From assembly GCA_947502975.1 (NCBI GenBank), contig CANNBV010000005.1, positions 310,001 through 374,000 on the forward strand: a stretch of DNA of 64,000 bases. Reading direction: 5' to 3'. The notes beneath the pieces were generated by a model, which saw only the letters and a program-made list of their open reading frames with translations, was not told the DNA's origin and searched no databases. The stretch is from an uncultured Flavobacteriaceae bacterium. Lineage in GTDB: Bacteria > Bacteroidota > Bacteroidia > Flavobacteriales > Flavobacteriaceae. Position numbers and translations under genes: made by a program. Below, one piece after another: positions 1 through 64,000 of the stretch; positions within the stretch are counted from its first letter, which is position 1; each line of letters begins with the position of its first letter.

Positions 1-69
1 AAAGTAGAACCATTTCAGCTACTAATAGATACTATTTCACTGGAATAATTATCAGCAAATAAACATATT

Positions 70-855
70 ATGAATGCTAAATACGATAATATTGGTATTA
101 ATTATAATTCCACCCGAAAAGCAGATTCATTCCTCACAAAACAACTTGTAAAACATTTAAATCCTAATTCTGAGGGTATTTATTTAGATATCGGTTGTGG
201 TACAGGCAATTATACTAATGCTATTTCTAAAAAAGGGTACTCATTTATTGGTATTGATCCGTCTGAATTAATGCTTGAAAAAGCAAAACTTTTAAATAAT
301 ACAATTGATTGGCGTATCGGTAGTGCTGAAAATACTGGTTTAAGTGATAACACAGTTGATGGTATCATCGGTTCTCTAACCATCCATCATTGGACAGATT
401 TAAACAAGGCATTTATAGAGTTAAAAAGGGTTTTAAAACCTCGTGGACGTATTGTTATTTTCACATCAACTCCTAAGCAAATGGAGGGTTATTGGCTAAA
501 TCGCTACTTTCCTAAAATGTTACAGGATTCAATGGCGCAAATGCCATCTTTAAATGCTGTAAGTGAAGCTATTTCAAACTCTGGCTTGACTGTTAAACAA
601 ACACATAAATATTTTATAAAACCTAATATTGAGGATAAGTTTTTGTATTGTGGTAAGCACCAGCCTGAACTCTATTTTGACGCACAAATCCGCCATGGCA
701 TTTCTTCATTTTCGGATTTATCAAACCAGACTGAGGTTGAAATAGGTTTGGCGAAATTGAAGCAAGATGTTTTAAACGGCAAGATTGATAACATCATAAA
801 ATCATACGAGAATGATCTAGGTGATTATTTATATATTATTGCAGAAAAGAATTAA
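70..855 (+). CDS. class I SAM-dependent methyltransferase
   Basis: Probable S-adenosylmethionine-dependent small-molecule methyltransferase, cytoplasmic, 261 residues. The glycine-rich motif I reads YLDIGCGTGNYT near residue 40. It is followed by an acidic residue in GIDPSE (motif II) and by the SLTIHHWTDL segment typical of the Methyltransf_11/25 fold. There is no signal peptide. The ATG follows an A/T-rich leader without a Shine-Dalgarno sequence, as usual in this phylum. It stands alone, convergent with the TonB receptor downstream, so context does not reveal the substrate. The fold assignment is firm and the substrate is unknown. Confidence 0.85.
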   Translation: MNAKYDNIGINYNSTRKADSFLTKQLVKHLNPNSEGIYLDIGCGTGNYTNAISKKGYSFIGIDPSELMLEKAKLLNNTIDWRIGSAENTGLSDNTVDGIIGSLTIHHWTDLNKAFIELKRVLKPRGRIVIFTSTPKQMEGYWLNRYFPKMLQDSMAQMPSLNAVSEAISNSGLTVKQTHKYFIKPNIEDKFLYCGKHQPELYFDAQIRHGISSFSDLSNQTEVEIGLAKLKQDVLNGKIDNIIKSYENDLGDYLYIIAEKN

Positions 856-895
856 TGTTTTTTAAGTCAATATTCATCAACTTGTTCTTTTTCAA

Positions 896-918
896 AAGGT
901 TTCGACTGCGCTCAACCA
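896..918. repeat. short flavobacterial palindrome
   Basis: The sequence GGTTTCGACTGCGCTCAACC forms a short imperfect hairpin (GGTT/AACC ends) between two convergent genes. From memory, this type of sequence recurs in intergenic regions of flavobacterial genomes. It may be a remnant of a REP-like element; no function is claimed. Confidence 0.4.
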
Positions 919-946
919 GACAGCTGCATATAAACTTATAACTATT

Positions 947-3322
947 TTAGCGTCTTTTACCTCCCGAGTATTCCATAGCTTCTCCTTTACCAAATCCATA
1001 GCTAAAACCTATTGCTACAAATCTACCTCGGCGACTCCAACTATACGCTTCCGAATCACCCTGAGATATAAAGCTTTCGAAAAATCTAGATTGAAAAACA
1101 TCCCTAATACTTAAATTTATAACACCTTTATCTTTCAGTATCTTTTTGCGAACTCCAAGATCAAGAAACGTATTAGCACTTGTTACTCCTTGAACGGTTT
1201 TAACTTTTGAATTGTGATTGCCAACAGCCTCCAAATCAATATCGGCAGGCAAATCAAATTTTGCCATGAGCTTTGCCCCCCATTGGTTACCATTAAAATC
1301 AAAAATTGCTGACTCAAAAGTGCCTTTCCTATCAAACTGATTATAATTAAAATCAACATTAAAGGTTAACCAACTAGCTGGACTATACTTTGTGTTAAAT
1401 TCAATACCCAAAGTACTATTTGTACCAATATTTTCTGGCATACTTACATTTATGTTATTTTCAAAAACTGAAATACGCTCCACTACATCTGTAGTATATC
1501 TATGGAAAATTCCAAAATTTAAAGATGTTTTTCCTATATCGAAAATACTCGTTAACTCATAAGAATCTGTAAACTCTGGCATGAGATCTGGATTACCTTG
1601 GCGGATGTTGAAATTGTTTCTAATATTAAAAAAAGGGTTTAATGCGCGCATTCCCGGTCTGTTTATTCTTGCGGAATATCCAGCTTGAAGTGATACAACA
1701 TCTGATAATTTATAAGATGTATGAATACTTGGAAAAACATTGGTATAACGTTGATCGTTAGATGCGTTTGTGGTAACAAGTCTTGTTGTTAAATCTGTTT
1801 GTTCCACTCTTAAACCTGCCTTTACTCCCCAGTTCTCATGTTCATAACCACCAATCAAGTAGGCACCTAATACTTTTTGATCAAACTCAAAATTATTGGT
1901 TAACCCTAAATCTGTTACGAACTCTCCATTAACTAAGTCTTGTACTTCAAAATCATTACCAATATCATTAATTACATATTGTGCTCCTGTTTCCATAGTC
2001 CAAATCTCAGAAAAGGGTTTTGTATAATCTAGTTTAAAGGTATAGGTATTATCAGAGTAATCTGTTCTCGTGTTTTGAGTATCATCTCTATCTGTACTAG
2101 AAATAGTGGTATCTTGAAATAACGATGTTAAATCCTTTCCAAAAGAATTTCCTGTAGCGCTTAATAGTAAATCGTGATCCTCGTGGTCTTCAAAATCACG
2201 TTTGTATACAAGTTCATACTGCCATTTTGGATTTGTTGCTTCTGTAGTTTCAGTACGATTCCATTCTGAAGTTATAGTTCTAGTTGCATCAAGTGCTTGA
2301 AAACTAATGTTAGAAGGTTGGTCTTCTATTTCATAAGCAAAATTACCTGATAGCGTTAAGACATTATTAGCATTGATATAATAATCCGTCCCCAAAGTGA
2401 TATTATAGAATTTTTCAACCCTTAAATCTCTGCCTTCACTAAGTATTGATGTGCCTGTTACTAAATCTTCATTGATATTTTCTGAATCTCTAGGATATAC
2501 GCGCCTTCCTAAACCTAATTGCGTAAATAAATTAAACTTTTCTGAACGTCTATTGAGACTTATACCAACACTATTATTATCAGGAATTCCTGCGTTTACA
2601 CTAATTGCACCATTAATCCCTTTTCGTTCGTCTTTTTTTATAACAATATTAATAATTCCTGATGTACCCGCAGCATCATATTTAGCCGAGGGATTTGTAA
2701 TCACCTCTATTCTATCAATCATATCGGCAGTGATGCTTCCTAAAGCACCACCATCATCAGTTAAGATAGATGGTTTTCCATTTATTAGCACTTGCACGCC
2801 TGTACTGCCACGTAAACTTATGGCACCTTCAATATCAACATTTACTGAGGGTACATTGTTTAATACTTCTAAAGCACTTGCGCCTGTACTACTTAAATCT
2901 TTTCCAATATTAAATACGCGTTTATCTAATTTAAATTGAGATGAAGATACCTCCGCCTCTACTATAACTTCATCAAGTTGTGCTGCATCTTCTTTTAGTA
3001 TTATAGTACCTAAATTGATTTTTCTTCGTTCTGTTTTAAAATCTGTTATTGTTTCTGTAACGAAACCCATAAAACTGATTTGCATGTAAAATTGTGTAGC
3101 ATCGGTTTCTATTTTAAAGGAGCCGTCGTCATTTGTAATTACACCAGTAATGGTTTCTTGGGTATCAGTATCAAATAATGCTACTGTTGCATAAGCTAGA
3201 GGTTGTTTGCTTACATCTTCAATTACTTTACCTATAATCTGGATATTCTGTGCTATTATTTTTTGCGTTAGACAGCAAGTTGAAATTATAATGAGTAACG
3301 TAAATAGATGCTTGAATTTCAT
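947..3322 (-). CDS. outer-membrane TonB-dependent receptor with carboxypeptidase-like domain
   Basis: Outer-membrane beta-barrel receptor of 791 residues, likely importing an unidentified ligand with TonB/ExbBD energy. An N-terminal signal peptide ends near KIIAQ (about residue 25). A CarboxypepD_reg-like domain follows (about 28-110, starting IIGKVIEDVSKQPLAYATV). The plug domain spans about 125-230 and includes NNVPSVNVD and VLINGKPS. A long barrel of the OMP_b-brl_3 type follows, with the aromatic-rich end expected of a barrel protein. No SusD partner is adjacent, so it is not a classical polysaccharide-utilisation pair. Substrate unknown. Confidence 0.9.
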   Translation of the reverse strand: MKFKHLFTLLIIISTCCLTQKIIAQNIQIIGKVIEDVSKQPLAYATVALFDTDTQETITGVITNDDGSFKIETDATQFYMQISFMGFVTETITDFKTERRKINLGTIILKEDAAQLDEVIVEAEVSSSQFKLDKRVFNIGKDLSSTGASALEVLNNVPSVNVDIEGAISLRGSTGVQVLINGKPSILTDDGGALGSITADMIDRIEVITNPSAKYDAAGTSGIINIVIKKDERKGINGAISVNAGIPDNNSVGISLNRRSEKFNLFTQLGLGRRVYPRDSENINEDLVTGTSILSEGRDLRVEKFYNITLGTDYYINANNVLTLSGNFAYEIEDQPSNISFQALDATRTITSEWNRTETTEATNPKWQYELVYKRDFEDHEDHDLLLSATGNSFGKDLTSLFQDTTISSTDRDDTQNTRTDYSDNTYTFKLDYTKPFSEIWTMETGAQYVINDIGNDFEVQDLVNGEFVTDLGLTNNFEFDQKVLGAYLIGGYEHENWGVKAGLRVEQTDLTTRLVTTNASNDQRYTNVFPSIHTSYKLSDVVSLQAGYSARINRPGMRALNPFFNIRNNFNIRQGNPDLMPEFTDSYELTSIFDIGKTSLNFGIFHRYTTDVVERISVFENNINVSMPENIGTNSTLGIEFNTKYSPASWLTFNVDFNYNQFDRKGTFESAIFDFNGNQWGAKLMAKFDLPADIDLEAVGNHNSKVKTVQGVTSANTFLDLGVRKKILKDKGVINLSIRDVFQSRFFESFISQGDSEAYSWSRRGRFVAIGFSYGFGKGEAMEYSGGKRR

Positions 3323-3486
3323 ATGGAAAACGTCTTCTAAAGAGAGGGTTTACAATACTATTCTTTATTTTCAGCGAAGTTATTAAGTATTTGAATAACT
3401 GACTTCATTTATTTCTTAAAGCTTTATTAAATTATGTTGTAGGTGCTAAATGCCTTTGGGGTGATAATGGAAGCTGACTGGTATTT

Positions 3487-3648
3487 GCGTTAGGGATTGC
3501 AGCGGCATCCTTTGTGCGAAGCTTCAAGTTCGGAAATTAAAATTTTGGATAAGGTATTAATTAGTAAAGAGATCCCGAAACAAGTTCGGGACTGCTTCGC
3601 AGAAAGATATAGCGGAAAGCCCGACCCGACCTTAGGAGGGGAACGCCC
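3487..3648 (+). repeat. dispersed palindromic repeat, copy 1 (long variant)
   Basis: First of four copies of a dispersed element that starts GCGTTAGGGATTG and ends GAAAGCCCGACCC...GAACGCCC. The outer ends are inverted (GCGTT/AACGC), so the unit can fold back. This copy is longer than the others and carries an inner palindrome, CCCGAAACAAGTTCGGG, at about 3574-3590. It fills most of the 390-base gap between the receptor gene and secDF. Short open frames inside it are chance frames in the repeat and not genes. Confidence 0.75.
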
Positions 3649-3656
3649 AAACAAAA

Positions 3657-3685
3657 AAAGCCTGCAACTTACGTTTACAGGCTTT
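3657..3685 (-). terminator. rho-independent terminator of secDF
   Basis: On the minus strand AAAGCCTG pairs with CAGGCTTT across a 13-base loop and is followed by a run of T. It lies about 30 bases after the secDF stop. Confidence 0.8.
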
Positions 3686-3711
3686 ATCAAAAGGAAAAGT
3701 TTGAGTTAGTC

Positions 3712-6699
3712 TTAGTTTTTTCCTTCTAATTTTTTTACTGAATCGTACATTATTGGTGTTGCAATAAATAACGATGAATAGGTACCTACGATAACACCCA
3801 CAATTAAGGCGAACATAAATCCTCTAATGGAATCTCCACCAAAAATAAATATAGATAATAATACTACCAATGTAGTTAACGATGTATTTAAGGTTCTACT
3901 AAGCGTACTGCTTAATGACGAGTTTACCACGCGGTTAAATTCCCAACTTGTATGTTCGTTAAAGAATTCACGAATTCTATCGAATACTACCACGGTATCA
4001 TTCAATGAATAACCGATTACCGTTAGGATTGCCGCAATAAACGCTTGGTCTATTTCCATGTTAAACGGCATGAACTTGTAGGTTAGCGAGAAGATACCTA
4101 GTACGATTAATACATCGTGGAATACTGCTGCTACTGCACCTAATGAATATTGCCATTTTTTGAATCGTATTAAAATGTATAAGAATACAACTATTAATGA
4201 TCCTAATATTGCCCAGAATGCTGCTTTTTTGATATCATCAGCAATGGTTGGACTTACTTTATCGTTACGCATTAAACCTACTGTTTTATCTTCTGCATCA
4301 CTTATAAAATCTTGATACGTCATGCCCTCAAAATAAGGTTGTAAAGCTTTGAATAATGAAGATCTTATTTCTTCATCTACTTCAGCACCTGTTTCATTTA
4401 CCTTATATTTTGTAGTAATTTTTAACTGATTTGCATCTCCAAATGTTTTTGCATTTGCACTACCAAAAACAGCAGGATCTGAAAGCACATCTGTAATTTC
4501 GGATGCATTCATATCTTGTGCAAAACGTACTTGATAGGTTCTACCACCAACAAAATCTACACCTTGATCTAAACCATTTGTAAATAAGGACCCTAAACCA
4601 ACAACTATAAATATTCCAGATATGATGTATGCAATCTTTCTCTTTTTTAAGAACTCTATATTAATATTTCTGAATAGGTTTTTAGTGATTGGAGTAGAGA
4701 ATGTTAGCTTTCCACCTCTATTAGTATACCAGTCTACTAATAATCTTGTAATAAAAATTGCAGTAAATAAAGATGTCAAAATACCCCAGAATAAGGTAAC
4801 TGCAAATCCTTTAATTGGACCTGTTCCAAAAATCATCAAAATTATAGCTGTTAAACCTGTAGTGATGTTTGCATCCAATATTGATGACAATGCATTGCTG
4901 AAACCATCTTTAATGGCTTCTTTTTGCCCCTTACCTTTAGCAAGCTCTTCACGAACACGCTCAAAGATAAGTACGTTTGCATCTACCGACATACCAATAG
5001 TTAATACAATACCAGCAATACCAGGTAATGTTAATACCGCTCCTAATCCTGATAAAATTCCAAAGATTAATAAGATGTTTAGCAACATAGCAATATCTGC
5101 AAATCCTCCTACTTTTCCGTAGTAGAAAATCATCCATAATAATACAACTGCCAATGCAATTAAGAAAGACATTGTACCACTGTCTATAGCTTCTTGACCT
5201 AATGAAGGTCCAACTACTTCACTTTGAATAATATCTGCTGAAGCTGGTAATTTACCTGCGCGTAATACGTTTGCTAAATCTATGGCTTCATTTAATGTGA
5301 AGTTTCCAGAAATTGAAGAGTTCCCGCCAGAAATTGGACCAGTTGTAACTCCAGGTGCTGAATATACTACGTTATCTAGAACAATGGCTATTTGACTTCC
5401 TTGGTTGAAAGCTCTACCAGTCATCTCCTCCCAGATTTTAGCACCTTTACTATTCATTTGCATAGACACTTCTGGCTTTCCTGTTTGTCCAAATACATGT
5501 CTGGCATCAGTTACTACCGCACCACTTAATTCTGGCGTGCTATCTCTATTTCCTTTTAAAGCGTATAAATCTACAACTTCGCTATTCTTCTCAGCCTTAC
5601 TAAACGCGAACTTAGCATAACGCATTTCTGCAGGTAATAATGATCTTACTTGAGACTTATTTAAATACTCAAGTACAGTTTCTTTATCTTTAATATCGAA
5701 AGACGCAATTACAGGACCTCCTTGGTAACCAAAACCTTTAATCAAACTAATTAATGGTCTGTTTGATGATAAATCAACTTCTGTAGAATCTGTAGCAGCT
5801 TCTCCCAAAAGTTCATCAATTTTATCTTCTGTTGCATCTTCTTCATCTTGAGGCTCTGTTTCTTCAGCTTCTTGTTTTACATCAACTATATCTTGTAAAA
5901 CTTGATCTGCTTGCCCAATAAATTGACCAAATTGATCTCCTCTAAACACATCCCAAAATTCTAACTGAGCTGTACTTTGTAATAATCCTGTAGCACGTTC
6001 TATATCTTTTACTCCTGGTAATTCTACTAAAATACGCCCCGAATTTCCTAAACGTTGAATATTTGGTTGTGTTACACCAAACTGGTCGATACGCTTACGT
6101 AATACTTCAAAAGCAGAAACAATAGATTCATCGATTTTTGTTTCAATGATGCCTTGTACTTCTTCATCTGACATTGTTCCGTCTATTTCACCATCTAAAG
6201 CTTTCGTGTAAAATATATCAGGAGACGCTAATTTTTGATCTCCTTTAATAGCATCAAAAGCAACAAAGAAATCTTCTAAATAGGTGTTCTGACTATCTTC
6301 TTGAAGTTTTGAAGCATCCTCTAATGCCTTGTTAAAAACTGGATCTTTTGTATTATTAGCTAGCCCTTTTAAGATGTCTTTTACTGATACCTGAAGTATT
6401 ACGTTTAAACCACCTTTAAGGTCTAAACCAAGATTCATTGCTTTTTGTTTTACTTCGTTGTATGTGTATTTTGCTACACCAATATTAAATACTGTGTCTG
6501 TTGCTTTTGCATCTAAATAATTTATTTCTTCCAGACTTCGTTTTGCACGATAATCATCCTCTGTTTCTGGAAATTTACTGATGGCTAATTCTTCAGCTTC
6601 TTTTTCAATTTGATTTGCTTTAAATGTGAATGATAATTGGTAAATACTTACCAAACCAAACAATATCGCAAATAACTTAACTACGCCTTTGTTTTGCAT
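3712..6699 (-). CDS. secDF: fused protein translocase subunit SecDF
   Basis: Inner-membrane proton-driven accessory of the Sec translocon, with SecD and SecF in one 995-residue chain, as is common in Bacteroidota. It has an N-terminal membrane segment (about 7-24) and the SecD motif LGLDLKGGLNVIL near residue 95. A large periplasmic head is interrupted by an acidic Glu/Asp-rich insertion (about 270-300). Five membrane segments follow, with GMSVDANVLIFERVREE. The SecF half begins near residue 655 and carries GYSLNDTVVVFDRIREF. It has its own promoter (6733-6763) and terminator. Identification is secure. Confidence 0.97.
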   Translation of the reverse strand: MQNKGVVKLFAILFGLVSIYQLSFTFKANQIEKEAEELAISKFPETEDDYRAKRSLEEINYLDAKATDTVFNIGVAKYTYNEVKQKAMNLGLDLKGGLNVILQVSVKDILKGLANNTKDPVFNKALEDASKLQEDSQNTYLEDFFVAFDAIKGDQKLASPDIFYTKALDGEIDGTMSDEEVQGIIETKIDESIVSAFEVLRKRIDQFGVTQPNIQRLGNSGRILVELPGVKDIERATGLLQSTAQLEFWDVFRGDQFGQFIGQADQVLQDIVDVKQEAEETEPQDEEDATEDKIDELLGEAATDSTEVDLSSNRPLISLIKGFGYQGGPVIASFDIKDKETVLEYLNKSQVRSLLPAEMRYAKFAFSKAEKNSEVVDLYALKGNRDSTPELSGAVVTDARHVFGQTGKPEVSMQMNSKGAKIWEEMTGRAFNQGSQIAIVLDNVVYSAPGVTTGPISGGNSSISGNFTLNEAIDLANVLRAGKLPASADIIQSEVVGPSLGQEAIDSGTMSFLIALAVVLLWMIFYYGKVGGFADIAMLLNILLIFGILSGLGAVLTLPGIAGIVLTIGMSVDANVLIFERVREELAKGKGQKEAIKDGFSNALSSILDANITTGLTAIILMIFGTGPIKGFAVTLFWGILTSLFTAIFITRLLVDWYTNRGGKLTFSTPITKNLFRNINIEFLKKRKIAYIISGIFIVVGLGSLFTNGLDQGVDFVGGRTYQVRFAQDMNASEITDVLSDPAVFGSANAKTFGDANQLKITTKYKVNETGAEVDEEIRSSLFKALQPYFEGMTYQDFISDAEDKTVGLMRNDKVSPTIADDIKKAAFWAILGSLIVVFLYILIRFKKWQYSLGAVAAVFHDVLIVLGIFSLTYKFMPFNMEIDQAFIAAILTVIGYSLNDTVVVFDRIREFFNEHTSWEFNRVVNSSLSSTLSRTLNTSLTTLVVLLSIFIFGGDSIRGFMFALIVGVIVGTYSSLFIATPIMYDSVKKLEGKN

Positions 6700-6732
6700 T
6701 TTTCGATTTTTATGGTCAAATTTTTAAACGCG

Positions 6733-6763
6733 CAAATATATGGTTTGCGTTTAGATTTGACAA
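6733..6763 (-). promoter_or_regulatory. Bacteroidota-type promoter of secDF
   Basis: On the minus strand a TTG box (6763-6761) and TATATTTG (6740-6733) are separated by 20 bases. This matches the TTG-N19-23-TAnnTTTG consensus. It lies 34 bases before the secDF start codon. Confidence 0.7.
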
Positions 6764-6861
6764 TTTTATATAATTTTAAGATTGATAGTAACTCTTAGGT
6801 TAAAAGCCACTGACAAATGTTTTGTGTAAAACACCTGATAATGTAGTGAATGTGGGGTTTA

Positions 6862-7494
6862 TCAAACCTGTTGCCCACTAACAACAGTAGGGCCTGCTCT
6901 AACTTCAGGTATTTGCTGCAATGCATTGTTTAATGCATGAAGTGAGCTTTTATGAAGATTGAATGCCACTTTATAACTGACATTGTCTTTTTCTGCATAA
7001 TCTTCTATTGTTGATGATAACGTCTCAGGCTTCGAAAACCTATCTGATTTAGGTTTAAACTCTAAAACTATAAGACCGTTTAATCCAGAATCTGTTTCAT
7101 TTGCATTTTGAATTTCATGGACGTCTAAGTCGTAGGCAACACTATGCTCTTCTGCTGGAAATTTAAATGGTGATTCATCGTCATCAGAACTATTGAGTTC
7201 AGATCTTATTTTTTTAAGTAAAATCTTCTTAACAGCAGATACATCAGCATCACTGTAATATGTGATTTTTAGTTTTCCATTGTCATTCTCAACGACCTTA
7301 GCATCAGTAACGCCAAGCTGTTGAAGCTCTTCTTTTAAAATTAAAATAGCTTCCTCAACATCTACATTTGATCGATTAGTTTCATTAAATTGAAGTACAA
7401 GTTCTTGGTTATGCACCTCAACGTTTTGTTGATGCGCAATACCTAGCAATGCAATAATAAAGGCGATAACACCTATGTACTTTTTGAAACCCAT
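6862..7494 (-). CDS. membrane-anchored protein with SecD-head-like pattern, upstream of secDF
   Basis: Unrecognised 210-residue protein. A single hydrophobic segment (about 6-22) suggests export with membrane anchoring or a cleaved signal peptide. The segment AILILKEELQQLGVTDAKVV followed by an alternating hydrophobic strand resembles the repeating unit of the SecD periplasmic head, where a helix ending in Q-x-G-V leads into a strand. A second, weaker unit lies near the C-terminus. It sits directly upstream of secDF on the same strand, with 162 bases between. A TATATTTG box ends only four bases before the ATG, so the transcript may be leaderless. A SecDF accessory role is a guess. Confidence 0.55.
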   Translation of the reverse strand: MGFKKYIGVIAFIIALLGIAHQQNVEVHNQELVLQFNETNRSNVDVEEAILILKEELQQLGVTDAKVVENDNGKLKITYYSDADVSAVKKILLKKIRSELNSSDDDESPFKFPAEEHSVAYDLDVHEIQNANETDSGLNGLIVLEFKPKSDRFSKPETLSSTIEDYAEKDNVSYKVAFNLHKSSLHALNNALQQIPEVRAGPTVVSGQQV

Positions 7495-7498
7495 GCGG

Positions 7499-7506
7499 CA
7501 AATATA
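7499..7506 (-). promoter_or_regulatory. -7 promoter element directly before the start codon
   Basis: TATATTTG on the minus strand matches TAnnTTTG exactly and is four bases from the ATG at 7494. The transcript would have almost no 5' leader. Confidence 0.5.
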
Positions 7507-7510
7507 TAAA

Positions 7511-7540
7511 AATAAAGACTGTATTTCTACAGTCTTTATT
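7511..7540 (-). terminator. terminator of mdh
   Basis: A perfect 13-bp stem (AATAAAGACTGTA/TACAGTCTTTATT) with a four-base loop lies 28 bases downstream of the mdh stop. A/T-rich flanks could make it work in both directions. Confidence 0.75.
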
Positions 7541-7567
7541 ATAATTATCTATTTTGAACTAATAGCG

Positions 7568-8494
7568 TTACAGCTCTAATAATCCATTAGTTTTAGTAAC
7601 ACCTTCTGCACTGGCTTTCATATGCGCCTTTTCAGCATCACTTAAAGGAACATCAACTATTTTCTCAATACCGCTTCTTCCAAGAATTACAGGAACACCA
7701 ATACAAATATCATTTAAGTCATATTCACCTTCTAAATATGTAGAACAAGGGAACATTTTCTTTTGATCACAAGCAATGGCTTGAACTAATCCGCTAACTG
7801 CAGCACCTGGTGCATACCAAGCAGATGTTCCTAATAATTTAGTTAATGTAGCCCCACCAACTTTAGTATCTGCAGCAACTTGCTCTAGGCGCTCTTCACT
7901 TAAAAATTCAGAAACTTTAATACTATTTCTTGTAGCATGACTTGTTAATGGTACCATACCTTTATCACTATGACCACCAATTACCATACCATCAATATCA
8001 CTAATTGGGGCTTCCATAGCTTCGGCTAATCTGTATTTAAAACGTGCAGAGTCTAATGCGCCACCCATACCAATAATTCTATTTTTTGGTAAATCTGTAG
8101 TTTTATGTACCAAATACGTCATTGTATCCATAGGATTACTCACCACAATGATAATAGTATTTGGAGAATGCTCAATTAAACTTGAAGACACCGACTTTAC
8201 AATTCCTGCATTAATACCAATTAGTTCTTCTCTGGTCATTCCTGGTTTACGAGGAATTCCAGACGTAATCACACAAATATTACTATTGGCTGTTTTAGAA
8301 TAATCGCTTGTTACTCCAGTAATTTTTGTGTCAAAACCGTTTAATGAAGCGGTTTGCATTAAATCCATGGCTTTACCTTCAGCATATCCTTCTTTAATGT
8401 CTAATAACACAACTTCTGATGCAAAATCTTTAATTGCAATATATTCGGCACAACTTGCACCTACTGCCCCTGCTCCAACTACGGTAACTTTCAT
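7568..8494 (-). CDS. mdh: malate dehydrogenase (NAD-dependent, LDH-like)
   Basis: TCA-cycle enzyme interconverting malate and oxaloacetate with NAD, 308 residues, the usual length of the LDH-like MDH group. The Rossmann motif GAGAVGASCAE is at residues 7-17, followed by the acidic end of beta-2 (LLDIKEG). The active-site loop contains SGIPRKPGMTREEL. The substrate-binding segment is VVSNPMDTMTYL, and the catalytic His is in GGHSDKGMVPL. The gene is monocistronic, with its own -7 box upstream and terminator downstream. Identification is secure. Confidence 0.96.
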   Translation of the reverse strand: MKVTVVGAGAVGASCAEYIAIKDFASEVVLLDIKEGYAEGKAMDLMQTASLNGFDTKITGVTSDYSKTANSNICVITSGIPRKPGMTREELIGINAGIVKSVSSSLIEHSPNTIIIVVSNPMDTMTYLVHKTTDLPKNRIIGMGGALDSARFKYRLAEAMEAPISDIDGMVIGGHSDKGMVPLTSHATRNSIKVSEFLSEERLEQVAADTKVGGATLTKLLGTSAWYAPGAAVSGLVQAIACDQKKMFPCSTYLEGEYDLNDICIGVPVILGRSGIEKIVDVPLSDAEKAHMKASAEGVTKTNGLLEL

Positions 8495-8537
8495 AATTTT
8501 ATTTTTAGGTTGTTTTTATGTTGAATGTTTAACACCA

Positions 8538-8545
8538 CAAAGATA
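8538..8545 (-). promoter_or_regulatory. -7 promoter element of mdh
   Basis: TATCTTTG on the minus strand matches TAnnTTTG and lies 43 bases before the mdh start codon. No clear TTG box is seen at -33. Confidence 0.5.
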
Positions 8546-8628
8546 AAACTGATAATAGCTCTATTTTGTGATTTTCGTCATACAAAATTACTTAAATTAT
8601 ACGCGACAACCAATTGAAATACAAAAGA

Positions 8629-8659
8629 AAAAAGTGCAACATTAAATGTTACACTTTTT
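8629..8659 (-). terminator. terminator of the DUF6588 gene
   Basis: AAAAAGTG-AACAT pairs with ATGTT-CACTTTTT, with one mismatch in the stem and a T-rich run on the minus strand, about 70 bases after the stop. The symmetric A/T flanks could stop transcription in both directions. Confidence 0.7.
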
Positions 8660-8726
8660 AACTAAATTAAATAAAAACTAACTAAAAAAACTAAATAATT
8701 ATTATGAAAATAATAAATTCTATATT

Positions 8727-9743
8727 TTATCTAAATCCGAAATTAATTCCTAAAGAAAAGGCGTTAAAATCTGATAAATGATATTCTGCATTAAGTCTAA
8801 AAAAACCTAATTTTAATTTTGTTCCTACTGTAGCCCTAACATCTGAAACTTCGCTAGATACTGAAAAAGGATCAACTATAGGATTTGCTGAAACCGTACC
8901 ATTGGTAACGATATACGTTCCTAGTAAGTCAGATTCTGATTTGCCTTTAATGTATCCAAGTCCTCCGTAAAAATTAATTACTGGAAGTTTAGTTGAAGCT
9001 ATTAATTGTAGTAGCCAAGTATTCGTTTTACTTTCAATACGCTGATCGTTTCCTTGGATTCCAGAGGAATCAGTAAGGTCGTATTTGCCATCTAAATGCG
9101 TGTAAGCCACCAATCCAGATATAGCAATAGGCCATAATTTATCTGCTGGTAACCAATCTGTAAATTCAACTTGTAAACCAGCACCATACATACTAAGTGA
9201 TACTTCATCCGTATCAATTTTAGGAAGAAAACGCGCTTTTAACTCAATTCCTTTGCTTAAACCAAGAGCCCCTTGTAAAAACGCAGTTGGTAATAAATTT
9301 CCACTGCCATCACCAATACCATTTGGCAACTCTAAAGTTTCTGTTTGGTTACCAAAGATTGGGTCATCATATGCTATATCAACAAATATAGTTGGGGTAT
9401 TTTCTCCTAAAACACTAGCAACCGTTTGCGAATTAGAACCTTGCGTAAAAGAAATATTATTGTAATCTGCAGTATTTAAATTGAACATTTTATGTTCATC
9501 CTGCACTAAAGATGCGTTTGCAATAATGGATATTTCAAATCCTCCTAGAGGTTTTGCTTTACCAGAATTAAACCAATTTGCATTCATACTATGCATTAAT
9601 CCGTTGGTACCTGGTGCCAAATAATCGTTTGCAAAACGTTCTGCATCTTCAACACCAGCAGCTAACAATGCATCTAAATCATTTTGAGCTTCTGATAGGT
9701 TAATTACTAATGTTAATAGTGAAAATAAGATTAACTTTTTCAT
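8727..9743 (-). CDS. DUF6588 family outer-membrane-like protein
   Basis: Exported protein of 338 residues from the chosen ATG. A longer reading frame adds 15 codons upstream, but those overlap the promoter. The ATG at 9743 gives a clean signal peptide (MKKLILFSLLTLVINLSEAQ). The mature protein begins with a helical stretch (NDLDALLAAGVEDAERFANDYLAP, quoted here only as a landmark: NDLDALLAAGVEDAERF). It continues as amphipathic strands with a C-terminal aromatic (LGINFGFR), as in outer-membrane beta-barrels. It appears to be the DUF6588 family, whose function is unknown. It is monocistronic with a strong promoter. Confidence 0.75.
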   Translation of the reverse strand: MKKLILFSLLTLVINLSEAQNDLDALLAAGVEDAERFANDYLAPGTNGLMHSMNANWFNSGKAKPLGGFEISIIANASLVQDEHKMFNLNTADYNNISFTQGSNSQTVASVLGENTPTIFVDIAYDDPIFGNQTETLELPNGIGDGSGNLLPTAFLQGALGLSKGIELKARFLPKIDTDEVSLSMYGAGLQVEFTDWLPADKLWPIAISGLVAYTHLDGKYDLTDSSGIQGNDQRIESKTNTWLLQLIASTKLPVINFYGGLGYIKGKSESDLLGTYIVTNGTVSANPIVDPFSVSSEVSDVRATVGTKLKLGFFRLNAEYHLSDFNAFSLGINFGFR

Positions 9744-9765
9744 TATGGTTTTAGATTTGGTTTTA

Positions 9766-9795
9766 CAAATGTATAAAAAAAACCACACGAAACAA
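9766..9795 (-). promoter_or_regulatory. Bacteroidota-type promoter of the DUF6588 gene
   Basis: TTG (9795-9793) and TACATTTG (9773-9766) on the minus strand are exactly 19 bases apart, a perfect match to the flavobacterial consensus. This supports the ATG at 9743 over the longer frame. Confidence 0.75.
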
Positions 9796-9850
9796 CATTT
9801 TATCGAAAAAAAATGCTTTTAATCGGTAAAAATTAACGTTTCACCTTATT

Positions 9851-11041
9851 TTACCAGTATTTCACCTCCTCTGAAATCATAGATTCTATAGCCAAATTAA
9901 CTGCTTTAGCGGTATTTGCACCAGTATGTATATTAGAAATTGGTTGTTTATTTGCTTTAATAGCACTTTTGAAATCGACTAGTGCTTGTTTACTTGGATC
10001 TAAATGTTGTTGTTGAATTTCTGCTCCCAACTCTGGAATATAGCTGGCACCAGCAGTGGCTCCAGATACACCATCTACATTTTCATATTTTTTCTTACTG
10101 TAGCCTTTTTGCTCATAATGCTTTATCCAAGCTTTGGTTGGCTTAATTGTAATGATCCCTTTATCTCCAATAACTTTAATTTCATAACCACCAGGAATAT
10201 TACTTGTTAAACATTTAAAATGTGCTTTGACACCATTATTATATTCAAAAATTAAATGGGTATTATCATAGGTCTCTCGTCCATCATTCCAGAAATTTAT
10301 ACCACCAGTACCCATAATTTTCTTAGGATTTTCATCTAGAACCCAATTCACAAAATCTATTTGATGGGAACTTAACTCTGCAGTCATACCTCCAGAATAC
10401 TCTCTATACATACGCCAATTAACTGCACGTTCGTACTTAGGTTCTGGTACATATCTTCTCCAATCTCCATTGCGATACCATTGACATTCAAAAGAATGTA
10501 CTTTACCTATTTCACCCTCGTGAATAAGTTCTACAATATGATTGTACAATCTAGAACTATGATATTGATGCCCTGTTTGAAAAATAATATTTGAATTTGA
10601 AACACGTTTTACCAATCTATCAAGTTCATCCAAATCTTTAACTAAGGTCTTTTCACAATAAATATGTTTGCCTTTTTCTACGGCATCAAAAGCAATTTTA
10701 CCATGCGTGTTAAAAGGAGTGGCTATAAGAACAGCATCAACGTTATCATCGTTAAGTAAATCTTTATAATTTGAATATGCCTTTACATTTGAATCAACTA
10801 AACCTTTTGCTTTGTTTAATCGAAATGGAAGAACATCACAAATAGCAACAACATTAAGGTTTTCAATTGTATGAATAATGGGAATAAGACCTGTACCTCT
10901 ATCTCCTGTACCTATCACTGCAATATTAATATTGTCATTTTTATTAATAAGATTAGTATTTAATCCTTCTAGAACACTAGGGGTCGTTAAAACACCTAAG
11001 CCTACTATTCCGCTTTGTTTAACAAATTTTCTTCTATCCAT
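9851..11041 (-). CDS. Gfo/Idh/MocA family oxidoreductase with Tat signal
   Basis: Probable periplasmic NAD(P)-dependent oxidoreductase acting on a sugar or related polyol, 396 residues. The start MDRRKFVKQSGIVGLGVL carries the twin-arginine pattern RRxFxK followed by a hydrophobic stretch. The Rossmann motif is IGTGDRG (about 43-49). The conserved EKTLVKDLDEL segment near residue 130 matches the EKP motif of the family with Thr in place of Pro. The C-terminal alpha/beta domain contains GGMTAELSSHQIDFVNWV. The Tat signal means it would be folded with its cofactor before export. Substrate unknown. Confidence 0.88.
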   Translation of the reverse strand: MDRRKFVKQSGIVGLGVLTTPSVLEGLNTNLINKNDNINIAVIGTGDRGTGLIPIIHTIENLNVVAICDVLPFRLNKAKGLVDSNVKAYSNYKDLLNDDNVDAVLIATPFNTHGKIAFDAVEKGKHIYCEKTLVKDLDELDRLVKRVSNSNIIFQTGHQYHSSRLYNHIVELIHEGEIGKVHSFECQWYRNGDWRRYVPEPKYERAVNWRMYREYSGGMTAELSSHQIDFVNWVLDENPKKIMGTGGINFWNDGRETYDNTHLIFEYNNGVKAHFKCLTSNIPGGYEIKVIGDKGIITIKPTKAWIKHYEQKGYSKKKYENVDGVSGATAGASYIPELGAEIQQQHLDPSKQALVDFKSAIKANKQPISNIHTGANTAKAVNLAIESMISEEVKYW

Positions 11042-11123
11042 TTACTTCAATATTTACGACAGCACTAAAGTACTATTTTTAGAAAATTTGATATACTACA
11101 AATGATCTTTTTTAAACAAAAAA

Positions 11124-11144
11124 GCCATGATATCTCTATCATGG
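11124..11144 (-). terminator. terminator of gyrB
   Basis: GCCATGATA pairs perfectly with TATCATGGC over a three-base loop and is followed on the minus strand by six T. It lies 27 bases after the gyrB stop. Confidence 0.85.
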
Positions 11145-11170
11145 CCTTAAGCAAACTTTTGAATTTCTAG

Positions 11171-13534
<2,364 letters not shown>

Positions 13535-15343
13535 ATGAAAAAAATTATACACATTACTATAATAACAGTTCTACTAAGTTTTTTAGGAAATGCCCAAATT
13601 GTATCAATTCCAGATGCTAATTTTGAACAGGCACTTATTGATGCTAATATTGATTCAGACTCAAAAATAAACGGGCAAGTTCTTCAAAGTGATCTTACTG
13701 GTGTAACTTTTCTAAATATTGCAAACAAAAATATAAGTAGTATTGAAGGCATTAGTTTTTTTAATGACTTACAAACACTTTTCTGTGAAAACAATACAAT
13801 TTCTGATGTTTCTGATCTTGATTCACTTACTAATTTACAACAACTTAGATGTAACAATAATGATATAACTATTATAAATTTTGAAAACTCCACATCCTTA
13901 GTTAATGTAAACTGTAGTAATAATGAAATTACTAATATTAACATGTCTAAAAGCGGAATTCTAGAAACTCTAAATTGTAGTAATAACATGCTAACAAGTT
14001 TAAACATGTCTAATAGCCCTATTTTAGAAGATTTAGACTGTAATAGCAATTTCAACATGACCAGTTTATTTGTAAATAATAATACGAAACTCCTGAAGTT
14101 ATTCTGCTTTAATAATGATATAGCAAATCTAAATTTATCTAGCAACATACTTCTTGAAGATATTAGATGTTCAAGAAATAGGTTAACAAACCTAGACCTT
14201 AGTTTAAACACAAGCTTAATAAATATTTATTGTGACAACAATTTTTTACAAAGCTTAAACGTAAAAAACGGAAACAACAATTTTATGGGAAACAACAATT
14301 TTAATGCTACGGTGAACCCTAATTTGATATGCATTGAAGTTGATTCAGAATCATTTTCGCAGTCTAATTGGAATAATATCGATAGTCAAACCAGTTTTAG
14401 TTCTTTTTGTAAAACCATAGCAATTCCAGACTCAAATTTTGAGCAAGCCCTTATTGATGCTAATATTGATAATAATGGTTTAAACGGAAATATTCTAAGC
14501 CTTGAAGCACAAACTTATGCTAGTTTAAGTCTTAATTCTAAAAACATCAGCAATCTTACTGGTATTGAAGCCTTCACTAATATTACTAACCTATCTTGCG
14601 CAGATAATCAAATATCCTCAATTAATTTAAGCGAAAATACTCTATTAGAGAATTTAACTATACGAGATAACATGTTAACATCATTAGACCTCAATAAAAA
14701 TACTGCTTTAACATCGATTGATTGTCAAGATAATGATATAACAGCCTTAGATATTTCTCAAAACACGCTACTAGAAATTCTTAATTGTAAAAATAATGAG
14801 TTAACTGCTCTTAACACAAATTCAAACTTAAAGCTGTTAAATATTACATGTAGTTTTAACCAAATAACAAGTTTAGACTTCAGTACGAATTCTGCTTTAG
14901 AAGATTTAAATTGTCAAGCAAATAATCTTACTTCACTAAATATTAAAAATGGAAATAATAATAACATCAATACTTTTATTGCTACAGTTAATCCCTCTTT
15001 AGCATGCATTACAGTTGATGATGTAACATATTCGACTAACAACTGGCTTTCAATAGATAGTCAAACCTCTTTTAGTACAAACTGCTCAACATTAACAGCA
15101 GATACTATAGATAAATTTAATGTTTCCTTATATCCAAACCCTGCATCAAATCTCGTTTATTTTTCAACCCCAAATTCTATTCAAATTAACAAAATCGAAA
15201 TAACAGACGTTTTTGGAAAAATAATAACAAAAACTTTAAACCCTAATAGATCATTATCCGTAGGTCATTTAAGTAAGGGGCTATATTTTATAAAATTAAG
15301 TAGTAATGAGCAATCAGTAATTAAAAAGTTACTGATTGAATAA
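13535..15343 (+). CDS. T9SS-secreted leucine-rich-repeat protein with internal duplication
   Basis: Secreted or surface protein of 602 residues with a signal peptide (1-21, ending GNAQ). Two homologous halves begin IPDANFEQALIDANID (about 25) and IPDSNFEQALIDANID (about 295). Each leads into irregular 20-22 residue leucine-rich repeats (L..LxCxxN.LT.L) and ends with a matching NIKNGNNN-type cap. The last 80 residues (LYPNPASN...GLYFIKL...KKLLIE) are a type A T9SS sorting domain. It lies just upstream of a histidine kinase and regulator on the same strand. It probably binds protein or glycan ligands at the surface; the ligand is unknown. Confidence 0.88.
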   Translation: MKKIIHITIITVLLSFLGNAQIVSIPDANFEQALIDANIDSDSKINGQVLQSDLTGVTFLNIANKNISSIEGISFFNDLQTLFCENNTISDVSDLDSLTNLQQLRCNNNDITIINFENSTSLVNVNCSNNEITNINMSKSGILETLNCSNNMLTSLNMSNSPILEDLDCNSNFNMTSLFVNNNTKLLKLFCFNNDIANLNLSSNILLEDIRCSRNRLTNLDLSLNTSLINIYCDNNFLQSLNVKNGNNNFMGNNNFNATVNPNLICIEVDSESFSQSNWNNIDSQTSFSSFCKTIAIPDSNFEQALIDANIDNNGLNGNILSLEAQTYASLSLNSKNISNLTGIEAFTNITNLSCADNQISSINLSENTLLENLTIRDNMLTSLDLNKNTALTSIDCQDNDITALDISQNTLLEILNCKNNELTALNTNSNLKLLNITCSFNQITSLDFSTNSALEDLNCQANNLTSLNIKNGNNNNINTFIATVNPSLACITVDDVTYSTNNWLSIDSQTSFSTNCSTLTADTIDKFNVSLYPNPASNLVYFSTPNSIQINKIEITDVFGKIITKTLNPNRSLSVGHLSKGLYFIKLSSNEQSVIKKLLIE

Positions 15344-15353
15344 ATTAAAACAA

Positions 15354-15388
15354 GTGTTCATTTCAATATACACGTTTGAAATGAACAC
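15354..15388 (+). other. perfect 12-bp hairpin without T-run
   Basis: GTGTTCATTTCA pairs with TGAAATGAACAC around an 11-base loop, between the LRR gene and the histidine kinase gene. No T-run follows, so it is not a standard intrinsic terminator. It may protect the 3' end of the LRR transcript or partly stop read-through into the kinase. Confidence 0.5.
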
Positions 15389-15449
15389 CAATTCTAAAGA
15401 AGAAAAACACAAACTAACTTAAGCTCAAATTATTTATTTAAATTGGAAC

Positions 15450-17414
15450 ATGAATTTTTCTAAATGTATCTGCATTCTTTTTTTCTTTTTATTAGGAATA
15501 ATTGGTGTTTCACAAAATTCTACGCCCAAAATAGACAGCCTTAAAATTGAATTAAAGACATCGATTCAAACGTTTGAAAAAGCTAAAAATTACGGAAGTA
15601 TAGCTTGGGAATATTTAAATATAGATTTAGAGCAAACTGAATTATATATTGATTCGTCTCTGGCACTTTATGAATCTATAAAGCATAAAAAAGGAATTTC
15701 CAACAGCTATTATCGATATGGCGTTTTATATCGAAAAATGGGGGATTATGATAAAGCGATATCAAGCTTTAAAGTCATAGAGGCTTATGCGCAAATGATA
15801 AAAGACACTTCTACTCTTGCAGACTGTGCTTATCAAAAAGGTGTTATCTATGGTAATAAAGGTGACTATCAAAAAAGCTTAGAGGCTTATTATCAATCGC
15901 TAGAATTATATAAACTCTTACAAAACATAAAAAGTCAAGCTTTAGTTTTAAATAGTGTAGGTATTGTTCAAAAAAACTTAAAAAACTATCCTAAAGCTAT
16001 AGAAATTTATGAAGAAGCAGTTTCTATTTACAAGGCATCTAATAATTTACGCGGACTATCTGACACTTATGGTAATTTGGGAAATATCTATGCTATTAAA
16101 AATGATTTTGATAAAGCTATTAAATATTTCGAAAGATCTTTACAAGTAGATAAGAAGCTAAAAAACAACTGGGGAATTGCTATAAATAATATGGATATGG
16201 GGAAGTTATATTTAAAACAAAACAAATATAACCAAGCCATTAAACTATTAGAAAAAGCATTATTAATACAAACAAAATATAATTTTAAAAAAGAATTAAC
16301 CGAGACACTTATAGGGTTAGGTGAAGCCAATCGTTTAAAACAAAATTACAAGAAGAGTTCTTTTTATTTAGACAAGGCGTTATCTCAAAACATGGAATCC
16401 AAATCGATTAACCAAAGTATCTATTTTCAATTATTTCTTTTGAATCAAGATCAAAAAAATTATATAAGAGCTCTAGAGAGTTATAAAATTTATACTAATT
16501 TGAAAGACAGTATTTATCAGGAGAAAAAAATAAAAAGTATAAATGATTTACAAATTAAATATGAAAGCAAGGTTAAAGACGAAGAAATTGCTAGTCAAAA
16601 ATTAGGCCTAAATCTAAAAGAAAATTTAATCCTAAAGAAACAAAACCAACTTCGACTAGCTCTATTTGGAAGTATTGTTTTTCTTATATCGAGTATAGGA
16701 ATATGGATGTTTTATAGACAAAAACAAAAACTTAAAAACAAAGAAATTGAAGCTTTAAATACTCAAAAAGAACTTAACAAACTTGAAGCTTTAATTGATG
16801 GCGAAGAAAATGAGCGCAAGCGTATAGCTCAAGATTTACATGACGGTATTAACGGCGATTTATCTGTTATAAAATATAAAATAACCTCTATTAAACAGGA
16901 TAAATTCATCCAAAAAGAAAAAGAAGAATTTAATATGGCAATCGACATGCTAGATACAGCTATTGAGCAAGTACGCCGTATTTCTCAAAATTTAGTACCG
17001 CCTTCATTACAAAACTTTAATCTTATTGAAGCACTTAAGCAATTTACTTATAAAATATCTACAACAAACACCAAAACTAAAATTAACTTTCAGTATTATG
17101 GAGAATATTTAAAACTAAATAAAGAAGTCGAAACAGCTATTTACAGAATCATACAAGAATTAATAACTAATATTACTAAGCATTCTCAAGCAACAGAAGC
17201 CCTTCTTCAAATTAATAATCATGAAAAAAATATGCATATAACTGTTGAAGATAACGGAATTGGGTTTAGTACCTCAAAAGGTTTTAAGGGTTTAGGATTA
17301 AAAAATATTGAATCTCGAGTTGCTTTCTTAAATGCTGATTTTTTAATCGACACGAATCCTAATGGTACAACAATTACAATAGATATTAACACCAATAATT
17401 TAAAAGATGATTAA
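15450..17414 (+). CDS. TPR-domain sensor histidine kinase (NarX/DesK class)
   Basis: Membrane sensor kinase of 654 residues. A signal sequence (1-21) exports an array of tetratricopeptide repeats (about 55-350, with repeated YDKAISSF- and YQKSLEAY-like helices). One membrane segment follows (about 402-422). A HisKA_3 domain has the phospho-acceptor His in ERKRIAQDLHDGINGD. The HATPase domain has QELITNITKHS, VEDNGIGF and GLGLKNI. The stop overlaps the start of the response regulator by 8 bases, which indicates translational coupling and a cognate pair. The periplasmic TPRs presumably sense a protein or peptide signal. Confidence 0.92.
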   Translation: MNFSKCICILFFFLLGIIGVSQNSTPKIDSLKIELKTSIQTFEKAKNYGSIAWEYLNIDLEQTELYIDSSLALYESIKHKKGISNSYYRYGVLYRKMGDYDKAISSFKVIEAYAQMIKDTSTLADCAYQKGVIYGNKGDYQKSLEAYYQSLELYKLLQNIKSQALVLNSVGIVQKNLKNYPKAIEIYEEAVSIYKASNNLRGLSDTYGNLGNIYAIKNDFDKAIKYFERSLQVDKKLKNNWGIAINNMDMGKLYLKQNKYNQAIKLLEKALLIQTKYNFKKELTETLIGLGEANRLKQNYKKSSFYLDKALSQNMESKSINQSIYFQLFLLNQDQKNYIRALESYKIYTNLKDSIYQEKKIKSINDLQIKYESKVKDEEIASQKLGLNLKENLILKKQNQLRLALFGSIVFLISSIGIWMFYRQKQKLKNKEIEALNTQKELNKLEALIDGEENERKRIAQDLHDGINGDLSVIKYKITSIKQDKFIQKEKEEFNMAIDMLDTAIEQVRRISQNLVPPSLQNFNLIEALKQFTYKISTTNTKTKINFQYYGEYLKLNKEVETAIYRIIQELITNITKHSQATEALLQINNHEKNMHITVEDNGIGFSTSKGFKGLGLKNIESRVAFLNADFLIDTNPNGTTITIDINTNNLKDD

Positions 17415-18039
17415 TGTTATTATTTTAGATGATCACACAATGGTGTTAAAAGGCATTGAAACAATGTTAACTGAAGAATCTGGCATTTTTGTTTCCAATA
17501 CATTTAGTACGGGGAAATCATTACTTGATTATTTAACCACAAAAATTCCAAACATATTATTGTTAGATATTAATTTACCTGAAAGCAATGGCATAGAATT
17601 GTGTGGGTTTATTACCAAAACATATCCTGAAATTTCTATTATTGGTTTATCAAATTACAGCGACACAGGGTTCATAAAAAATATGATGCGTAATGGCGCC
17701 AAAGGCTATTTACTAAAAAACACTAGTAAAAATGAGCTTATAGAAGCTATAAAAACTGTTTCCTCTGGAATTACCTACTTACCTAAAACATTACGAAAAA
17801 AATTACTTGATGAAAGTATTGGCATACAATCGTCAAAATTCATCCCGCAACTAACACGCAGAGAACAAGAAATACTAGAATGTATTGCCAACGAATTTAC
17901 TAATAAAGAAATAGCTGATAAATTATTCATAAGTACTAAAACTGTAGAAAGTCATCGCAAAAATTTACTACAAAAATTTGCAGTGCGAAACACCGCTGGG
18001 CTTATCAAAGAAGCTTTTATTAAAGGGCTTTTAAATTAG
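17407..18039 (+). CDS. NarL/LuxR-type response regulator
   Basis: Cytoplasmic transcription regulator of 210 residues, partner of the overlapping histidine kinase. The receiver domain has the acidic pair in ILDDHT, the phospho-acceptor Asp in LLLDINLPESNG and the conserved Lys in GYLLKNTS. The LuxR helix-turn-helix is LTRREQEILECIANEFTNKE (about 146-165), continuing with STKTVESHRKNLLQKF. Likely targets include the neighbouring LRR and porin genes. The palindrome at 13426 is a candidate site, but this is only inferred. Confidence 0.94.
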   Translation: MINVIILDDHTMVLKGIETMLTEESGIFVSNTFSTGKSLLDYLTTKIPNILLLDINLPESNGIELCGFITKTYPEISIIGLSNYSDTGFIKNMMRNGAKGYLLKNTSKNELIEAIKTVSSGITYLPKTLRKKLLDESIGIQSSKFIPQLTRREQEILECIANEFTNKEIADKLFISTKTVESHRKNLLQKFAVRNTAGLIKEAFIKGLLN

Positions 18040-18230
18040 CCGAAAATAAAAAAAATTAATACATCTCTTCTCAAAAAAGCTATTGTCTTTTCAGCCTTTT
18101 TAGCAGCTAAAACGTTATAGTTTTTATTTTTTTTAATAATGTAAAAATATAATACTTAAACATGATGTTTGTCACTTTTTAACCTGTTTGTTCAACTTAA
18201 TTTTGTTTAGAATTACATATCTAATTTCAA

Positions 18231-19499
18231 ATGAAACGAGACAAAAGTCGGATAGTAAAATTAATATTTATAGCACTTTTAATACTACCAACCATCTTAA
18301 TTGGTCAAGATAAGGAAGCATTCAAACCCACAATTAAATGGAATATAAGAGGTCAGATTTGGGTTAGATATTCTGATTTAAATGAAGGCTCTCTCATTAA
18401 TAATGAACCTACATCAAATTTTACTGATATTTCGATAAGACGACTACGTATTCCAATTTCTGCACAAGTAACTCCAAAAATTTATTTGTATTCTATTTTG
18501 GGTGGCAACAACTATAGTTTTAAAACAAAAGATTTCCCTTTAGAAGTTTTGGACTTATATGTAGAGTATACCTTTAGTAAAGCTTTTGAAGCTGGTGTTG
18601 GAAAGTCTGGCTGGCAAGGGTTAAACAGATGGAATATACGTTCTAATAAAACACTAATGGGTTTAGATTCGCCTTTATTCACTTTAAATACAGTTGAGAA
18701 AAACGATGATATTGGTCGTCTTATGGGAGTTTGGTTCAAAGGCCAAGTTGGTAAGATAGATTATAGATTGGCTTTTAACAGACCTTTAATTGTTAAAAAC
18801 ATACCTGACGGTGAAGTTAATTTTGCAAATAATAGTCCCAGAATAAAAACTTCTAGTTACATAAAATATCAATTTTTTGAACATGAATCAAACAAATCTG
18901 CTTACCAGGTAGGTACTTACATGCAAACTAAAAAGGTATTTAATATTGGGGCTGGCTTTCAGCATCAAGAAAAAGCTATGAGCGATGGTGATGCACAATT
19001 AGAAAGCACCAATTTTTACAATATGACACATTTTGCAGCAGATTCATTTTTAAATCTACCGCTTTTAAATGGAGATGCCATAACTGCTTATTTGGGCTTT
19101 TTTGATTATAATTTTGGTAAAAACTATATTAGAAATGTTGGTGCAAACAACCTTACAGATGGAGGCGGTACTGACTTTAATGGTACAGGTGTAGCATTTC
19201 CAATGATAGGTACAGGAACCACTTGGTATACACAATTTGGGTATGCATTTAAGGAAACAAAAGTATTAAACCAACCTATGATTATTCAACCTAATATAGC
19301 AATACAACACTCTAATTGGGATCTTTTGGAAGACACTATGAAGGTTTATGATTTTACGGTTAATTTTTTACTTAATGGTTCTCAAAACAATAAAATAAGT
19401 ATCGGATACCAACATCGCCCTATTTTTGACGCGGTTACCTTAAAGCAAAAATCTTACAAGGGTATGGCTGTATTGCAATATCAAATTGGCATGAAATAG
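18231..19499 (+). CDS. OprO/OprP-like outer-membrane porin
   Basis: Outer-membrane beta-barrel of 422 residues with an N-terminal signal peptide ending near ILIGQ (about 28). The repeated amphipathic strands, the early motif SIRRLRIPISAQVTPKIYLY and the C-terminal aromatic strand (AVLQYQIGMK) fit the phosphate-selective porin O/P group. The transported solute is unknown. It follows the NarL regulator after 190 bases. A possible -7 box TAATTTTG lies about 20 bases before the start, so it has its own promoter but may be controlled by the pair upstream. Confidence 0.7.
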   Translation: MKRDKSRIVKLIFIALLILPTILIGQDKEAFKPTIKWNIRGQIWVRYSDLNEGSLINNEPTSNFTDISIRRLRIPISAQVTPKIYLYSILGGNNYSFKTKDFPLEVLDLYVEYTFSKAFEAGVGKSGWQGLNRWNIRSNKTLMGLDSPLFTLNTVEKNDDIGRLMGVWFKGQVGKIDYRLAFNRPLIVKNIPDGEVNFANNSPRIKTSSYIKYQFFEHESNKSAYQVGTYMQTKKVFNIGAGFQHQEKAMSDGDAQLESTNFYNMTHFAADSFLNLPLLNGDAITAYLGFFDYNFGKNYIRNVGANNLTDGGGTDFNGTGVAFPMIGTGTTWYTQFGYAFKETKVLNQPMIIQPNIAIQHSNWDLLEDTMKVYDFTVNFLLNGSQNNKISIGYQHRPIFDAVTLKQKSYKGMAVLQYQIGMK

Positions 19500-19526
19500 A
19501 AAAACTATAAGAACCAAACGTTAAAA

Positions 19527-20543
19527 CTATTTAAGTTGCACACCAGAACCGAAGCTATCTGCATATAAAATAGTACCGTTTTTAAAGGTTACACCAATAG
19601 CTACATCATTTTTTAAAAGCATGGCGCCATCAGCATCTAAATAATCTAAAAGCGGCGCTAATTGCGCTATTGTAGATATACCAACAGAGGATTCTGTCAT
19701 GCAACCTATCATTACTTTTATGCCTAATGTTCTTGCTTTTTGTATCATTTTTAGTGCTGGTGTAATTCCACCACACTTCATCAATTTTATATTGATACCA
19801 TGGAATACCTCAGCACATTTTTCTACATCCTCTAGTGTTTTACAGCTCTCATCTGCAATAATTGGCAATTTACTTTTATCTTTTACTTCTCGCATGCCTT
19901 CCCAATTATCTGCTGCTAAAGGTTGCTCAATAAACTCCACACCTAGATCTCTTAAAGCTTTTGATTTTTTGATGGTTTCATCAACTCTCCATGCACAATT
20001 AGCATCTATTCTAAATATTGCGTTTGTTATGTCTCGCAATTGCTTTATAATTTGCAAATCATCAGGAACACCCAGCTTAATCTTATAAATAGGCCATGGT
20101 GTTTTTTTGATTTTATCTTTCATTATAGAAAGCTCATCTATCCCAATAGTGTAATTGGTTTTTGGGAGGTTATCAGTAGTAGTATTCCAAAAACTTCTCA
20201 AGGTTCTTTTGTGTTTTCTGGCATAATAATCCCAGTAGGCACAATCGATGGCACAAAGCGCAAAGTAATTATGCTTTAACTTTTGAGCTATGCGTTCCCA
20301 CAGTACTTCTGGAGGCGTACCAAAATGGTTTTTGAAATCCTCTTCAATAGAAAATATCGCTGCTTTTAATTGCTGAATTGTGGTGCCATAATACGGATTT
20401 ACTGTCGCCTCTCCATAACCTATAACTTCTCCGTCGGAAATTGAAACAATAAGTGTGTCTTGAACATTAACCGTATACCTTGATGTAGTAAATGGATGGT
20501 CTAAAAGCAATTGATAATGTTGTGCTGATATCTTACAGTTCAT
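19527..20543 (-). CDS. dipeptide epimerase (L-Ala-D/L-Glu epimerase type), enolase superfamily
   Basis: Cytoplasmic enzyme of 338 residues that probably epimerises dipeptides from murein recycling or protein turnover. It belongs to the muconate-lactonising subgroup of the enolase superfamily. The general base motif KxK is in IYKIKLGVP (about 156-164). The Mg ligands are the Asp of RIDANCAW, the Glu of FIEQPL and the Asp of IIADESCK. The second base Lys is in NIKLMKCGGI, and the terminal DADG loop binds the dipeptide amino group. It converges on the porin gene. The exact dipeptide preference is not readable. Confidence 0.85.
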   Translation of the reverse strand: MNCKISAQHYQLLLDHPFTTSRYTVNVQDTLIVSISDGEVIGYGEATVNPYYGTTIQQLKAAIFSIEEDFKNHFGTPPEVLWERIAQKLKHNYFALCAIDCAYWDYYARKHKRTLRSFWNTTTDNLPKTNYTIGIDELSIMKDKIKKTPWPIYKIKLGVPDDLQIIKQLRDITNAIFRIDANCAWRVDETIKKSKALRDLGVEFIEQPLAADNWEGMREVKDKSKLPIIADESCKTLEDVEKCAEVFHGINIKLMKCGGITPALKMIQKARTLGIKVMIGCMTESSVGISTIAQLAPLLDYLDADGAMLLKNDVAIGVTFKNGTILYADSFGSGVQLK

Positions 20544-20888
20544 ATTTTAAAGATAGAAAATACTTTGCAAGATAGTGACGTAAAAGAGTGATTTGTACCA
20601 AAGCTAGCAGATAGTAACGCGTTAGGGATTGAACGTCATGTTTGAAATCCCCGACGCAGGAGGGATTGAGTAGTGAAAGCCCGACCCGCAGGGTAACGCC
20701 CAAAAGATAATTGGTAAAAAGATAAAAAACCTGCCTTTACTAACAATTTATTATCCTAAAGCGGTATTAGAAAGCGAACAATTATGTAATTACTTTGAAA
20801 ACTTGAAAATTAAAATCATTTTTTTTATCAAATCTGTAATACTGAAATTGAAGGTGAAAAAAAATTAAACAGACTGTGTTTATTTACA
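20544..20888. other. intergenic region upstream of the gat leader
   Basis: Between the epimerase start and the gat promoter lies repeat copy 2 (20619-20702) and then about 185 A/T-rich bases. No further reading frame or strong hairpin is seen in those bases. Confidence 0.5.
20619..20702 (+). repeat. dispersed palindromic repeat, copy 2
   Basis: The shortest copy (84 bases). It starts GCGTTAGGGATTG and ends GAAAGCCCGACCCGC-GGGTAACGCCC, with the inverted ends GCGTTA/TAACGC. It lies between two divergent transcription units, well upstream of the gat promoter. Confidence 0.75.
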
Positions 20889-20896
20889 TATCTTTG
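20889..20896 (+). promoter_or_regulatory. -7 promoter element of the gat operon
   Basis: TATCTTTG matches TAnnTTTG exactly. Transcription would start near 20901-20904, leaving only about 8-11 bases before the leader ATG. No clear TTG box is visible at the normal distance. Confidence 0.6.
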
Positions 20897-20911
20897 GTGA
20901 CTCTAAGAAAC

Positions 20912-20959
20912 ATGAAAAACAACAGTAACAATAATAATTTCAATAATCCTACGTGCTAG
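20912..20959 (+). CDS. Asn-rich leader peptide of the gat operon (attenuator)
   Basis: A 15-codon frame that is too short for ordinary gene callers: MKNNSNNNNFNNPTC, with 8 Asn codons (three AAC, five AAT). It starts within about 10 bases of the predicted transcription start. Its stop codon lies 4 bases before the antiterminator arm and 34 bases before a strong intrinsic terminator. That layout matches the leader peptides of trp, his, leu and ilv attenuators, in which a ribosome stalled at the scarce codon lets the antiterminator form. Here the sensed tRNA would be Asn-tRNA(Asn), and the operon encodes the enzymes of the transamidation route. The peptide and hairpins are seen directly; the regulation is inferred. 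Confidence 0.8.
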   Translation: MKNNSNNNNFNNPTC

Positions 20960-21019
20960 GATAGGAAGGTTATTGTTTAAAAATATTAAAAAAGCCTTCC
21001 GCAATTGGAAGGCTTTTTT
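20942..21019 (+). promoter_or_regulatory. attenuator: mutually exclusive hairpins and terminator
   Basis: Arm 1 AAUAAUC (20942-20948, the last Asn codons) can pair with GGUUAUU (20968-20974). A second option is the hairpin ATCCTA/TAGGAT (20946-20951 with 20957-20962), which includes the leader stop codon. Arm 2 GGAAGGUU (20964-20971) pairs with AAGCCUUCC (20993-21000) to form the antiterminator. Arm 3 GCCTTCC (20994-21000) with arm 4 GGAAGGC (21007-21013), followed by six T, forms the terminator, lengthened by A-T pairs on both sides. The antiterminator and terminator use the same CCTTCC, so they exclude one another. A ribosome at the stop codon would cover arm 2. Confidence 0.78.
20994..21019 (+). 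terminator. intrinsic terminator inside the gat leader
   Basis: A perfect 7-bp G/C-containing stem with a 6-base loop and a T6 run, 17 bases before gatC. A terminator between a promoter and its operon makes sense only if it is conditional. Confidence 0.88.
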
Positions 21020-21035
21020 AATCTTAATTAATTGA

Positions 21036-21308
21036 ATGATGAGTAAAATTATGACTGTCGACGTTTTGTCGAGTATTAAAGGAGCACAGCCATCTGAGAC
21101 TGTGAACAAATTATTTGAAGTAATTAAAAATGCAAATACGGCGAATAATAATGCTTTTAATACGAATCATAATAATGCTGTGTCTTTGGATAACTTAAGA
21201 GATGATGTGGTAATTGATAGTTCTGCAATTGAAAAACAAATTATCATTGAAAACTTTCCAAAAGAAAAGAACGGTTATTTGGTTGTTTCTAAAGTTATAG
21301 AAGAATAG
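21036..21308 (+). CDS. gatC: GatC-like subunit of the tRNA amidotransferase, Asn-rich
   Basis: Small belt subunit (90 residues) that holds GatA and GatB together in GatCAB. The C-terminal half is typical GatC: NLRDDVV (53-59) followed by NFPKEKNGYLVVSKVIEE, equivalent to the LREDE and APExxxGFFxVPKVIE motifs. The first half is unusual. It offers one helix rather than the normal helical hairpin, then an Asn-rich linker with 9 Asn in residues 32-47. It is the first gene after the attenuator, with gatA starting two bases after its stop. The identity rests on the C-terminal motif and the operon position. Confidence 0.82.
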   Translation: MMSKIMTVDVLSSIKGAQPSETVNKLFEVIKNANTANNNAFNTNHNNAVSLDNLRDDVVIDSSAIEKQIIIENFPKEKNGYLVVSKVIEE

Positions 21309-21310
21309 TT

Positions 21311-22711
21311 ATGAGTTCTCAAATACATAAAATTCATCAGCAATTGGTGGATAAGGATATAACTTGTATGCAATTAGTACAAAATAGACTGGAAGCGCTA
21401 AAGCAAAACACGCACAATACGGTTAATGCTTTATTAGATGAAACGGCGTTAGATTTAGCCGCTAAAGTTGATGCTAAAATTGCAAATGGTGAAACTATAG
21501 GACTACTAGAGGGTATTCCTTTTGGTATAAAAGATGTGTATATGGTGCAAGGTACGTATACAACTGCGAGTTCTAATTTACTAAAATACTACAAGTCTGC
21601 TTACACGGCAACTGCTATTCAAAAATTATTGGATGCTGGGGCAATTCCTTTAGTAAAAGAAAACTGCGATAGTTTTGGGCATGGTTCATCTAGTGAAAAC
21701 ACCATTTTTGGTGCGGTTAAAAATGCTATAAATCCAGAATTAGTTGGTGGTGGTTCTAGTGGTGGTTCTGCGGTAAATGTTGCTAAAGATTACACGGTGT
21801 TCTCTATTGGCGGCGATACTGGTGGTTCTATTCGTCAACCAGCTGGTTACAATAATGTTTATGGCTTAAAACCAACCTATGGTCGTGTATCGCGTTATGG
21901 CATCATGGCTTATGCGTCATCTACGGATTGTGTTGGCCCAATTGCAAAATCTATCGAAGATATTCGCATTGTTTTAAATGTGATAAGTGGACAAGACGTT
22001 AAAGATCAAACGACGTATACTTCAGAAGATATTTCAAAAGAGAGCACTTTAAATGCTGAAGGCATAAAGACCGTTGGGTATTTCAAAAATTTTATTGAAA
22101 ATGATGCGATTGACCCTCAAATAAAATCTGATTTTTTAGCGTCGATTGAAAAAATAAAAAGTAAAGGCATTGCTGTAAAAGCATTAGATTTCTTTGAGTC
22201 TAATACGCTAGTTTCTACATATTATACCTTAGCGATGGCCGAAACTGCTTCTAACTTATCACGCTTAGATGGTACGAATTACGGTAATAGAATAGAAGCC
22301 GAAAATTTAAAAGAAACCTATGCTGTAACACGTTCTGAGAACTTTTCTGAAGAAAGTAAACGCAGAATTGTTGGTGGAAATCAGGTGTTATCTCAAGGGT
22401 TTTCAGATGAAATTTATTTGAAAGGTCTAAACTTACGGGATCAAATTATTGAAAATTTTGAAGATGATTTCAATAAAGTTGATATTATCCTTTCTCCTGT
22501 AACACCAAGTACACCACCAAAAATTGGAGACAGTTTAAAAGATCCTTTGGCGATGTATTTATCTGATGCATATACTGTTGGTTTTAGCTTAGGGCAATTA
22601 CCAACATTGACTATACCCCAAGGCACTGCAACCGGATTACAAATTACCGCTGCAAAAACTAATGACGAACTCGTTTTGAAGTTTGCTAACTTCTTAAAAG
22701 ATACGATATAA
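21311..22711 (+). CDS. gatA: Asp-tRNA(Asn)/Glu-tRNA(Gln) amidotransferase subunit A
   Basis: Amidase subunit that releases ammonia from glutamine (or asparagine) for tRNA-bound amidation, 466 residues. The Ser-cisSer-Lys triad of the amidase signature family is complete: Lys74 in GIKDVY, Ser149 in GGGSSGGSA and Ser173 in GGDTGGSIRQPA. The spacing is the same as in characterised GatA proteins. It is somewhat shorter than the common 480-490 residues. It follows gatC by two bases, and its stop overlaps the gatB::aspS start by one base (TAATG), so the three subunits are translationally coupled. Confidence 0.95.
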   Translation: MSSQIHKIHQQLVDKDITCMQLVQNRLEALKQNTHNTVNALLDETALDLAAKVDAKIANGETIGLLEGIPFGIKDVYMVQGTYTTASSNLLKYYKSAYTATAIQKLLDAGAIPLVKENCDSFGHGSSSENTIFGAVKNAINPELVGGGSSGGSAVNVAKDYTVFSIGGDTGGSIRQPAGYNNVYGLKPTYGRVSRYGIMAYASSTDCVGPIAKSIEDIRIVLNVISGQDVKDQTTYTSEDISKESTLNAEGIKTVGYFKNFIENDAIDPQIKSDFLASIEKIKSKGIAVKALDFFESNTLVSTYYTLAMAETASNLSRLDGTNYGNRIEAENLKETYAVTRSENFSEESKRRIVGGNQVLSQGFSDEIYLKGLNLRDQIIENFEDDFNKVDIILSPVTPSTPPKIGDSLKDPLAMYLSDAYTVGFSLGQLPTLTIPQGTATGLQITAAKTNDELVLKFANFLKDTI

Positions 22712-25700
22712 TGGAACTGGAGCAATTAAATGAACTATTAAAAGCACACGAAATAGAGTTGGTAATCGGTCTTGAAACCCACGTTCGATTAAATACAAAG
22801 ACGAAGTTGTTTTGTTCTTGTGCAAATCAGGAAATAGAAACACCAAATCAAAATATTTGCTCGGTTTGTACGGGACAAATGGGTGTGTTGCCTGCTATAA
22901 ACAAAGAAGCTATAACAAAAGCAATTTACTTTGGAAAAGCAGTAAAATCTACTTTTGAAAATGAAGTTATTTCTTGGGACAGGAAACATTATGAATACCC
23001 TGATAACCCAAAGAATATACAGATTACGCAGTTTCACAATCCAGTGATTCCTGACGGACAGGTGTCTTGTTTTAGAAATGACGGCTCTCAGTTTACGGTG
23101 AATTTAACTCAGGTGCATATCGAGGAAGACGCCGCAAAATTAATGCATGAGAAAAACGTCTCGCTGGTAGATTTTAATAAAGCTGGCGTACCACTTATCG
23201 AAATTGTTACAGAGCCTTGTATTCGTCACATTGAAGATGCTTCAATTTACGCACAATACATACAACGTATTGTTCAAAATTTAGGCATTTCAGAAGCTAA
23301 TTTAGAGAAAGGTGAGTTTAAATCAGATGTTTCTGTATCACTTCGGAAAAAACACAGCTATAACTTAAACCCGCGCACCGAAATAAAAAACCTCAACTCA
23401 TTTAAATTTATGGTTGAGGCTTTAAAAGAAGAAATTGAAAAGCAACTCAATTACTATTTAGAGCATAAGGAATTTAGACCAGACCAAACTACCGTACTTT
23501 TTGACGCTGATTTAAAGCAGACCAAAACCATGCGTAAAAAAGAGTTTGAGGCAGATTATCGTTTTATATCTGAACCAGACTTGCCTTTTGTAAGTATTAA
23601 GGATGTTGTAGCATCTATTGATGTTGATATTAGTACGTTGCCATTTGCAGTAGAGTCTATCTTAATTAAAGGTGGTGTTTTACCTCAGGATGCTAAATTT
23701 TTCACAGCAGATGCTGTACGCTCTAAAACATTTATGGCGATTAATGACGTGATAAAAGATCCTTCTTTTGTGGCTAAAACGTTAGTGAATAATATTGATG
23801 CTGAGGCTTATGGCGATATTCACCGCATTGAGCATCTTATTGAAATTTTTCAATTATTTAAGGATGAAAAAATCACTTCTGTTTTAGTACAAAATGCTAT
23901 TACTTCTTATTTAAAAGATAGAAGTTTTGATTACAATAAATATTTTGAAGATAATACCATTTCAGAATCTCAAATAGATGATGCGATTGCAAAGGTTATT
24001 TCTGAAAATAGCGCCATTGCAAATGATATTAAAGGCGGCAACCAAGGAAAAGCAGGTATTCTCGTTGGAAAAGTTATTGGTATTATTGGGAAAGGTGCTT
24101 CTGGAAAAGTGATTCGTGAGCGTATTTTAAGTCAATTGGCTTCTGATGCTTTAGTAGATTCAAAAACGGAAACTGACAACACACAAACATCAAAATCTGA
24201 CATTGTAAATCAAAATTCAGATGAAGAAGTACTTCCTGAAATTCCACTTGTAATTAAAGAACACTATCGTACTCATAAAGTATCTCAATTAACTGAAGCT
24301 TCAATTTCTGAAAAAGTCACTTTAGCAGGTTGGGTATCTAGTGTTAGAGATCATGGTGAACTGATGTTTATCGATTTACGCGATTCTAGTCACGAGATTT
24401 TTCAGGTACGTTTAAGCAGAGAATCATTTCCAAATCTTGATGAATTAGTAAAGCTTAAACCAGAATCTGTAATTACAGTTACTGGTGAAGTGGTACAACG
24501 TAAAGCCGATGATTACAATCCGTCGTTACGTACTGGAACTATTGAGTTAGAAACTTCAGAATTAGATATTTTGAATCTTTCTAAAACCTTACCGTTTGAA
24601 ATAAAACGAGCGCATAAGTCCAACGAAACCGTTCGTTTTCAATATAAATACTTAGATCATAGAAATGATGCCGTTAGAAAAGCTATTGTAAATCGCCATA
24701 AGGTGATTAAATTGATGCGTGATATTCTAGATGAACAAGAGTTTCTAGAAGTTGAAACACCTATTCTAACTGCTGGAACAGATGAAGGTGCACGAGAATT
24801 TATCGTACCTACGCGAAAAAAAGCAGGGTCTTTTTACACATTACCACAGGCACCACAGCAGTTTAAGCAAATTTTGATGGTGAGTGGTTATGAGAAGTAC
24901 TTCCAAATTGCACGTTGTTTTAGAGATGAAGATTCTCGTGGAGATAGACAACCAGAATTTACGCAATTAGATATAGAAGTTGCTTACTCCAGTATGCAAG
25001 ATATTATTGATTTGAATACTAATATGTTCAATGAGATCGTCACTAAAATTTATGGCAACAAATGGATTTTGCATCCATTTGAAGTACTGACGTACAAAGA
25101 AGCCATGGACAGCTACGGTTGTGACAGACCTGATTTACGATTCGGATTGAAACTTCAAGATATTACAGATATTGTAAAGGAAACGACCTTTCAAGTATTT
25201 AGTAAACCTATTGATGAAGGCGGTATTGTTAAATGTATTAAAGTGTCTGCTGAAGAACAGGGTAAAAAACGCTTATCAAAAGGACAGATTGAAAAGCTAA
25301 CCGCTATTGCTCAAGATAACGGTTTAGGTGGTTTAGCCTATATTATTGTAAATGAAAACGATCTACAATCTCCTATTATTAAGTTTTTAGGTGAAGCCAT
25401 CGCAGAAAATATTATCAAAACAACACATGCACAAGTTGGTGATATCGTATTCTTTTCAGCCTCAGATTATGATACTGCAAATAAAGCTTTAGATGCTGTG
25501 CGACAAGAATTGGGTAGAATGCTTAAGTTGATTAATCCAAAAGAATTAAGACCAGCTTGGGTGGTAGACTTCCCAATGTTTGAAAAAACCGAAGAAGGCC
25601 GCTGGACGTTTACACACAATCCATTCTCCATGCCAGCTGTTTATGATATCGAAAAACACATCGATGGAAAAGAAGACGAGATTGGTAGTATTATAGCCCA

Positions 25701-26046
25701 GCAATACGATTTAATATTGAACGGTTACGAAATTGGTGGTGGCTCAGTACGTGCCCACAAACCAGAAATTTTAGAAGCTACATACAAAAACATGGGGTAT
25801 GATAAGGAGGAGATGATGAAGAGTGTCGGCACTATGTACAATGCATTTCACTATGGTGCGCCTCCTCATGGCGGTATTGCCTGGGGTGTGGACCGATTAA
25901 TGATGATTTTAGAGAAAAAAGCATCCATTAGAGAAGTCATGGCATTCCCAAAAACAGGAACCAGTGAAGACTTATTATTTGGTTCCCCTTCTCCCCTTTC
26001 TGATAAGAAAGTTGAAGAGATGAATGTGAAGGTAATACGGAAGTAA
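22711..26046 (+). CDS. gatB-aspS: GatB-AspRS fusion: amidotransferase subunit B / aspartyl-tRNA synthetase
   Basis: One 1111-residue chain that could charge tRNA with Asp and then activate the Asp for amidation. Residues 1-about 480 are GatB: the Zn-type cysteines Cys35, Cys37, Cys50 and Cys53, the kinase core ELVIGLETHVRLN, and the tail domain ending GKASGKVIRERI-like near 470. A polar linker (about 480-510) joins it to bacterial-type AspRS. The AspRS half has an OB-fold anticodon domain (about 515-620), motif 2 FRDEDSRGDRQPEFTQLDIE, the GAD insertion (about 810-930) and motif 3 GGIAWGVDRL. His548 in VRDHGE lies where P. aeruginosa non-discriminating AspRS has His31 and E. coli has Leu. No frameshift or internal restart is needed. 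The fusion is secure; tRNA specificity is inferred. Confidence 0.95.
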   Translation: MELEQLNELLKAHEIELVIGLETHVRLNTKTKLFCSCANQEIETPNQNICSVCTGQMGVLPAINKEAITKAIYFGKAVKSTFENEVISWDRKHYEYPDNPKNIQITQFHNPVIPDGQVSCFRNDGSQFTVNLTQVHIEEDAAKLMHEKNVSLVDFNKAGVPLIEIVTEPCIRHIEDASIYAQYIQRIVQNLGISEANLEKGEFKSDVSVSLRKKHSYNLNPRTEIKNLNSFKFMVEALKEEIEKQLNYYLEHKEFRPDQTTVLFDADLKQTKTMRKKEFEADYRFISEPDLPFVSIKDVVASIDVDISTLPFAVESILIKGGVLPQDAKFFTADAVRSKTFMAINDVIKDPSFVAKTLVNNIDAEAYGDIHRIEHLIEIFQLFKDEKITSVLVQNAITSYLKDRSFDYNKYFEDNTISESQIDDAIAKVISENSAIANDIKGGNQGKAGILVGKVIGIIGKGASGKVIRERILSQLASDALVDSKTETDNTQTSKSDIVNQNSDEEVLPEIPLVIKEHYRTHKVSQLTEASISEKVTLAGWVSSVRDHGELMFIDLRDSSHEIFQVRLSRESFPNLDELVKLKPESVITVTGEVVQRKADDYNPSLRTGTIELETSELDILNLSKTLPFEIKRAHKSNETVRFQYKYLDHRNDAVRKAIVNRHKVIKLMRDILDEQEFLEVETPILTAGTDEGAREFIVPTRKKAGSFYTLPQAPQQFKQILMVSGYEKYFQIARCFRDEDSRGDRQPEFTQLDIEVAYSSMQDIIDLNTNMFNEIVTKIYGNKWILHPFEVLTYKEAMDSYGCDRPDLRFGLKLQDITDIVKETTFQVFSKPIDEGGIVKCIKVSAEEQGKKRLSKGQIEKLTAIAQDNGLGGLAYIIVNENDLQSPIIKFLGEAIAENIIKTTHAQVGDIVFFSASDYDTANKALDAVRQELGRMLKLINPKELRPAWVVDFPMFEKTEEGRWTFTHNPFSMPAVYDIEKHIDGKEDEIGSIIAQQYDLILNGYEIGGGSVRAHKPEILEATYKNMGYDKEEMMKSVGTMYNAFHYGAPPHGGIAWGVDRLMMILEKKASIREVMAFPKTGTSEDLLFGSPSPLSDKKVEEMNVKVIRK

Positions 26047-26066
26047 TCTTACTTAAATATCAAATA

Positions 26067-26098
26067 AAAAGCTTCAGGATATTCTGAGGCTTTTATGT
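26067..26098 (+). terminator. terminator of the gat operon
   Basis: AAAAGCTTCAG pairs with CTGAGGCTTTT (one G-T pair) around a six-base loop, 20 bases after the stop of gatB::aspS. A short T-run follows. Confidence 0.8.
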
Positions 26099-26724
26099 TT
26101 TCATTAATATTATTTTCCATAGATAAATCAACTTTAAATTAGAAGTTATACACTAGTATTGCACTTTATCGATAATAAATTAATACAAAGTTTTCTTTTA
26201 TTAAAACTCTTGAAAACGCCTATAAAGTAAGATAAAACTCATACATAATATATCAAATTGTAGGATATAGCATCAATAATTTATAATTATTCATGTGAAT
26301 TTACGTATGATTATTCATATTTATTTGTATATTAGCTATGAGCTGATATAGGTTTGAAGTAACCTCTCTACAATTCAAATTTTGGCTTATTAAGAACGAT
26401 AAACATTCTGCTAAAAAACGCTTATTAATGACACCCTCTTTACCATTAATCAGCAATTAAGTATTATATACTTAACAAAATTCTCTCTAGTTACAGTTTA
26501 GTAGATAAAAAACATGAAGCATGCAACATTGGCTAAACTATGTTAGCAAACTTATACATGTATAGTCTTGATTAAAGTGAAATGTATAAGTTATTTAAAG
26601 ATAAACAACAATGGTTATTATACTAAATTCTGAGTATTAATCCGGAGTATAAAAACTATATACCCTCAGTAATTTACATAAACAAGAACTGAATTTTTAA
26701 CAAACATAATCAAACTTTATTACT
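26099..26724. other. long A/T-rich region upstream of the CBM6 protein gene
   Basis: About 620 bases with no supported reading frame. The only clear structure is an 11-bp inverted repeat (26549-26592). Two GAGTAT boxes and a CTGAG/CTCAG pair occur near 26630-26676, close to the gene start. The length suggests a regulated promoter region, but no consensus TAnnTTTG box could be placed with confidence. Confidence 0.4.
26549..26592. promoter_or_regulatory. 11-bp inverted repeat upstream of the CBM6 protein gene
   Basis: AACTTATACAT (26549-26559) and ATGTATAAGTT (26582-26592) are perfect inverse copies 22 bases apart, 132 bases before the start codon. They could be paired half-sites for a regulator or a hairpin in the leader RNA. 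Confidence 0.4.
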
Positions 26725-29058
26725 ATGAAACCCAAAATTTTACTAGTAGCACTAGTATGCATGGCTTTTTTAGCAAAAGCATACGCACAACGACCATCTT
26801 TTGATAAAAGCAAGGATATTTTAATAGCCTGCTTTGATATTAAACCAGACCCAGATGATATTCATGCAGTCGCTGCTCTTGGCAGTATGCTTGTACATCC
26901 AGACTTAAATAATGTGAACTATTTTGCTGTAGCAGGTGCGTATGGCAGTCAAGGAGGGAGTTATCTTCAATCAAATTCACTTTTCAATTTGGCTTTTGGA
27001 AATAATTGGACTGATGCTCACTCTAACAGATCAGCTGCACTTACAGCTATCACTAATAAAGTGGTTCCCGTCCTACAAAATGGAGGAAAAGTATGGGTAC
27101 AAGAAGGAGGTCAGTCTGATGTTACCGCAGATTGGTTGATGCCAGTAATTAATGCCAATAACGGCATTAGTTCAAATACAACTAAAAACAATGTTATTGT
27201 AGTTCAACACGATGATGGGTTTAATGAAGGTAATACCAACTCAACCAAGCTTAGTAATGTAAAAGCCAATACTAATTACTTTCTTCTTGATGACGGAAAT
27301 GCAGGTTGGACTGCGAGTTGGGGTGACCACGGACCATGGTCTACCCCAATGTATAGAAACCAAAGTAGCTCTTATGTTGATCAAGCTAAAAATTCTCCTA
27401 ATACTGTAGCTAAAACTCTGTGGACAGAGGCAGACCTTATTTTTAATAATTATTTCCCAAACGGATTTCCTCATGACTGGTCTTTTTTCTTTACAGATGG
27501 TGTAGACTACTCTGACTGTGTAGAGAACTGGTGGATTTTTGAAATAGGCTCCGATGCAGATACACATGATAAATTTTGGTCTAGATATGTAATGAATACG
27601 GACTCTAATAATCCACCTACAGGAACAGATTCTGTAAGTTGCGCAAATTTACCCTCATCTATCACGTCCTCAAATACAATAAGTGTATCTGTACCTTATG
27701 AAGCGAGTCAATCTAGAGATGTAGTTGTAGAATTTTGGGATACTGGATGGATAAAACAAGGTAAAACTACAGTAAGTTCTGGTTCTGGAACTGCAACTGT
27801 TACCATTTCTCTTGACAATGCTCCAGCTACTGGTAGCAATTATTTATTTAAAACCAGTATAAGGCCAGTTAACGGAAACTGGCAAACAAATATTGATGCA
27901 TGCCAAAAAACGAATGTTACTGTTGGTTCTGGAAATAATAATAGCCAAACCCCTTTTGGAGGAACTGCTGCGACAATTCCAGGAACTATTGAAGTTGAAA
28001 ATTTTGATAATGGAGGACAAGGCATTGCTTATAATGATACAGACACTGCTAATAATGGACCTAATATCGCAAGAGAAGATGAAGGTGTAGATATCGAAGC
28101 TAGAGACGGTGGCCAAACTATTGGTTGGACTGCTAATGGTGAATGGCTTGAATATACAGTAAATGCAACTGCAGGGACTTATACTTTAGAGGCACGTGTA
28201 GCAACTACAACCACCGGTAAATCTATTGTTGCCAAGCTTGATAGTGCAACTTTAGGCACATTTAACCTACCAAACACAGGAGGCTGGGGCACTTTCCAAA
28301 CTATAAGTATTCCCAATATTGCTGTATCTGGTGGCAACGGTAAAATCCTGAGATTAGAATTTGTTGGTGGAGGTGCAAATGTAAATTGGGTAAAATTCAC
28401 ATCTGATGGTAGCAACAATAATTGTAATATCAATTGGACGTCTCCTAATCAAAGTATTTCAAAAACTACCTTGAATTGGACATCTCCTGCTATAGATATT
28501 TCTTGTGCAACTTCAGTAAATATTTCAATGGATATTGAAGGACTAACCCCAGCACAAATGGAAGCTTCAGATTACTTAAACATTTATTATTCTGTTGATG
28601 GCGGTGCCCAAATAGCTATTTCTGAAAACACTGATGGTTTTGCATTAAAAACTATTAGTGCAAATAATGTCTCAGGAAACAGTTTGGAAATTATTATTAA
28701 TGGTAAAACTAGTTGGCAAGATGAAACTTACAACATAAATAATATATCTGTTCAATCTAATGGAACAGCTAAAGACGCCAGTACTAAAGAAAATATATTA
28801 AGTGATAGCAATGATAAAACGATGATTTATCCTAACCCTATTTTACCAAATGAATCATTTAATATTCTATTAGGAAATACTAATACTATAAAACAAATAT
28901 CAATTTTTGAATATACTGGAAAGCTTATCTATTCAACTCAAACAAATAAAGACAGAATAGACCTAAATATGAGTAAATTGTCAATGTCTCGTGGATTGTA
29001 TCTAGTGAAAATTGATAAAAACAGTAACAGTAAAACATTAAAATTGATTGTGAAGTAA
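26725..29058 (+). CDS. T9SS-secreted nucleoside-hydrolase-like protein with CBM6
   Basis: Secreted protein of 777 residues with a signal peptide (1-21, AYAQ). The N-terminal domain (about 25-290) begins ILIACFDIKPDPDDIHAVAAL, given here as key residues Asp-x3-Asp-x-Asp-Asp. That pattern recalls the metal-binding DxDxGxDD start of inosine-uridine nucleoside hydrolases but lacks the exact signature. A middle beta domain precedes a CBM6-type carbohydrate-binding module (about 405-560; key residues in IEVENFD, NGEWLEYTVN and NWVKF). A further beta domain and a T9SS sorting domain (IYPNPILPN...GLYLVKI) end the chain. It is probably a secreted glycan-binding hydrolase; the reaction is unknown. Confidence 0.72.
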   Translation: MKPKILLVALVCMAFLAKAYAQRPSFDKSKDILIACFDIKPDPDDIHAVAALGSMLVHPDLNNVNYFAVAGAYGSQGGSYLQSNSLFNLAFGNNWTDAHSNRSAALTAITNKVVPVLQNGGKVWVQEGGQSDVTADWLMPVINANNGISSNTTKNNVIVVQHDDGFNEGNTNSTKLSNVKANTNYFLLDDGNAGWTASWGDHGPWSTPMYRNQSSSYVDQAKNSPNTVAKTLWTEADLIFNNYFPNGFPHDWSFFFTDGVDYSDCVENWWIFEIGSDADTHDKFWSRYVMNTDSNNPPTGTDSVSCANLPSSITSSNTISVSVPYEASQSRDVVVEFWDTGWIKQGKTTVSSGSGTATVTISLDNAPATGSNYLFKTSIRPVNGNWQTNIDACQKTNVTVGSGNNNSQTPFGGTAATIPGTIEVENFDNGGQGIAYNDTDTANNGPNIAREDEGVDIEARDGGQTIGWTANGEWLEYTVNATAGTYTLEARVATTTTGKSIVAKLDSATLGTFNLPNTGGWGTFQTISIPNIAVSGGNGKILRLEFVGGGANVNWVKFTSDGSNNNCNINWTSPNQSISKTTLNWTSPAIDISCATSVNISMDIEGLTPAQMEASDYLNIYYSVDGGAQIAISENTDGFALKTISANNVSGNSLEIIINGKTSWQDETYNINNISVQSNGTAKDASTKENILSDSNDKTMIYPNPILPNESFNILLGNTNTIKQISIFEYTGKLIYSTQTNKDRIDLNMSKLSMSRGLYLVKIDKNSNSKTLKLIVK

Positions 29059-29080
29059 GTATTAAAAACATTAAACATTA

Positions 29081-29110
29081 AAAGCTTCAGTTGATTCTGG
29101 GGCTTTTTTT
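29081..29110 (+). terminator. terminator of the CBM6 protein gene
   Basis: AAAGCTTCAG pairs with CTGGGGCTTT (including G-T pairs) over a six-base loop and is followed by a T7 run, 22 bases after the stop. Confidence 0.85.
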
Positions 29111-29313
29111 GTGCATGAAAACCCAGAAATAAAGAACAACATTTCCTGTTACCATAAAATAGTTAAAAGGATACATATATAGCATAATTACAGCTTGATT
29201 TGACTATATTCAAATCCACTTGTAATTACTTAACCTAGTGTCAAATTAAAATTAAGTAACTTTAACCTTTAGAAGTTAATTAAGTCATCATAGTTCATCA
29301 AAAAGCTCAACCT

Positions 29314-29679
29314 TTGAGAAACATAATTAAAATACTGTTTTCTTTCCTAATTATAGTCAATTTGTATATTTCATTTGACCATATAGTTAGTCAAGCTGCG
29401 CTTACAAATGAGGACAATATTGAATTGCTGCTAACACAAAATCAGTATGAATATAACGCTATCGATTTTAGTGAATTAGAACATTCCTTTTTTCTTTACA
29501 GACCTGTAGCATATTATAAGAAAAAGCAAAAATTTGACTATCAAATTAATACTCTTAATTCTTTAGAGCATCTAAAATTCAACATCCAAAACCATACTGT
29601 TTTAAACTTTAAACCATCTCTCTTACAAATAGTAATTAACGAAATTTCAATCCAAAAAATCTCATTGCATTTAATATAG
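29314..29679 (+). CDS. hypothetical exported protein with TTG start
   Basis: Unrecognised 121-residue frame. If it starts at the TTG at 29314, residues 1-28 form a signal-like segment (RNIIKILFSFLIIVNLYI) followed by a polar, slightly basic region rich in Asn and Gln. There is no ATG in a suitable place. A near-consensus -7 box (TAACTTTA) lies about 50 bases upstream. It precedes a small hydrophobic protein gene on the same strand. It may be a genuine small envelope protein; comparison with relatives would decide. Confidence 0.45.
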   Translation: MRNIIKILFSFLIIVNLYISFDHIVSQAALTNEDNIELLLTQNQYEYNAIDFSELEHSFFLYRPVAYYKKKQKFDYQINTLNSLEHLKFNIQNHTVLNFKPSLLQIVINEISIQKISLHLI

Positions 29680-29770
29680 CTGATTTTTAAATCGTCAATA
29701 TTAAATAGCTCAATTCCTAAATAAAAAAAAATGGAATTGAAAATAATTAATTGTAAAAAATTAATATTAA

Positions 29771-29950
29771 ATGAGACTAAAGAAATTCTTGCGTTTTTTA
29801 ATGCTCTTGATTTTTATAATGATAGCATCTATTCTTCCTGTTCCAATAAAATTTTATAAGAAAGATAATTTACCGTCCTTCAAAATTGAACAGATTGATA
29901 AAAAGGAAGAAGAAGAAAATACAGAAGATGACTATAAAGCGTTTTCTTGA
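29771..29950 (+). CDS. small membrane protein, 59 residues
   Basis: A short gene with an ATG start. The first 23 residues are basic then strongly hydrophobic (RLKKFLRFLMLLIFIMIAS), then IPVP-like turns, then a charged tail with a run of Glu (KKEEEENTEDD). This is the profile of a small inner-membrane protein with a soluble acidic C-terminus. It follows the frame at 29314 by about 90 bases and may share its transcript. Family not recognised. Confidence 0.6.
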   Translation: MRLKKFLRFLMLLIFIMIASILPVPIKFYKKDNLPSFKIEQIDKKEEEENTEDDYKAFS

Positions 29951-30010
29951 AATTAATTCATTGTTTTTCCTATAGATTATTTTGGTTATTTTGTAGGTAA
30001 GTTTTAACAA

Positions 30011-30529
30011 ATGAAAAACATAATTATTTTCTTATCACTAATATTCACAACTTTAATTTATAGTCAAACTAAATTTGTGTTCAATGAAAATGGATTAACT
30101 CCAGAATATACCGCGACTAGTATCGATAGTATTGCTAAGGCTGAATTGTACAGCAAAACATTGAAATGGGTTGAGGCCACCTATAAACATCCTGATAATG
30201 TTATCAATACCAAAATTGAAAACAATTTTATCCATATAACTAGTATCAAAGAAAATGCAATACAGGCAGATAAGCGTTATTTCCATTTAAAATACAGTGT
30301 AAAAATTAGCTTTGAGAAAGGTGAATGTAAATTTGAACCTATAAAGATCCAGTCAAAAGCCAATAGCAAATACGATATGGGTTGGAAAGATGTTGACCTC
30401 AAAAATGGTTCAGAATTTTTTAAAAAAGGGAAGGTTATTAAAAAAACGAAATCTTATGTAAAGATTATTCCTGAAGTTTTGAATAAGCTTAATAGTAATT
30501 TGTACAATTATTTGACTTCAAGACAATGA
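30011..30529 (+). CDS. DUF4468-like exported protein
   Basis: 172-residue exported protein with a signal peptide (1-19, ending LIYSQ). The mature part resembles the DUF4468 (TBP-like fold) family of Bacteroidota. It has the early pattern FVFNENGLTPEY, a helix SIAKAELYSKTLKWVEATY, then beta strands with FHLKYSVKISFEKGECKFEP. The function of the family is unknown. Its stop overlaps the start of the next lipoprotein gene by 4 bases (ATGA), so the two are coupled and probably act together in the envelope. Confidence 0.7.
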   Translation: MKNIIIFLSLIFTTLIYSQTKFVFNENGLTPEYTATSIDSIAKAELYSKTLKWVEATYKHPDNVINTKIENNFIHITSIKENAIQADKRYFHLKYSVKISFEKGECKFEPIKIQSKANSKYDMGWKDVDLKNGSEFFKKGKVIKKTKSYVKIIPEVLNKLNSNLYNYLTSRQ

Positions 30530-30981
30530 GATATCTAAAAGCATTATTTCTAATTTTATTCTGTTTTACCTTATTTGGTTGTCCAGCATCTCATTTTTAT
30601 AAATATGAGTTCATTGGTTCTAAGTTACCAGAAGAAAAATTTGGATTTAAGCGTGTAAAATTAGAACCACAAAATGATTTATTAATAAATATCGGGTATT
30701 TCTGTGAATATGCAGGAAATAGAGAAAATGGTTTAGGTGCTGTTATAAAGGCGGACAAGAATGTTAATCCAAATACTCTTATAAAGAAAGTAAGGTCTTA
30801 TAAATTTGGCCCTTTAAAAAAAGTGGATTCTTTGTTTACCTATAACGACGAAAACATCATTGTTTATAGATTGATTTTTGAAAAAAGAAGAGAAAAAAAA
30901 ACTTTGAGGAAAATTAAAAATGATACTATTTCAATAGAATTAAAAAATGGCAAGAAACTTTTTTTCGTCAGAAAAGAATAA
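30526..30981 (+). CDS. putative lipoprotein
   Basis: 151-residue protein with a lipoprotein signal (LFCFTLFGCPAS; lipidated Cys at about residue 19). The mature sequence is rich in Lys with no recognised domain. It overlaps the preceding DUF4468-like gene by 4 bases, the usual sign of a coupled pair. Function unknown. Confidence 0.7.
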   Translation: MRYLKALFLILFCFTLFGCPASHFYKYEFIGSKLPEEKFGFKRVKLEPQNDLLINIGYFCEYAGNRENGLGAVIKADKNVNPNTLIKKVRSYKFGPLKKVDSLFTYNDENIIVYRLIFEKRREKKTLRKIKNDTISIELKNGKKLFFVRKE

Positions 30982-30991
30982 ACTCAAAGAT

Positions 30992-31297
30992 TTAATCTTT
31001 TTTTTCCAAATCTTCAGACATATAATACAAGCGCTTTAAACTTCGCTTCAATGTTGTAAATCTGTAAATACCAATAATAAAAAACAGAGCACTAAATATT
31101 AAAGACGCCAATGCTAGATATTTAAAATTTGGGAATTCCTTGAGTTGAAAAAAGGCAACACTACCTATCAACAAATACAGTGAAGACCTGATGTAGGACA
31201 GCAATGTTCTTTCGTTTGCTAAACGCGTACGTTCTATAGCTAAATAGTCTCTTAGGATTACTTTTTCGTCTGGCTTAAAATCTCTGCTAAATTTCAA
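30992..31297 (-). CDS. DUF202 family inner-membrane protein
   Basis: 101-residue membrane protein. The conserved N-terminal segment DYLAIERTRLANERTLLSYIR is the hallmark of the DUF202 (YidH-like) family, followed by two membrane helices (about 41-58 and 67-87). Function unknown. It has its own -7 box (TACATTTG at 31332-31325 on the minus strand) and converges on the lipoprotein gene. Confidence 0.88.
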   Translation of the reverse strand: MKFSRDFKPDEKVILRDYLAIERTRLANERTLLSYIRSSLYLLIGSVAFFQLKEFPNFKYLALASLIFSALFFIIGIYRFTTLKRSLKRLYYMSEDLEKKD

Positions 31298-31324
31298 AAC
31301 CTTTGTTTTTTATTGGTTTAGTAT

Positions 31325-31332
31325 CAAATGTA
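31325..31332 (-). promoter_or_regulatory. -7 promoter element of the DUF202 gene
   Basis: TACATTTG on the minus strand matches TAnnTTTG, 27 bases before the start codon. Confidence 0.5.
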
Positions 31333-31437
31333 CTACAAAATAAATGGTTTTGACTCTCGTTCTATCTTATATGTGAAATTGAACATCACTAACATACAAT
31401 GAAATTGGGTTAAGCCTAAAAACTAGTTGGTACACCC

Positions 31438-31533
31438 GCGTTAGGGATTGCAGAGGAAAGCCCACAGCGAGCCTGAAAGAGCGAGCGAGGACTTGAAACG
31501 GAAAGCCCGACCCGACCTTAGGAGGGTAACGCT
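31438..31533 (+). repeat. dispersed palindromic repeat, copy 3
   Basis: 96 bases, starting GCGTTAGGGATTG (preceded by CCC) and ending GAAAGCCCGACCCGACC-GGGTAACGCTC. Its right end shares CCCGACCCGACCTTAGGAGG with copy 1. It lies between the divergent DUF202 and DUF2911 genes in a 348-base gap that otherwise holds only their promoters. Confidence 0.75.
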
Positions 31534-31607
31534 CAAATTATTGCACTAATTTGTAAACTTTAACAAAGCTTAACGACTTTTATCAAAACTTTAAGGATAA
31601 TCCGCCT

Positions 31608-31615
31608 TAAATTTG
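31608..31615 (+). promoter_or_regulatory. -7 promoter element of the DUF2911 gene
   Basis: TAAATTTG matches TAnnTTTG, 30 bases before the start codon. No TTG box was found at -33. Confidence 0.5.
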
Positions 31616-31645
31616 AAAACATCAAAAACCTCTTAAAAATTCATT

Positions 31646-32236
<591 letters not shown>

Positions 32237-32241
32237 ATATT

Positions 32242-32278
32242 AAAAGTTCTTATTTCTCATTGAGGTAAGAACTTTTTT
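32242..32278. terminator. bidirectional terminator between DUF2911 gene and queE
   Basis: AAAAGTTCTTA pairs perfectly with TAAGAACTTTT over a 13-base loop, with T-runs on both strands, between two convergent genes. Confidence 0.8.
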
Positions 32279-32297
32279 AATTATTAAACTAATAAAA

Positions 32298-32927
32298 CTA
32301 GGGGATGTTTAAATATTTATGCGTCTGTAATGAGACTTTCCATTTTGGATTTTCCATTACATAATCTACTATAGCTGGCACTACCTTATCACGTTTACTC
32401 CATTCTGGTTGTAAATATAATATACAATCTTTATTAACTTTTGCGGCTTGTTCTTCTGCAAAGCGAAAATCATCTTTATTATATACAATTACTTTTAGCT
32501 CGTGAGCTTTATCATAAACTTCTTGAGTTGGTAGTTTCATTTTTTTAGGCGACAAACAAATCCAATCCCAAGTACCAGTTAATTTATAAGCGCCAGAAGT
32601 TTCAATATGTGTTTGTAAACCTTCTGCTTTTAGTTGTGTGGTAAGTTCAGTCATGTCCCAAGTTAAAGGTTCTCCTCCTGTTACAACAATGGTATTACTA
32701 TATTTTTTGGCGTTTTCAACAATTTTAGAAGTGTATGTTGGCGGATGTAAATTTGCATTCCAACTCTCTTTAACATCACACCAATGACACCCAACATCAC
32801 AGCCTCCAATTCGAATAAAATATGCTGCAGTTCCTTTATGGAAGCCTTCACCTTGAATGGTGTAAAACTCTTCCATTAATGGGAGCATTTCACCTGTACT
32901 AACTAATCTTTCAACCTCTTTTTGCAT
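32298..32927 (-). CDS. queE: 7-carboxy-7-deazaguanine synthase
   Basis: Radical SAM enzyme that forms the 7-deazaguanine ring in queuosine biosynthesis, 209 residues from the ATG at 32927. The variant radical SAM cysteines are in GGCDVGCHWCDVKESW, near residue 45. Further family features are TGGEPLTWDM and the ETSGAYKLTG segment. A longer frame would need a TTG start inside the promoter. The -7 box TATCTTTG ends six bases before the ATG, so the message may be leaderless. No other queuosine gene is next to it. Confidence 0.93.
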   Translation of the reverse strand: MQKEVERLVSTGEMLPLMEEFYTIQGEGFHKGTAAYFIRIGGCDVGCHWCDVKESWNANLHPPTYTSKIVENAKKYSNTIVVTGGEPLTWDMTELTTQLKAEGLQTHIETSGAYKLTGTWDWICLSPKKMKLPTQEVYDKAHELKVIVYNKDDFRFAEEQAAKVNKDCILYLQPEWSKRDKVVPAIVDYVMENPKWKVSLQTHKYLNIP

Positions 32928-32933
32928 AGTTTG

Positions 32934-32941
32934 CAAAGATA
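32934..32941 (-). promoter_or_regulatory. -7 promoter element of queE, adjacent to the start codon
   Basis: TATCTTTG on the minus strand. With the usual spacing, transcription begins at or within a few bases of the ATG. Confidence 0.5.
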
Positions 32942-33099
32942 CATTATTTAGAGAAATGTGATAGCTAACGCATTTTAATTCAAGAAATTATTGTGTTTAA
33001 CATTTTAAATAAAACATTAAACATTTTTTGAATTTCTATTTAGTTTTATTAGCTTAGCAAAACATATGTTAATGTAAATTGCCTAAATCTCTCAAAAGA

Positions 33100-33702
33100 A
33101 TGAAGACAATAACCTATTGTATATTACTACTAGGTATACACTATTATGGATTTTCCCAAGTTGGCATTGGAACTACTACACCCACTGCTGAGTTAGAAAT
33201 AGAAACCACCAATACTGGTATTCCTGCTTTAGAAATCAATCCTCAAACTGCTCCAACTGGTACAGTAACTGGACAACTCTCACTAATAGGAGATAAGCTT
33301 TACATGTATGACGCCACTAGAGTGAAATGGTTAAGTATAGAAACCTCTAACCTACATTTTGGAAGGCCAGGAACTAGAAATAATGAAGTACTCAGATATT
33401 CTGGAAATTTTGGAAATCAAAATGCTGGTGCACTAATGCCTTTTGATGGTACTATTGTTTATATTACCGCAAGGGCCAGAGGTGGTTTAGCCAATAAAGA
33501 TTTTTCAGTTGAAATAAGAAATGGTGGTGCAATTGTTGGAACGGCAAATACTTACAGCTTAGCATCATCAGAATTTTCAGATACTAACATAAATATAGAT
33601 TTCAGTGCTGGAGATTTTATAGTTTCAAGAATCCTGAACACCCCCACAACAGATACTGTCCAAGATCTTATTGTTACAGCTTGGATTAAATGGAGAAGAT
33701 AA
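33100..33702 (+). CDS. exported QVGIGTTTP-type surface protein
   Basis: 200-residue exported protein. The ATG at 33100 is preferred over a TTG seven codons upstream because it gives a normal signal peptide (MKTITYCILLLGIHYYGFSQ). The mature N-terminus reads VGIGTTTPTAELEIETT, the entry motif of a large flavobacterial group of surface or fibre-like proteins. It then continues as a jelly-roll-like beta domain. There is no T9SS sorting domain. It is followed by a second protein with the same entry motif. Function unknown. Confidence 0.75.
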   Translation: MKTITYCILLLGIHYYGFSQVGIGTTTPTAELEIETTNTGIPALEINPQTAPTGTVTGQLSLIGDKLYMYDATRVKWLSIETSNLHFGRPGTRNNEVLRYSGNFGNQNAGALMPFDGTIVYITARARGGLANKDFSVEIRNGGAIVGTANTYSLASSEFSDTNINIDFSAGDFIVSRILNTPTTDTVQDLIVTAWIKWRR

Positions 33703-33767
33703 TTTCAAAGTAATCAAACTCTTTATATTTACATGAATTTGAAGTAAAAATGCATTTCGTCGTGTTT

Positions 33768-33801
33768 TTGTGACATTATATCGTATTTTTGTATATATTT
33801 G
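33768..33801 (+). promoter_or_regulatory. promoter of the second QVGIGTTTP protein
   Basis: TTG (33768-33770) and TATATTTG (33794-33801) are 23 bases apart, 22 bases before the ATG at 33823. It confirms separate transcription and the ATG start. Confidence 0.6.
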
Positions 33802-33822
33802 CATTTCTCTCAAAGTCTCAAA

Positions 33823-34572
33823 ATGAAGAAAATAGCCTACTTACTACTGGTAATAGTAATGAACAGTATTAATAGTTATGCTCAAGTTGGAATTGGCACA
33901 ACCACTCCAGATAATTCCAGTGTTCTTGATGTAAACAGTTCAGATAAAGGTTTTTTACCTCCTAGAGTTAGTTTAACAAGTGTAAACGACGTTACAACCA
34001 TAGCTTCTCCTGCTGAAGGTTTAATGATTTATAGCCCATCAAGCAACAACTGTAATCTTGAACCTGGAATCTATGTGTTTAGTGGTACTATATGGAAAAA
34101 ATTGAGTGGAGGCACTTCATATTCTAGACTTATTAGAGATCACATTGGTGTTGGCAATGTTACTTTTACTGCTTATAATTCTACCAATACTTATGGCCCT
34201 TACAGTAGTTTATTTGATAATGTTGATAACACATCAGCAGCAACATTCCACTCAACCCGGAGTGGTTCTCCTACCGGAGATTGGGGTTTTGGAATTACTT
34301 TACCAACCAATTACACTATAACCCAACTTATTTTAGATGGAAGAAACGATTGTTGTACTAACAGAATTGTGAATGTTGTCGCAAGATTTTATAGTTGTGG
34401 AAATCTAGTATATTCTTCTACTGCTATAGCTACTTCTGTTACTGGAGATAATGTTATCACTGTTCCTAACATTTATGCCGACGAGATTCGTCTTGTTGTT
34501 CCAAGTGGAGGCACAACTCCGGGGGGAGCTGTTATAAATTTTTCAGAATTAGATGTAGTTGGCATAGATTAA
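33823..34572 (+). CDS. exported QVGIGTTTP-type protein with C-terminal beta domain
   Basis: 249-residue exported protein from the ATG at 33823; the longer TTG frame begins inside the promoter. The signal peptide ends SYAQ. The mature start VGIGTTTPDNSSVLDVNSSD and the following PPRVSLTS and GLMIYSPSS elements match the adhesin at 50311-52356. After WKKLSGG the C-terminal 150 residues form a separate beta-rich domain with several Cys (NDCCTNRIVNVVARFYSCG), possibly ligand-binding. Function unknown. Confidence 0.75.
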   Translation: MKKIAYLLLVIVMNSINSYAQVGIGTTTPDNSSVLDVNSSDKGFLPPRVSLTSVNDVTTIASPAEGLMIYSPSSNNCNLEPGIYVFSGTIWKKLSGGTSYSRLIRDHIGVGNVTFTAYNSTNTYGPYSSLFDNVDNTSAATFHSTRSGSPTGDWGFGITLPTNYTITQLILDGRNDCCTNRIVNVVARFYSCGNLVYSSTAIATSVTGDNVITVPNIYADEIRLVVPSGGTTPGGAVINFSELDVVGID

Positions 34573-34576
34573 ACAT

Positions 34577-35032
34577 TTATTTTGCTGCTATAACTTCAAT
34601 TTCAATACTTGCATTCACTGCTAAATGTTGTGCAGCAAAGGTGGTTCTAGCTGGTTTTTTGGTAAAGTATTGGGTATAAACTTCATTGAACGCCTTGAAC
34701 TCATTAATATCATTAAGTATCACTGTGCATTTTACAACATCATCTAAATCTAAATTATGATGGTTTAAAACAGCTTGAATATTTTCGATAGTTTGTTTTG
34801 TTTCAGCTTTAATACCTCCTTCAACCAAATCACCTTTACTATGATCTTTACCAATTTGCCCTGCTAAAAATAAAAAGTCATTAGTTTCTACGGCATCACT
34901 AAAAGGTATATTTTGTCTGGTCGGTTCGTGAGATTTATGAAATATTATTTTACTTCCTGCATCTTTACATCCCATTAACACCAATGGTAGAATCAAAATA
35001 AATAGTAATACTTTTTTAGTCATAATAATCAA
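34577..35032 (-). CDS. lipoprotein of the RidA (YjgF/YER057c/UK114) family
   Basis: 151-residue protein with a RidA fold behind a lipoprotein signal (LILPLVLMGCKDAG; lipidated Cys about residue 22). Family landmarks are the early FSDAVETNDFLFLAGQIG and the C-terminal PARTTFAAQHLAVNASIEIEV (conserved Arg in PARTTF, Glu near the end). Ordinary RidA enzymes are cytoplasmic imine deaminases. The lipid anchor places this one on the periplasmic or outer face, where its substrate is unknown. The M4 (MTKK) start is equally possible. It is divergent from the HerA-like gene. Confidence 0.85.
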   Translation of the reverse strand: MIIMTKKVLLFILILPLVLMGCKDAGSKIIFHKSHEPTRQNIPFSDAVETNDFLFLAGQIGKDHSKGDLVEGGIKAETKQTIENIQAVLNHHNLDLDDVVKCTVILNDINEFKAFNEVYTQYFTKKPARTTFAAQHLAVNASIEIEVIAAK

Positions 35033-35072
35033 TTTTCAAGTTGACTAAAATTACACTATTTTTATCAAAACT

Positions 35073-36626
35073 TTGATGATGAGCAGAATTGACGACTTTT
35101 CTACAATTATAACAGAGAGCAATACATTTAAAGGCGATTTTGTAACACTTGGTGCAGCCATGCTAGATGGCGAAACCGTAACTGGCGCACATGTAAATAT
35201 CCCTTTAAAAACAATGAATCGCCACGGTTTAATTGCTGGAGCTACCGGTACAGGTAAAACTAAATCCCTACAAGTATTGGCAGAAAACTTAAGTGAGAAA
35301 GGTATTCCTGTACTGCTTATGGATATTAAAGGTGATTTAAGTGGATTAGCACAACCTAGTCCTGGACATCCAAAGATTGACGAACGCCATGAAAAAATAG
35401 GATTACCTTTTGAAGCAAAGTCATTCCCTGTTGAAGTTTTAACGCTTTCTGAACAAGATGGAGTGCGATTAAGGGCAACAGTTAGTGAATTTGGTCCTGT
35501 GTTATTATCTCGAATTTTAGATTTATCAGAAACACAATCTGGTATTGTTGCAGTAATTTTTAAATATTGTGATGATAATAAATTACCTCTGTTAGATTTA
35601 AAAGATTTTAAAAAAATCTTACAATATGCTACTCAAGAAGGTAAAGCCGAATTTACCGAAGCTTACGGACGTATTTCAACTGCATCAACAGGTGCTATTC
35701 TTCGTAAGATTATTGAGTTAGAACAACAAGGTGCAGATTTATTTTTTGGTGAAACATCTTTTGATGTAGATGATTTATTGAGAGTTGATGATGAAGGTCG
35801 TGGTTACATCAATATTATGAGGCTAACTGATATCCAAGATAGGCCAAAATTGTTTTCAACATTTATGTTGAGTTTATTGGCGGAAATCTATTCTACCTTT
35901 CCAGAACAAGGGGATAGTGGTAGACCAGAATTAATTATGTTTATCGATGAAGCACATTTGATATTCAATGAAGCTTCTAAAGCACTTTTAAATCAAATTG
36001 AAAGTATCGTTAAACTCATTCGAAGTAAAGGTGTTGGTTTATATTTTGTAACCCAAAACCCAACCGATGTGCCAGAAGAAGTTTTAGGGCAACTAGGTTT
36101 AAAAGTACAACACGCCTTAAGAGCATTTACAGCAAAAGATCGTAAAGCCATCAAATTAACGGCTCAAAATTATCCCGATTCTGAATATTACGATACTACA
36201 GAAGTTTTAACATCTTTGGGTATTGGAGAAGCATTAGTCTCAGCTTTAGATGAAAAAGGGCGCCCTACGCCTCTAGCTGCAACCATGATGCGAGCGCCTA
36301 TGAGCAGAATGGATGTTTTGACTGATACTGAGTTAGCCTCTTTACTTTCAAAATCTAAATTAGCAAAAAAGTATAATGAAACGATTGATAGAGAAAGTGC
36401 CTACGAACTACTTAATGAAAAAATAAAGAAGGCTGAGGCAGAAGAAGCTAAAGAGAAAGCTAGAAAAGAAAAAGAAGCTCTTAAAAAAGCTGAATCAAAA
36501 AGAAAAACCGCAACTACGAGAACACGTCGTAAAAGTACACGCATGAATCCTGTTGTAAAAGTACTAACAAGTGCTACATTCATTAGAAGTGTATTTGGTA
36601 TTCTTACGAAAGTAATGCGTAAATAA
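35073..36626 (+). CDS. HerA-like ATPase (DUF853 family)
   Basis: 517-residue cytoplasmic P-loop ATPase of the helicase HerA-like DUF853 group (relatives of E. coli YjgR). Walker A is GATGTGKTKS (about 53-62) and Walker B is LIMFIDEAHLIF, with the sensor region YFVTQNPTDVPEEVL. A Lys/Glu-rich coiled coil and a basic tail (KRKTATTRTRRKSTRM) near the C-terminus could contact nucleic acid or membrane. The physiological role of the family is not established. The start is an ATG directly after another ATG (35070 region unresolved by one codon). Confidence 0.88.
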   Translation: MMMSRIDDFSTIITESNTFKGDFVTLGAAMLDGETVTGAHVNIPLKTMNRHGLIAGATGTGKTKSLQVLAENLSEKGIPVLLMDIKGDLSGLAQPSPGHPKIDERHEKIGLPFEAKSFPVEVLTLSEQDGVRLRATVSEFGPVLLSRILDLSETQSGIVAVIFKYCDDNKLPLLDLKDFKKILQYATQEGKAEFTEAYGRISTASTGAILRKIIELEQQGADLFFGETSFDVDDLLRVDDEGRGYINIMRLTDIQDRPKLFSTFMLSLLAEIYSTFPEQGDSGRPELIMFIDEAHLIFNEASKALLNQIESIVKLIRSKGVGLYFVTQNPTDVPEEVLGQLGLKVQHALRAFTAKDRKAIKLTAQNYPDSEYYDTTEVLTSLGIGEALVSALDEKGRPTPLAATMMRAPMSRMDVLTDTELASLLSKSKLAKKYNETIDRESAYELLNEKIKKAEAEEAKEKARKEKEALKKAESKRKTATTRTRRKSTRMNPVVKVLTSATFIRSVFGILTKVMRK

Positions 36627-36664
36627 CTGATAAAAACAGATACCCCAAAATAATTGTAATCGCT

Positions 36665-37222
36665 ATGAATAAAACAACCTTATATTCACTATTAACCCTA
36701 TTATGCCTTTGCTTCGCATGTAAAAAAGAACAAGATCCTTTTGAAATTTCTAAGCAACATGTTGGTTTATTAACAGACTCTACTCAAGTAAAGGATTTAA
36801 AACTTGTTTTCCCTAATGATTCTGTTGTGAAACGTATTGGTGGTGATGAATTTATTGGTAATAAAAATAGTATTGAAATTTTAGACAAGACAGGGAAACA
36901 ACTCTTAATACTAGAACCCGCCGAAGCATTAGATTCTACTTCGGTAATTGAAACTGTACAAATTATTGATGAACGTTTTAAGACTAATAAAACCATCTCT
37001 ACATTAAGTACTTTTAAGGATATAGCCGACAATTATAAAGTTTCAAGAATTGATAATTTAATTAATTCCATAGTAGTTACCGTAAATACACTAAATGCTA
37101 GTTTTACAATTGATAAAAAAGAACTACCATCAAATTTACGTTTAGATATGGATTTACAAATTGAAGCTACACACATTCCTGATAACGCAAAAATTAAATA
37201 CTTTTTTATAAACTGGCACTAA
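36665..37222 (+). CDS. putative lipoprotein
   Basis: 185-residue protein with a lipoprotein signal (LLCLCFACKKEQD; Cys about residue 19). The mature part has mixed alpha/beta character with no recognised domain. It follows the HerA-like gene by 38 bases on the same strand and is four bases from the next gene, so it may belong to the same transcript. Function unknown. Confidence 0.7.
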   Translation: MNKTTLYSLLTLLCLCFACKKEQDPFEISKQHVGLLTDSTQVKDLKLVFPNDSVVKRIGGDEFIGNKNSIEILDKTGKQLLILEPAEALDSTSVIETVQIIDERFKTNKTISTLSTFKDIADNYKVSRIDNLINSIVVTVNTLNASFTIDKKELPSNLRLDMDLQIEATHIPDNAKIKYFFINWH

Positions 37223-37226
37223 CATA

Positions 37227-38201
37227 TTGAATCCGTTTTTAGCAAAAATATTGGTTGATGTTGCTCGAAAGAAGCTCAAAAAAACACACCCTAAAAAGAC
37301 GGTAACCAAAAAGGAAATTGTGCCTTTAGTTCGCAAATTACAAGTAGAACTATCACATACTATAAGCGAATATATATTTATTTTAATAGGTGTGTTTTCT
37401 GCTGGTTTTGGACTCAAAGGCTTTTTACTACCTAATAGTTTTATAGACGGTGGAGCCACTGGTATTTCGCTATTACTAGAAAACATAACATCCCTTAAAT
37501 TAGGTGTACTTCTAATATTAGTTAATATTCCGTTTATTATTCTAGCCTCAAAAACAATAAGTTTAAAGTTTGCGTTAAGAAGTGTGGCTGCTATTGCATT
37601 ATTAGCATTTGTGGTTCACTTTGTGAAATATCCAACGATTACCGAAGACAAGTTACTCATAGCCATATTTGGTGGCTTTTTTTTAGGTTTGGGTATAGGT
37701 ATGTCCATGAGAGGTCGTAGTGTGATTGATGGCACAGAAGTATTAGCCATTTTCCTTAGTAGAAAACTATCAGTTACTGTGGGTGATGTATTATTAATGA
37801 TTAATATTATCATTTTTGCTTTTGGTGCTTACATACTCTCTGTTGAAACAGCATTATACGCAATTTTAACCTATTTGGCTGCCGCTAAAACTGTTGACTT
37901 TGTGGTAGATGGTGTTGAAGAGTACGTTGGTCTCACAATTATTTCAGCAAAGCATGATGACATTAAATTAATGTTGACAAAAAAATTGGGGCGTGCCTGT
38001 ACCGTTTACAAAGGTAAAGGTGGTTATGGAAAAGAAGGTGAAAGTTCAGAAAAAGACATTATATATACGGTAATTACACGTTTAGAGCTTCCAAGAGTAA
38101 AAACCGAAATTGATAAAATTGACCGTAAAGCCTTTTTAATTATGGGTATTGTAAAAGATATTAAAGGTGGCATGATAAAGCGTAAGCCTTTTAAAGATTA
38201 A
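37227..38201 (+). CDS. YitT family membrane protein (DUF161/DUF2179)
   Basis: 324-residue inner-membrane protein. After a basic N-terminal extension (about 1-45) come five or six membrane helices with the internal motif GFGLKGFLLPNSFIDGGATG. The C-terminal cytosolic DUF2179 domain contains YVGLTIISAKHDDIKLML and ends near LIMGIVKDIKGG. The function of the family is uncertain. The start is a TTG at 37227, because no ATG fits before the first membrane segment. It is the first of several closely packed genes up to the LytTR protein. Confidence 0.85.
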   Translation: MNPFLAKILVDVARKKLKKTHPKKTVTKKEIVPLVRKLQVELSHTISEYIFILIGVFSAGFGLKGFLLPNSFIDGGATGISLLLENITSLKLGVLLILVNIPFIILASKTISLKFALRSVAAIALLAFVVHFVKYPTITEDKLLIAIFGGFFLGLGIGMSMRGRSVIDGTEVLAIFLSRKLSVTVGDVLLMINIIIFAFGAYILSVETALYAILTYLAAAKTVDFVVDGVEEYVGLTIISAKHDDIKLMLTKKLGRACTVYKGKGGYGKEGESSEKDIIYTVITRLELPRVKTEIDKIDRKAFLIMGIVKDIKGGMIKRKPFKD

Positions 38202-38202
38202 T

Positions 38203-38568
38203 ATGAAAAAATATCGTATTCAAGATGATCCATTTATCGTTCCTACTAACGATGGAAAAATCATAAAAGAACATTTTGGTAATGCTACCGATAAAAATTC
38301 TAAAATAAGTATTGCACATATGGTTGCACCAGCAGGTTGGAGTGAACCTTTTCAAACACCTGATTTTGATGAATACACCTTTATTATTCGAGGTAAAAAG
38401 CAATTTATCATAGAAGGAGAAACTATTATCTTGGAGCCTGGTCAGTCCATAAAAATTGAAAAAAATACTCGAGTGCAATATTCTAATCCGTTTACTGGAG
38501 TCTGTGAGTATATTTCTATTTGCACTCCGGCATTCTCTATGGATTTAGTTAATAGGGAAAACAAATAA
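38203..38568 (+). CDS. small cupin-domain protein
   Basis: 121 residues forming a single cupin beta-barrel. Motif 1 resembles PDFDEYTFIIRGKKQFIIEG and motif 2 GQSIKIEKNTRVQYSNP. The early His and Glu positions of metal-binding cupins are partly replaced, so metal binding is uncertain. It sits one base after the YitT gene and directly abuts the hydrolase gene, so it is probably cotranscribed. Substrate unknown. Confidence 0.8.
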   Translation: MKKYRIQDDPFIVPTNDGKIIKEHFGNATDKNSKISIAHMVAPAGWSEPFQTPDFDEYTFIIRGKKQFIIEGETIILEPGQSIKIEKNTRVQYSNPFTGVCEYISICTPAFSMDLVNRENK

Positions 38569-39396
38569 ATGACAAAATACTTACCAAAAATCATAGGGGT
38601 TATCATAAATTTTATCAGCTTCTTTTCTTCAAAATTCGCAGCAAAACTCGCTATCGATTTATTCTCGATGCCAAAAAAAGGAAAAATTAAGCCAGAAGAA
38701 GCTGAATACCTAAAATCCGCTATTCAAGAAGATTTATATTACGAGAGTCTTTCTATAAAAACCTACCACTGGAAAGGTTCTAAAGCAACAGTTTTATTAG
38801 TGCACGGTTGGGAAAGTAATTCCTTTAGATGGAAAAACTTAATTGAAAAATTAAAAGCCGAAGAGTATAACATATATGCAATTGATGCTCCTGCACATGG
38901 CGATTCTGGTGGTAAACTTTTTAACGCCCTACTCTATTCAGAATGTATCAATGTCGTTGTAAAAAAGTTTAATATCAATACTGTAATTGGACACTCTGTT
39001 GGTGGAATGGCTACTGTTTTTTTTCAGCATAAATACCAATTAGAAACTATTGAAAAATTAGTTTTATTAGGGGCTCCTGCAGATTTTATTGGTGTTTTTG
39101 AACGCTATGAATATATTATGGGTTACAACACAAGAGTATCACAAGCTCTAAAAAACTATATTTTAAAGCATTACAATCATTTACCTGAATATTTCTCACC
39201 CGCAATTTTCTCTAGAGAAATCACTGCAAAAGGATTGATAATTCATGATAAAAAGGACAGAATTATACCTTATAAAGATGGTTTAAAGTTCAAAGAGAAT
39301 TACGCTAACGCTACTTTTATAGCAACTAAGGGCTTTGGGCATGGACTAAAATCTGAACCCGTATATCAACATATTCTAGACTTTTTAAACGCCTAA
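38569..39396 (+). CDS. alpha/beta hydrolase
   Basis: 275-residue hydrolase. The oxyanion region is LLVHGWESNS, the nucleophile elbow is IGHSVGGMA (Ser about 142), the acid is probably the Asp in HDKKDRIIPY and the base His is in KGFGHGL near the C-terminus. A hydrophobic N-terminal segment (IIGVIINFISFFSS) could anchor it in the membrane. It begins immediately after the cupin stop. Substrate unknown. Confidence 0.87.
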   Translation: MTKYLPKIIGVIINFISFFSSKFAAKLAIDLFSMPKKGKIKPEEAEYLKSAIQEDLYYESLSIKTYHWKGSKATVLLVHGWESNSFRWKNLIEKLKAEEYNIYAIDAPAHGDSGGKLFNALLYSECINVVVKKFNINTVIGHSVGGMATVFFQHKYQLETIEKLVLLGAPADFIGVFERYEYIMGYNTRVSQALKNYILKHYNHLPEYFSPAIFSREITAKGLIIHDKKDRIIPYKDGLKFKENYANATFIATKGFGHGLKSEPVYQHILDFLNA

Positions 39397-39404
39397 GTTT
39401 GTTG

Positions 39405-39412
39405 TACTTTTG
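39405..39412 (+). promoter_or_regulatory. -7 promoter element of rluF, adjacent to the start codon
   Basis: TACTTTTG matches TAnnTTTG and ends five bases before the ATG at 39418, predicting a leaderless or nearly leaderless message. Confidence 0.45.
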
Positions 39413-39417
39413 CCTTT

Positions 39418-40182
39418 ATGTCTGAAACCTCATTAAAACGTATAAACAAATTTTTAAGTGAAGCTGGATATTGCTCTAGGCGTGAAGCTGATAAACTTAT
39501 TGATGCCGGTAGAGTAACAATAAACGGTATTGTTCCAGAAATGGGAACTAAAATAGCGCCAAATGATGTTGTAGCTGTAGATGGCAAAGAAATTAAAAAC
39601 ACAAAAGTAGCCTTTGTCTATTTAGCTTTCAACAAGCCTATTGGTATAGTTTGTACTACAGATACTTCTGTTGAAAAAGATAATATTATTGATTTTATTA
39701 AGTATCCCAAACGTATTTTTCCCATCGGAAGGTTAGATAAACCCAGTGAAGGTTTAATTCTTTTAACTGATGATGGCGATATTGTAAATAAAATTCTTCG
39801 TGCAAGTAACAATCACGAGAAAGAATATGTTGTTACAGTAGATAAGCCTATTTCTCAAACATTTATCAACCGTATGGCTGGTGGTATTTTTTTATCAGAA
39901 TTAAATCAAACTACAAAAAAATGTAAGGTTGAAAAGTTGAGTACTTACAAATTCAAAATAATTTTAACACAAGGTTTAAACCGACAGATTCGTCGTATGT
40001 GCGATTATTTGAACTATGAGGTTCAAACCTTAAAACGTGTTAGAATTATGAATGTTAAATTAGACGTTCCTGTTGGTGAATATCGTGAGTTGACTAAAGA
40101 AGAGTTTTCTGAGCTTTCAAAACTTATAAGTACGTCTACCAAAACGTTTAAACCATCACAATTAAAGCAAAAAAGAAGCTAA
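39418..40182 (+). CDS. rluF: 23S rRNA pseudouridine synthase, RluF type
   Basis: 254-residue RsuA/RluB/E/F-family enzyme. The N-terminal S4 RNA-binding domain is RINKFLSEAGYCSRREADKL (residues 6-25). The catalytic motif is GRLDKPSEGLILLTDDGD, with the Asp nucleophile in RLDKPSEG. The C-terminal motif is GLNRQIRRMCDYLNYEV. The overall arrangement best fits RluF, which modifies 23S rRNA near position 2604. It may be cotranscribed with the following LytTR gene, which starts two bases after its stop. Confidence 0.88.
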   Translation: MSETSLKRINKFLSEAGYCSRREADKLIDAGRVTINGIVPEMGTKIAPNDVVAVDGKEIKNTKVAFVYLAFNKPIGIVCTTDTSVEKDNIIDFIKYPKRIFPIGRLDKPSEGLILLTDDGDIVNKILRASNNHEKEYVVTVDKPISQTFINRMAGGIFLSELNQTTKKCKVEKLSTYKFKIILTQGLNRQIRRMCDYLNYEVQTLKRVRIMNVKLDVPVGEYRELTKEEFSELSKLISTSTKTFKPSQLKQKRS

Positions 40183-40184
40183 TT

Positions 40185-41057
40185 TTGACTGAGTTTTTGT
40201 CTAAAATATCATATCAAAAAAAGCATATAATTCTTATTTTACTCATTCTTCTTTTAGCTATTTTATTTGAAACCTCCCAACAATTCTACTATATAAAACG
40301 ATTTAATATTTATCAAAATATTGAATTTATTGAGCTTTTAAAAACGCAATCGTTCAAATGGGTAATTTGGTTAATTTTATCATTCTTTCTCATTAAATAT
40401 GTAAAAAAGCAAAATGCTCAAAGCCCAGAAGAAATAAATTACCTAGGCTATATATTATTCATTTTGGCATTGGTTTTTATATGTGTTTTATTAATTTCCA
40501 TACTTCAAATTCTTATCTTTAATAGCGCTTTTTCATTTACTACTTTCTTTAGTGAATATGTTACTTTTTTTATATTTCAAAAAGCTCCAATATATACCTT
40601 AGGTTATATTGCCGTGGCTATAATTACACATTTTTATTTTGTTAATGAACAGTTACAAGTTGAAGTAGAAGCCCTTTCAGAATTAAAATTAAAAAACATT
40701 GAACTCTATAAAGAGTTGAGCAAAAATATAGATGATACAACCAAAGTATTAAACATAAAAATTGGCAACAAACGAAAAATAATACCAGTAACTGATATTA
40801 CTTGGATTGAAGCGGATGACTATTGCGTGATTGTACACACCAGAAAAGAAAATGCATATACAATGCGTAGTACATTAAAAGCGTTAGAAAATAAGCTAGC
40901 CAATAATTTCCTGAGGGTACACAGAAAGGCCATTGTAAATATGGATATGGCTAAAGAGTTAAATCTTTCAAACGTACCAAAACTTATACTTGAAAATAAT
41001 TTGGAAATACAAGTTTCTAAAAGCAACCTCAAAACAGTTAAAAACTTTATAGGCTAA
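40185..41057 (+). CDS. membrane protein with LytTR DNA-binding domain
   Basis: 290 residues: about four membrane helices (17-35, 57-73, 90-115, 133-155), a short coiled coil (about 160-185) and a C-terminal LytTR domain (about 190-290; WIEADDYCVIVHTRKE and LRVHRKAIVNMD). There is no receiver domain, so this is a one-component regulator that would bind DNA from the membrane. The start is TTG at 40185, directly after rluF. Signal and targets are unknown. Confidence 0.86.
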   Translation: MTEFLSKISYQKKHIILILLILLLAILFETSQQFYYIKRFNIYQNIEFIELLKTQSFKWVIWLILSFFLIKYVKKQNAQSPEEINYLGYILFILALVFICVLLISILQILIFNSAFSFTTFFSEYVTFFIFQKAPIYTLGYIAVAIITHFYFVNEQLQVEVEALSELKLKNIELYKELSKNIDDTTKVLNIKIGNKRKIIPVTDITWIEADDYCVIVHTRKENAYTMRSTLKALENKLANNFLRVHRKAIVNMDMAKELNLSNVPKLILENNLEIQVSKSNLKTVKNFIG

Positions 41058-41169
41058 TCCTTTATATTATTTTTAACTAAGCTTACTGCAAATACATATA
41101 CTTTCTCTGCATTTTTAACTTTTCATAATATTTTTTTTATTGATTTGATAAATCAAAAAACGCATTATC

Positions 41170-41742
41170 ATGAAAAAAACGAACAGTCTTATTTTTTGTC
41201 TTCTTATATCTGCTATAGCTTTCGCACAACATAATTATGTAGACCCAGATAGATATCCTTATGGAAGACCAAATCCCAAAGCACCAGAACAAATTAAAGA
41301 TTACGAAGCTATGATTGGAGAATGCAATTGTAAATCAAGTACTAGAAAACAAGATGGTACATGGAATAAAGAAATTGATTTAATTTGGAGGTTTAAATAT
41401 ATATTGAATGGAATGGCTATTCAGGATGAAAGCTTAAAAGCTGATGGAGGACATTCAGGAAGTATTAGACAATTTATCACCGATAGTAGTAGATGGTATG
41501 TACACTGGTATTCTTCTAAAACACCATCCACAAAGTTTCCTGTTTGGGAAGGCAACAAAAAAGAAGATAAAATTATTCTTTACAAAGAGCAAAAAGCGCC
41601 AAACGGTACTGATGGTTTTTATAGGCTTACATTTTATGATATGTCTACAACAGGTTATAAGTGGATTGGTGAATGGGTTGACAAAACTGAAAGTATTGTT
41701 TTTCCAACATGGAAAATTAATTGTATTAGAAAAAAAGAATAA
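41170..41742 (+). CDS. hypothetical exported protein (DUF1579-like fold)
   Basis: 190-residue exported protein with a signal peptide (1-19, ending AIAFAQ). The mature part has the pattern IWRFKYILNGMAIQDE, DSSRWYVHWYSSKTPS and RLTFYDMSTTGYKWIGEWV. It resembles lipocalin-like DUF1579 proteins of Bacteroidota, but the assignment is tentative. It is a single gene after the LytTR protein. Function unknown. Confidence 0.65.
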   Translation: MKKTNSLIFCLLISAIAFAQHNYVDPDRYPYGRPNPKAPEQIKDYEAMIGECNCKSSTRKQDGTWNKEIDLIWRFKYILNGMAIQDESLKADGGHSGSIRQFITDSSRWYVHWYSSKTPSTKFPVWEGNKKEDKIILYKEQKAPNGTDGFYRLTFYDMSTTGYKWIGEWVDKTESIVFPTWKINCIRKKE

Positions 41743-41884
41743 TACAATATAGCTAATGCCATTAGGCTAGTTACTAAATATTCTTATTTTTGAAAAGAAT
41801 GTAAATGGCATGGTACAGCATTAGTATTAATTTAAGGCATTTTTGTGATTTTTAGTATGCCAATAATTAATTCTCTTAGCAGTT

Positions 41885-41959
41885 ATGTATATTTTAGGAT
41901 TTATCCTTTTTATTACTGGTATTTCCATGTTCAAATACAACAAAAGTAAACCTGTTTAA
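41885..41959 (+). CDS. very small hydrophobic protein, 24 residues
   Basis: An ATG frame (MYILGFILFITGISMFKYNK then SKPV) with one membrane-length hydrophobic segment and a basic end, ten bases before the VOC gene. Composition and position suggest a real micro-protein, but the length gives weak support. Confidence 0.35.
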   Translation: MYILGFILFITGISMFKYNKSKPV

Positions 41960-41968
41960 TAATTACTG

Positions 41969-42397
41969 ATGGCATCTATAGTACAACCTTTCCATTTAGC
42001 AATTCCTGTTCATAATTTAGATAAATGTAGAGTGTTTTATAGAGATATTTTAAATTGTGAAGAAGGCAGAAGTAGTGAGCATTGGGTGGATTTTAATTTC
42101 TTTGGGCATCAATTAGTGATTCATTACAAACCAAAGGAAAATTCAGAAGGTTTACATACCAATTCTGTAGACGGAAAAAATGTTCCCGTACCCCATTTTG
42201 GTGTTGTATTAGCTTGGGATGATTTTCATGCACTGTCTAAGGATTTAAAAAATAAAGATGTAGAGTTTATAATTGAACCTTATGTAAGGTTTCAAGGCTT
42301 AGTTGGTGAGCAAGCTACTATGTTTTTCTATGATCCTTCTGGAAATGCTCTAGAATTTAAAGCTTTTAAGGATATGTCTCAATTATTCGCTAAATAA
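41969..42397 (+). CDS. VOC superfamily (glyoxalase/dioxygenase-like) protein
   Basis: 142-residue protein with two beta-alpha-beta-beta-beta modules of the vicinal oxygen chelate fold. Landmarks are [20 protein letters not shown] (residues 6-25, possible metal His), [16 protein letters not shown] (second possible His) and [15 protein letters not shown] (Glu ligand). The metal ligands are present, so enzymatic activity is likely, but the substrate cannot be read. Confidence 0.87.
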
Positions 42398-42419
42398 TCT
42401 GATAAAATTTTCTAATTAG

Positions 42420-43154
42420 TTAAAATGACTCTAAAAGTTTTAAAAACGTCTTTTTTCTACTTCTAGCCAAATCAACTTCACTATTGTCTATTAATTGTAT
42501 TTTCCCTCCTCTTCCACTAATATAGCCTCTAATACAATTCATATTAACGATATTGGATTGGTGTACTCTAAAAAAACCATAATCACTTAAAAGTTCTTCG
42601 TATTCCTTTAAAGTTTTTGCTACAAGAAGTTGCTCCCCATTAATAAAATATATCTTGGTATAATTTCTATCTCCTTCTAGCCTTAGAATCTCACTGTAAT
42701 TAACTATTTTAAAACCACTTTTGTGAGGCAATACAATTTGCTCTTCTTTATCGTCTAATTGATGCGCTTTAAATATTTTATATTGAGATTTATTTAGTCC
42801 TACTTTATTAATTTTTGCAACTGCCTTTTCAAGTTCTTTGAAATCTATAGGTTTTAACAAATAATCTAGAGCACCAAATTTTATGGCTTTTAATGCATAA
42901 TTATTATATGCTGTTGTGAAAATAACATGAAAATTATAATCATCTAAAGATTGTAGCAGATCAAAGCCATTTTCAAATGGCATATTTACATCTAAAAACA
43001 CTAAATCTGGGCTTAATTCTTTAATTAAAACTCTAGCTTCAATTACAGAATATGCTTTACCAATTACCTGTACATTACTACAGAACATGTTTAGCATTCC
43101 AGATAATGTTTCTATAGCGCCTTTTTCATCATCAACTAATATTGCCTTAATCAT
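42420..43154 (-). CDS. LytTR-type response regulator
   Basis: 244-residue cytoplasmic regulator. The receiver domain has VDDEKGA, the phospho-acceptor Asp in LVFLDVNMPFENG and the Lys in YLLKPIDF. The LytTR DNA-binding domain (about 145-244) has LRLEGDRNYTKIYF and FFRVHQSNIVNM. Its start overlaps the stop of the propeller histidine kinase by one base (TAATG), so the two form a cognate pair. Targets unknown. Confidence 0.94.
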   Translation of the reverse strand: MIKAILVDDEKGAIETLSGMLNMFCSNVQVIGKAYSVIEARVLIKELSPDLVFLDVNMPFENGFDLLQSLDDYNFHVIFTTAYNNYALKAIKFGALDYLLKPIDFKELEKAVAKINKVGLNKSQYKIFKAHQLDDKEEQIVLPHKSGFKIVNYSEILRLEGDRNYTKIYFINGEQLLVAKTLKEYEELLSDYGFFRVHQSNIVNMNCIRGYISGRGGKIQLIDNSEVDLARSRKKTFLKLLESF

Positions 43155-46100
43155 TAAATTTCTTTTGGTAATTTAATTGTTACTATTGTTCCTGTTGGAT
43201 CTTTTAAATCTTCAATAATAATATTTGAATTATTACTATTGTTTTCAACCCATACAGATTTAAGTCTATTCTGGGTTATTTTTAAACCTGAATTAGTATT
43301 TTTTATACTTTCATTATGTAACCTTCCTAGTCCATTATCATGAATAGAGCATAATACATATTCATCAAACTCTTTAAATTCTATATTAATAGTTTTATTA
43401 TTCTCTTTTTTACTTAAGCCATGTATTATGGCATTTTCCACTATAGGCTGAATAAACATTGGAGGTATAGTAACATTAAAAGCGTCTATACCATTAGTAA
43501 TAAAGTTTAACATAACAGGCTCATAAAATCTTAAATTCTCTAGAGCAACATAATTTTGAATAACACTTATTTCTTCTTTAAGAGATACGAATTTCTTTTC
43601 TGAGTGTTCTAAAGAAGAACGTATTAGCTTTCCAAATTTATTAAAGTAATCTAGAGAGTTTTTAGTATTATTCGCTACTATAAATTGCTGAATTGAGTTG
43701 AGAGTATTAAATATAAAGTGTGGATTAATTTGGTTTAAAAGCGCTTTTAGCTCCATTTTATTTCGTTCTTGCTCCAAATTTTTATTAGCTATGGTCAAAG
43801 CCTCTTTTTGTTGAGAGATAGTTGAAGTACGTTCTTTGACTATATTCTCTAAAACCAATTGCTTTCTTTTCATTGAGTTATTATACCATTTGAAAGAAAA
43901 CATAAATAACGTAGCAACAAATAGTATATATATAATTTTCGCCCAAATGCTAAGCCACCATGGAGCTGATATAGAAAAAGGATATTCTATTGGTTTACTC
44001 CACTGCGCAGATTTACCAACTGCTTTTAATTTAAATATATATTTGCCTACTGGTATATTTCTATAATCAGCATAATTGTTTTCCGTTGGTGCACTCCAAT
44101 CTTCATCTAATCCTTCAATTTTAAACGAAAATTTAACAGCATGCGGCGCATTCCAATCTATAGCAGAAAACTTAAAATTTAGATGGTTATAATTGTATGG
44201 TAAATACAACTTTTGCGGGTAATTGCTAAACGCTTCTATATTAGAAACATACATATCTATATCTGATAATTCACCTAAAGATTTTAAATAGTCTTTATCG
44301 TTGAGCCCATTATAGTCTATAAATTGCTCATTGATCTCTACGGTATCAAGGTTTAAAAGCGGTGCTTTATTTGAAAACTCGTAGCGCTTTAAATCTAAAA
44401 AGATCAGTCCGCCACTAGTAGTAAATCGTAATAGATTACCACTACTTAAGAGTGTATCACTATAAAAGTCTATACTTTTTAAACCATCTTTTTTGTTAAA
44501 GTTAACAATAATAGCTTGTCCGTTATCTATTCTTTTACTCTTATCTGCTTTTGAAACTAATACCTCATCAGTGACGATACAGCTAATACCTCTCATAGTA
44601 GTTAGCCATAAATTACCATTTTCATCTTCGGTAACAGACGATACTGTTTCGTGTAAAACCCCTTCTTTTTTTGTAAAATTGGTAAATGTACTGCCATCAA
44701 ACCTTGAAGCACCTTTAGATGTGGACGCCCATATATTTTTATACTTATCTTCTGTGATTGATAACACATAATTACCTGCTAACCCTTCATTTTCTGTGTA
44801 GAATATAAAAGTATCTTCTTTTGGATTATACTTACATAGACCTAAACTTTCTGTACCAAACCATATATTTTCTTCGCTATCCTGATACACACAGAGTGCT
44901 CTATTTTCATCTCTGTTTTTAGACATCGTATAGTAAGTTATTCCCTCTTTAGTTAATTTACTCAAACCAGAATCATACCCTGTAAACCATATATTATTAT
45001 GAGTATCTTCTATGAGATCAAAAGCACGCTCGTGTTTTAATCCACTTTTTCTATTATACTCATAAAAATGTGTGCCATCAAACTTTATTAGCCCCTTCCA
45101 AGAACCAAACCAAATGTTATCTTGATGATCTGTTATAATTTCAAAAATCTCATTATAATTAACTCCTTGTGCTTCACCATATATAGTAAAGTTTTGACCA
45201 TCAAATTTGCTAATTTCACCTCCTATATTAGCATACCATATATTTGCATGTTTATCTTCATATATTGAATACACAGTTTTTGGATCTAATGTGTTATCCG
45301 ACTTTGGATTAGAACTTCCAGACATAAATGAATTTAAATTAAACTTAAATGCACCACCGCCTTGTGTTCCTGCCCATAAATTTTGTTGCTTATCGATAAG
45401 CATTGTTCTAATTCTATCGTTTGGCACACCATCATTTATAGAAATATGATGAAAAGTTTCTCCATCATACATCCCCAACCCCCTTTTGTTACTTGCCAAC
45501 CACAAATGCCCATTTTTATCTTCCTTAATACCTTTTATAGAGTTACTGTGTAATCCTTCTTTTTCTGTAAATATTGAAAGTGTTTTTCCATCGTATTTAC
45601 ATAAACCACCATCATAAGTTCCTAGCCATATATTGCCTTTACTATCTTCAAACATTGAAATAATATTTTTTGGTGGCAATCCATCTTCATGTGTATACGT
45701 AATGAAATGTGATTCACTGTAAACTGTAAGACCGTAAGTTGTACCAAACCACATATTTCCCTTAGAGTCTTCTATAACAGAGATAACAATATTACCAGAT
45801 AACCCATCTTCTACATTATAATTTGTAAAGTGCTTACCATTATATTTTACTATACCTTTATCTGTAGTAAACCAAATATTATTGTTTCTATCTTGTGCAA
45901 TGCCAAAGATATTATCACTTAAAAATCCATTTTTTGAGGAGTATTGTGTAAATGTTTTTCCATCGTATTTTACAACACCTTTTTCTATACAAGAGAACCA
46001 AAAATTCCCTTGATGATCTTCTAACATAGTCCAAATACTTGATGTTGATAAAATATCATCTCCTCCCACGAACCTTGTGAACACTTTACCATCAAACCTT

Positions 46101-46642
46101 GTTAAGCCATCAAAATAACAGCCAAACCATAAAAATCCTTTAGAGTCTTCTAATATAGAATACACATATTCAGATCCTAAACCCTGGTCTAAACCCATAC
46201 ATTGTATATCATAAATAGCAGCATCTTTATAAGATGGTGAGGTAGCATTCTCTGGTTTTGCTAGTTTAATATCTAGATGAATCCCAACTAAAGTGGTATC
46301 TTTTCCTAACTCCTTATTTCCCAATTTTGCCTCATCTAATTTTTTTTCAATAGAAGCTATTGATACTATATTAGGTGTCTTAGCCTTTGTGAAACCTTTA
46401 TGCGATTTGTAAACCTCTGGAGCCTTTTGCAATGGCTTTTTTTTAACATACCCTAATGGAATTTCTTCTTTTTTTAACTTAATGGGTACCCCAGTAAATA
46501 AAGTATCTCCTGATGCTAGAACTATAAAATGTTGTTCTTGTTTTTCTTGTTGTTTTATGTTTTCGGTTACCGAGTTGTTTTTTAAACTACATGAAAAAAA
46601 CAGCAAAAACTTTAATATTAATAAAACAGTCTTTTTTTTCAA
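43154..46642 (-). CDS. two-component regulator propeller / LytS-type histidine kinase
   Basis: 1162-residue membrane sensor kinase. The N-terminus is a signal with a possible lipidation Cys (FLLFFSCSLKNN). About 14 Reg_prop repeats (ED..GN.WFG....G..KYDG, about residues 150-740) form two seven-bladed propellers. A Y_Y_Y domain (about 810-870; LPYNYNHLNFKFSAIDW) leads to one membrane helix near 905-925 and a coiled coil. The His_kinase domain has the acceptor in NQINPHFIFNTLNSIQQF and the HATPase has PIVENAIIHGLS. It lacks the response-regulator and AraC parts of hybrid HTCS sensors and pairs with the LytTR regulator downstream. The ligand, possibly glycan-related, is unknown. Confidence 0.92.
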   Translation of the reverse strand: MKKKTVLLILKFLLFFSCSLKNNSVTENIKQQEKQEQHFIVLASGDTLFTGVPIKLKKEEIPLGYVKKKPLQKAPEVYKSHKGFTKAKTPNIVSIASIEKKLDEAKLGNKELGKDTTLVGIHLDIKLAKPENATSPSYKDAAIYDIQCMGLDQGLGSEYVYSILEDSKGFLWFGCYFDGLTRFDGKVFTRFVGGDDILSTSSIWTMLEDHQGNFWFSCIEKGVVKYDGKTFTQYSSKNGFLSDNIFGIAQDRNNNIWFTTDKGIVKYNGKHFTNYNVEDGLSGNIVISVIEDSKGNMWFGTTYGLTVYSESHFITYTHEDGLPPKNIISMFEDSKGNIWLGTYDGGLCKYDGKTLSIFTEKEGLHSNSIKGIKEDKNGHLWLASNKRGLGMYDGETFHHISINDGVPNDRIRTMLIDKQQNLWAGTQGGGAFKFNLNSFMSGSSNPKSDNTLDPKTVYSIYEDKHANIWYANIGGEISKFDGQNFTIYGEAQGVNYNEIFEIITDHQDNIWFGSWKGLIKFDGTHFYEYNRKSGLKHERAFDLIEDTHNNIWFTGYDSGLSKLTKEGITYYTMSKNRDENRALCVYQDSEENIWFGTESLGLCKYNPKEDTFIFYTENEGLAGNYVLSITEDKYKNIWASTSKGASRFDGSTFTNFTKKEGVLHETVSSVTEDENGNLWLTTMRGISCIVTDEVLVSKADKSKRIDNGQAIIVNFNKKDGLKSIDFYSDTLLSSGNLLRFTTSGGLIFLDLKRYEFSNKAPLLNLDTVEINEQFIDYNGLNDKDYLKSLGELSDIDMYVSNIEAFSNYPQKLYLPYNYNHLNFKFSAIDWNAPHAVKFSFKIEGLDEDWSAPTENNYADYRNIPVGKYIFKLKAVGKSAQWSKPIEYPFSISAPWWLSIWAKIIYILFVATLFMFSFKWYNNSMKRKQLVLENIVKERTSTISQQKEALTIANKNLEQERNKMELKALLNQINPHFIFNTLNSIQQFIVANNTKNSLDYFNKFGKLIRSSLEHSEKKFVSLKEEISVIQNYVALENLRFYEPVMLNFITNGIDAFNVTIPPMFIQPIVENAIIHGLSKKENNKTINIEFKEFDEYVLCSIHDNGLGRLHNESIKNTNSGLKITQNRLKSVWVENNSNNSNIIIEDLKDPTGTIVTIKLPKEI

Positions 46643-46849
46643 TTTAATTTTCTTTAATTAATTCTTTTTAAACAAAAGATAAATCTTACACCTTATGATG
46701 TTTTTTTTTATAAATAAAATATCATTGCCCAATTATACTCATATATACCCCGAATGATAAATTTAAAAAATATCTCATGATACATGAATTAACTTTAGTC
46801 TAAACCAAGATATATTTTGATTATCAATCAACCTCCCAAAAAACAAAAC

Positions 46850-47611
46850 ATGCTTAAAGTTCTAATTGTAGAAGACGAATCAATTTCTAGTAAATACATT
46901 GTTTCATTATTGGATAAATTTTTTCCAGATAAATTTATAGTACAAAAAGAACTTGATAGCATTTTAGAAGTTATAACTTGGTTTAAAAAAAATGAGTCTC
47001 CTGATCTTATTTTTATGGATATCCAGCTAAGCGATGGTATTTGTTTTGAAATATTTAAACAAATTGAAATATACAGTCCAATCATATTCACTACAGCTTA
47101 TGACGCTTATGCAATTAAGGCCTTTAAAACTAGTGGCATTGAATATTTATTAAAACCTATTACCGAAAAAGATTTCCAACACGCTGTTACTAAATTTTTA
47201 AGAATGAGAGCGTTTAACAAAGATTCTCAAGAAAACAATGCTAAAATTCATGAATTAAATTTAGAAACTGCCAAAATATATAAAGATCGTTTTCTTGTAA
47301 AACTTGGTAATAAATATACTCCTATTAAAATCAAAGATATAGCCTACTTTTATAAAGATGATATCACATTTGCAAAATGTTTTAGTGGTAATGTATACCC
47401 AATGAGCAACTCACTTTCTTATATAGAAAACGCTATTGATGAAAAACTTTTTTTTAGAGCTAATAGAACGTTTTTGGTAAATATCGATGCTATTGACTAC
47501 TTATCTCAATATAAGCCTGGGCAATTAACTATAAAAGTAAAACCTAAATTCGATGATTTAATTGTTCTAAGTCAAGAAAAATCAAGCCATTTAAAATCTT
47601 TTCTGAATTAG
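46850..47611 (+). CDS. LytTR-type response regulator (paired with convergent PAS kinase)
   Basis: 253-residue regulator from the ATG at 46850; an earlier TTG in frame would add 11 unlikely residues. The receiver has VEDESIS, the phospho-acceptor in LIFMDIQLSDG and YLLKPITEKDF. A LytTR domain occupies about 150-253 (FFRANRTFLVNIDAIDYL). Its receiver is close to that of the stand-alone receiver at 52534-52911. It faces the PAS histidine kinase tail to tail, with a four-base overlap of stop codons; the inverted arrangement is unusual for a cognate pair. Confidence 0.9.
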   Translation: MLKVLIVEDESISSKYIVSLLDKFFPDKFIVQKELDSILEVITWFKKNESPDLIFMDIQLSDGICFEIFKQIEIYSPIIFTTAYDAYAIKAFKTSGIEYLLKPITEKDFQHAVTKFLRMRAFNKDSQENNAKIHELNLETAKIYKDRFLVKLGNKYTPIKIKDIAYFYKDDITFAKCFSGNVYPMSNSLSYIENAIDEKLFFRANRTFLVNIDAIDYLSQYKPGQLTIKVKPKFDDLIVLSQEKSSHLKSFLN

Positions 47612-48630
47612 TCCTCCTTTTCTATAAAAGGTATCCAAGCTTTAAAAGTATCATTAGTATTATCAAATATTGGCCTATTATTTTGTGCTACATATTCATA
47701 TTGTTTTTTAATATTTTTTAATCCTATTCCTAAAGATTCAATTTTTGAATCAATCCGTTTTATTATGTTATTTTTTATTATGATTCCTTTTTTATGAGAT
47801 GAAATTTCAATAGTAATTTTTTTATCTTTATAAAGGGCATTGTGTTTAAACACATTCTCGATTAAAATTTGAATAGAGAATGGTAAAATCATTTTGTTTA
47901 AATCCTTTTCATCAATTTTATACTCTATATCAAATTTATCTTTAAATCTAACCTTTTGTAAATATTCGTAATCCTTGATAAAATTTAACTCTTCTTCTAC
48001 AGTAATTGTTAGTTTATCTCTAATTTCTAGTAAGTAACGATAAGAATGTGCTAGCTTCTCTACATACTCCTTTGCTTGTGAACTATCAACATTAATTAGG
48101 GGTACAAGAACACTTAAACTATTAAAAAAATAATGTGGGCTTACCTGATTTTTTAACACCTGTAACTCTGCTTCAATTTTTTCGCGTTTTAGTTGTTCTT
48201 TTTCAAGTATAGCTTCCTGTAATAACCTATCCTTTTCTTTCCTTAGTGTAATATCTATAATTACAGCTAAAGCGTAAGTTTCGCTACTAGACTTATAATA
48301 ATTCAAACTTATTTCTACTGGAAACTCTGAGTTATCTTTTCGTAAACCAATAACTTCAACACCTATTCCATGTGGTCTCTTCCTTGGGTGCTTTACATAA
48401 CTTTGCCTCAGTGGAACATGCTCTTTCCTACCTGGTTTTGGCATTAAAATTTCTATTTTCTTCCCTAACAACTCATCCTCAGAATAACCAAACATCTGTT
48501 CAGTTATAGGATTTATCATTACTATAACGCCCTTACTATCAGTTAAAACCCATGATTCTGTAGCTGTATTAAAAATAGTTTTTAAAAAATCTTCAGTATA
48601 AAACTCTAAATTATTTTTGATAAATGTCAT
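47608..48630 (-). CDS. PAS-domain LytS-type histidine kinase
   Basis: 340 residues from the ATG at 48630, chosen because the earlier in-frame ATG overlaps the upstream gene. It has no membrane segment, so it is cytoplasmic. The PAS domain (about 12-120) has VLTDSKGVIVMINPITEQMF, GKKIEILMP and PVEISLNYY. The His_kinase domain has the acceptor in NQVSPHYFFNSL and the HATPase region has QILIENVFKHNALY and GIGLKNIKKQYE. It is the last gene of a transcript with the LamG protein, coiled-coil protein and adhesin. Its likely partner is the convergent LytTR regulator. Confidence 0.88.
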   Translation of the reverse strand: MTFIKNNLEFYTEDFLKTIFNTATESWVLTDSKGVIVMINPITEQMFGYSEDELLGKKIEILMPKPGRKEHVPLRQSYVKHPRKRPHGIGVEVIGLRKDNSEFPVEISLNYYKSSSETYALAVIIDITLRKEKDRLLQEAILEKEQLKREKIEAELQVLKNQVSPHYFFNSLSVLVPLINVDSSQAKEYVEKLAHSYRYLLEIRDKLTITVEEELNFIKDYEYLQKVRFKDKFDIEYKIDEKDLNKMILPFSIQILIENVFKHNALYKDKKITIEISSHKKGIIIKNNIIKRIDSKIESLGIGLKNIKKQYEYVAQNNRPIFDNTNDTFKAWIPFIEKED

Positions 48631-48634
48631 GAAG

Positions 48635-50017
48635 TTATTTTTTAATGAACTTAGTAATACTTCCTTCAAAGTTAATTAAATAAAATCCTTGACTTATATT
48701 TTTTAAATTAATTCTAAACTGAATTTCATCTACTGATTCAGACTTATCAATCTGAACATTTAGTTTTTTTCCTAAGGCATCATACACATATGGTATCTTA
48801 TTTTGAAAATCTTGATTTAAAGATTTCTTTACCTTTAGCTGGATACTTTCCGTTGTTGGGTTTGGATACAACTCTATTGAAGGTTTTAGAAATTTATTAG
48901 CATTTGTATGTAAAACGTTTCCTAGATAATTTGTGTTGAAATAAGATCTAATATTATTGTTTTCGAGAGAAGAGGTCAACTTATCATAAACTAAAAATCC
49001 AGCTATATCACCATGCATACTTTTTTCATCTCCAGTTTTAGAGTTTGTTTTAAAAGCTGAAAACAAATAACCAATAGTAAAAGTACCAGGCAAAACTATG
49101 TCGGGCATACTTACCGATGGCACATTAGTTTTATCTACACCATTGATATAAACAGTAATTTTATTTAGTGCATCTCTATGCACCTCAATTAATTGCCATT
49201 CATTTAAGGTTACAGAGTTATCTGGGGTTACTCTATAAACTGTATTTGGATGTATTCTTAACTGCAAATAATTAGTTTGATACCTATGCCTAAAATAATC
49301 TGTAGATTGACCAAAATAATCCCAATCTTCATTTTGAGCTACCGGTCTTGCTAATAGAAAAATAGAAAATTCTCCCGTTAAGTTTATAAAATCACTTATT
49401 TGAATTTCTAAGTATTTATCTTGACTTGTATAGTCTGTTGCAAAAGGCACACCTCCGCCTCCTCTAATACATGGTTTTCCATTAATACAATTGCTAATAT
49501 AACAAGGTTTTACACTATCGTCTTGCCCAAAATTTCTTCCGTTTGTATATTCAGGGGGATTAAATCCCGTGCCAGGAATATAACTCGATTGATCTATCCA
49601 TCTTCTCACGCAACCTTCACCACAATCATTAGTTACATCACAATATTGATCTGCTATAGCTGCGCCTTCAGTATTAGCTTCATTTAAACAATCATTAGTT
49701 TCACAAAAGGCAATATGGTTTGTTGTATTTATAGCATTAGACTCTACAAAAAAAGCTAAATCACTTACATCTTTAGGATTAAATTGAGCATGTAATTGGG
49801 TTACATTTAGAACAAATATTAATGATGACCATATTAGAATAGAAAATACTAAATCAAAATTTTCCTTTGTTCGTTTCAAAATTTTCACATTTTGTTTAAT
49901 TTCTTTGTTTATCCTTTTGTAATACTCTATTTCCTTTTTCAATTCTTTTTGATCTTTAACTACTTTATATAATTCAGTCCCCAAAAGTTGTGTTTCTATG
50001 TGTTGTTGTAGTTCCAT
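48635..50017 (-). CDS. LamG-like T9SS protein with N-terminal coiled-coil extension
   Basis: 460 residues as drawn. Residues 1-about 50 are a charged coiled coil, followed by a hydrophobic segment (about 55-74) ending VTQLHAQ, a good signal-peptidase site. The mature part has a Cys-rich entry (CETNDCLN, CDVTNDCGEGC) and a LamG/concanavalin-like domain (about 190-370). A T9SS type A sorting domain (LYPNPTTES...QGFYLINFEGS) ends the chain. A GTG at 49888 would give a conventional start (MKILKRTKENF) with a signal peptide, so the true start is uncertain. It is cotranscribed with the kinase 4 bases downstream. Confidence 0.75.
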   Translation of the reverse strand: MELQQHIETQLLGTELYKVVKDQKELKKEIEYYKRINKEIKQNVKILKRTKENFDLVFSILIWSSLIFVLNVTQLHAQFNPKDVSDLAFFVESNAINTTNHIAFCETNDCLNEANTEGAAIADQYCDVTNDCGEGCVRRWIDQSSYIPGTGFNPPEYTNGRNFGQDDSVKPCYISNCINGKPCIRGGGGVPFATDYTSQDKYLEIQISDFINLTGEFSIFLLARPVAQNEDWDYFGQSTDYFRHRYQTNYLQLRIHPNTVYRVTPDNSVTLNEWQLIEVHRDALNKITVYINGVDKTNVPSVSMPDIVLPGTFTIGYLFSAFKTNSKTGDEKSMHGDIAGFLVYDKLTSSLENNNIRSYFNTNYLGNVLHTNANKFLKPSIELYPNPTTESIQLKVKKSLNQDFQNKIPYVYDALGKKLNVQIDKSESVDEIQFRINLKNISQGFYLINFEGSITKFIKK

Positions 50018-50048
50018 AACTTAAAGGTTTTTACTTATTAGATAATCA

Positions 50049-50288
50049 TTAATACTTATCAATCATCTCAACTAAATGATTCAGCTCTTTAATTGTATAA
50101 TCTGCAAGTTTCTTCTTGTAGTTTTCCTTAAGCTTATCACAGGTTTCTGAATAAACACTTTTTCTGAAATCACATTTAATATTTCTAATAGACTGTCTTA
50201 ATTGCAATAATGAGCTTTCGAAATTTTTTAGCTTTACTATTTTTTTATCTACTTCACTAATTTTGATGTAGTCTTCTTTTTGTGGCAT
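50049..50288 (-). CDS. small coiled-coil protein
   Basis: 79 residues, almost entirely helical with heptad-like spacing (KKIVKLKNFESSLLQLRQSI) and no signal peptide. It lies 31 bases upstream of the LamG gene, whose first 50 residues have the same character, and 22 bases after the adhesin gene. No family recognised. A structural or scaffold role within this gene set is possible. Confidence 0.65.
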   Translation of the reverse strand: MPQKEDYIKISEVDKKIVKLKNFESSLLQLRQSIRNIKCDFRKSVYSETCDKLKENYKKKLADYTIKELNHLVEMIDKY

Positions 50289-50310
50289 TATTTTTATTGG
50301 TTTTAATTAA

Positions 50311-52356
50311 TTAATTCAAGTCTTCCCAAGAGCTTCCTGTGTAAACTCTTAATTTATCTGTAGCATCATCATAATATACATCACCTCTTGCTGGAGATGC
50401 TGGAGCCGTACCTGGTGTTAAGTGAACTAGAGTATCTATTTTAACACTACCTCCTACATTTAAGGTATGGGTTAATCCTGATATCGTAGCGTTTATACCA
50501 ACTCTATCGTTAGCAAAATCACCACCTATTAAAGGTGTAAGAGAATTGCTGTTTTCAATATAAAGTCTATTGGAATTCACATTTTGATAACCCGCTTGAT
50601 AGCCAATTAGAACATTTCCACTTACAGATGTAAGTCCTGTACCAAATCCAGCTTCATACCCAATAACAACACTATTACCTCCTGTTTGGTTATTATAATT
50701 TGAACGATAACCTAATGAGATATTATTACTACCTGTGGTAGTATTTACACCTGCCTCAAAAGCGAGAGAAATATTATTAGCTCCAGTTGTATTAAAATAT
50801 GATGCTCTTCGCCCAATACCAATATTATCAGCTCCCGAAGTAGAAGTGTATAGTGCTAAATTACCAATGGCAATGTTATAATCTGCATTATTATTATACA
50901 ATGATTGAAAACCTAATGCTATATTGTTTTCCCCTGTGGTATTCTCATAAAGTGCTTCATAGCCCATACCTAAATTATATTCAGCGCTTGCGTTATTATA
51001 CAAGGCGCTAAACCCAATAGATGTGTTATAATTTCCTGTAGTGTTACTTAAAAGCGACTGATCTCCCAAAGCAATATTTTCATAACCAGAAGTGTTATTA
51101 TATAAAGTTCTGTAGCCAAAAGCATTGTTATGATAACCACTTGTATTAGAAAATAAGGCTTCATCTCCAATACTATTGTTCTCATAACCAGTAGTATTAT
51201 TGAATAATGATTGATTTCCTAAACCAACATTTTTATCACCAGAAGTATTAAAATATAACGACCTAAAACCTATACCTATATTATCTTCTCCTTCAGTATT
51301 TGCATGCAGAGCCTCAAAACCTAAAGCTATATTATCATCTCCAATAGTATTATTTTGTAATGCAAATGCACCTATAGCCGTATTATTATTTCCAGATATA
51401 TTTTCTTCCAGAGATTGTCTACCAAAAGCAGCATTAGATCCACCAGATACGTTTTCTATAAGTGCCTGAAATCCAATAGCACTGTTACCCGTTCCTGAAG
51501 TATTAAACACCATAGATCTATTACCTATAGCTACATTATCTGCACCACCACTATTACTATACAAAGTGCCTCTTCCAACAGCCACATTTCTACTCCCTGT
51601 TATAGCGCCCGTTCCTTGCATACTTAAATATCCAATAGACACATTATCGTTTGCTGTTGTTGAAAATTGTTGTGATTGAAATCCTATAGCTACATTATTA
51701 AAACCAGTATTATCTTCTAAGGCAAAACTTCCTATGGCTACGTTGTTATGAGTTGTTGTATTACTATGTAGAGACATATGACCAATAGCTACATTATTAG
51801 CACCTGAAGTGTTTGAATACCCTGCTTCGTTTCCTACAAAAACAGCTCTTTGATTGGTTAAACTATTATTCTCTCCTGCATTTAAACCTAAAAACACCGA
51901 ATTCCCCGTATTATGAAATTCTAACTGACCTCTAGTTGTAAATCTAGCTCTTATAACATTATTTGTTCTAACATCTAAAGCTTGTAAATCTGTTGTTCCT
52001 ATAAAATTTGTCCCGAAGGTAGTACCTGAATTACCTAATATTCCCCATCCAGAAGAAGCACTTATCCCAGAAGCTATACGCTCCCAAGCTGTTCCATTCC
52101 AAAAATAAAATCCGGGAGTTATATCTGATGCTACCGTTGCTGTATTATATATCAACAAACTCTCAGCTTCAGTTCCTGAAATTGTTGAAGTATCACTTGA
52201 CGATGTTAATGCAATTCGTGGTATCAATATTCCTGCATCTGTACTTGTTATATCCAATATGGATGATGCATCTGGTGATGTTGTACCAATTCCGACTTGA
52301 GAATGCATCAAAAAGGAGAGCAAAAGGCTCATGATAGTTAAATAGAAAACTTTCAT
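50311..52356 (-). CDS. repeat-rich surface adhesin with YadA-head-like repeats
   Basis: 681-residue exported protein. The signal peptide ends FLMHSQ and the mature start is VGIGTTSPDASSILDITSTD. Residues about 150-590 are some 24 repeats of about 22 residues with the core NTxGxxNxAIGxxAL. This is the pattern of the trimeric-autotransporter head (left-handed parallel beta-roll). The C-terminal part (VGINAT...GDVYYDDATDKLRVYTGSSW) is the common flavobacterial tail and not a T9SS domain or a membrane anchor. It is the first gene of the transcript that ends with the PAS kinase. Surface fibre or adhesin function is likely; the ligand is unknown. Confidence 0.82.
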   Translation of the reverse strand: MKVFYLTIMSLLLSFLMHSQVGIGTTSPDASSILDITSTDAGILIPRIALTSSSDTSTISGTEAESLLIYNTATVASDITPGFYFWNGTAWERIASGISASSGWGILGNSGTTFGTNFIGTTDLQALDVRTNNVIRARFTTRGQLEFHNTGNSVFLGLNAGENNSLTNQRAVFVGNEAGYSNTSGANNVAIGHMSLHSNTTTHNNVAIGSFALEDNTGFNNVAIGFQSQQFSTTANDNVSIGYLSMQGTGAITGSRNVAVGRGTLYSNSGGADNVAIGNRSMVFNTSGTGNSAIGFQALIENVSGGSNAAFGRQSLEENISGNNNTAIGAFALQNNTIGDDNIALGFEALHANTEGEDNIGIGFRSLYFNTSGDKNVGLGNQSLFNNTTGYENNSIGDEALFSNTSGYHNNAFGYRTLYNNTSGYENIALGDQSLLSNTTGNYNTSIGFSALYNNASAEYNLGMGYEALYENTTGENNIALGFQSLYNNNADYNIAIGNLALYTSTSGADNIGIGRRASYFNTTGANNISLAFEAGVNTTTGSNNISLGYRSNYNNQTGGNSVVIGYEAGFGTGLTSVSGNVLIGYQAGYQNVNSNRLYIENSNSLTPLIGGDFANDRVGINATISGLTHTLNVGGSVKIDTLVHLTPGTAPASPARGDVYYDDATDKLRVYTGSSWEDLN

Positions 52357-52375
52357 AGTTAATAGTATTTGGGGT

Positions 52376-52402
52376 TATTGTGGGAAATATATAAACACAA
52401 TA
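52376..52402. promoter_or_regulatory. inverted repeat upstream of the adhesin gene
   Basis: TATTGTG (52376-52382) and CACAATA (52396-52402) are perfect inverse copies with a 13-base spacer, 20 bases upstream of the adhesin start codon. A candidate regulator site; no binding protein can be named. Confidence 0.35.
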
Positions 52403-52533
52403 GCAGAACGACATTGAGATTATTGCTAAAGACTAATATTTGCTCCATGAAATGCGTTTTTTAACGTTTAAATAAACAGCTCCTTCATTCTAATTTCGTT
52501 AATAAGGCAAATAAAACTTAGTGTTTTTAAGAG

Positions 52534-52911
52534 TTATGCCCATTTCCGTCTCATCTCTAAAAATTTTACTATAGCGTTGTAAAAATCTTTTTCTGTAATA
52601 GGTTTCAATAAATAGCTAACCGCAGACATTTTAAAAGCTTTAACAACATGCTGGTCGTATGCAGTTGTATAGATAATAGGAGATGTTATTTCGGTTTTTT
52701 TTAGTAAATCGAAACAAGTACCATCACTTAAATTTATATCCATAAAAATTAAATCAGGATTATCATTTTCAGAAAACCATTGTAAGGCCTCAGAAATACT
52801 TTCTAGTTTTCCCTCAATTATAAAATTCATTGAGGAACAATATTTGTCTAAAAGCTTAATAATGTGATTACTCAATATAATCTCGTCTTCAAGTATTAAT
52901 ACTTTTATCAT
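52534..52911 (-). CDS. stand-alone receiver-domain protein
   Basis: 125 residues from the ATG at 52911; a GTG two codons earlier is less likely. It is one CheY-like receiver with ILEDEII, the phospho-acceptor Asp in LIFMDINLSDG, the Thr of YTTAYDQ and the Lys of YLLKPITEKDF. It ends at KFLEMRRKWA, exactly where the LytTR linker starts in the close relative at 46850-47611, so the DNA-binding half is missing. Too little room follows for a broken LytTR remnant. It is probably a phosphate-accepting modulator of the same kinase. Confidence 0.85.
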   Translation of the reverse strand: MIKVLILEDEIILSNHIIKLLDKYCSSMNFIIEGKLESISEALQWFSENDNPDLIFMDINLSDGTCFDLLKKTEITSPIIYTTAYDQHVVKAFKMSAVSYLLKPITEKDFYNAIVKFLEMRRKWA

Positions 52912-53193
52912 AAGCACATACGTATTAGAATGTGTTATTATAACACCTTGGAATAACTTATCGTTAATTAAAACTTCGAAGTCGTCTACTTTGTATTACA
53001 AAAATAAAATCATAGACTATATCTTATCAGTTATTCACAGGTCTAAAAACCGCTTTCGTGATACAATTATTCCATTTCATAAAAATTGAGAAATAAAACA
53101 CATAAGTAGTAATATATATTTACCCAAAATCATGCAGATAATTTCTTGCAAGATTTTCATCCAAGCATAAATATTTCTTAACCCCCAAATCTT

Positions 53194-54957
53194 ATGAAAC
53201 ATTTATTCACTATACTAATAGTAACTAGTTTTAGTACGCTATTACACTCCCAATTATCAATAACAAATAATCATTATGTTTTTAATAATGATGAAGTATT
53301 GTTTATTGAAGACGATTTAAATCTTAACAATTCTAATAGTATCTTGTACTTGAGAAGTGAAGGTCAATTAATACAGGGTTCTGGTACTACTGGTAACACT
53401 GGTATTGGAGAACTAAGTATCTATCAAGAAGGCAATGTAGGAGCTCACGAATATAATTACTGGTGTTCTCCTATTGGCAGTAAAACAAATAATTCCATAA
53501 ATAATCCTTTTGGAGTTACGCTATTAAATGATGTTGTTAGTTTAACCACCTCAACACCCGCAACAATTGCTCATGTATCAGATTATAATAGTACCTCTAG
53601 TCCTTTAGTAATTGAACCCTTTTGGATTTGGAAATTCATCACTTCTTCTCAATATTCAGATTGGATCCATGTTCGTGGTACAACAACTGTAAACCCAGGT
53701 GAAGGCTTTACAATGAAAGGCACAGTAGGGTCTGGTGATGCTCAGCAATATGATTTTCGAGGTAAACCTAACAATGGCACTATTGATGTTAGCGTATTGA
53801 ATGGTGAATTTACATTGGTTGGAAATCCATATCCATCAGCTATGGATGCTCTATCTTATATTCATGATACTGATAATTCATCTGTAATAACCGGAACATT
53901 ATATTTTTGGGAACAAGATCCAAGTGTAAACTCACACTATATCACTGCTTACGATGGTGGATATGCAACTTACACGATAGATGCCTTAGGTGTAGAAACA
54001 TATACGCCTGCTACTTTTAGTATGTATGATAGTAATGGCGCTATAAATGGTATGGGATATGGCAGCCCATCTGGAAAACGTCCTAGACGTTACATCCCAG
54101 TTGGGCAAGGATTTATGGTTGAAGGTACTGCTACAGGAACTGTAAAAACGAAAAATACTCATCGTGTATTTGAAAAAGAAACATCAACAAATAGTGAATT
54201 TTTTAAAGCTTCAAATAAAAAGAATGCTACCACAGCATCCAATACACTTTTTTCTATAGTCCCAGAACACTACAAAAGATTTAGATTGAATATTGATTTT
54301 AGTGAGACATACACTAGGCAACTCGTTGAGACCTTTAATCCGTTAGCAACATTAGGGTTTGATTATGGTATGGAATCTAAAATAAACAGTAAAGATATTT
54401 TAGCCTCTGACGCCTTTCTTTCAAACAATAACTCCTCTTATATAGCTGAAGCATTAGTTTTTGACCAAAGCATCAAAATCCCTCTAACCATAAAAGTAGA
54501 ACGTAATATGCCTATAGGTATTAGAATTGCTGATATTCAAAATTTTGATACCAACCAGCCTATTTACCTGCATGATAAAGAGGCTAATCTATATTTTGAT
54601 TTACGTCAGAATGATTACAGTACAACTTTAGAAACAGGAAATTACACAGATCGTTTTGAGATAACCTTCGTATCAAAAACATTAAGCATAGATGATGTAT
54701 TAGACACTAAAAGTATATATGTATTACAAAACAAAACTACTTCAGATATTGAAATATATAATCCTGCACTTTTTAATTTGAATTCATTTAGATTATATGA
54801 TAACAATGGTAAGTTATTATTAAACTCTGTACTATCTGGAAGCAACAAAAAACATATTATAAATGCTCCAATATTTAGCGAAGGCGTTTACATCATACAA
54901 ATAAGTTCAGAAAACAATCGTCTAATAAACAGAAAATTAAAAATAACAAATAATTAA
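53194..54957 (+). CDS. large T9SS-secreted surface protein
   Basis: 587-residue secreted protein with a signal peptide (1-19, LLHSQ). The N-terminal 330 residues are beta-rich with recurring features of flavobacterial cell-surface proteins: YNYWCSPIGS, FTLVGNPYPSAMDA and IPVGQGFMVEG. A second beta region follows, and the chain ends in a type A sorting domain (LNSFRLYDNNGKLL...EGVYIIQISSENNRLINRKL). Function unknown. It is followed after six bases by a small cytoplasmic protein gene on the same strand. Confidence 0.78.
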   Translation: MKHLFTILIVTSFSTLLHSQLSITNNHYVFNNDEVLFIEDDLNLNNSNSILYLRSEGQLIQGSGTTGNTGIGELSIYQEGNVGAHEYNYWCSPIGSKTNNSINNPFGVTLLNDVVSLTTSTPATIAHVSDYNSTSSPLVIEPFWIWKFITSSQYSDWIHVRGTTTVNPGEGFTMKGTVGSGDAQQYDFRGKPNNGTIDVSVLNGEFTLVGNPYPSAMDALSYIHDTDNSSVITGTLYFWEQDPSVNSHYITAYDGGYATYTIDALGVETYTPATFSMYDSNGAINGMGYGSPSGKRPRRYIPVGQGFMVEGTATGTVKTKNTHRVFEKETSTNSEFFKASNKKNATTASNTLFSIVPEHYKRFRLNIDFSETYTRQLVETFNPLATLGFDYGMESKINSKDILASDAFLSNNNSSYIAEALVFDQSIKIPLTIKVERNMPIGIRIADIQNFDTNQPIYLHDKEANLYFDLRQNDYSTTLETGNYTDRFEITFVSKTLSIDDVLDTKSIYVLQNKTTSDIEIYNPALFNLNSFRLYDNNGKLLLNSVLSGSNKKHIINAPIFSEGVYIIQISSENNRLINRKLKITNN

Positions 54958-54963
54958 TTTGCT

Positions 54964-55371
54964 ATGGAAAAGAGAACAAAAGAAAACCCTTGGAAACTAA
55001 AAACACCACCATTATCATCAGAATACGAAATGTATATTGATGAAAAAGATGGTAGGGAAATCATTGTATGCACAGTCGGAAAAACTATTCTTCATTATGA
55101 TTACAGTGTGATTCAAGATTTATACGAAGAATTAAAAAATAGTAATGATTGGGTCTTGCTAGGAAGTAAAGACGAAAAAGCAGAAGCTAAAGAGGGTACA
55201 GTAGAATATTGGGCGAGATCAAAAGATAATCCAATTGGTGGCTGGTATGGCCTAAAAAAAGGGTTAAGAGGTAGAGTCGGCATGTATATACCACCACTAA
55301 TGGAAGCACTTGGTCTCGCTACAGTAGAGCATAACAAAAGAAATAATAGAATGAAAGCTAAACTATCATAG
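54964..55371 (+). CDS. hypothetical cytoplasmic protein
   Basis: 135 residues with no signal peptide or membrane segment. It has mixed alpha/beta character, with a Trp/Gly-rich C-terminal part (NPIGGWYGLKKGLRGRVGMY) and a basic tail (HNKRNNRMKAKLS). It follows the T9SS gene by six bases and may share its transcript. Family not recognised. The basic tail would allow nucleic-acid contact, but nothing demonstrates it. Confidence 0.65.
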   Translation: MEKRTKENPWKLKTPPLSSEYEMYIDEKDGREIIVCTVGKTILHYDYSVIQDLYEELKNSNDWVLLGSKDEKAEAKEGTVEYWARSKDNPIGGWYGLKKGLRGRVGMYIPPLMEALGLATVEHNKRNNRMKAKLS

Positions 55372-55478
55372 GTCTCTCACTTCTAAATGTGTATTTGCTA
55401 GAAACACATTGATGATTATATCATTAGTGTGTTTTAATCATTATCGATAAGTCAAATGGATACCAAACCTCATTTGTT

Positions 55479-57599
55479 ATGAAAAAATCTATTATATCTG
55501 TATTCTTTATATTATTTTTTGCTAGTTCTTTTTCGCAAACAATCGAACAAAACTTTTATATAGATTTTGGAACTGATGATGGTGTAAATGGCAATACAAC
55601 TACTAATCCTGATACAAATAGTCATTACTGGAACAACGTTACCAACCCTTTTGCTACAGCTATAAAGTCTCAACTTATTAATACTAATAATACAACTGTT
55701 CCTTATGAACTAGAAATTACTAATCAATTTGGTTCAAACGGTATTCTAAACGGTGGTTTATTATCACCAAACCCAACAATATTGGGTAATTATGCTATTA
55801 ATTCAGCTACTGAAGATTACTTTTTTACTGATAGTTCTGGCAGTATTACACTATCATCTTTAAACAAAGATTATGGTTATAAATTCAAAATATTTGGTAG
55901 TAGAGAAACATCTGAAAGCAGAGAAACTCTGTACACAATTGAAGGCTTCAATAGTACTTCAGGTACATTACAAACTTCAGGTGAAGATCTAGGTGAGAAT
56001 GGTTATGATGGTAATACAAGTATGATTTATGATTCTGAAATCATATTTCCAGATTGTAACGGGGCTATAAAAATTACCATTACAAAAAACACTAATGCGT
56101 TTGCTTATATAAATTTACTTGAGGTTATTGAATATAGCAATATATCTACTGTAGTTTACGACAATAAATTTACAGTTATGGGGTCATCGGTTGCTAATGG
56201 TCAAGGGGCAAATTCTAATCTAGGCTATGCCAATCAATATAATAACTTATTGAGTGAGCGTTACAATGATGGTGAAGGATTACAATGGGACTATACTAAT
56301 GTTTCAATTCCTGGAAATAATACAATTGATGTTCTTAATCGATGGGAATGCGACTTACTTTCAGAACAGTCTAAATATGTAATTTATGGGTTGTCGCTGT
56401 TTAATGAAGGTATTAGAGATTTTGGAATCACAAGTTTCAAACAATTTGAGACAAATATGATAGCGCTTATTGATATGGCAAAAGCAAAGGGTAAAATACC
56501 AATTGTAGCTAATAATTATCCAAATGATAATTACGATAGTACTGATTATAATTTCATTAAGCAGATGAATCTTATGATGCATCAATGGGACGTAGCTAGC
56601 ATAAATTTATTAGGTGCTTTAGATGACCAGACTGGAAAATATGTTGCTAGTTACCAAGCGGATTCAAGCCATCCTAACACAGCTGGACATACTGAATATT
56701 TTTATACCATGGTGCCTTCCCTAATGGATGCCCTAGATTCAGGAAAAGCCCAACCACAAATAGTTGAAAATACATTTCTATCTATGGGAAGCACTATTAC
56801 AAATACACAATTGGTATTTACTCCTGAAAGTACTGTTCATGCATTTACAACATCTTTTGAGGTTAAAACTACTAATAGCGGCGATATAGCAGCATTATCT
56901 TCTGATTTAGGAACTGGGTTTTTATCAATTAATGGGACAGGATTCATCGAATATACAGCCTCTACTGGATCAACGATTACAGGAAGTGTTGCTATTAATG
57001 ATGGTTTATGGCACAAAATAACTTTAACGCATTATTACGCATTGGGAAAAACGATATTGTATGTTGACAAAAATGAAATTGGTAGTTACAATGAACAAAT
57101 CGTTAACAATTCAGTTTATTTACACCCTATAAACTCCCCTGCTATTATTGATTATAAAAATTGGTTTTTTTATAGATCCGCCATGACTAGTGAAGAAATA
57201 GACTTATTATGTGATGGTATAATGTTAAAATCAAGTTTAGAATTATATGCACCTTTAGATGGACTAGCTGTTTTAGGTAACACGCCTTTAATAAATTTAG
57301 CACAAAGCCTTAATAATATTAATGAAGAATTGGCTACTACATTATCGTCCAAAAAAGATAATAATATCTCTAGAATAGTTCCAAACCCAGTAAACGATTA
57401 TCTTGATGTATCAGAGTTTTCAAAAAATTTGAAGTATGAAAATATAATCATCTTTAATGCCTTAGGACAAAATGTACTTTCAAAAGACATAAAAACTAGT
57501 TATAGAATTAATCTTAAGCATCTTAAGAGCGGCTTATACATAGCTGTCTTAACACGTAAGTTTGATGAAACTTATAAACTAAAATTTATGAAATATTGA
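55479..57599 (+). CDS. T9SS-secreted SGNH/GDSL hydrolase with LamG-like domain
   Basis: 706-residue secreted enzyme with a signal peptide (1-19, SSFSQ). A jelly-roll domain (about 20-215) precedes an SGNH-type esterase domain (about 220-430). Its nucleophile Ser is in MGSSVANGQG, the oxyanion Asn is in LSLFNEGI or NNYP, and the Asp/His pair is in QADSSHPNTAGH. A LamG/concanavalin-like domain spans about 440-590, and a T9SS sorting domain ends the chain (RIVPNPVNDYLDV...SGLYIAVL). The arrangement suggests a secreted carbohydrate or lipid esterase. It converges on folD with four bases between. Confidence 0.82.
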   Translation: MKKSIISVFFILFFASSFSQTIEQNFYIDFGTDDGVNGNTTTNPDTNSHYWNNVTNPFATAIKSQLINTNNTTVPYELEITNQFGSNGILNGGLLSPNPTILGNYAINSATEDYFFTDSSGSITLSSLNKDYGYKFKIFGSRETSESRETLYTIEGFNSTSGTLQTSGEDLGENGYDGNTSMIYDSEIIFPDCNGAIKITITKNTNAFAYINLLEVIEYSNISTVVYDNKFTVMGSSVANGQGANSNLGYANQYNNLLSERYNDGEGLQWDYTNVSIPGNNTIDVLNRWECDLLSEQSKYVIYGLSLFNEGIRDFGITSFKQFETNMIALIDMAKAKGKIPIVANNYPNDNYDSTDYNFIKQMNLMMHQWDVASINLLGALDDQTGKYVASYQADSSHPNTAGHTEYFYTMVPSLMDALDSGKAQPQIVENTFLSMGSTITNTQLVFTPESTVHAFTTSFEVKTTNSGDIAALSSDLGTGFLSINGTGFIEYTASTGSTITGSVAINDGLWHKITLTHYYALGKTILYVDKNEIGSYNEQIVNNSVYLHPINSPAIIDYKNWFFYRSAMTSEEIDLLCDGIMLKSSLELYAPLDGLAVLGNTPLINLAQSLNNINEELATTLSSKKDNNISRIVPNPVNDYLDVSEFSKNLKYENIIIFNALGQNVLSKDIKTSYRINLKHLKSGLYIAVLTRKFDETYKLKFMKY

Positions 57600-57602
57600 A
57601 AA

Positions 57603-58478
57603 CTAACTATGTCTTTCTCTAGCTAAAAGTGTGTTTTTTAACAACATAGCAATTGTCATTGGACCAACACCTCCAGGAACTGGTGTGATATAGCTTGATT
57701 TTTTGCTTACACTTTCAAAATGTACATCGCCAGCTAGTCTATAACCATTCTTTTTAGTTTGATCAGGAACACGGGTGATACCAACATCAATAATCACTAC
57801 ATCTTCCTTCACCATATCACCAGTTAAAAATTCTGAAATACCAATAGCAGCCACAATAATATCTGCTGCTTTAGTAATTTCGGTTAAATTCTTAGAGCGA
57901 CTATGAACCACGGTAACTGTAGCATCTCCTGCTGGACGTTTCTGGCTCATTAAGATACTCATAGGGCGCCCTACAATATGACTTCTTCCCATAACTACTA
58001 CATTTTTACCTGACGTTTCTATTTGATAACGTTCTAACAATTCCATGATACCGTATGGTGTAGCAGGTAAAAAGGTTGGTAAATCTAACGCCATTCTACC
58101 AACATTTGTTGGGTGAAATCCATCTACATCTTTATCTGGATCCACTGCCATTAAAACTTTTTGCTCGTCTATTTGATCTGGTAAAGGTAATTGTACAATA
58201 AAGCCATCAATAGCATCATCAGTATTTAATTGATGTATTTTTTCAAGTAATTCTTCTTCAGAAGTATACTCAGGCATTTCTATAAGTGTAGATTTAAATC
58301 CGATACGTTCACAAGCCTTTACTTTAGCGCCAACATATGTCATACTCGCCCCGTCTGACCCTACTAAAATTGCTGCTAAATGAGGTACTTTTTCTCCTTT
58401 AGCAATCATGGATTGTACATGTTCTGCAATTTCGTTTTTAATATCGTTACTTACTTTCTTTCCGTCTAGTATTGTCAT
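57603..58478 (-). CDS. folD: bifunctional methylenetetrahydrofolate dehydrogenase/cyclohydrolase
   Basis: 291-residue cytoplasmic folate enzyme making 10-formyltetrahydrofolate from 5,10-methylene-THF with NADP. Landmarks are the catalytic Lys in [14 protein letters not shown], the substrate loop [31 protein letters not shown], the Rossmann motif [17 protein letters not shown] and the C-terminal [17 protein letters not shown]. Length is normal. It lies downstream of ffh on the same strand with a repeat-containing gap between. Identification is secure. Confidence 0.97.
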
Positions 58479-58489
58479 TTTATATTATC

Positions 58490-58560
58490 TCGCAAAGACG
58501 CAAAGGCGCCAAGTTTAAGTCTTTATATTCATTTAGATGCTGAAACAAGTTCAGCATTAT
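58490..58560. repeat. short palindromes between folD and ffh
   Basis: CGCAAAGACGCAAAGGCGC (about 58491-58509) is a short direct repeat. ATGCTGAAACAAGTTCAGCAT (58537-58557, key palindrome GCTGAA/TTCAGC) is a hairpin of the type also seen inside repeat copy 1. They look like REP-type fragments. Confidence 0.5.
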
Positions 58561-58587
58561 TCTCTTGTCTCTTGTCTCTTGTCTCTT
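58561..58587. repeat. 7-base tandem repeat after ffh
   Basis: TCTCTTG three times plus a fourth copy with one change, starting four bases after the ffh stop codon on the minus strand. It shares period and position with the AGTAGAC repeat at 32187. Confidence 0.85.
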
Positions 58588-58591
58588 AAAA

Positions 58592-59920
58592 TCAACGCAT
58601 ATTCTTCATCATCTGCATCATCTTCTTACCGCCTCCACCTTGCATCATCTTCATCATTTTGCTCATTTGGTCGAATTGCTTCAATAGTTGATTTACTTCT
58701 TGAACCGATGTTCCAGAACCTTTCGCCACACGCTTTTTTCTACTTGCATTTAAAACCGAAGGGTTTGTGCGTTCTTTTGGAGTCATAGAATGAATAATCG
58801 CTTCAATGCCTTTAAAAGCATCATCATCAATATCTACATCTTTCATCATTTTTCCAGCACCGGGAATCATTCCAACGAGGTCCTTCATGTTCCCCATTTT
58901 CTTGATTTGTTGTATTTGCTTTAAGAAATCATCAAATCCAAATTGGTTTTTGGCAATTTTCTTTTGCAATTTTCTAGCCTCTTCTTCATCAAATTGCTCT
59001 TGGGCTCTTTCTACAAGAGACACCACATCTCCCATTCCCAAAATACGATCTGCCATACGAGATGGATAGAACACATCGATAGCTTCCATCTTCTCACCTG
59101 TACCAATAAACTTGATAGGTTTATTTACAACCGATTTAATTGAAATTGCCGCACCACCACGCGTATCACCATCCAATTTGGTAAGGATAACGCCATCAAA
59201 ATTTAGGATATCATTAAAAGCCTTAGCCGTATTTACAGCATCTTGTCCTGTCATAGAATCTACAACAAACAAGGTTTCTTGAGGTTTAATGGCTTTATGG
59301 ATATTAGAGATTTCGGTCATCATGGCCTCATCTACAGCCAAACGACCAGCGGTATCTATAATCACCACATTATGCCCGTTTGCATTTGCGTGTGCAATAC
59401 CAGCCTGTGCTATGGCAACAGGATCGTTATTACCTCTATCACTAAACACCTCAACACCAATTTGATCTCCAACAACATTCAACTGATCTATCGCAGCAGG
59501 ACGATATACATCACAAGCTACTAATAGTGGTTTTTTAGTCTTTTTGTTTTTTAGATAGTTGGCAAGCTTACCAGAAAACGTGGTTTTACCAGAACCTTGT
59601 AAACCAGACATTAAAATAACACTTGGTGTGCCAGATAAGTTAATACCTTCTGCATCACCTCCCATTAATTCGGTAAGTTCGTCCTTAACAATTTTTACCA
59701 TTAATTGTCCTGGCTGTAATGTTGTTAATACGTTTTGCCCTAAAGCTTTTTCCTTAACAGTGTTAGTAAATTGCTTGGCTATTTTAAAGTTAACATCGGC
59801 ATCTAATAAAGCACGTCTTACTTCCTTTAAAGTCTCTGCTACATTTACTTCGGTAATACTTCCGTGTCCTTTAAGAACGTGTAAGGCTTTATCTAATTTA
59901 TCGCTTAAGTTATTGAACAT
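58592..59920 (-). CDS. ffh: signal recognition particle protein Ffh (SRP54)
   Basis: 442-residue GTPase that binds SRP RNA and targets ribosomes making membrane proteins to FtsY and SecYEG. The N domain is residues 1-85. The G domain has G1 GLQGSGKTTFSGKLA, DVYRPAAIDQL, G3 DTAGRL and G4 TKLDGDTRGGA. The methionine-rich M domain (about 300-442) ends MMKMMQGGGGKKMMQMMKNM. Length and motif order are typical. A -7 box TATTTTTG lies at 59995-59988 on the minus strand. Identification is secure. Confidence 0.98.
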   Translation of the reverse strand: MFNNLSDKLDKALHVLKGHGSITEVNVAETLKEVRRALLDADVNFKIAKQFTNTVKEKALGQNVLTTLQPGQLMVKIVKDELTELMGGDAEGINLSGTPSVILMSGLQGSGKTTFSGKLANYLKNKKTKKPLLVACDVYRPAAIDQLNVVGDQIGVEVFSDRGNNDPVAIAQAGIAHANANGHNVVIIDTAGRLAVDEAMMTEISNIHKAIKPQETLFVVDSMTGQDAVNTAKAFNDILNFDGVILTKLDGDTRGGAAISIKSVVNKPIKFIGTGEKMEAIDVFYPSRMADRILGMGDVVSLVERAQEQFDEEEARKLQKKIAKNQFGFDDFLKQIQQIKKMGNMKDLVGMIPGAGKMMKDVDIDDDAFKGIEAIIHSMTPKERTNPSVLNASRKKRVAKGSGTSVQEVNQLLKQFDQMSKMMKMMQGGGGKKMMQMMKNMR

Positions 59921-60213
59921 ATCTATTTAGTCTTCAGTCACAGTGTTCAGTAAACAGGCTGCTTTTTGATTAATTTTTAATGAATTGCAAAAATAAAGAA
60001 ATATTTGGTTTTTATAAGGTTGAATTGTGCTTTTACTAAAACTTAGTTTTGTCAAAGAAAACAATGCTTTTTTTATGATAGATTAGAATAAATTTATTGT
60101 TGCATTTTCTATTATTTAAGATGATGCTTTCAGATTATGATGTTGATTTTATGAGAGAAAAATGATAAATTCGTTTGACGACCAAATTAGTTAGCATTCA
60201 TAAAAGATAGAAA

Positions 60214-60774
60214 GTGAATATTATAAAAAATATAAGAGAACAATTAGGTTACACGCAAATGGACCTATCCCAAAAAACAAAGCTATCATTAAGAACGATA
60301 CAGCGATTAGAGACAAGTGATAAATTACCTAAAGGTCATACACTAAACCAACTCTCAGAAGTCTTTAATATGCCATCTAAAACACTTCAAAACAAATTTG
60401 AGTCCATTACTAAAGAAAAAAAAGCTGATGCTTCATCTATACGAATGATTAACTTATCTGTTCTGTCTTTTTTAGGGATTCCTTTTGGCAATATCATTTT
60501 ACCAATCATTCTTTGGAAAAAAAACCAAAAATCAGAACTTGTTGACAAAATTGGACGACGTATTATTAATTTTCAGATTATATTTTCGGCTATACTTTCT
60601 ATTTTACTCTGTATTTCTCCTTTTATTGGTCGACAATTTTTTTCTAATACACCAATTATACTATATGTCTTATTCCTAGCTTATTTATTTAATATTGTAA
60701 TCGTTTGTTTAACAGCACTCAAATTACAACGTAATGATTTTGATGTTTTAAATTTACCTCTTCGCTTCATATAA
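60214..60774 (+). CDS. XRE-family regulator with membrane domain
   Basis: 186 residues with a GTG start at 60214. An N-terminal XRE helix-turn-helix (about 3-58; REQLGYTQMDLSQKTKLSLR and TIQRLETSDKLPKG) is followed by a DUF4870-like membrane part with three or four helices (about 75-92, 108-135, 140-165). DNA binding would therefore occur at the membrane. This architecture is known in Flavobacteriaceae, but targets are not. It is monocistronic, divergent from ffh. Confidence 0.82.
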   Translation: MNIIKNIREQLGYTQMDLSQKTKLSLRTIQRLETSDKLPKGHTLNQLSEVFNMPSKTLQNKFESITKEKKADASSIRMINLSVLSFLGIPFGNIILPIILWKKNQKSELVDKIGRRIINFQIIFSAILSILLCISPFIGRQFFSNTPIILYVLFLAYLFNIVIVCLTALKLQRNDFDVLNLPLRFI

Positions 60775-60907
60775 GCCTTAAACGACTAAAATTGTCGTAA
60801 AATTGGCGGTATCTCATTTCTTATTTTGATAAGTTCTTCATTTAATTTGTTGATTCGAGACAATTCAATTACTCATCTTATCTCATTACATCAAAAATTG
60901 AATCATC

Positions 60908-61900
60908 ATGAAGAAAAAAATCGGTTACACACTACTCATTATTGTAATACTTATGTTTTCTGTTGGATTATATTACATAAGGAAATTCAATAATGCATTT
61001 TTTAAAGAGAAGTCAGCTTATCTAAGCTATAAATTTGAATCTAAACCTATTCATTTTGATTGGGTAGCAAATTCAAAAGGTTCTGAAGGATATTATGAGC
61101 CTCATGCTGCTATCACATTTCCTGTAAAGTTTGAAGGCTTTGCGCATCAATTTTATATGCAGTTTGATACTGGTGCACCACATTCTTTTATCTATGAAAA
61201 AGATTTAAAATCATTGCAGGCACTTGGATTAAATGTTAAAGAAATATCAAAAGGTAACGAACGTTTTATTGAGCAAATAAATTTTAGTTTGGATGACAAC
61301 CAAATAAAAGCTTCTATGATTAGAATATTACCTAATTATGGTCATACATTTGATAAGAACGATACTATTACCAAGATAGGAATTGGGACTCTTGGAAGTG
61401 ACTTCATAGCTAATAGAATTACAATGATTGATTTCAAAAATCAGGAGCTAAAGCTATTTTATCAACGACCAGAATGGATGCAAAGCTTATCAGAATTTAA
61501 ACCCTTTGATTTTACAGGTAGACGTATTATGTTACCTGTCACTATTGACGAAAAAGATTATGAACTATTTTATGATTCTGGTTGCAGTGCATTTGGGCTC
61601 ATTACTATAAAAAGTCGATTTGATAAGTATAGTGATAATGATGCTAAAACTATAGCATATAATGCCAAAAGTTGGGACAGTAGTATACCTATAACAAGTA
61701 AAACTAGCGAACAGCCTATAACACTAGGAAATGCTACTTTACCCTTAAATCGTGTTAGCTTTATAGACATGTACACAGCATTACAGCCTTTAGTAACGCC
61801 ATTTACTAAAATAGACGGTTGGCTAGGAAACAGGCCTTTTATAGAAAGTACTTTAATCCTTGATACTAAAAAAGAAGAATTTATCGTTATTGAAAACTAA
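60908..61900 (+). CDS. bilobal aspartic-protease-like membrane-anchored protein
   Basis: 330 residues. One N-terminal membrane helix (about 5-24) probably anchors a periplasmic domain. Two retropepsin-like sites are present: DTGAPHS (Asp87) and DSGCSAF (Asp223), each preceded by hydrophobic strands. Their spacing of about 136 residues suggests a two-lobed pepsin-like fold in one chain. The second site has Ser for Thr, which is acceptable for the DT/SG rule. Other conserved elements are GTLGSDFIANRITMIDF and WLGNRPFIESTLILD. Activity and substrate are unknown. Confidence 0.7.
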   Translation: MKKKIGYTLLIIVILMFSVGLYYIRKFNNAFFKEKSAYLSYKFESKPIHFDWVANSKGSEGYYEPHAAITFPVKFEGFAHQFYMQFDTGAPHSFIYEKDLKSLQALGLNVKEISKGNERFIEQINFSLDDNQIKASMIRILPNYGHTFDKNDTITKIGIGTLGSDFIANRITMIDFKNQELKLFYQRPEWMQSLSEFKPFDFTGRRIMLPVTIDEKDYELFYDSGCSAFGLITIKSRFDKYSDNDAKTIAYNAKSWDSSIPITSKTSEQPITLGNATLPLNRVSFIDMYTALQPLVTPFTKIDGWLGNRPFIESTLILDTKKEEFIVIEN

Positions 61901-62038
61901 AATTTAAACTCTTTAACTTCTCAAAAAGTTTAAATGATAAAAAACAAATAGTTAGTTTCATATAGATTAATATGTGAACGAACCTTGCTAAAAGTAATAT
62001 AGATTTTAGGATTTACACATACGTTAGCAAACAAGCCC

Positions 62039-62138
62039 GCGTTAGGGATTGAGCGATTGTTGGAGCTCCTCGCAGAGAGCGACTCGTGAAAGCCCGACCG
62101 CGCTTCGTGAGCCTCAGCGAAAAAGCGGGGTAACGCCC
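62039..62138 (+). repeat. dispersed palindromic repeat, copy 4
   Basis: 100 bases, starting GCGTTAGGGATTG (preceded by CCC) and ending GAAAGCCCGACCGCG...GGGGTAACGCCC. The middle is G/C-rich and palindromic. It lies in a 549-base gap between convergent genes, which also holds the structured RNA region (62242-62335) and two hairpins. Confidence 0.75.
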
Positions 62139-62241
62139 ATATTAAAAAATTAAAAAAGTTAAGATCCCGCAAAAATACGGAATTAGTTCAACCAGCAAAC
62201 TTGAGTGCGTTTTTTCAAAAGGTCGAAAGTTTGGGTTTCAC

Positions 62242-62335
62242 TAAAAAAAGGCTGCTAAACTTAATTTAGCAGCCTCTATAAAGGAACCGTAGTTAACCAA
62301 CCTACAAACCGAATATACGTAAGATGTTCCTTTAT
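62242..62335 (-). ncRNA. putative structured small RNA with terminator
   Basis: Read on the minus strand, a hairpin with a perfect 10-bp outer stem (ATAAAGGAAC with GTTCCTTTAT, 62335-62326 and 62287-62278) and an inner CGTA/TACG stem surrounds a purine-rich loop. Two bases later comes an 11-bp terminator stem (AGGCTGCTAAA/TTTAGCAGCCT, 62275-62249) and seven T. Two well-formed hairpins ending in an intrinsic terminator, with no reading frame, suggest a small RNA. The alternative is the 3' end of the large minus-strand gene upstream. A TATATTCG box at the base of the loop region is one mismatch from TAnnTTTG. Confidence 0.5.
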
Positions 62336-62380
62336 GAACCAAAAGCAAAAATTTGTTTCTCCGAAATTATTTTTTAGTGT

Positions 62381-62394
62381 CCCGTGTTCACGGG
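62381..62394. repeat. CCCGTG-TT-CACGGG palindrome
   Basis: A perfect 14-base palindrome of a kind that recurs in flavobacterial intergenic DNA (from memory). No function assigned. Confidence 0.5.
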
Positions 62395-62414
62395 AATGAC
62401 AATTTCAATAGAAA

Positions 62415-62446
62415 CCTCGAGACCAATAGCCTCGAGGAATTTTTTT
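62415..62446 (+). terminator. intrinsic terminator on the plus strand without an obvious gene
   Basis: CCTCGAG pairs with CTCGAGG over a nine-base loop, followed by seven T on the plus strand. The nearest plus-strand gene ends 515 bases upstream. On the minus strand, where it follows the stop of the large gene by four bases, the T-run is weak (TTTCTATT). Confidence 0.55.
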
Positions 62447-62449
62447 AAT

Positions 62450-64000
62450 TTATTGGATATTTTCTAACACTAAGATGCGTTCTATTTCACCATTAGCATT
62501 GTAATCTTTTAACTCTATTCTGTTTGGTGTAATCTCTTTGATCTTCCATCTGTGTTTTAATTGACTGAATGGCTCGTCTTGTGTTCTAAAGTTTAAGCCT
62601 AAGTTTAAACCTTCGTATCTGTAACCAAACCAAGATCCTATATAGTTATTACCTTGTCCTTCGGCAAATAATTTTCCGTTTTCGTCAAAACCAATAACAT
62701 AACCTTCAAAATTCTGAGTTAAATCGGCATCAAGTTCCATGTAAGACGCTACTTCCCATACACCACTCACTAAAACATCTAATATAAAGTTAGTATCATC
62801 ATCTGGACAACTTCTTTTTAAGATCATCTCGTTGTTTTCATTGTGTAACTTGATAAGATCTTCGCCTAAGAAATTAATTACCCATTGTAATTTTAGGTTT
62901 GGACGTCCTTCTAGGAAAACTTCTAAACCAATTGCTCCGTTTCTAACGATAACCTCATAAGTTCCTTGTACTAAATCACCGTCAATTCTTAATTTAACTA
63001 CATTGTCTTCAAAGAATGATAAAGGTGTTCCTATATATTCTTGCGCGTTATCTACTCCGTCTACATGTATTCTTGCAATTCTCCAAAAACATTCTTTTAA
63101 GTAATTCTCAACACGTTCTTTAGTGATATCTATGACTACGTCACAGTTTCTTTTCAATATAATTCTGTTACCACCTTCTTCGTAGATTTTAATCTTTCCG
63201 TCTTCAAAATCGTATAGTAACCATTCTAAAGTAAAGTCTGCTAAATTTTCAAACTCCATTTTTAAAAGTACGCCTCGTCTTGATGGTCTTAATCCCCAAG
63301 TTCCTGTTAATACATCTCCATTTCTTGAACGCATTGTAACAACACCTTCTTCTTTAAAATTAATAGCATACTCTGCAAATTCATCGCTATCTTGGTTGTC
63401 TCTTTTGAATTCGTAAACAATCCAAGGACATTTCATTAAATAGTTTTCTAGACGTTCTTGACTAGGGTCTTCCTCTTCTTCACAACTATCTTTAGCTTCT
63501 TCTATAATACGCTTTAATTGCTCGTTGTTTTCTGCAGTTAATACAGTACCATCCTTTAACACCATATTTACAGGGAAGTTTAAGCTTGCAAAAACTTCAG
63601 AGTTTTTAACACGTTTCATAAAAAGGTATAACTCTCTATTATTTTCGATAGTTACAACTTCAATAACATCAAAATCTCTATCAAATACTGAAAAAGCAAT
63701 TGGGAATTGAAAATCAACACATCTTATTTCTTTTTCCTCTTCTTCATCGTCATCATTACACTCGGCAATAAAATCTGATAATTGCTCAGCACTTTCAATC
63801 ACAATTTCTTCATGATTTGCAGTTATAATAGAAATCGGGAAAAGAATATCTAAACGATCGATATCATCTTCAAATTCATCATAAAGATTTTTAATTTTGA
63901 TGTAATCTGCTTCAGAATCGATTCTAATTTCAATGCCGCGAACTTTTACAATAACTGGTAATTTTACAGAAATACAACTTGTACCGTCTATAATATTGTC
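62450..64000 (-). CDS. large repeat protein with lipocalin-like modules (partial, 5' end outside window)
   Basis: The 3' part of a long gene. The frame stays open to the window edge; the GTG at 63802 is internal and not a start. The visible 516 residues comprise a beta-rich region with Asp/Glu runs (CNDDDEEEEKEIRC and CEEEEDPSQ, which look like calcium-type or spacer segments). Then come three lipocalin-like modules of about 115 residues, each beginning with Trp after a helix (CPWIVYEF, CFWRIARI, GVWEVASY) and ending in ILKR- or LVLE-type strands. It is probably a secreted lipoprotein; no T9SS sorting domain is present. Function unknown. Confidence 0.7.
   Translation of the reverse strand, partial: DNIIDGTSCISVKLPVIVKVRGIEIRIDSEADYIKIKNLYDEFEDDIDRLDILFPISIITANHEEIVIESAEQLSDFIAECNDDDEEEEKEIRCVDFQFPIAFSVFDRDFDVIEVVTIENNRELYLFMKRVKNSEVFASLNFPVNMVLKDGTVLTAENNEQLKRIIEEAKDSCEEEEDPSQERLENYLMKCPWIVYEFKRDNQDSDEFAEYAINFKEEGVVTMRSRNGDVLTGTWGLRPSRRGVLLKMEFENLADFTLEWLLYDFEDGKIKIYEEGGNRIILKRNCDVVIDITKERVENYLKECFWRIARIHVDGVDNAQEYIGTPLSFFEDNVVKLRIDGDLVQGTYEVIVRNGAIGLEVFLEGRPNLKLQWVINFLGEDLIKLHNENNEMILKRSCPDDDTNFILDVLVSGVWEVASYMELDADLTQNFEGYVIGFDENGKLFAEGQGNNYIGSWFGYRYEGLNLGLNFRTQDEPFSQLKHRWKIKEITPNRIELKDYNANGEIERILVLENIQ

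Follow-up and report, generated by a model that had tools for sequence, protein, structure and literature searches.

An operon predicted to make asparagine on its tRNA, gatC-gatA-gatB::aspS, is preceded in an uncultured member of the Flavobacteriaceae by a short Asn-rich frame and an intrinsic terminator. Judged from its sequence, this leader very probably controls the operon through transcription attenuation, with ribosome stalling at Asn codons sensing charged tRNA(Asn). Its elements and the genes behind it are listed here by position in the window, by which we mean the whole stretch of DNA analyzed (64,000 nucleotides).

20889..20896, + strand: TAnnTTTG box, TATCTTTG, read directly
20912..20959, + strand: leader peptide MKNNSNNNNFNNPTC and stop codon TAG; 15 codons, 8 of them Asn
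20927..20941, + strand: arm 1, Asn codon run and Phe codon; pairs with arm 2 as pause/anti-antiterminator stem
20946..20962, + strand: inner hairpin ATCCTA/TAGGAT with the stop codon inside, from folding and alignment
20964..20977, + strand: arm 2, GGAAGGTTATTGTT; its partner is arm 1 or arm 3
20987..21020, + strand: intrinsic terminator, stem 20987-21000/21007-21020, six T at 21014-21019
20995..21000, + strand: arm 3, CCTTCC, common to antiterminator (2:3) and terminator (3:4)
21039..21308, + strand: gatC, with Asn-rich insert; ATG 21036 is also a possible start
21311..22711, + strand: gatA; TIGR00132 432.6 bits, cutoff 481.1
22711..26046, + strand: gatB::aspS fusion, 1,111 amino acids, with profile matches to both halves

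The leader and the operon behind it

The first-pass annotation had described a TAnnTTTG box, a 15-codon frame with 8 Asn codons, a stop codon 4 bases before a pairing arm, and a terminator with six T just 5′ of gatC. Each of these was found again, the box base for base, the frame from ATG 20912, and the stop codon at 20957-20959, with arm 2 beginning at 20964, 4 bases 3′ of TAG. We take TAnnTTTG to be the Bacteroidota −7 promoter box, which TATCTTTG fits, and such a box lies 10 to 23 bases 5′ of the leader start in all 39 leaders of our first set of operons. The Asn-rich frame is unique on both strands of the window (ATG frame of 8 to 30 codons, at least 7 Asn, at least 45% Asn), and 60 first-order Markov copies of the window yielded no comparable frame. 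Farther 5′ of the leader, the intergenic stretch at 20600-20710 appeared by eye to be richer in G+C, and the window holds a single copy of its 25-base core.

Profile searches bore out the earlier assignment of the genes behind the leader to a GatCAB/AspRS operon, to which we add that GatB and AspRS form a single fused protein. The GatB half scores 342.1 bits on TIGR00133 (cutoff 314.8), and the AspRS half, of bacterial type, 655.2 bits on TIGR00459 (cutoff 373.85). GatC is divergent (19.8 bits on Pfam GatC, cutoff 23; 21 bits on TIGR00135, cutoff 47.1), and alignment favors ATG 21039 (MSK) over ATG 21036 as its start. Part of its insert, at 21126-21180 (NANTANNNAFNTNHNNA), is rich in Asn. A tie between this stretch and the leader was rejected, as Asn in residues 26 to 52 averages 7.9 in operons with a leader and 8.4 in those without.

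GatB is present in all 12 genus genomes and, family-wide, in 59 of 397. Open frames of 1,115 to 1,130 amino acids, the fused length, contain 58 of these family matches, and the remaining one lies in an 809-amino-acid frame on a 3.6-kb contig. In an order-wide draw, no GatB of fused length was found outside the window's family (frames mostly ~480 to 530 amino acids, 137 to 630 overall), and GatB matches outside the family had 29 to 44% identity. Among the best 80 of 111 matches, operon carriers include Hyunsoonleella, Jejuia, Algibacter, Tamlana, and Polaribacter as well as Mariniflexile, Confluentibacter, Lutibacter, and Flavobacterium species. Since GatB of the window is closer to that of some other genera (93% identity) than to that of some genomes of the same genus (82%), the operon may have been exchanged between species.

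The arrangement of arms suggests how the leader would work. RNA polymerase would start just 3′ of the TAnnTTTG box, and a ribosome would begin the short Asn-rich frame. With Asn-tRNA(Asn) plentiful, the ribosome would reach the TAG and cover arm 2 (GGAAGG), leaving arm 3 to pair with arm 4, so that the terminator would form and gatCA-gatB::aspS would stay silent. With Asn-tRNA(Asn) scarce, it would stall within the Asn run and cover arm 1, upon which arm 2 would pair with arm 3 and the polymerase would read through. The putatively non-discriminating AspRS fused to GatB, together with GatA and GatC, would then convert Asp to Asn on tRNA(Asn). The molecule sensed, Asn-tRNA(Asn), would therefore be the pathway's own product.

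Conservation and competing stems

We compared upstream regions in two sets of operons. The first set held 66 (the window and 65 other loci; L042 and L043, on truncated contigs, were too short and were dropped), 39 of them with the leader, and the second, mostly of named organisms, had the leader in 49 of 82 by strict motif, with locus L163 as a degenerate fiftieth. Removal of 31 duplicates from the merged sets left 117 distinct operons. The search motif consisted of codons for Asn-Phe-Asn-Asn-Pro/Ser, which are therefore conserved by definition, and since the label in the merged set also required a terminator, motif and terminator were scored separately. Both were present in 72 of the 117 operons and both absent in 45, and in no operon was one found alone; that is, an intrinsic terminator accompanies the motif in 72/72 operons and occurs in 0/45 without it. 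CCTTCC/GGRRGG matches more than 150 bases 5′ of gatC at L130 and L153 were not taken as terminators. Many of the leaderless operons have another promoter-like stretch near gatC, as judged by eye.

Several features that lie outside the search motif are also conserved, namely, the TAG, the frame, and the spacing from stop codon to arm. The stop is TAG in 72/72 leaders, and in 71 of them the nearest 5′ ATG opens the same frame. Arm 2 reads GGRAGG in 68 leaders and GAAGG in 4, and the GGRAGG form begins 3 to 5 bases past the stop in 67/68. Every leader holds 6 to 10 Asn codons, 2 or 3 of which are fixed by the search motif, and the run is broken by an Arg codon (CGT) in 10/72, some of them from Polaribacter. 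The 5′ Asn codons exchange AAT for AAC at three positions (AAT/AAC 53/12, 33/36, and 15/57 among the 72 leaders), as would be expected of a translated frame.

Attenuators of the trp, his, phe, and thr operons combine a short frame with many codons for the regulated amino acid, a stop codon beside a shared arm, three competing stems, and a terminator. The gatC leader has the same design of frame, stop, stems, and terminator before a biosynthetic operon; unlike these attenuators, it is built on Asn codons, and its target would make the amino acid on its tRNA. Folding upheld the trp-type design that had been proposed for the window, giving 1:2, 2:3, and 3:4 geometry in which arm 2 would be masked once a ribosome reached the stop. 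In the RNAalifold consensus of 39 leaders, the run AACAATAATAAT..TTC pairs with GGAAGGTTATTGTT around a CCTA..TAGG hairpin that holds the stop codon, and the terminator forms as well. Consensus pairs are formed in 99.0% of cells, compared with 40 to 61% when the partners are slid, and the five consensus pairs of the inner hairpin in 100%. In 39/39 leaders arm 3 complements arm 2 as well, and the three stems are mutually exclusive, all of them possible in nearly all sequences, with weak covariation. With an assumed footprint, a stop-bound ribosome would mask 5 or 6 of the 6 arm 2 bases in 39/39, and stalling at the final codon of the Asn run would let arm 2 pair with arm 3, again in 39/39. For ribosome-free RNA ending after arm 3, the minimum-energy fold is 2:3 rather than 1:2 in 34/39, so termination without translation would depend on folding order.

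Compensatory changes in the stems, to which the first-pass annotation had looked for support, turned up only in the terminator: two-sided changes affect 2 of 29 pairs, both of them there, whereas the competing stems are nearly invariant, and no covariation was found in the 2:3 stem of the 39 leaders. Such changes are scarce because the arms hardly vary, and with so few of them covariation is no proof of the switch. The comparison with relatives was likewise divided, with motif and terminator always together (72/117) but the module missing in 45/117. The reading of the region as an Asn-codon attenuator of the gatCAB/AspRS operon is nonetheless supported by the co-occurrence of motif and terminator, by the conserved TAG, frame, and spacing, and by the alternative stems.

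A covariance model searched against 397 family genomes gave 37 matches of at least 94 bits, every one 5′ of gatC; 35 were loci already known, 2 further loci were inspected, and the next match scored 56 bits. At E 0.01, some match was found in 221 of the 397 genomes. Control of other genes by this leader was considered and rejected, as 8 of the 10 best among the weaker matches listed (L089 to L098) look like plain terminators. Locus L090 (G260:C8:471799-471911) has an Ile/Val-rich leader 5′ of an ilvD-like gene and L094 (G054:C11:9736-9852) a Trp-Trp leader 5′ of a trpE-like gene, both genes named from translation. A search of 296 phylum-wide genomes at E 1e-6 returned the window's own matches only.

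We then asked whether the leader state follows the history of the operon. On a quick GatC plus GatA tree of 116 operons (L149, with incomplete GatA, was left out), parsimony gives 19 changes of leader state, at least 8 of them on starred branches, compared with a shuffled mean of 35.8. Both states occur within each of Hyunsoonleella, Jejuia, Algibacter, Tamlana, Mariniflexile, and Polaribacter. Given these repeated changes and the absence of the module from 45/117 operons, the leader is dispensable.

A different account of the same conservation would put structure first: the terminator would respond to binding of a protein, tRNA, or metabolite, and the Asn frame would be a by-product of an A-rich arm. 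The stretch AAT-TTC-AAT-AAT-CCT is nearly base invariant, in part because the search motif fixes it, and pairing would explain this. Against this account, frame, TAG, and spacing are conserved, the 5′ codons swap AAT and AAC, and the asnA and asnB genes of relatives carry unrelated Asn-rich leaders (see below). A T-box, which binds tRNA directly and brings about transcription attenuation by tRNA charging, was sought by its consensus, and the motif was absent within 2 mismatches. The leader belongs to no Rfam family at gathering score; its scores are 39.2 bits for Phe_leader (RF01859, gathering score 55), 35.2 bits for Thr_leader (RF00506, gathering score 55), and 23.9 bits for Bacteroid-trp (RF01692, gathering score 49). 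The two top families are thus peptide leaders, which also speaks against a structure-first account, but all three scores stand among 79 subthreshold Rfam matches, most of them surely due to chance. Other known riboswitches were rejected too: across the window, Rfam searches reached a gathering score only for Flavo-1, an RNA at 3482-3630. We consider the structure-first account unlikely.

It is very unlikely that the leader senses translation in general or another shortage, such as that of Phe. A Phe codon does stand at the same place in all leaders, but it is itself in the search motif, it sits in the arm that pairs with GGA, and it is one fixed codon against 6 to 10 Asn per leader; moreover, the predicted product of the operon is Asn-tRNA(Asn). 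That the leader peptide acts in trans, as PMC7298713 reports for peTrpL, is barely credible, since the sequence conservation in 72/117 operons that would favor it is accounted for by codons and pairing, and a terminator always accompanies the leader.

The asparagine supply of operon genomes

Attenuation at Asn codons makes sense where the operon provides asparagine synthesis and AsnRS uses asparagine from outside. We sought AsnB and AsnA in 40 of the 70 operon genomes (20 with the leader and 20 leaderless) and in 40 operon-less genomes, taken in handle order from G012 to G066; G014, G015, G016, G026, G027, and G033 (80 to 93% complete) were skipped, and G059 (82%) and G066 (86%) were retained. 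None of the 40 operon genomes examined yielded AsnA or ordinary-class AsnB. In the operon-less relatives, ordinary AsnB was found in 34/40, the class being read from the matched profile range of 1 to ~385 (to 361 in G059), AsnA in 5/40, and either in 38/40 (0/40 versus 38/40, Fisher P = 1.6e-20, uncorrected for kinship). A tree including 6 of the 34 ordinary AsnB proteins separates that class. One ordinary-class protein scores 960 bits as asparagine synthase B, where the cutoff is 499; an AsnB-like protein that belongs to a different class and comes from an operon genome scores 252 bits. Of the 40 operon genomes, 20 encode AsnB-like proteins of other classes; the leader does not track them, with 9/20 leader and 11/20 leaderless genomes having one. 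Searches of the window's genome with TIGR01536 (E 1e-50) and for AsnA (E 1e-10) both came back empty.

Of the 70 operon genomes, 65 have AsnRS. A role of the operon in supplying Gln-tRNA(Gln) was rejected, as was a role as the sole source of AspRS, with GlnRS and a separate AspRS each found in 20/20 operon genomes examined. In the window's genome the ordinary tRNA(Asn) has U1-A72, and tRNA(Asp) has G1-C72; according to PMC4206432, bacterial GatCAB requires U1-A72. A dense array of ~20 tRNA genes at G000:C2:266861-270821 (L201, L213) includes a second tRNA(Asn), with G1-C72. GatCAB, an adjoining AspRS, and a tRNA(Asn) with U1-A72, the components of tRNA-dependent Asn synthesis, are thus all present, and the fused AspRS would be non-discriminating, charging tRNA(Asn). 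Given that ordinary AsnB and AsnA are missing, that AsnRS, a separate AspRS, and GlnRS are present, and that tRNA(Asn) has U1-A72, the operon would most simply be the cell's means of asparagine synthesis, with AsnRS using outside asparagine, and it appears to replace the ordinary asparagine synthetase. With gatCA-gatB::aspS in place of AsnB/AsnA, the downstream genes have the predicted activity that fits a maker of the Asn-tRNA sensed. As long as AsnRS can charge outside asparagine, the operon probably stays silent.

Among genomes at least 90% complete, which omits G008, G062, and G281, the leader is present in 0/4 without AsnRS and in 37/61 with it (P = 0.03, uncorrected for kinship). The leaderless operons of near-complete genomes without AsnRS are L067, L068, L070, and L063. 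In G281, which is 76% complete, no AsnRS was found and the leader is present.

Ordinary asparagine synthetase genes have Asn-rich leaders of their own. With G059 left out, we read the regions 5′ of asnB in 33 of the 34 genomes with the ordinary gene and 5′ of asnA in 4 of the 5 that have it. An Asn-rich leader followed by a terminator precedes asnB in 5 of the 33 operon-less genomes (L226, L244, L258, L262, and L265) and asnA in 3 of 4 (L271, L272, and L273 but not L270), and these leaders differ in sequence from the gatC leader. L271 may hold two tandem terminators. We also defined a fixed criterion (ATG frame of 8 to 30 codons with at least 5 Asn and 35% Asn, a perfect stem of at least 8, and T5 behind it), which picked out 6 of 38 upstream regions of asnB/asnA type; L226 and L272 fall outside it and were included by eye, and L251 and L254, with Asn-containing frames 5′ of asnB and no strong terminator, were excluded. 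Applied to 1,004,983 other bases, redundant and mostly coding, it returned only gatC leaders, 87 of them. No Asn-rich leader precedes asnS in the window's genome. Because unrelated Asn-rich leaders precede asnB and asnA, Asn attenuation seems to have arisen repeatedly.

Known systems and biological meaning

Peptide-leader attenuation is known in the phylum, since Rfam holds the Bacteroid-trp family. PMC9723704 describes clues to leader-peptide attenuation of amino acid operons in Flavobacterium psychrophilum and names structured 5′ elements of pheA and hisG. Those operons belong to the same family of bacteria, and the kind of mechanism proposed for them is the one that we propose for the gatC leader; no word beginning with "asparagin" occurs in the main text of that source. 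Short frames in 5′ untranslated regions of Bacteroides thetaiotaomicron are mentioned in PMC7366714. In the open-access literature searched, no title or abstract pointed to an Asn leader attenuator or to peptide-leader control of gatCAB. Leader-peptide attenuation is thus already known, while its Asn specificity and gatCAB target appear, by these titles and abstracts, to be new.

Another close system is T-box control of the tRNA-dependent Asn route, in which, as proposed for the gatC leader, tRNA charging acts via transcription attenuation; unlike in the T-box, whose motif is absent here, the sensor of the gatC leader would be the translating ribosome. For T-box control in Clostridium acetobutylicum, PMC4206432 cites work of 2012 and 2013. 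The same source reports AsnRS, GlnRS, and GatCAB together without AsnA/AsnB in Deinococcus, Thermus, and Bdellovibrio, a combination that the operon genomes share, and a second AspRS in Deinococcus-Thermus. In contrast to that arrangement, the second AspRS here is of bacterial type and fused to GatB, with a putative leader attenuator in front of its operon.

Looking beyond this one operon, we lean toward the view that attenuation sensing Asn-tRNA is widespread in the Flavobacteriaceae and of several independent origins, preceding gatCA-gatB::aspS, asnB, and asnA, with the shortest possible loop on the first of these routes, where the direct product of the operon would itself be sensed, and that it is absent in the few near-complete genomes in which the operon would be the sole source of Asn-tRNA. 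If the proposed mechanism holds, asparagine would be one more amino acid to which peptide-leader attenuators respond, and an attenuator would be tied to tRNA-dependent amino acid synthesis, sensing the enzyme's own product. For Bacteroidota, in which attenuation by ribosomes has been little studied, the leader would provide a ready-made system for tests. That asnA and asnB have Asn leaders of unrelated sequence suggests recurrent selection for control by asparagine, and the gatC leader with its operon hints at how these bacteria manage without an ordinary asparagine synthetase.
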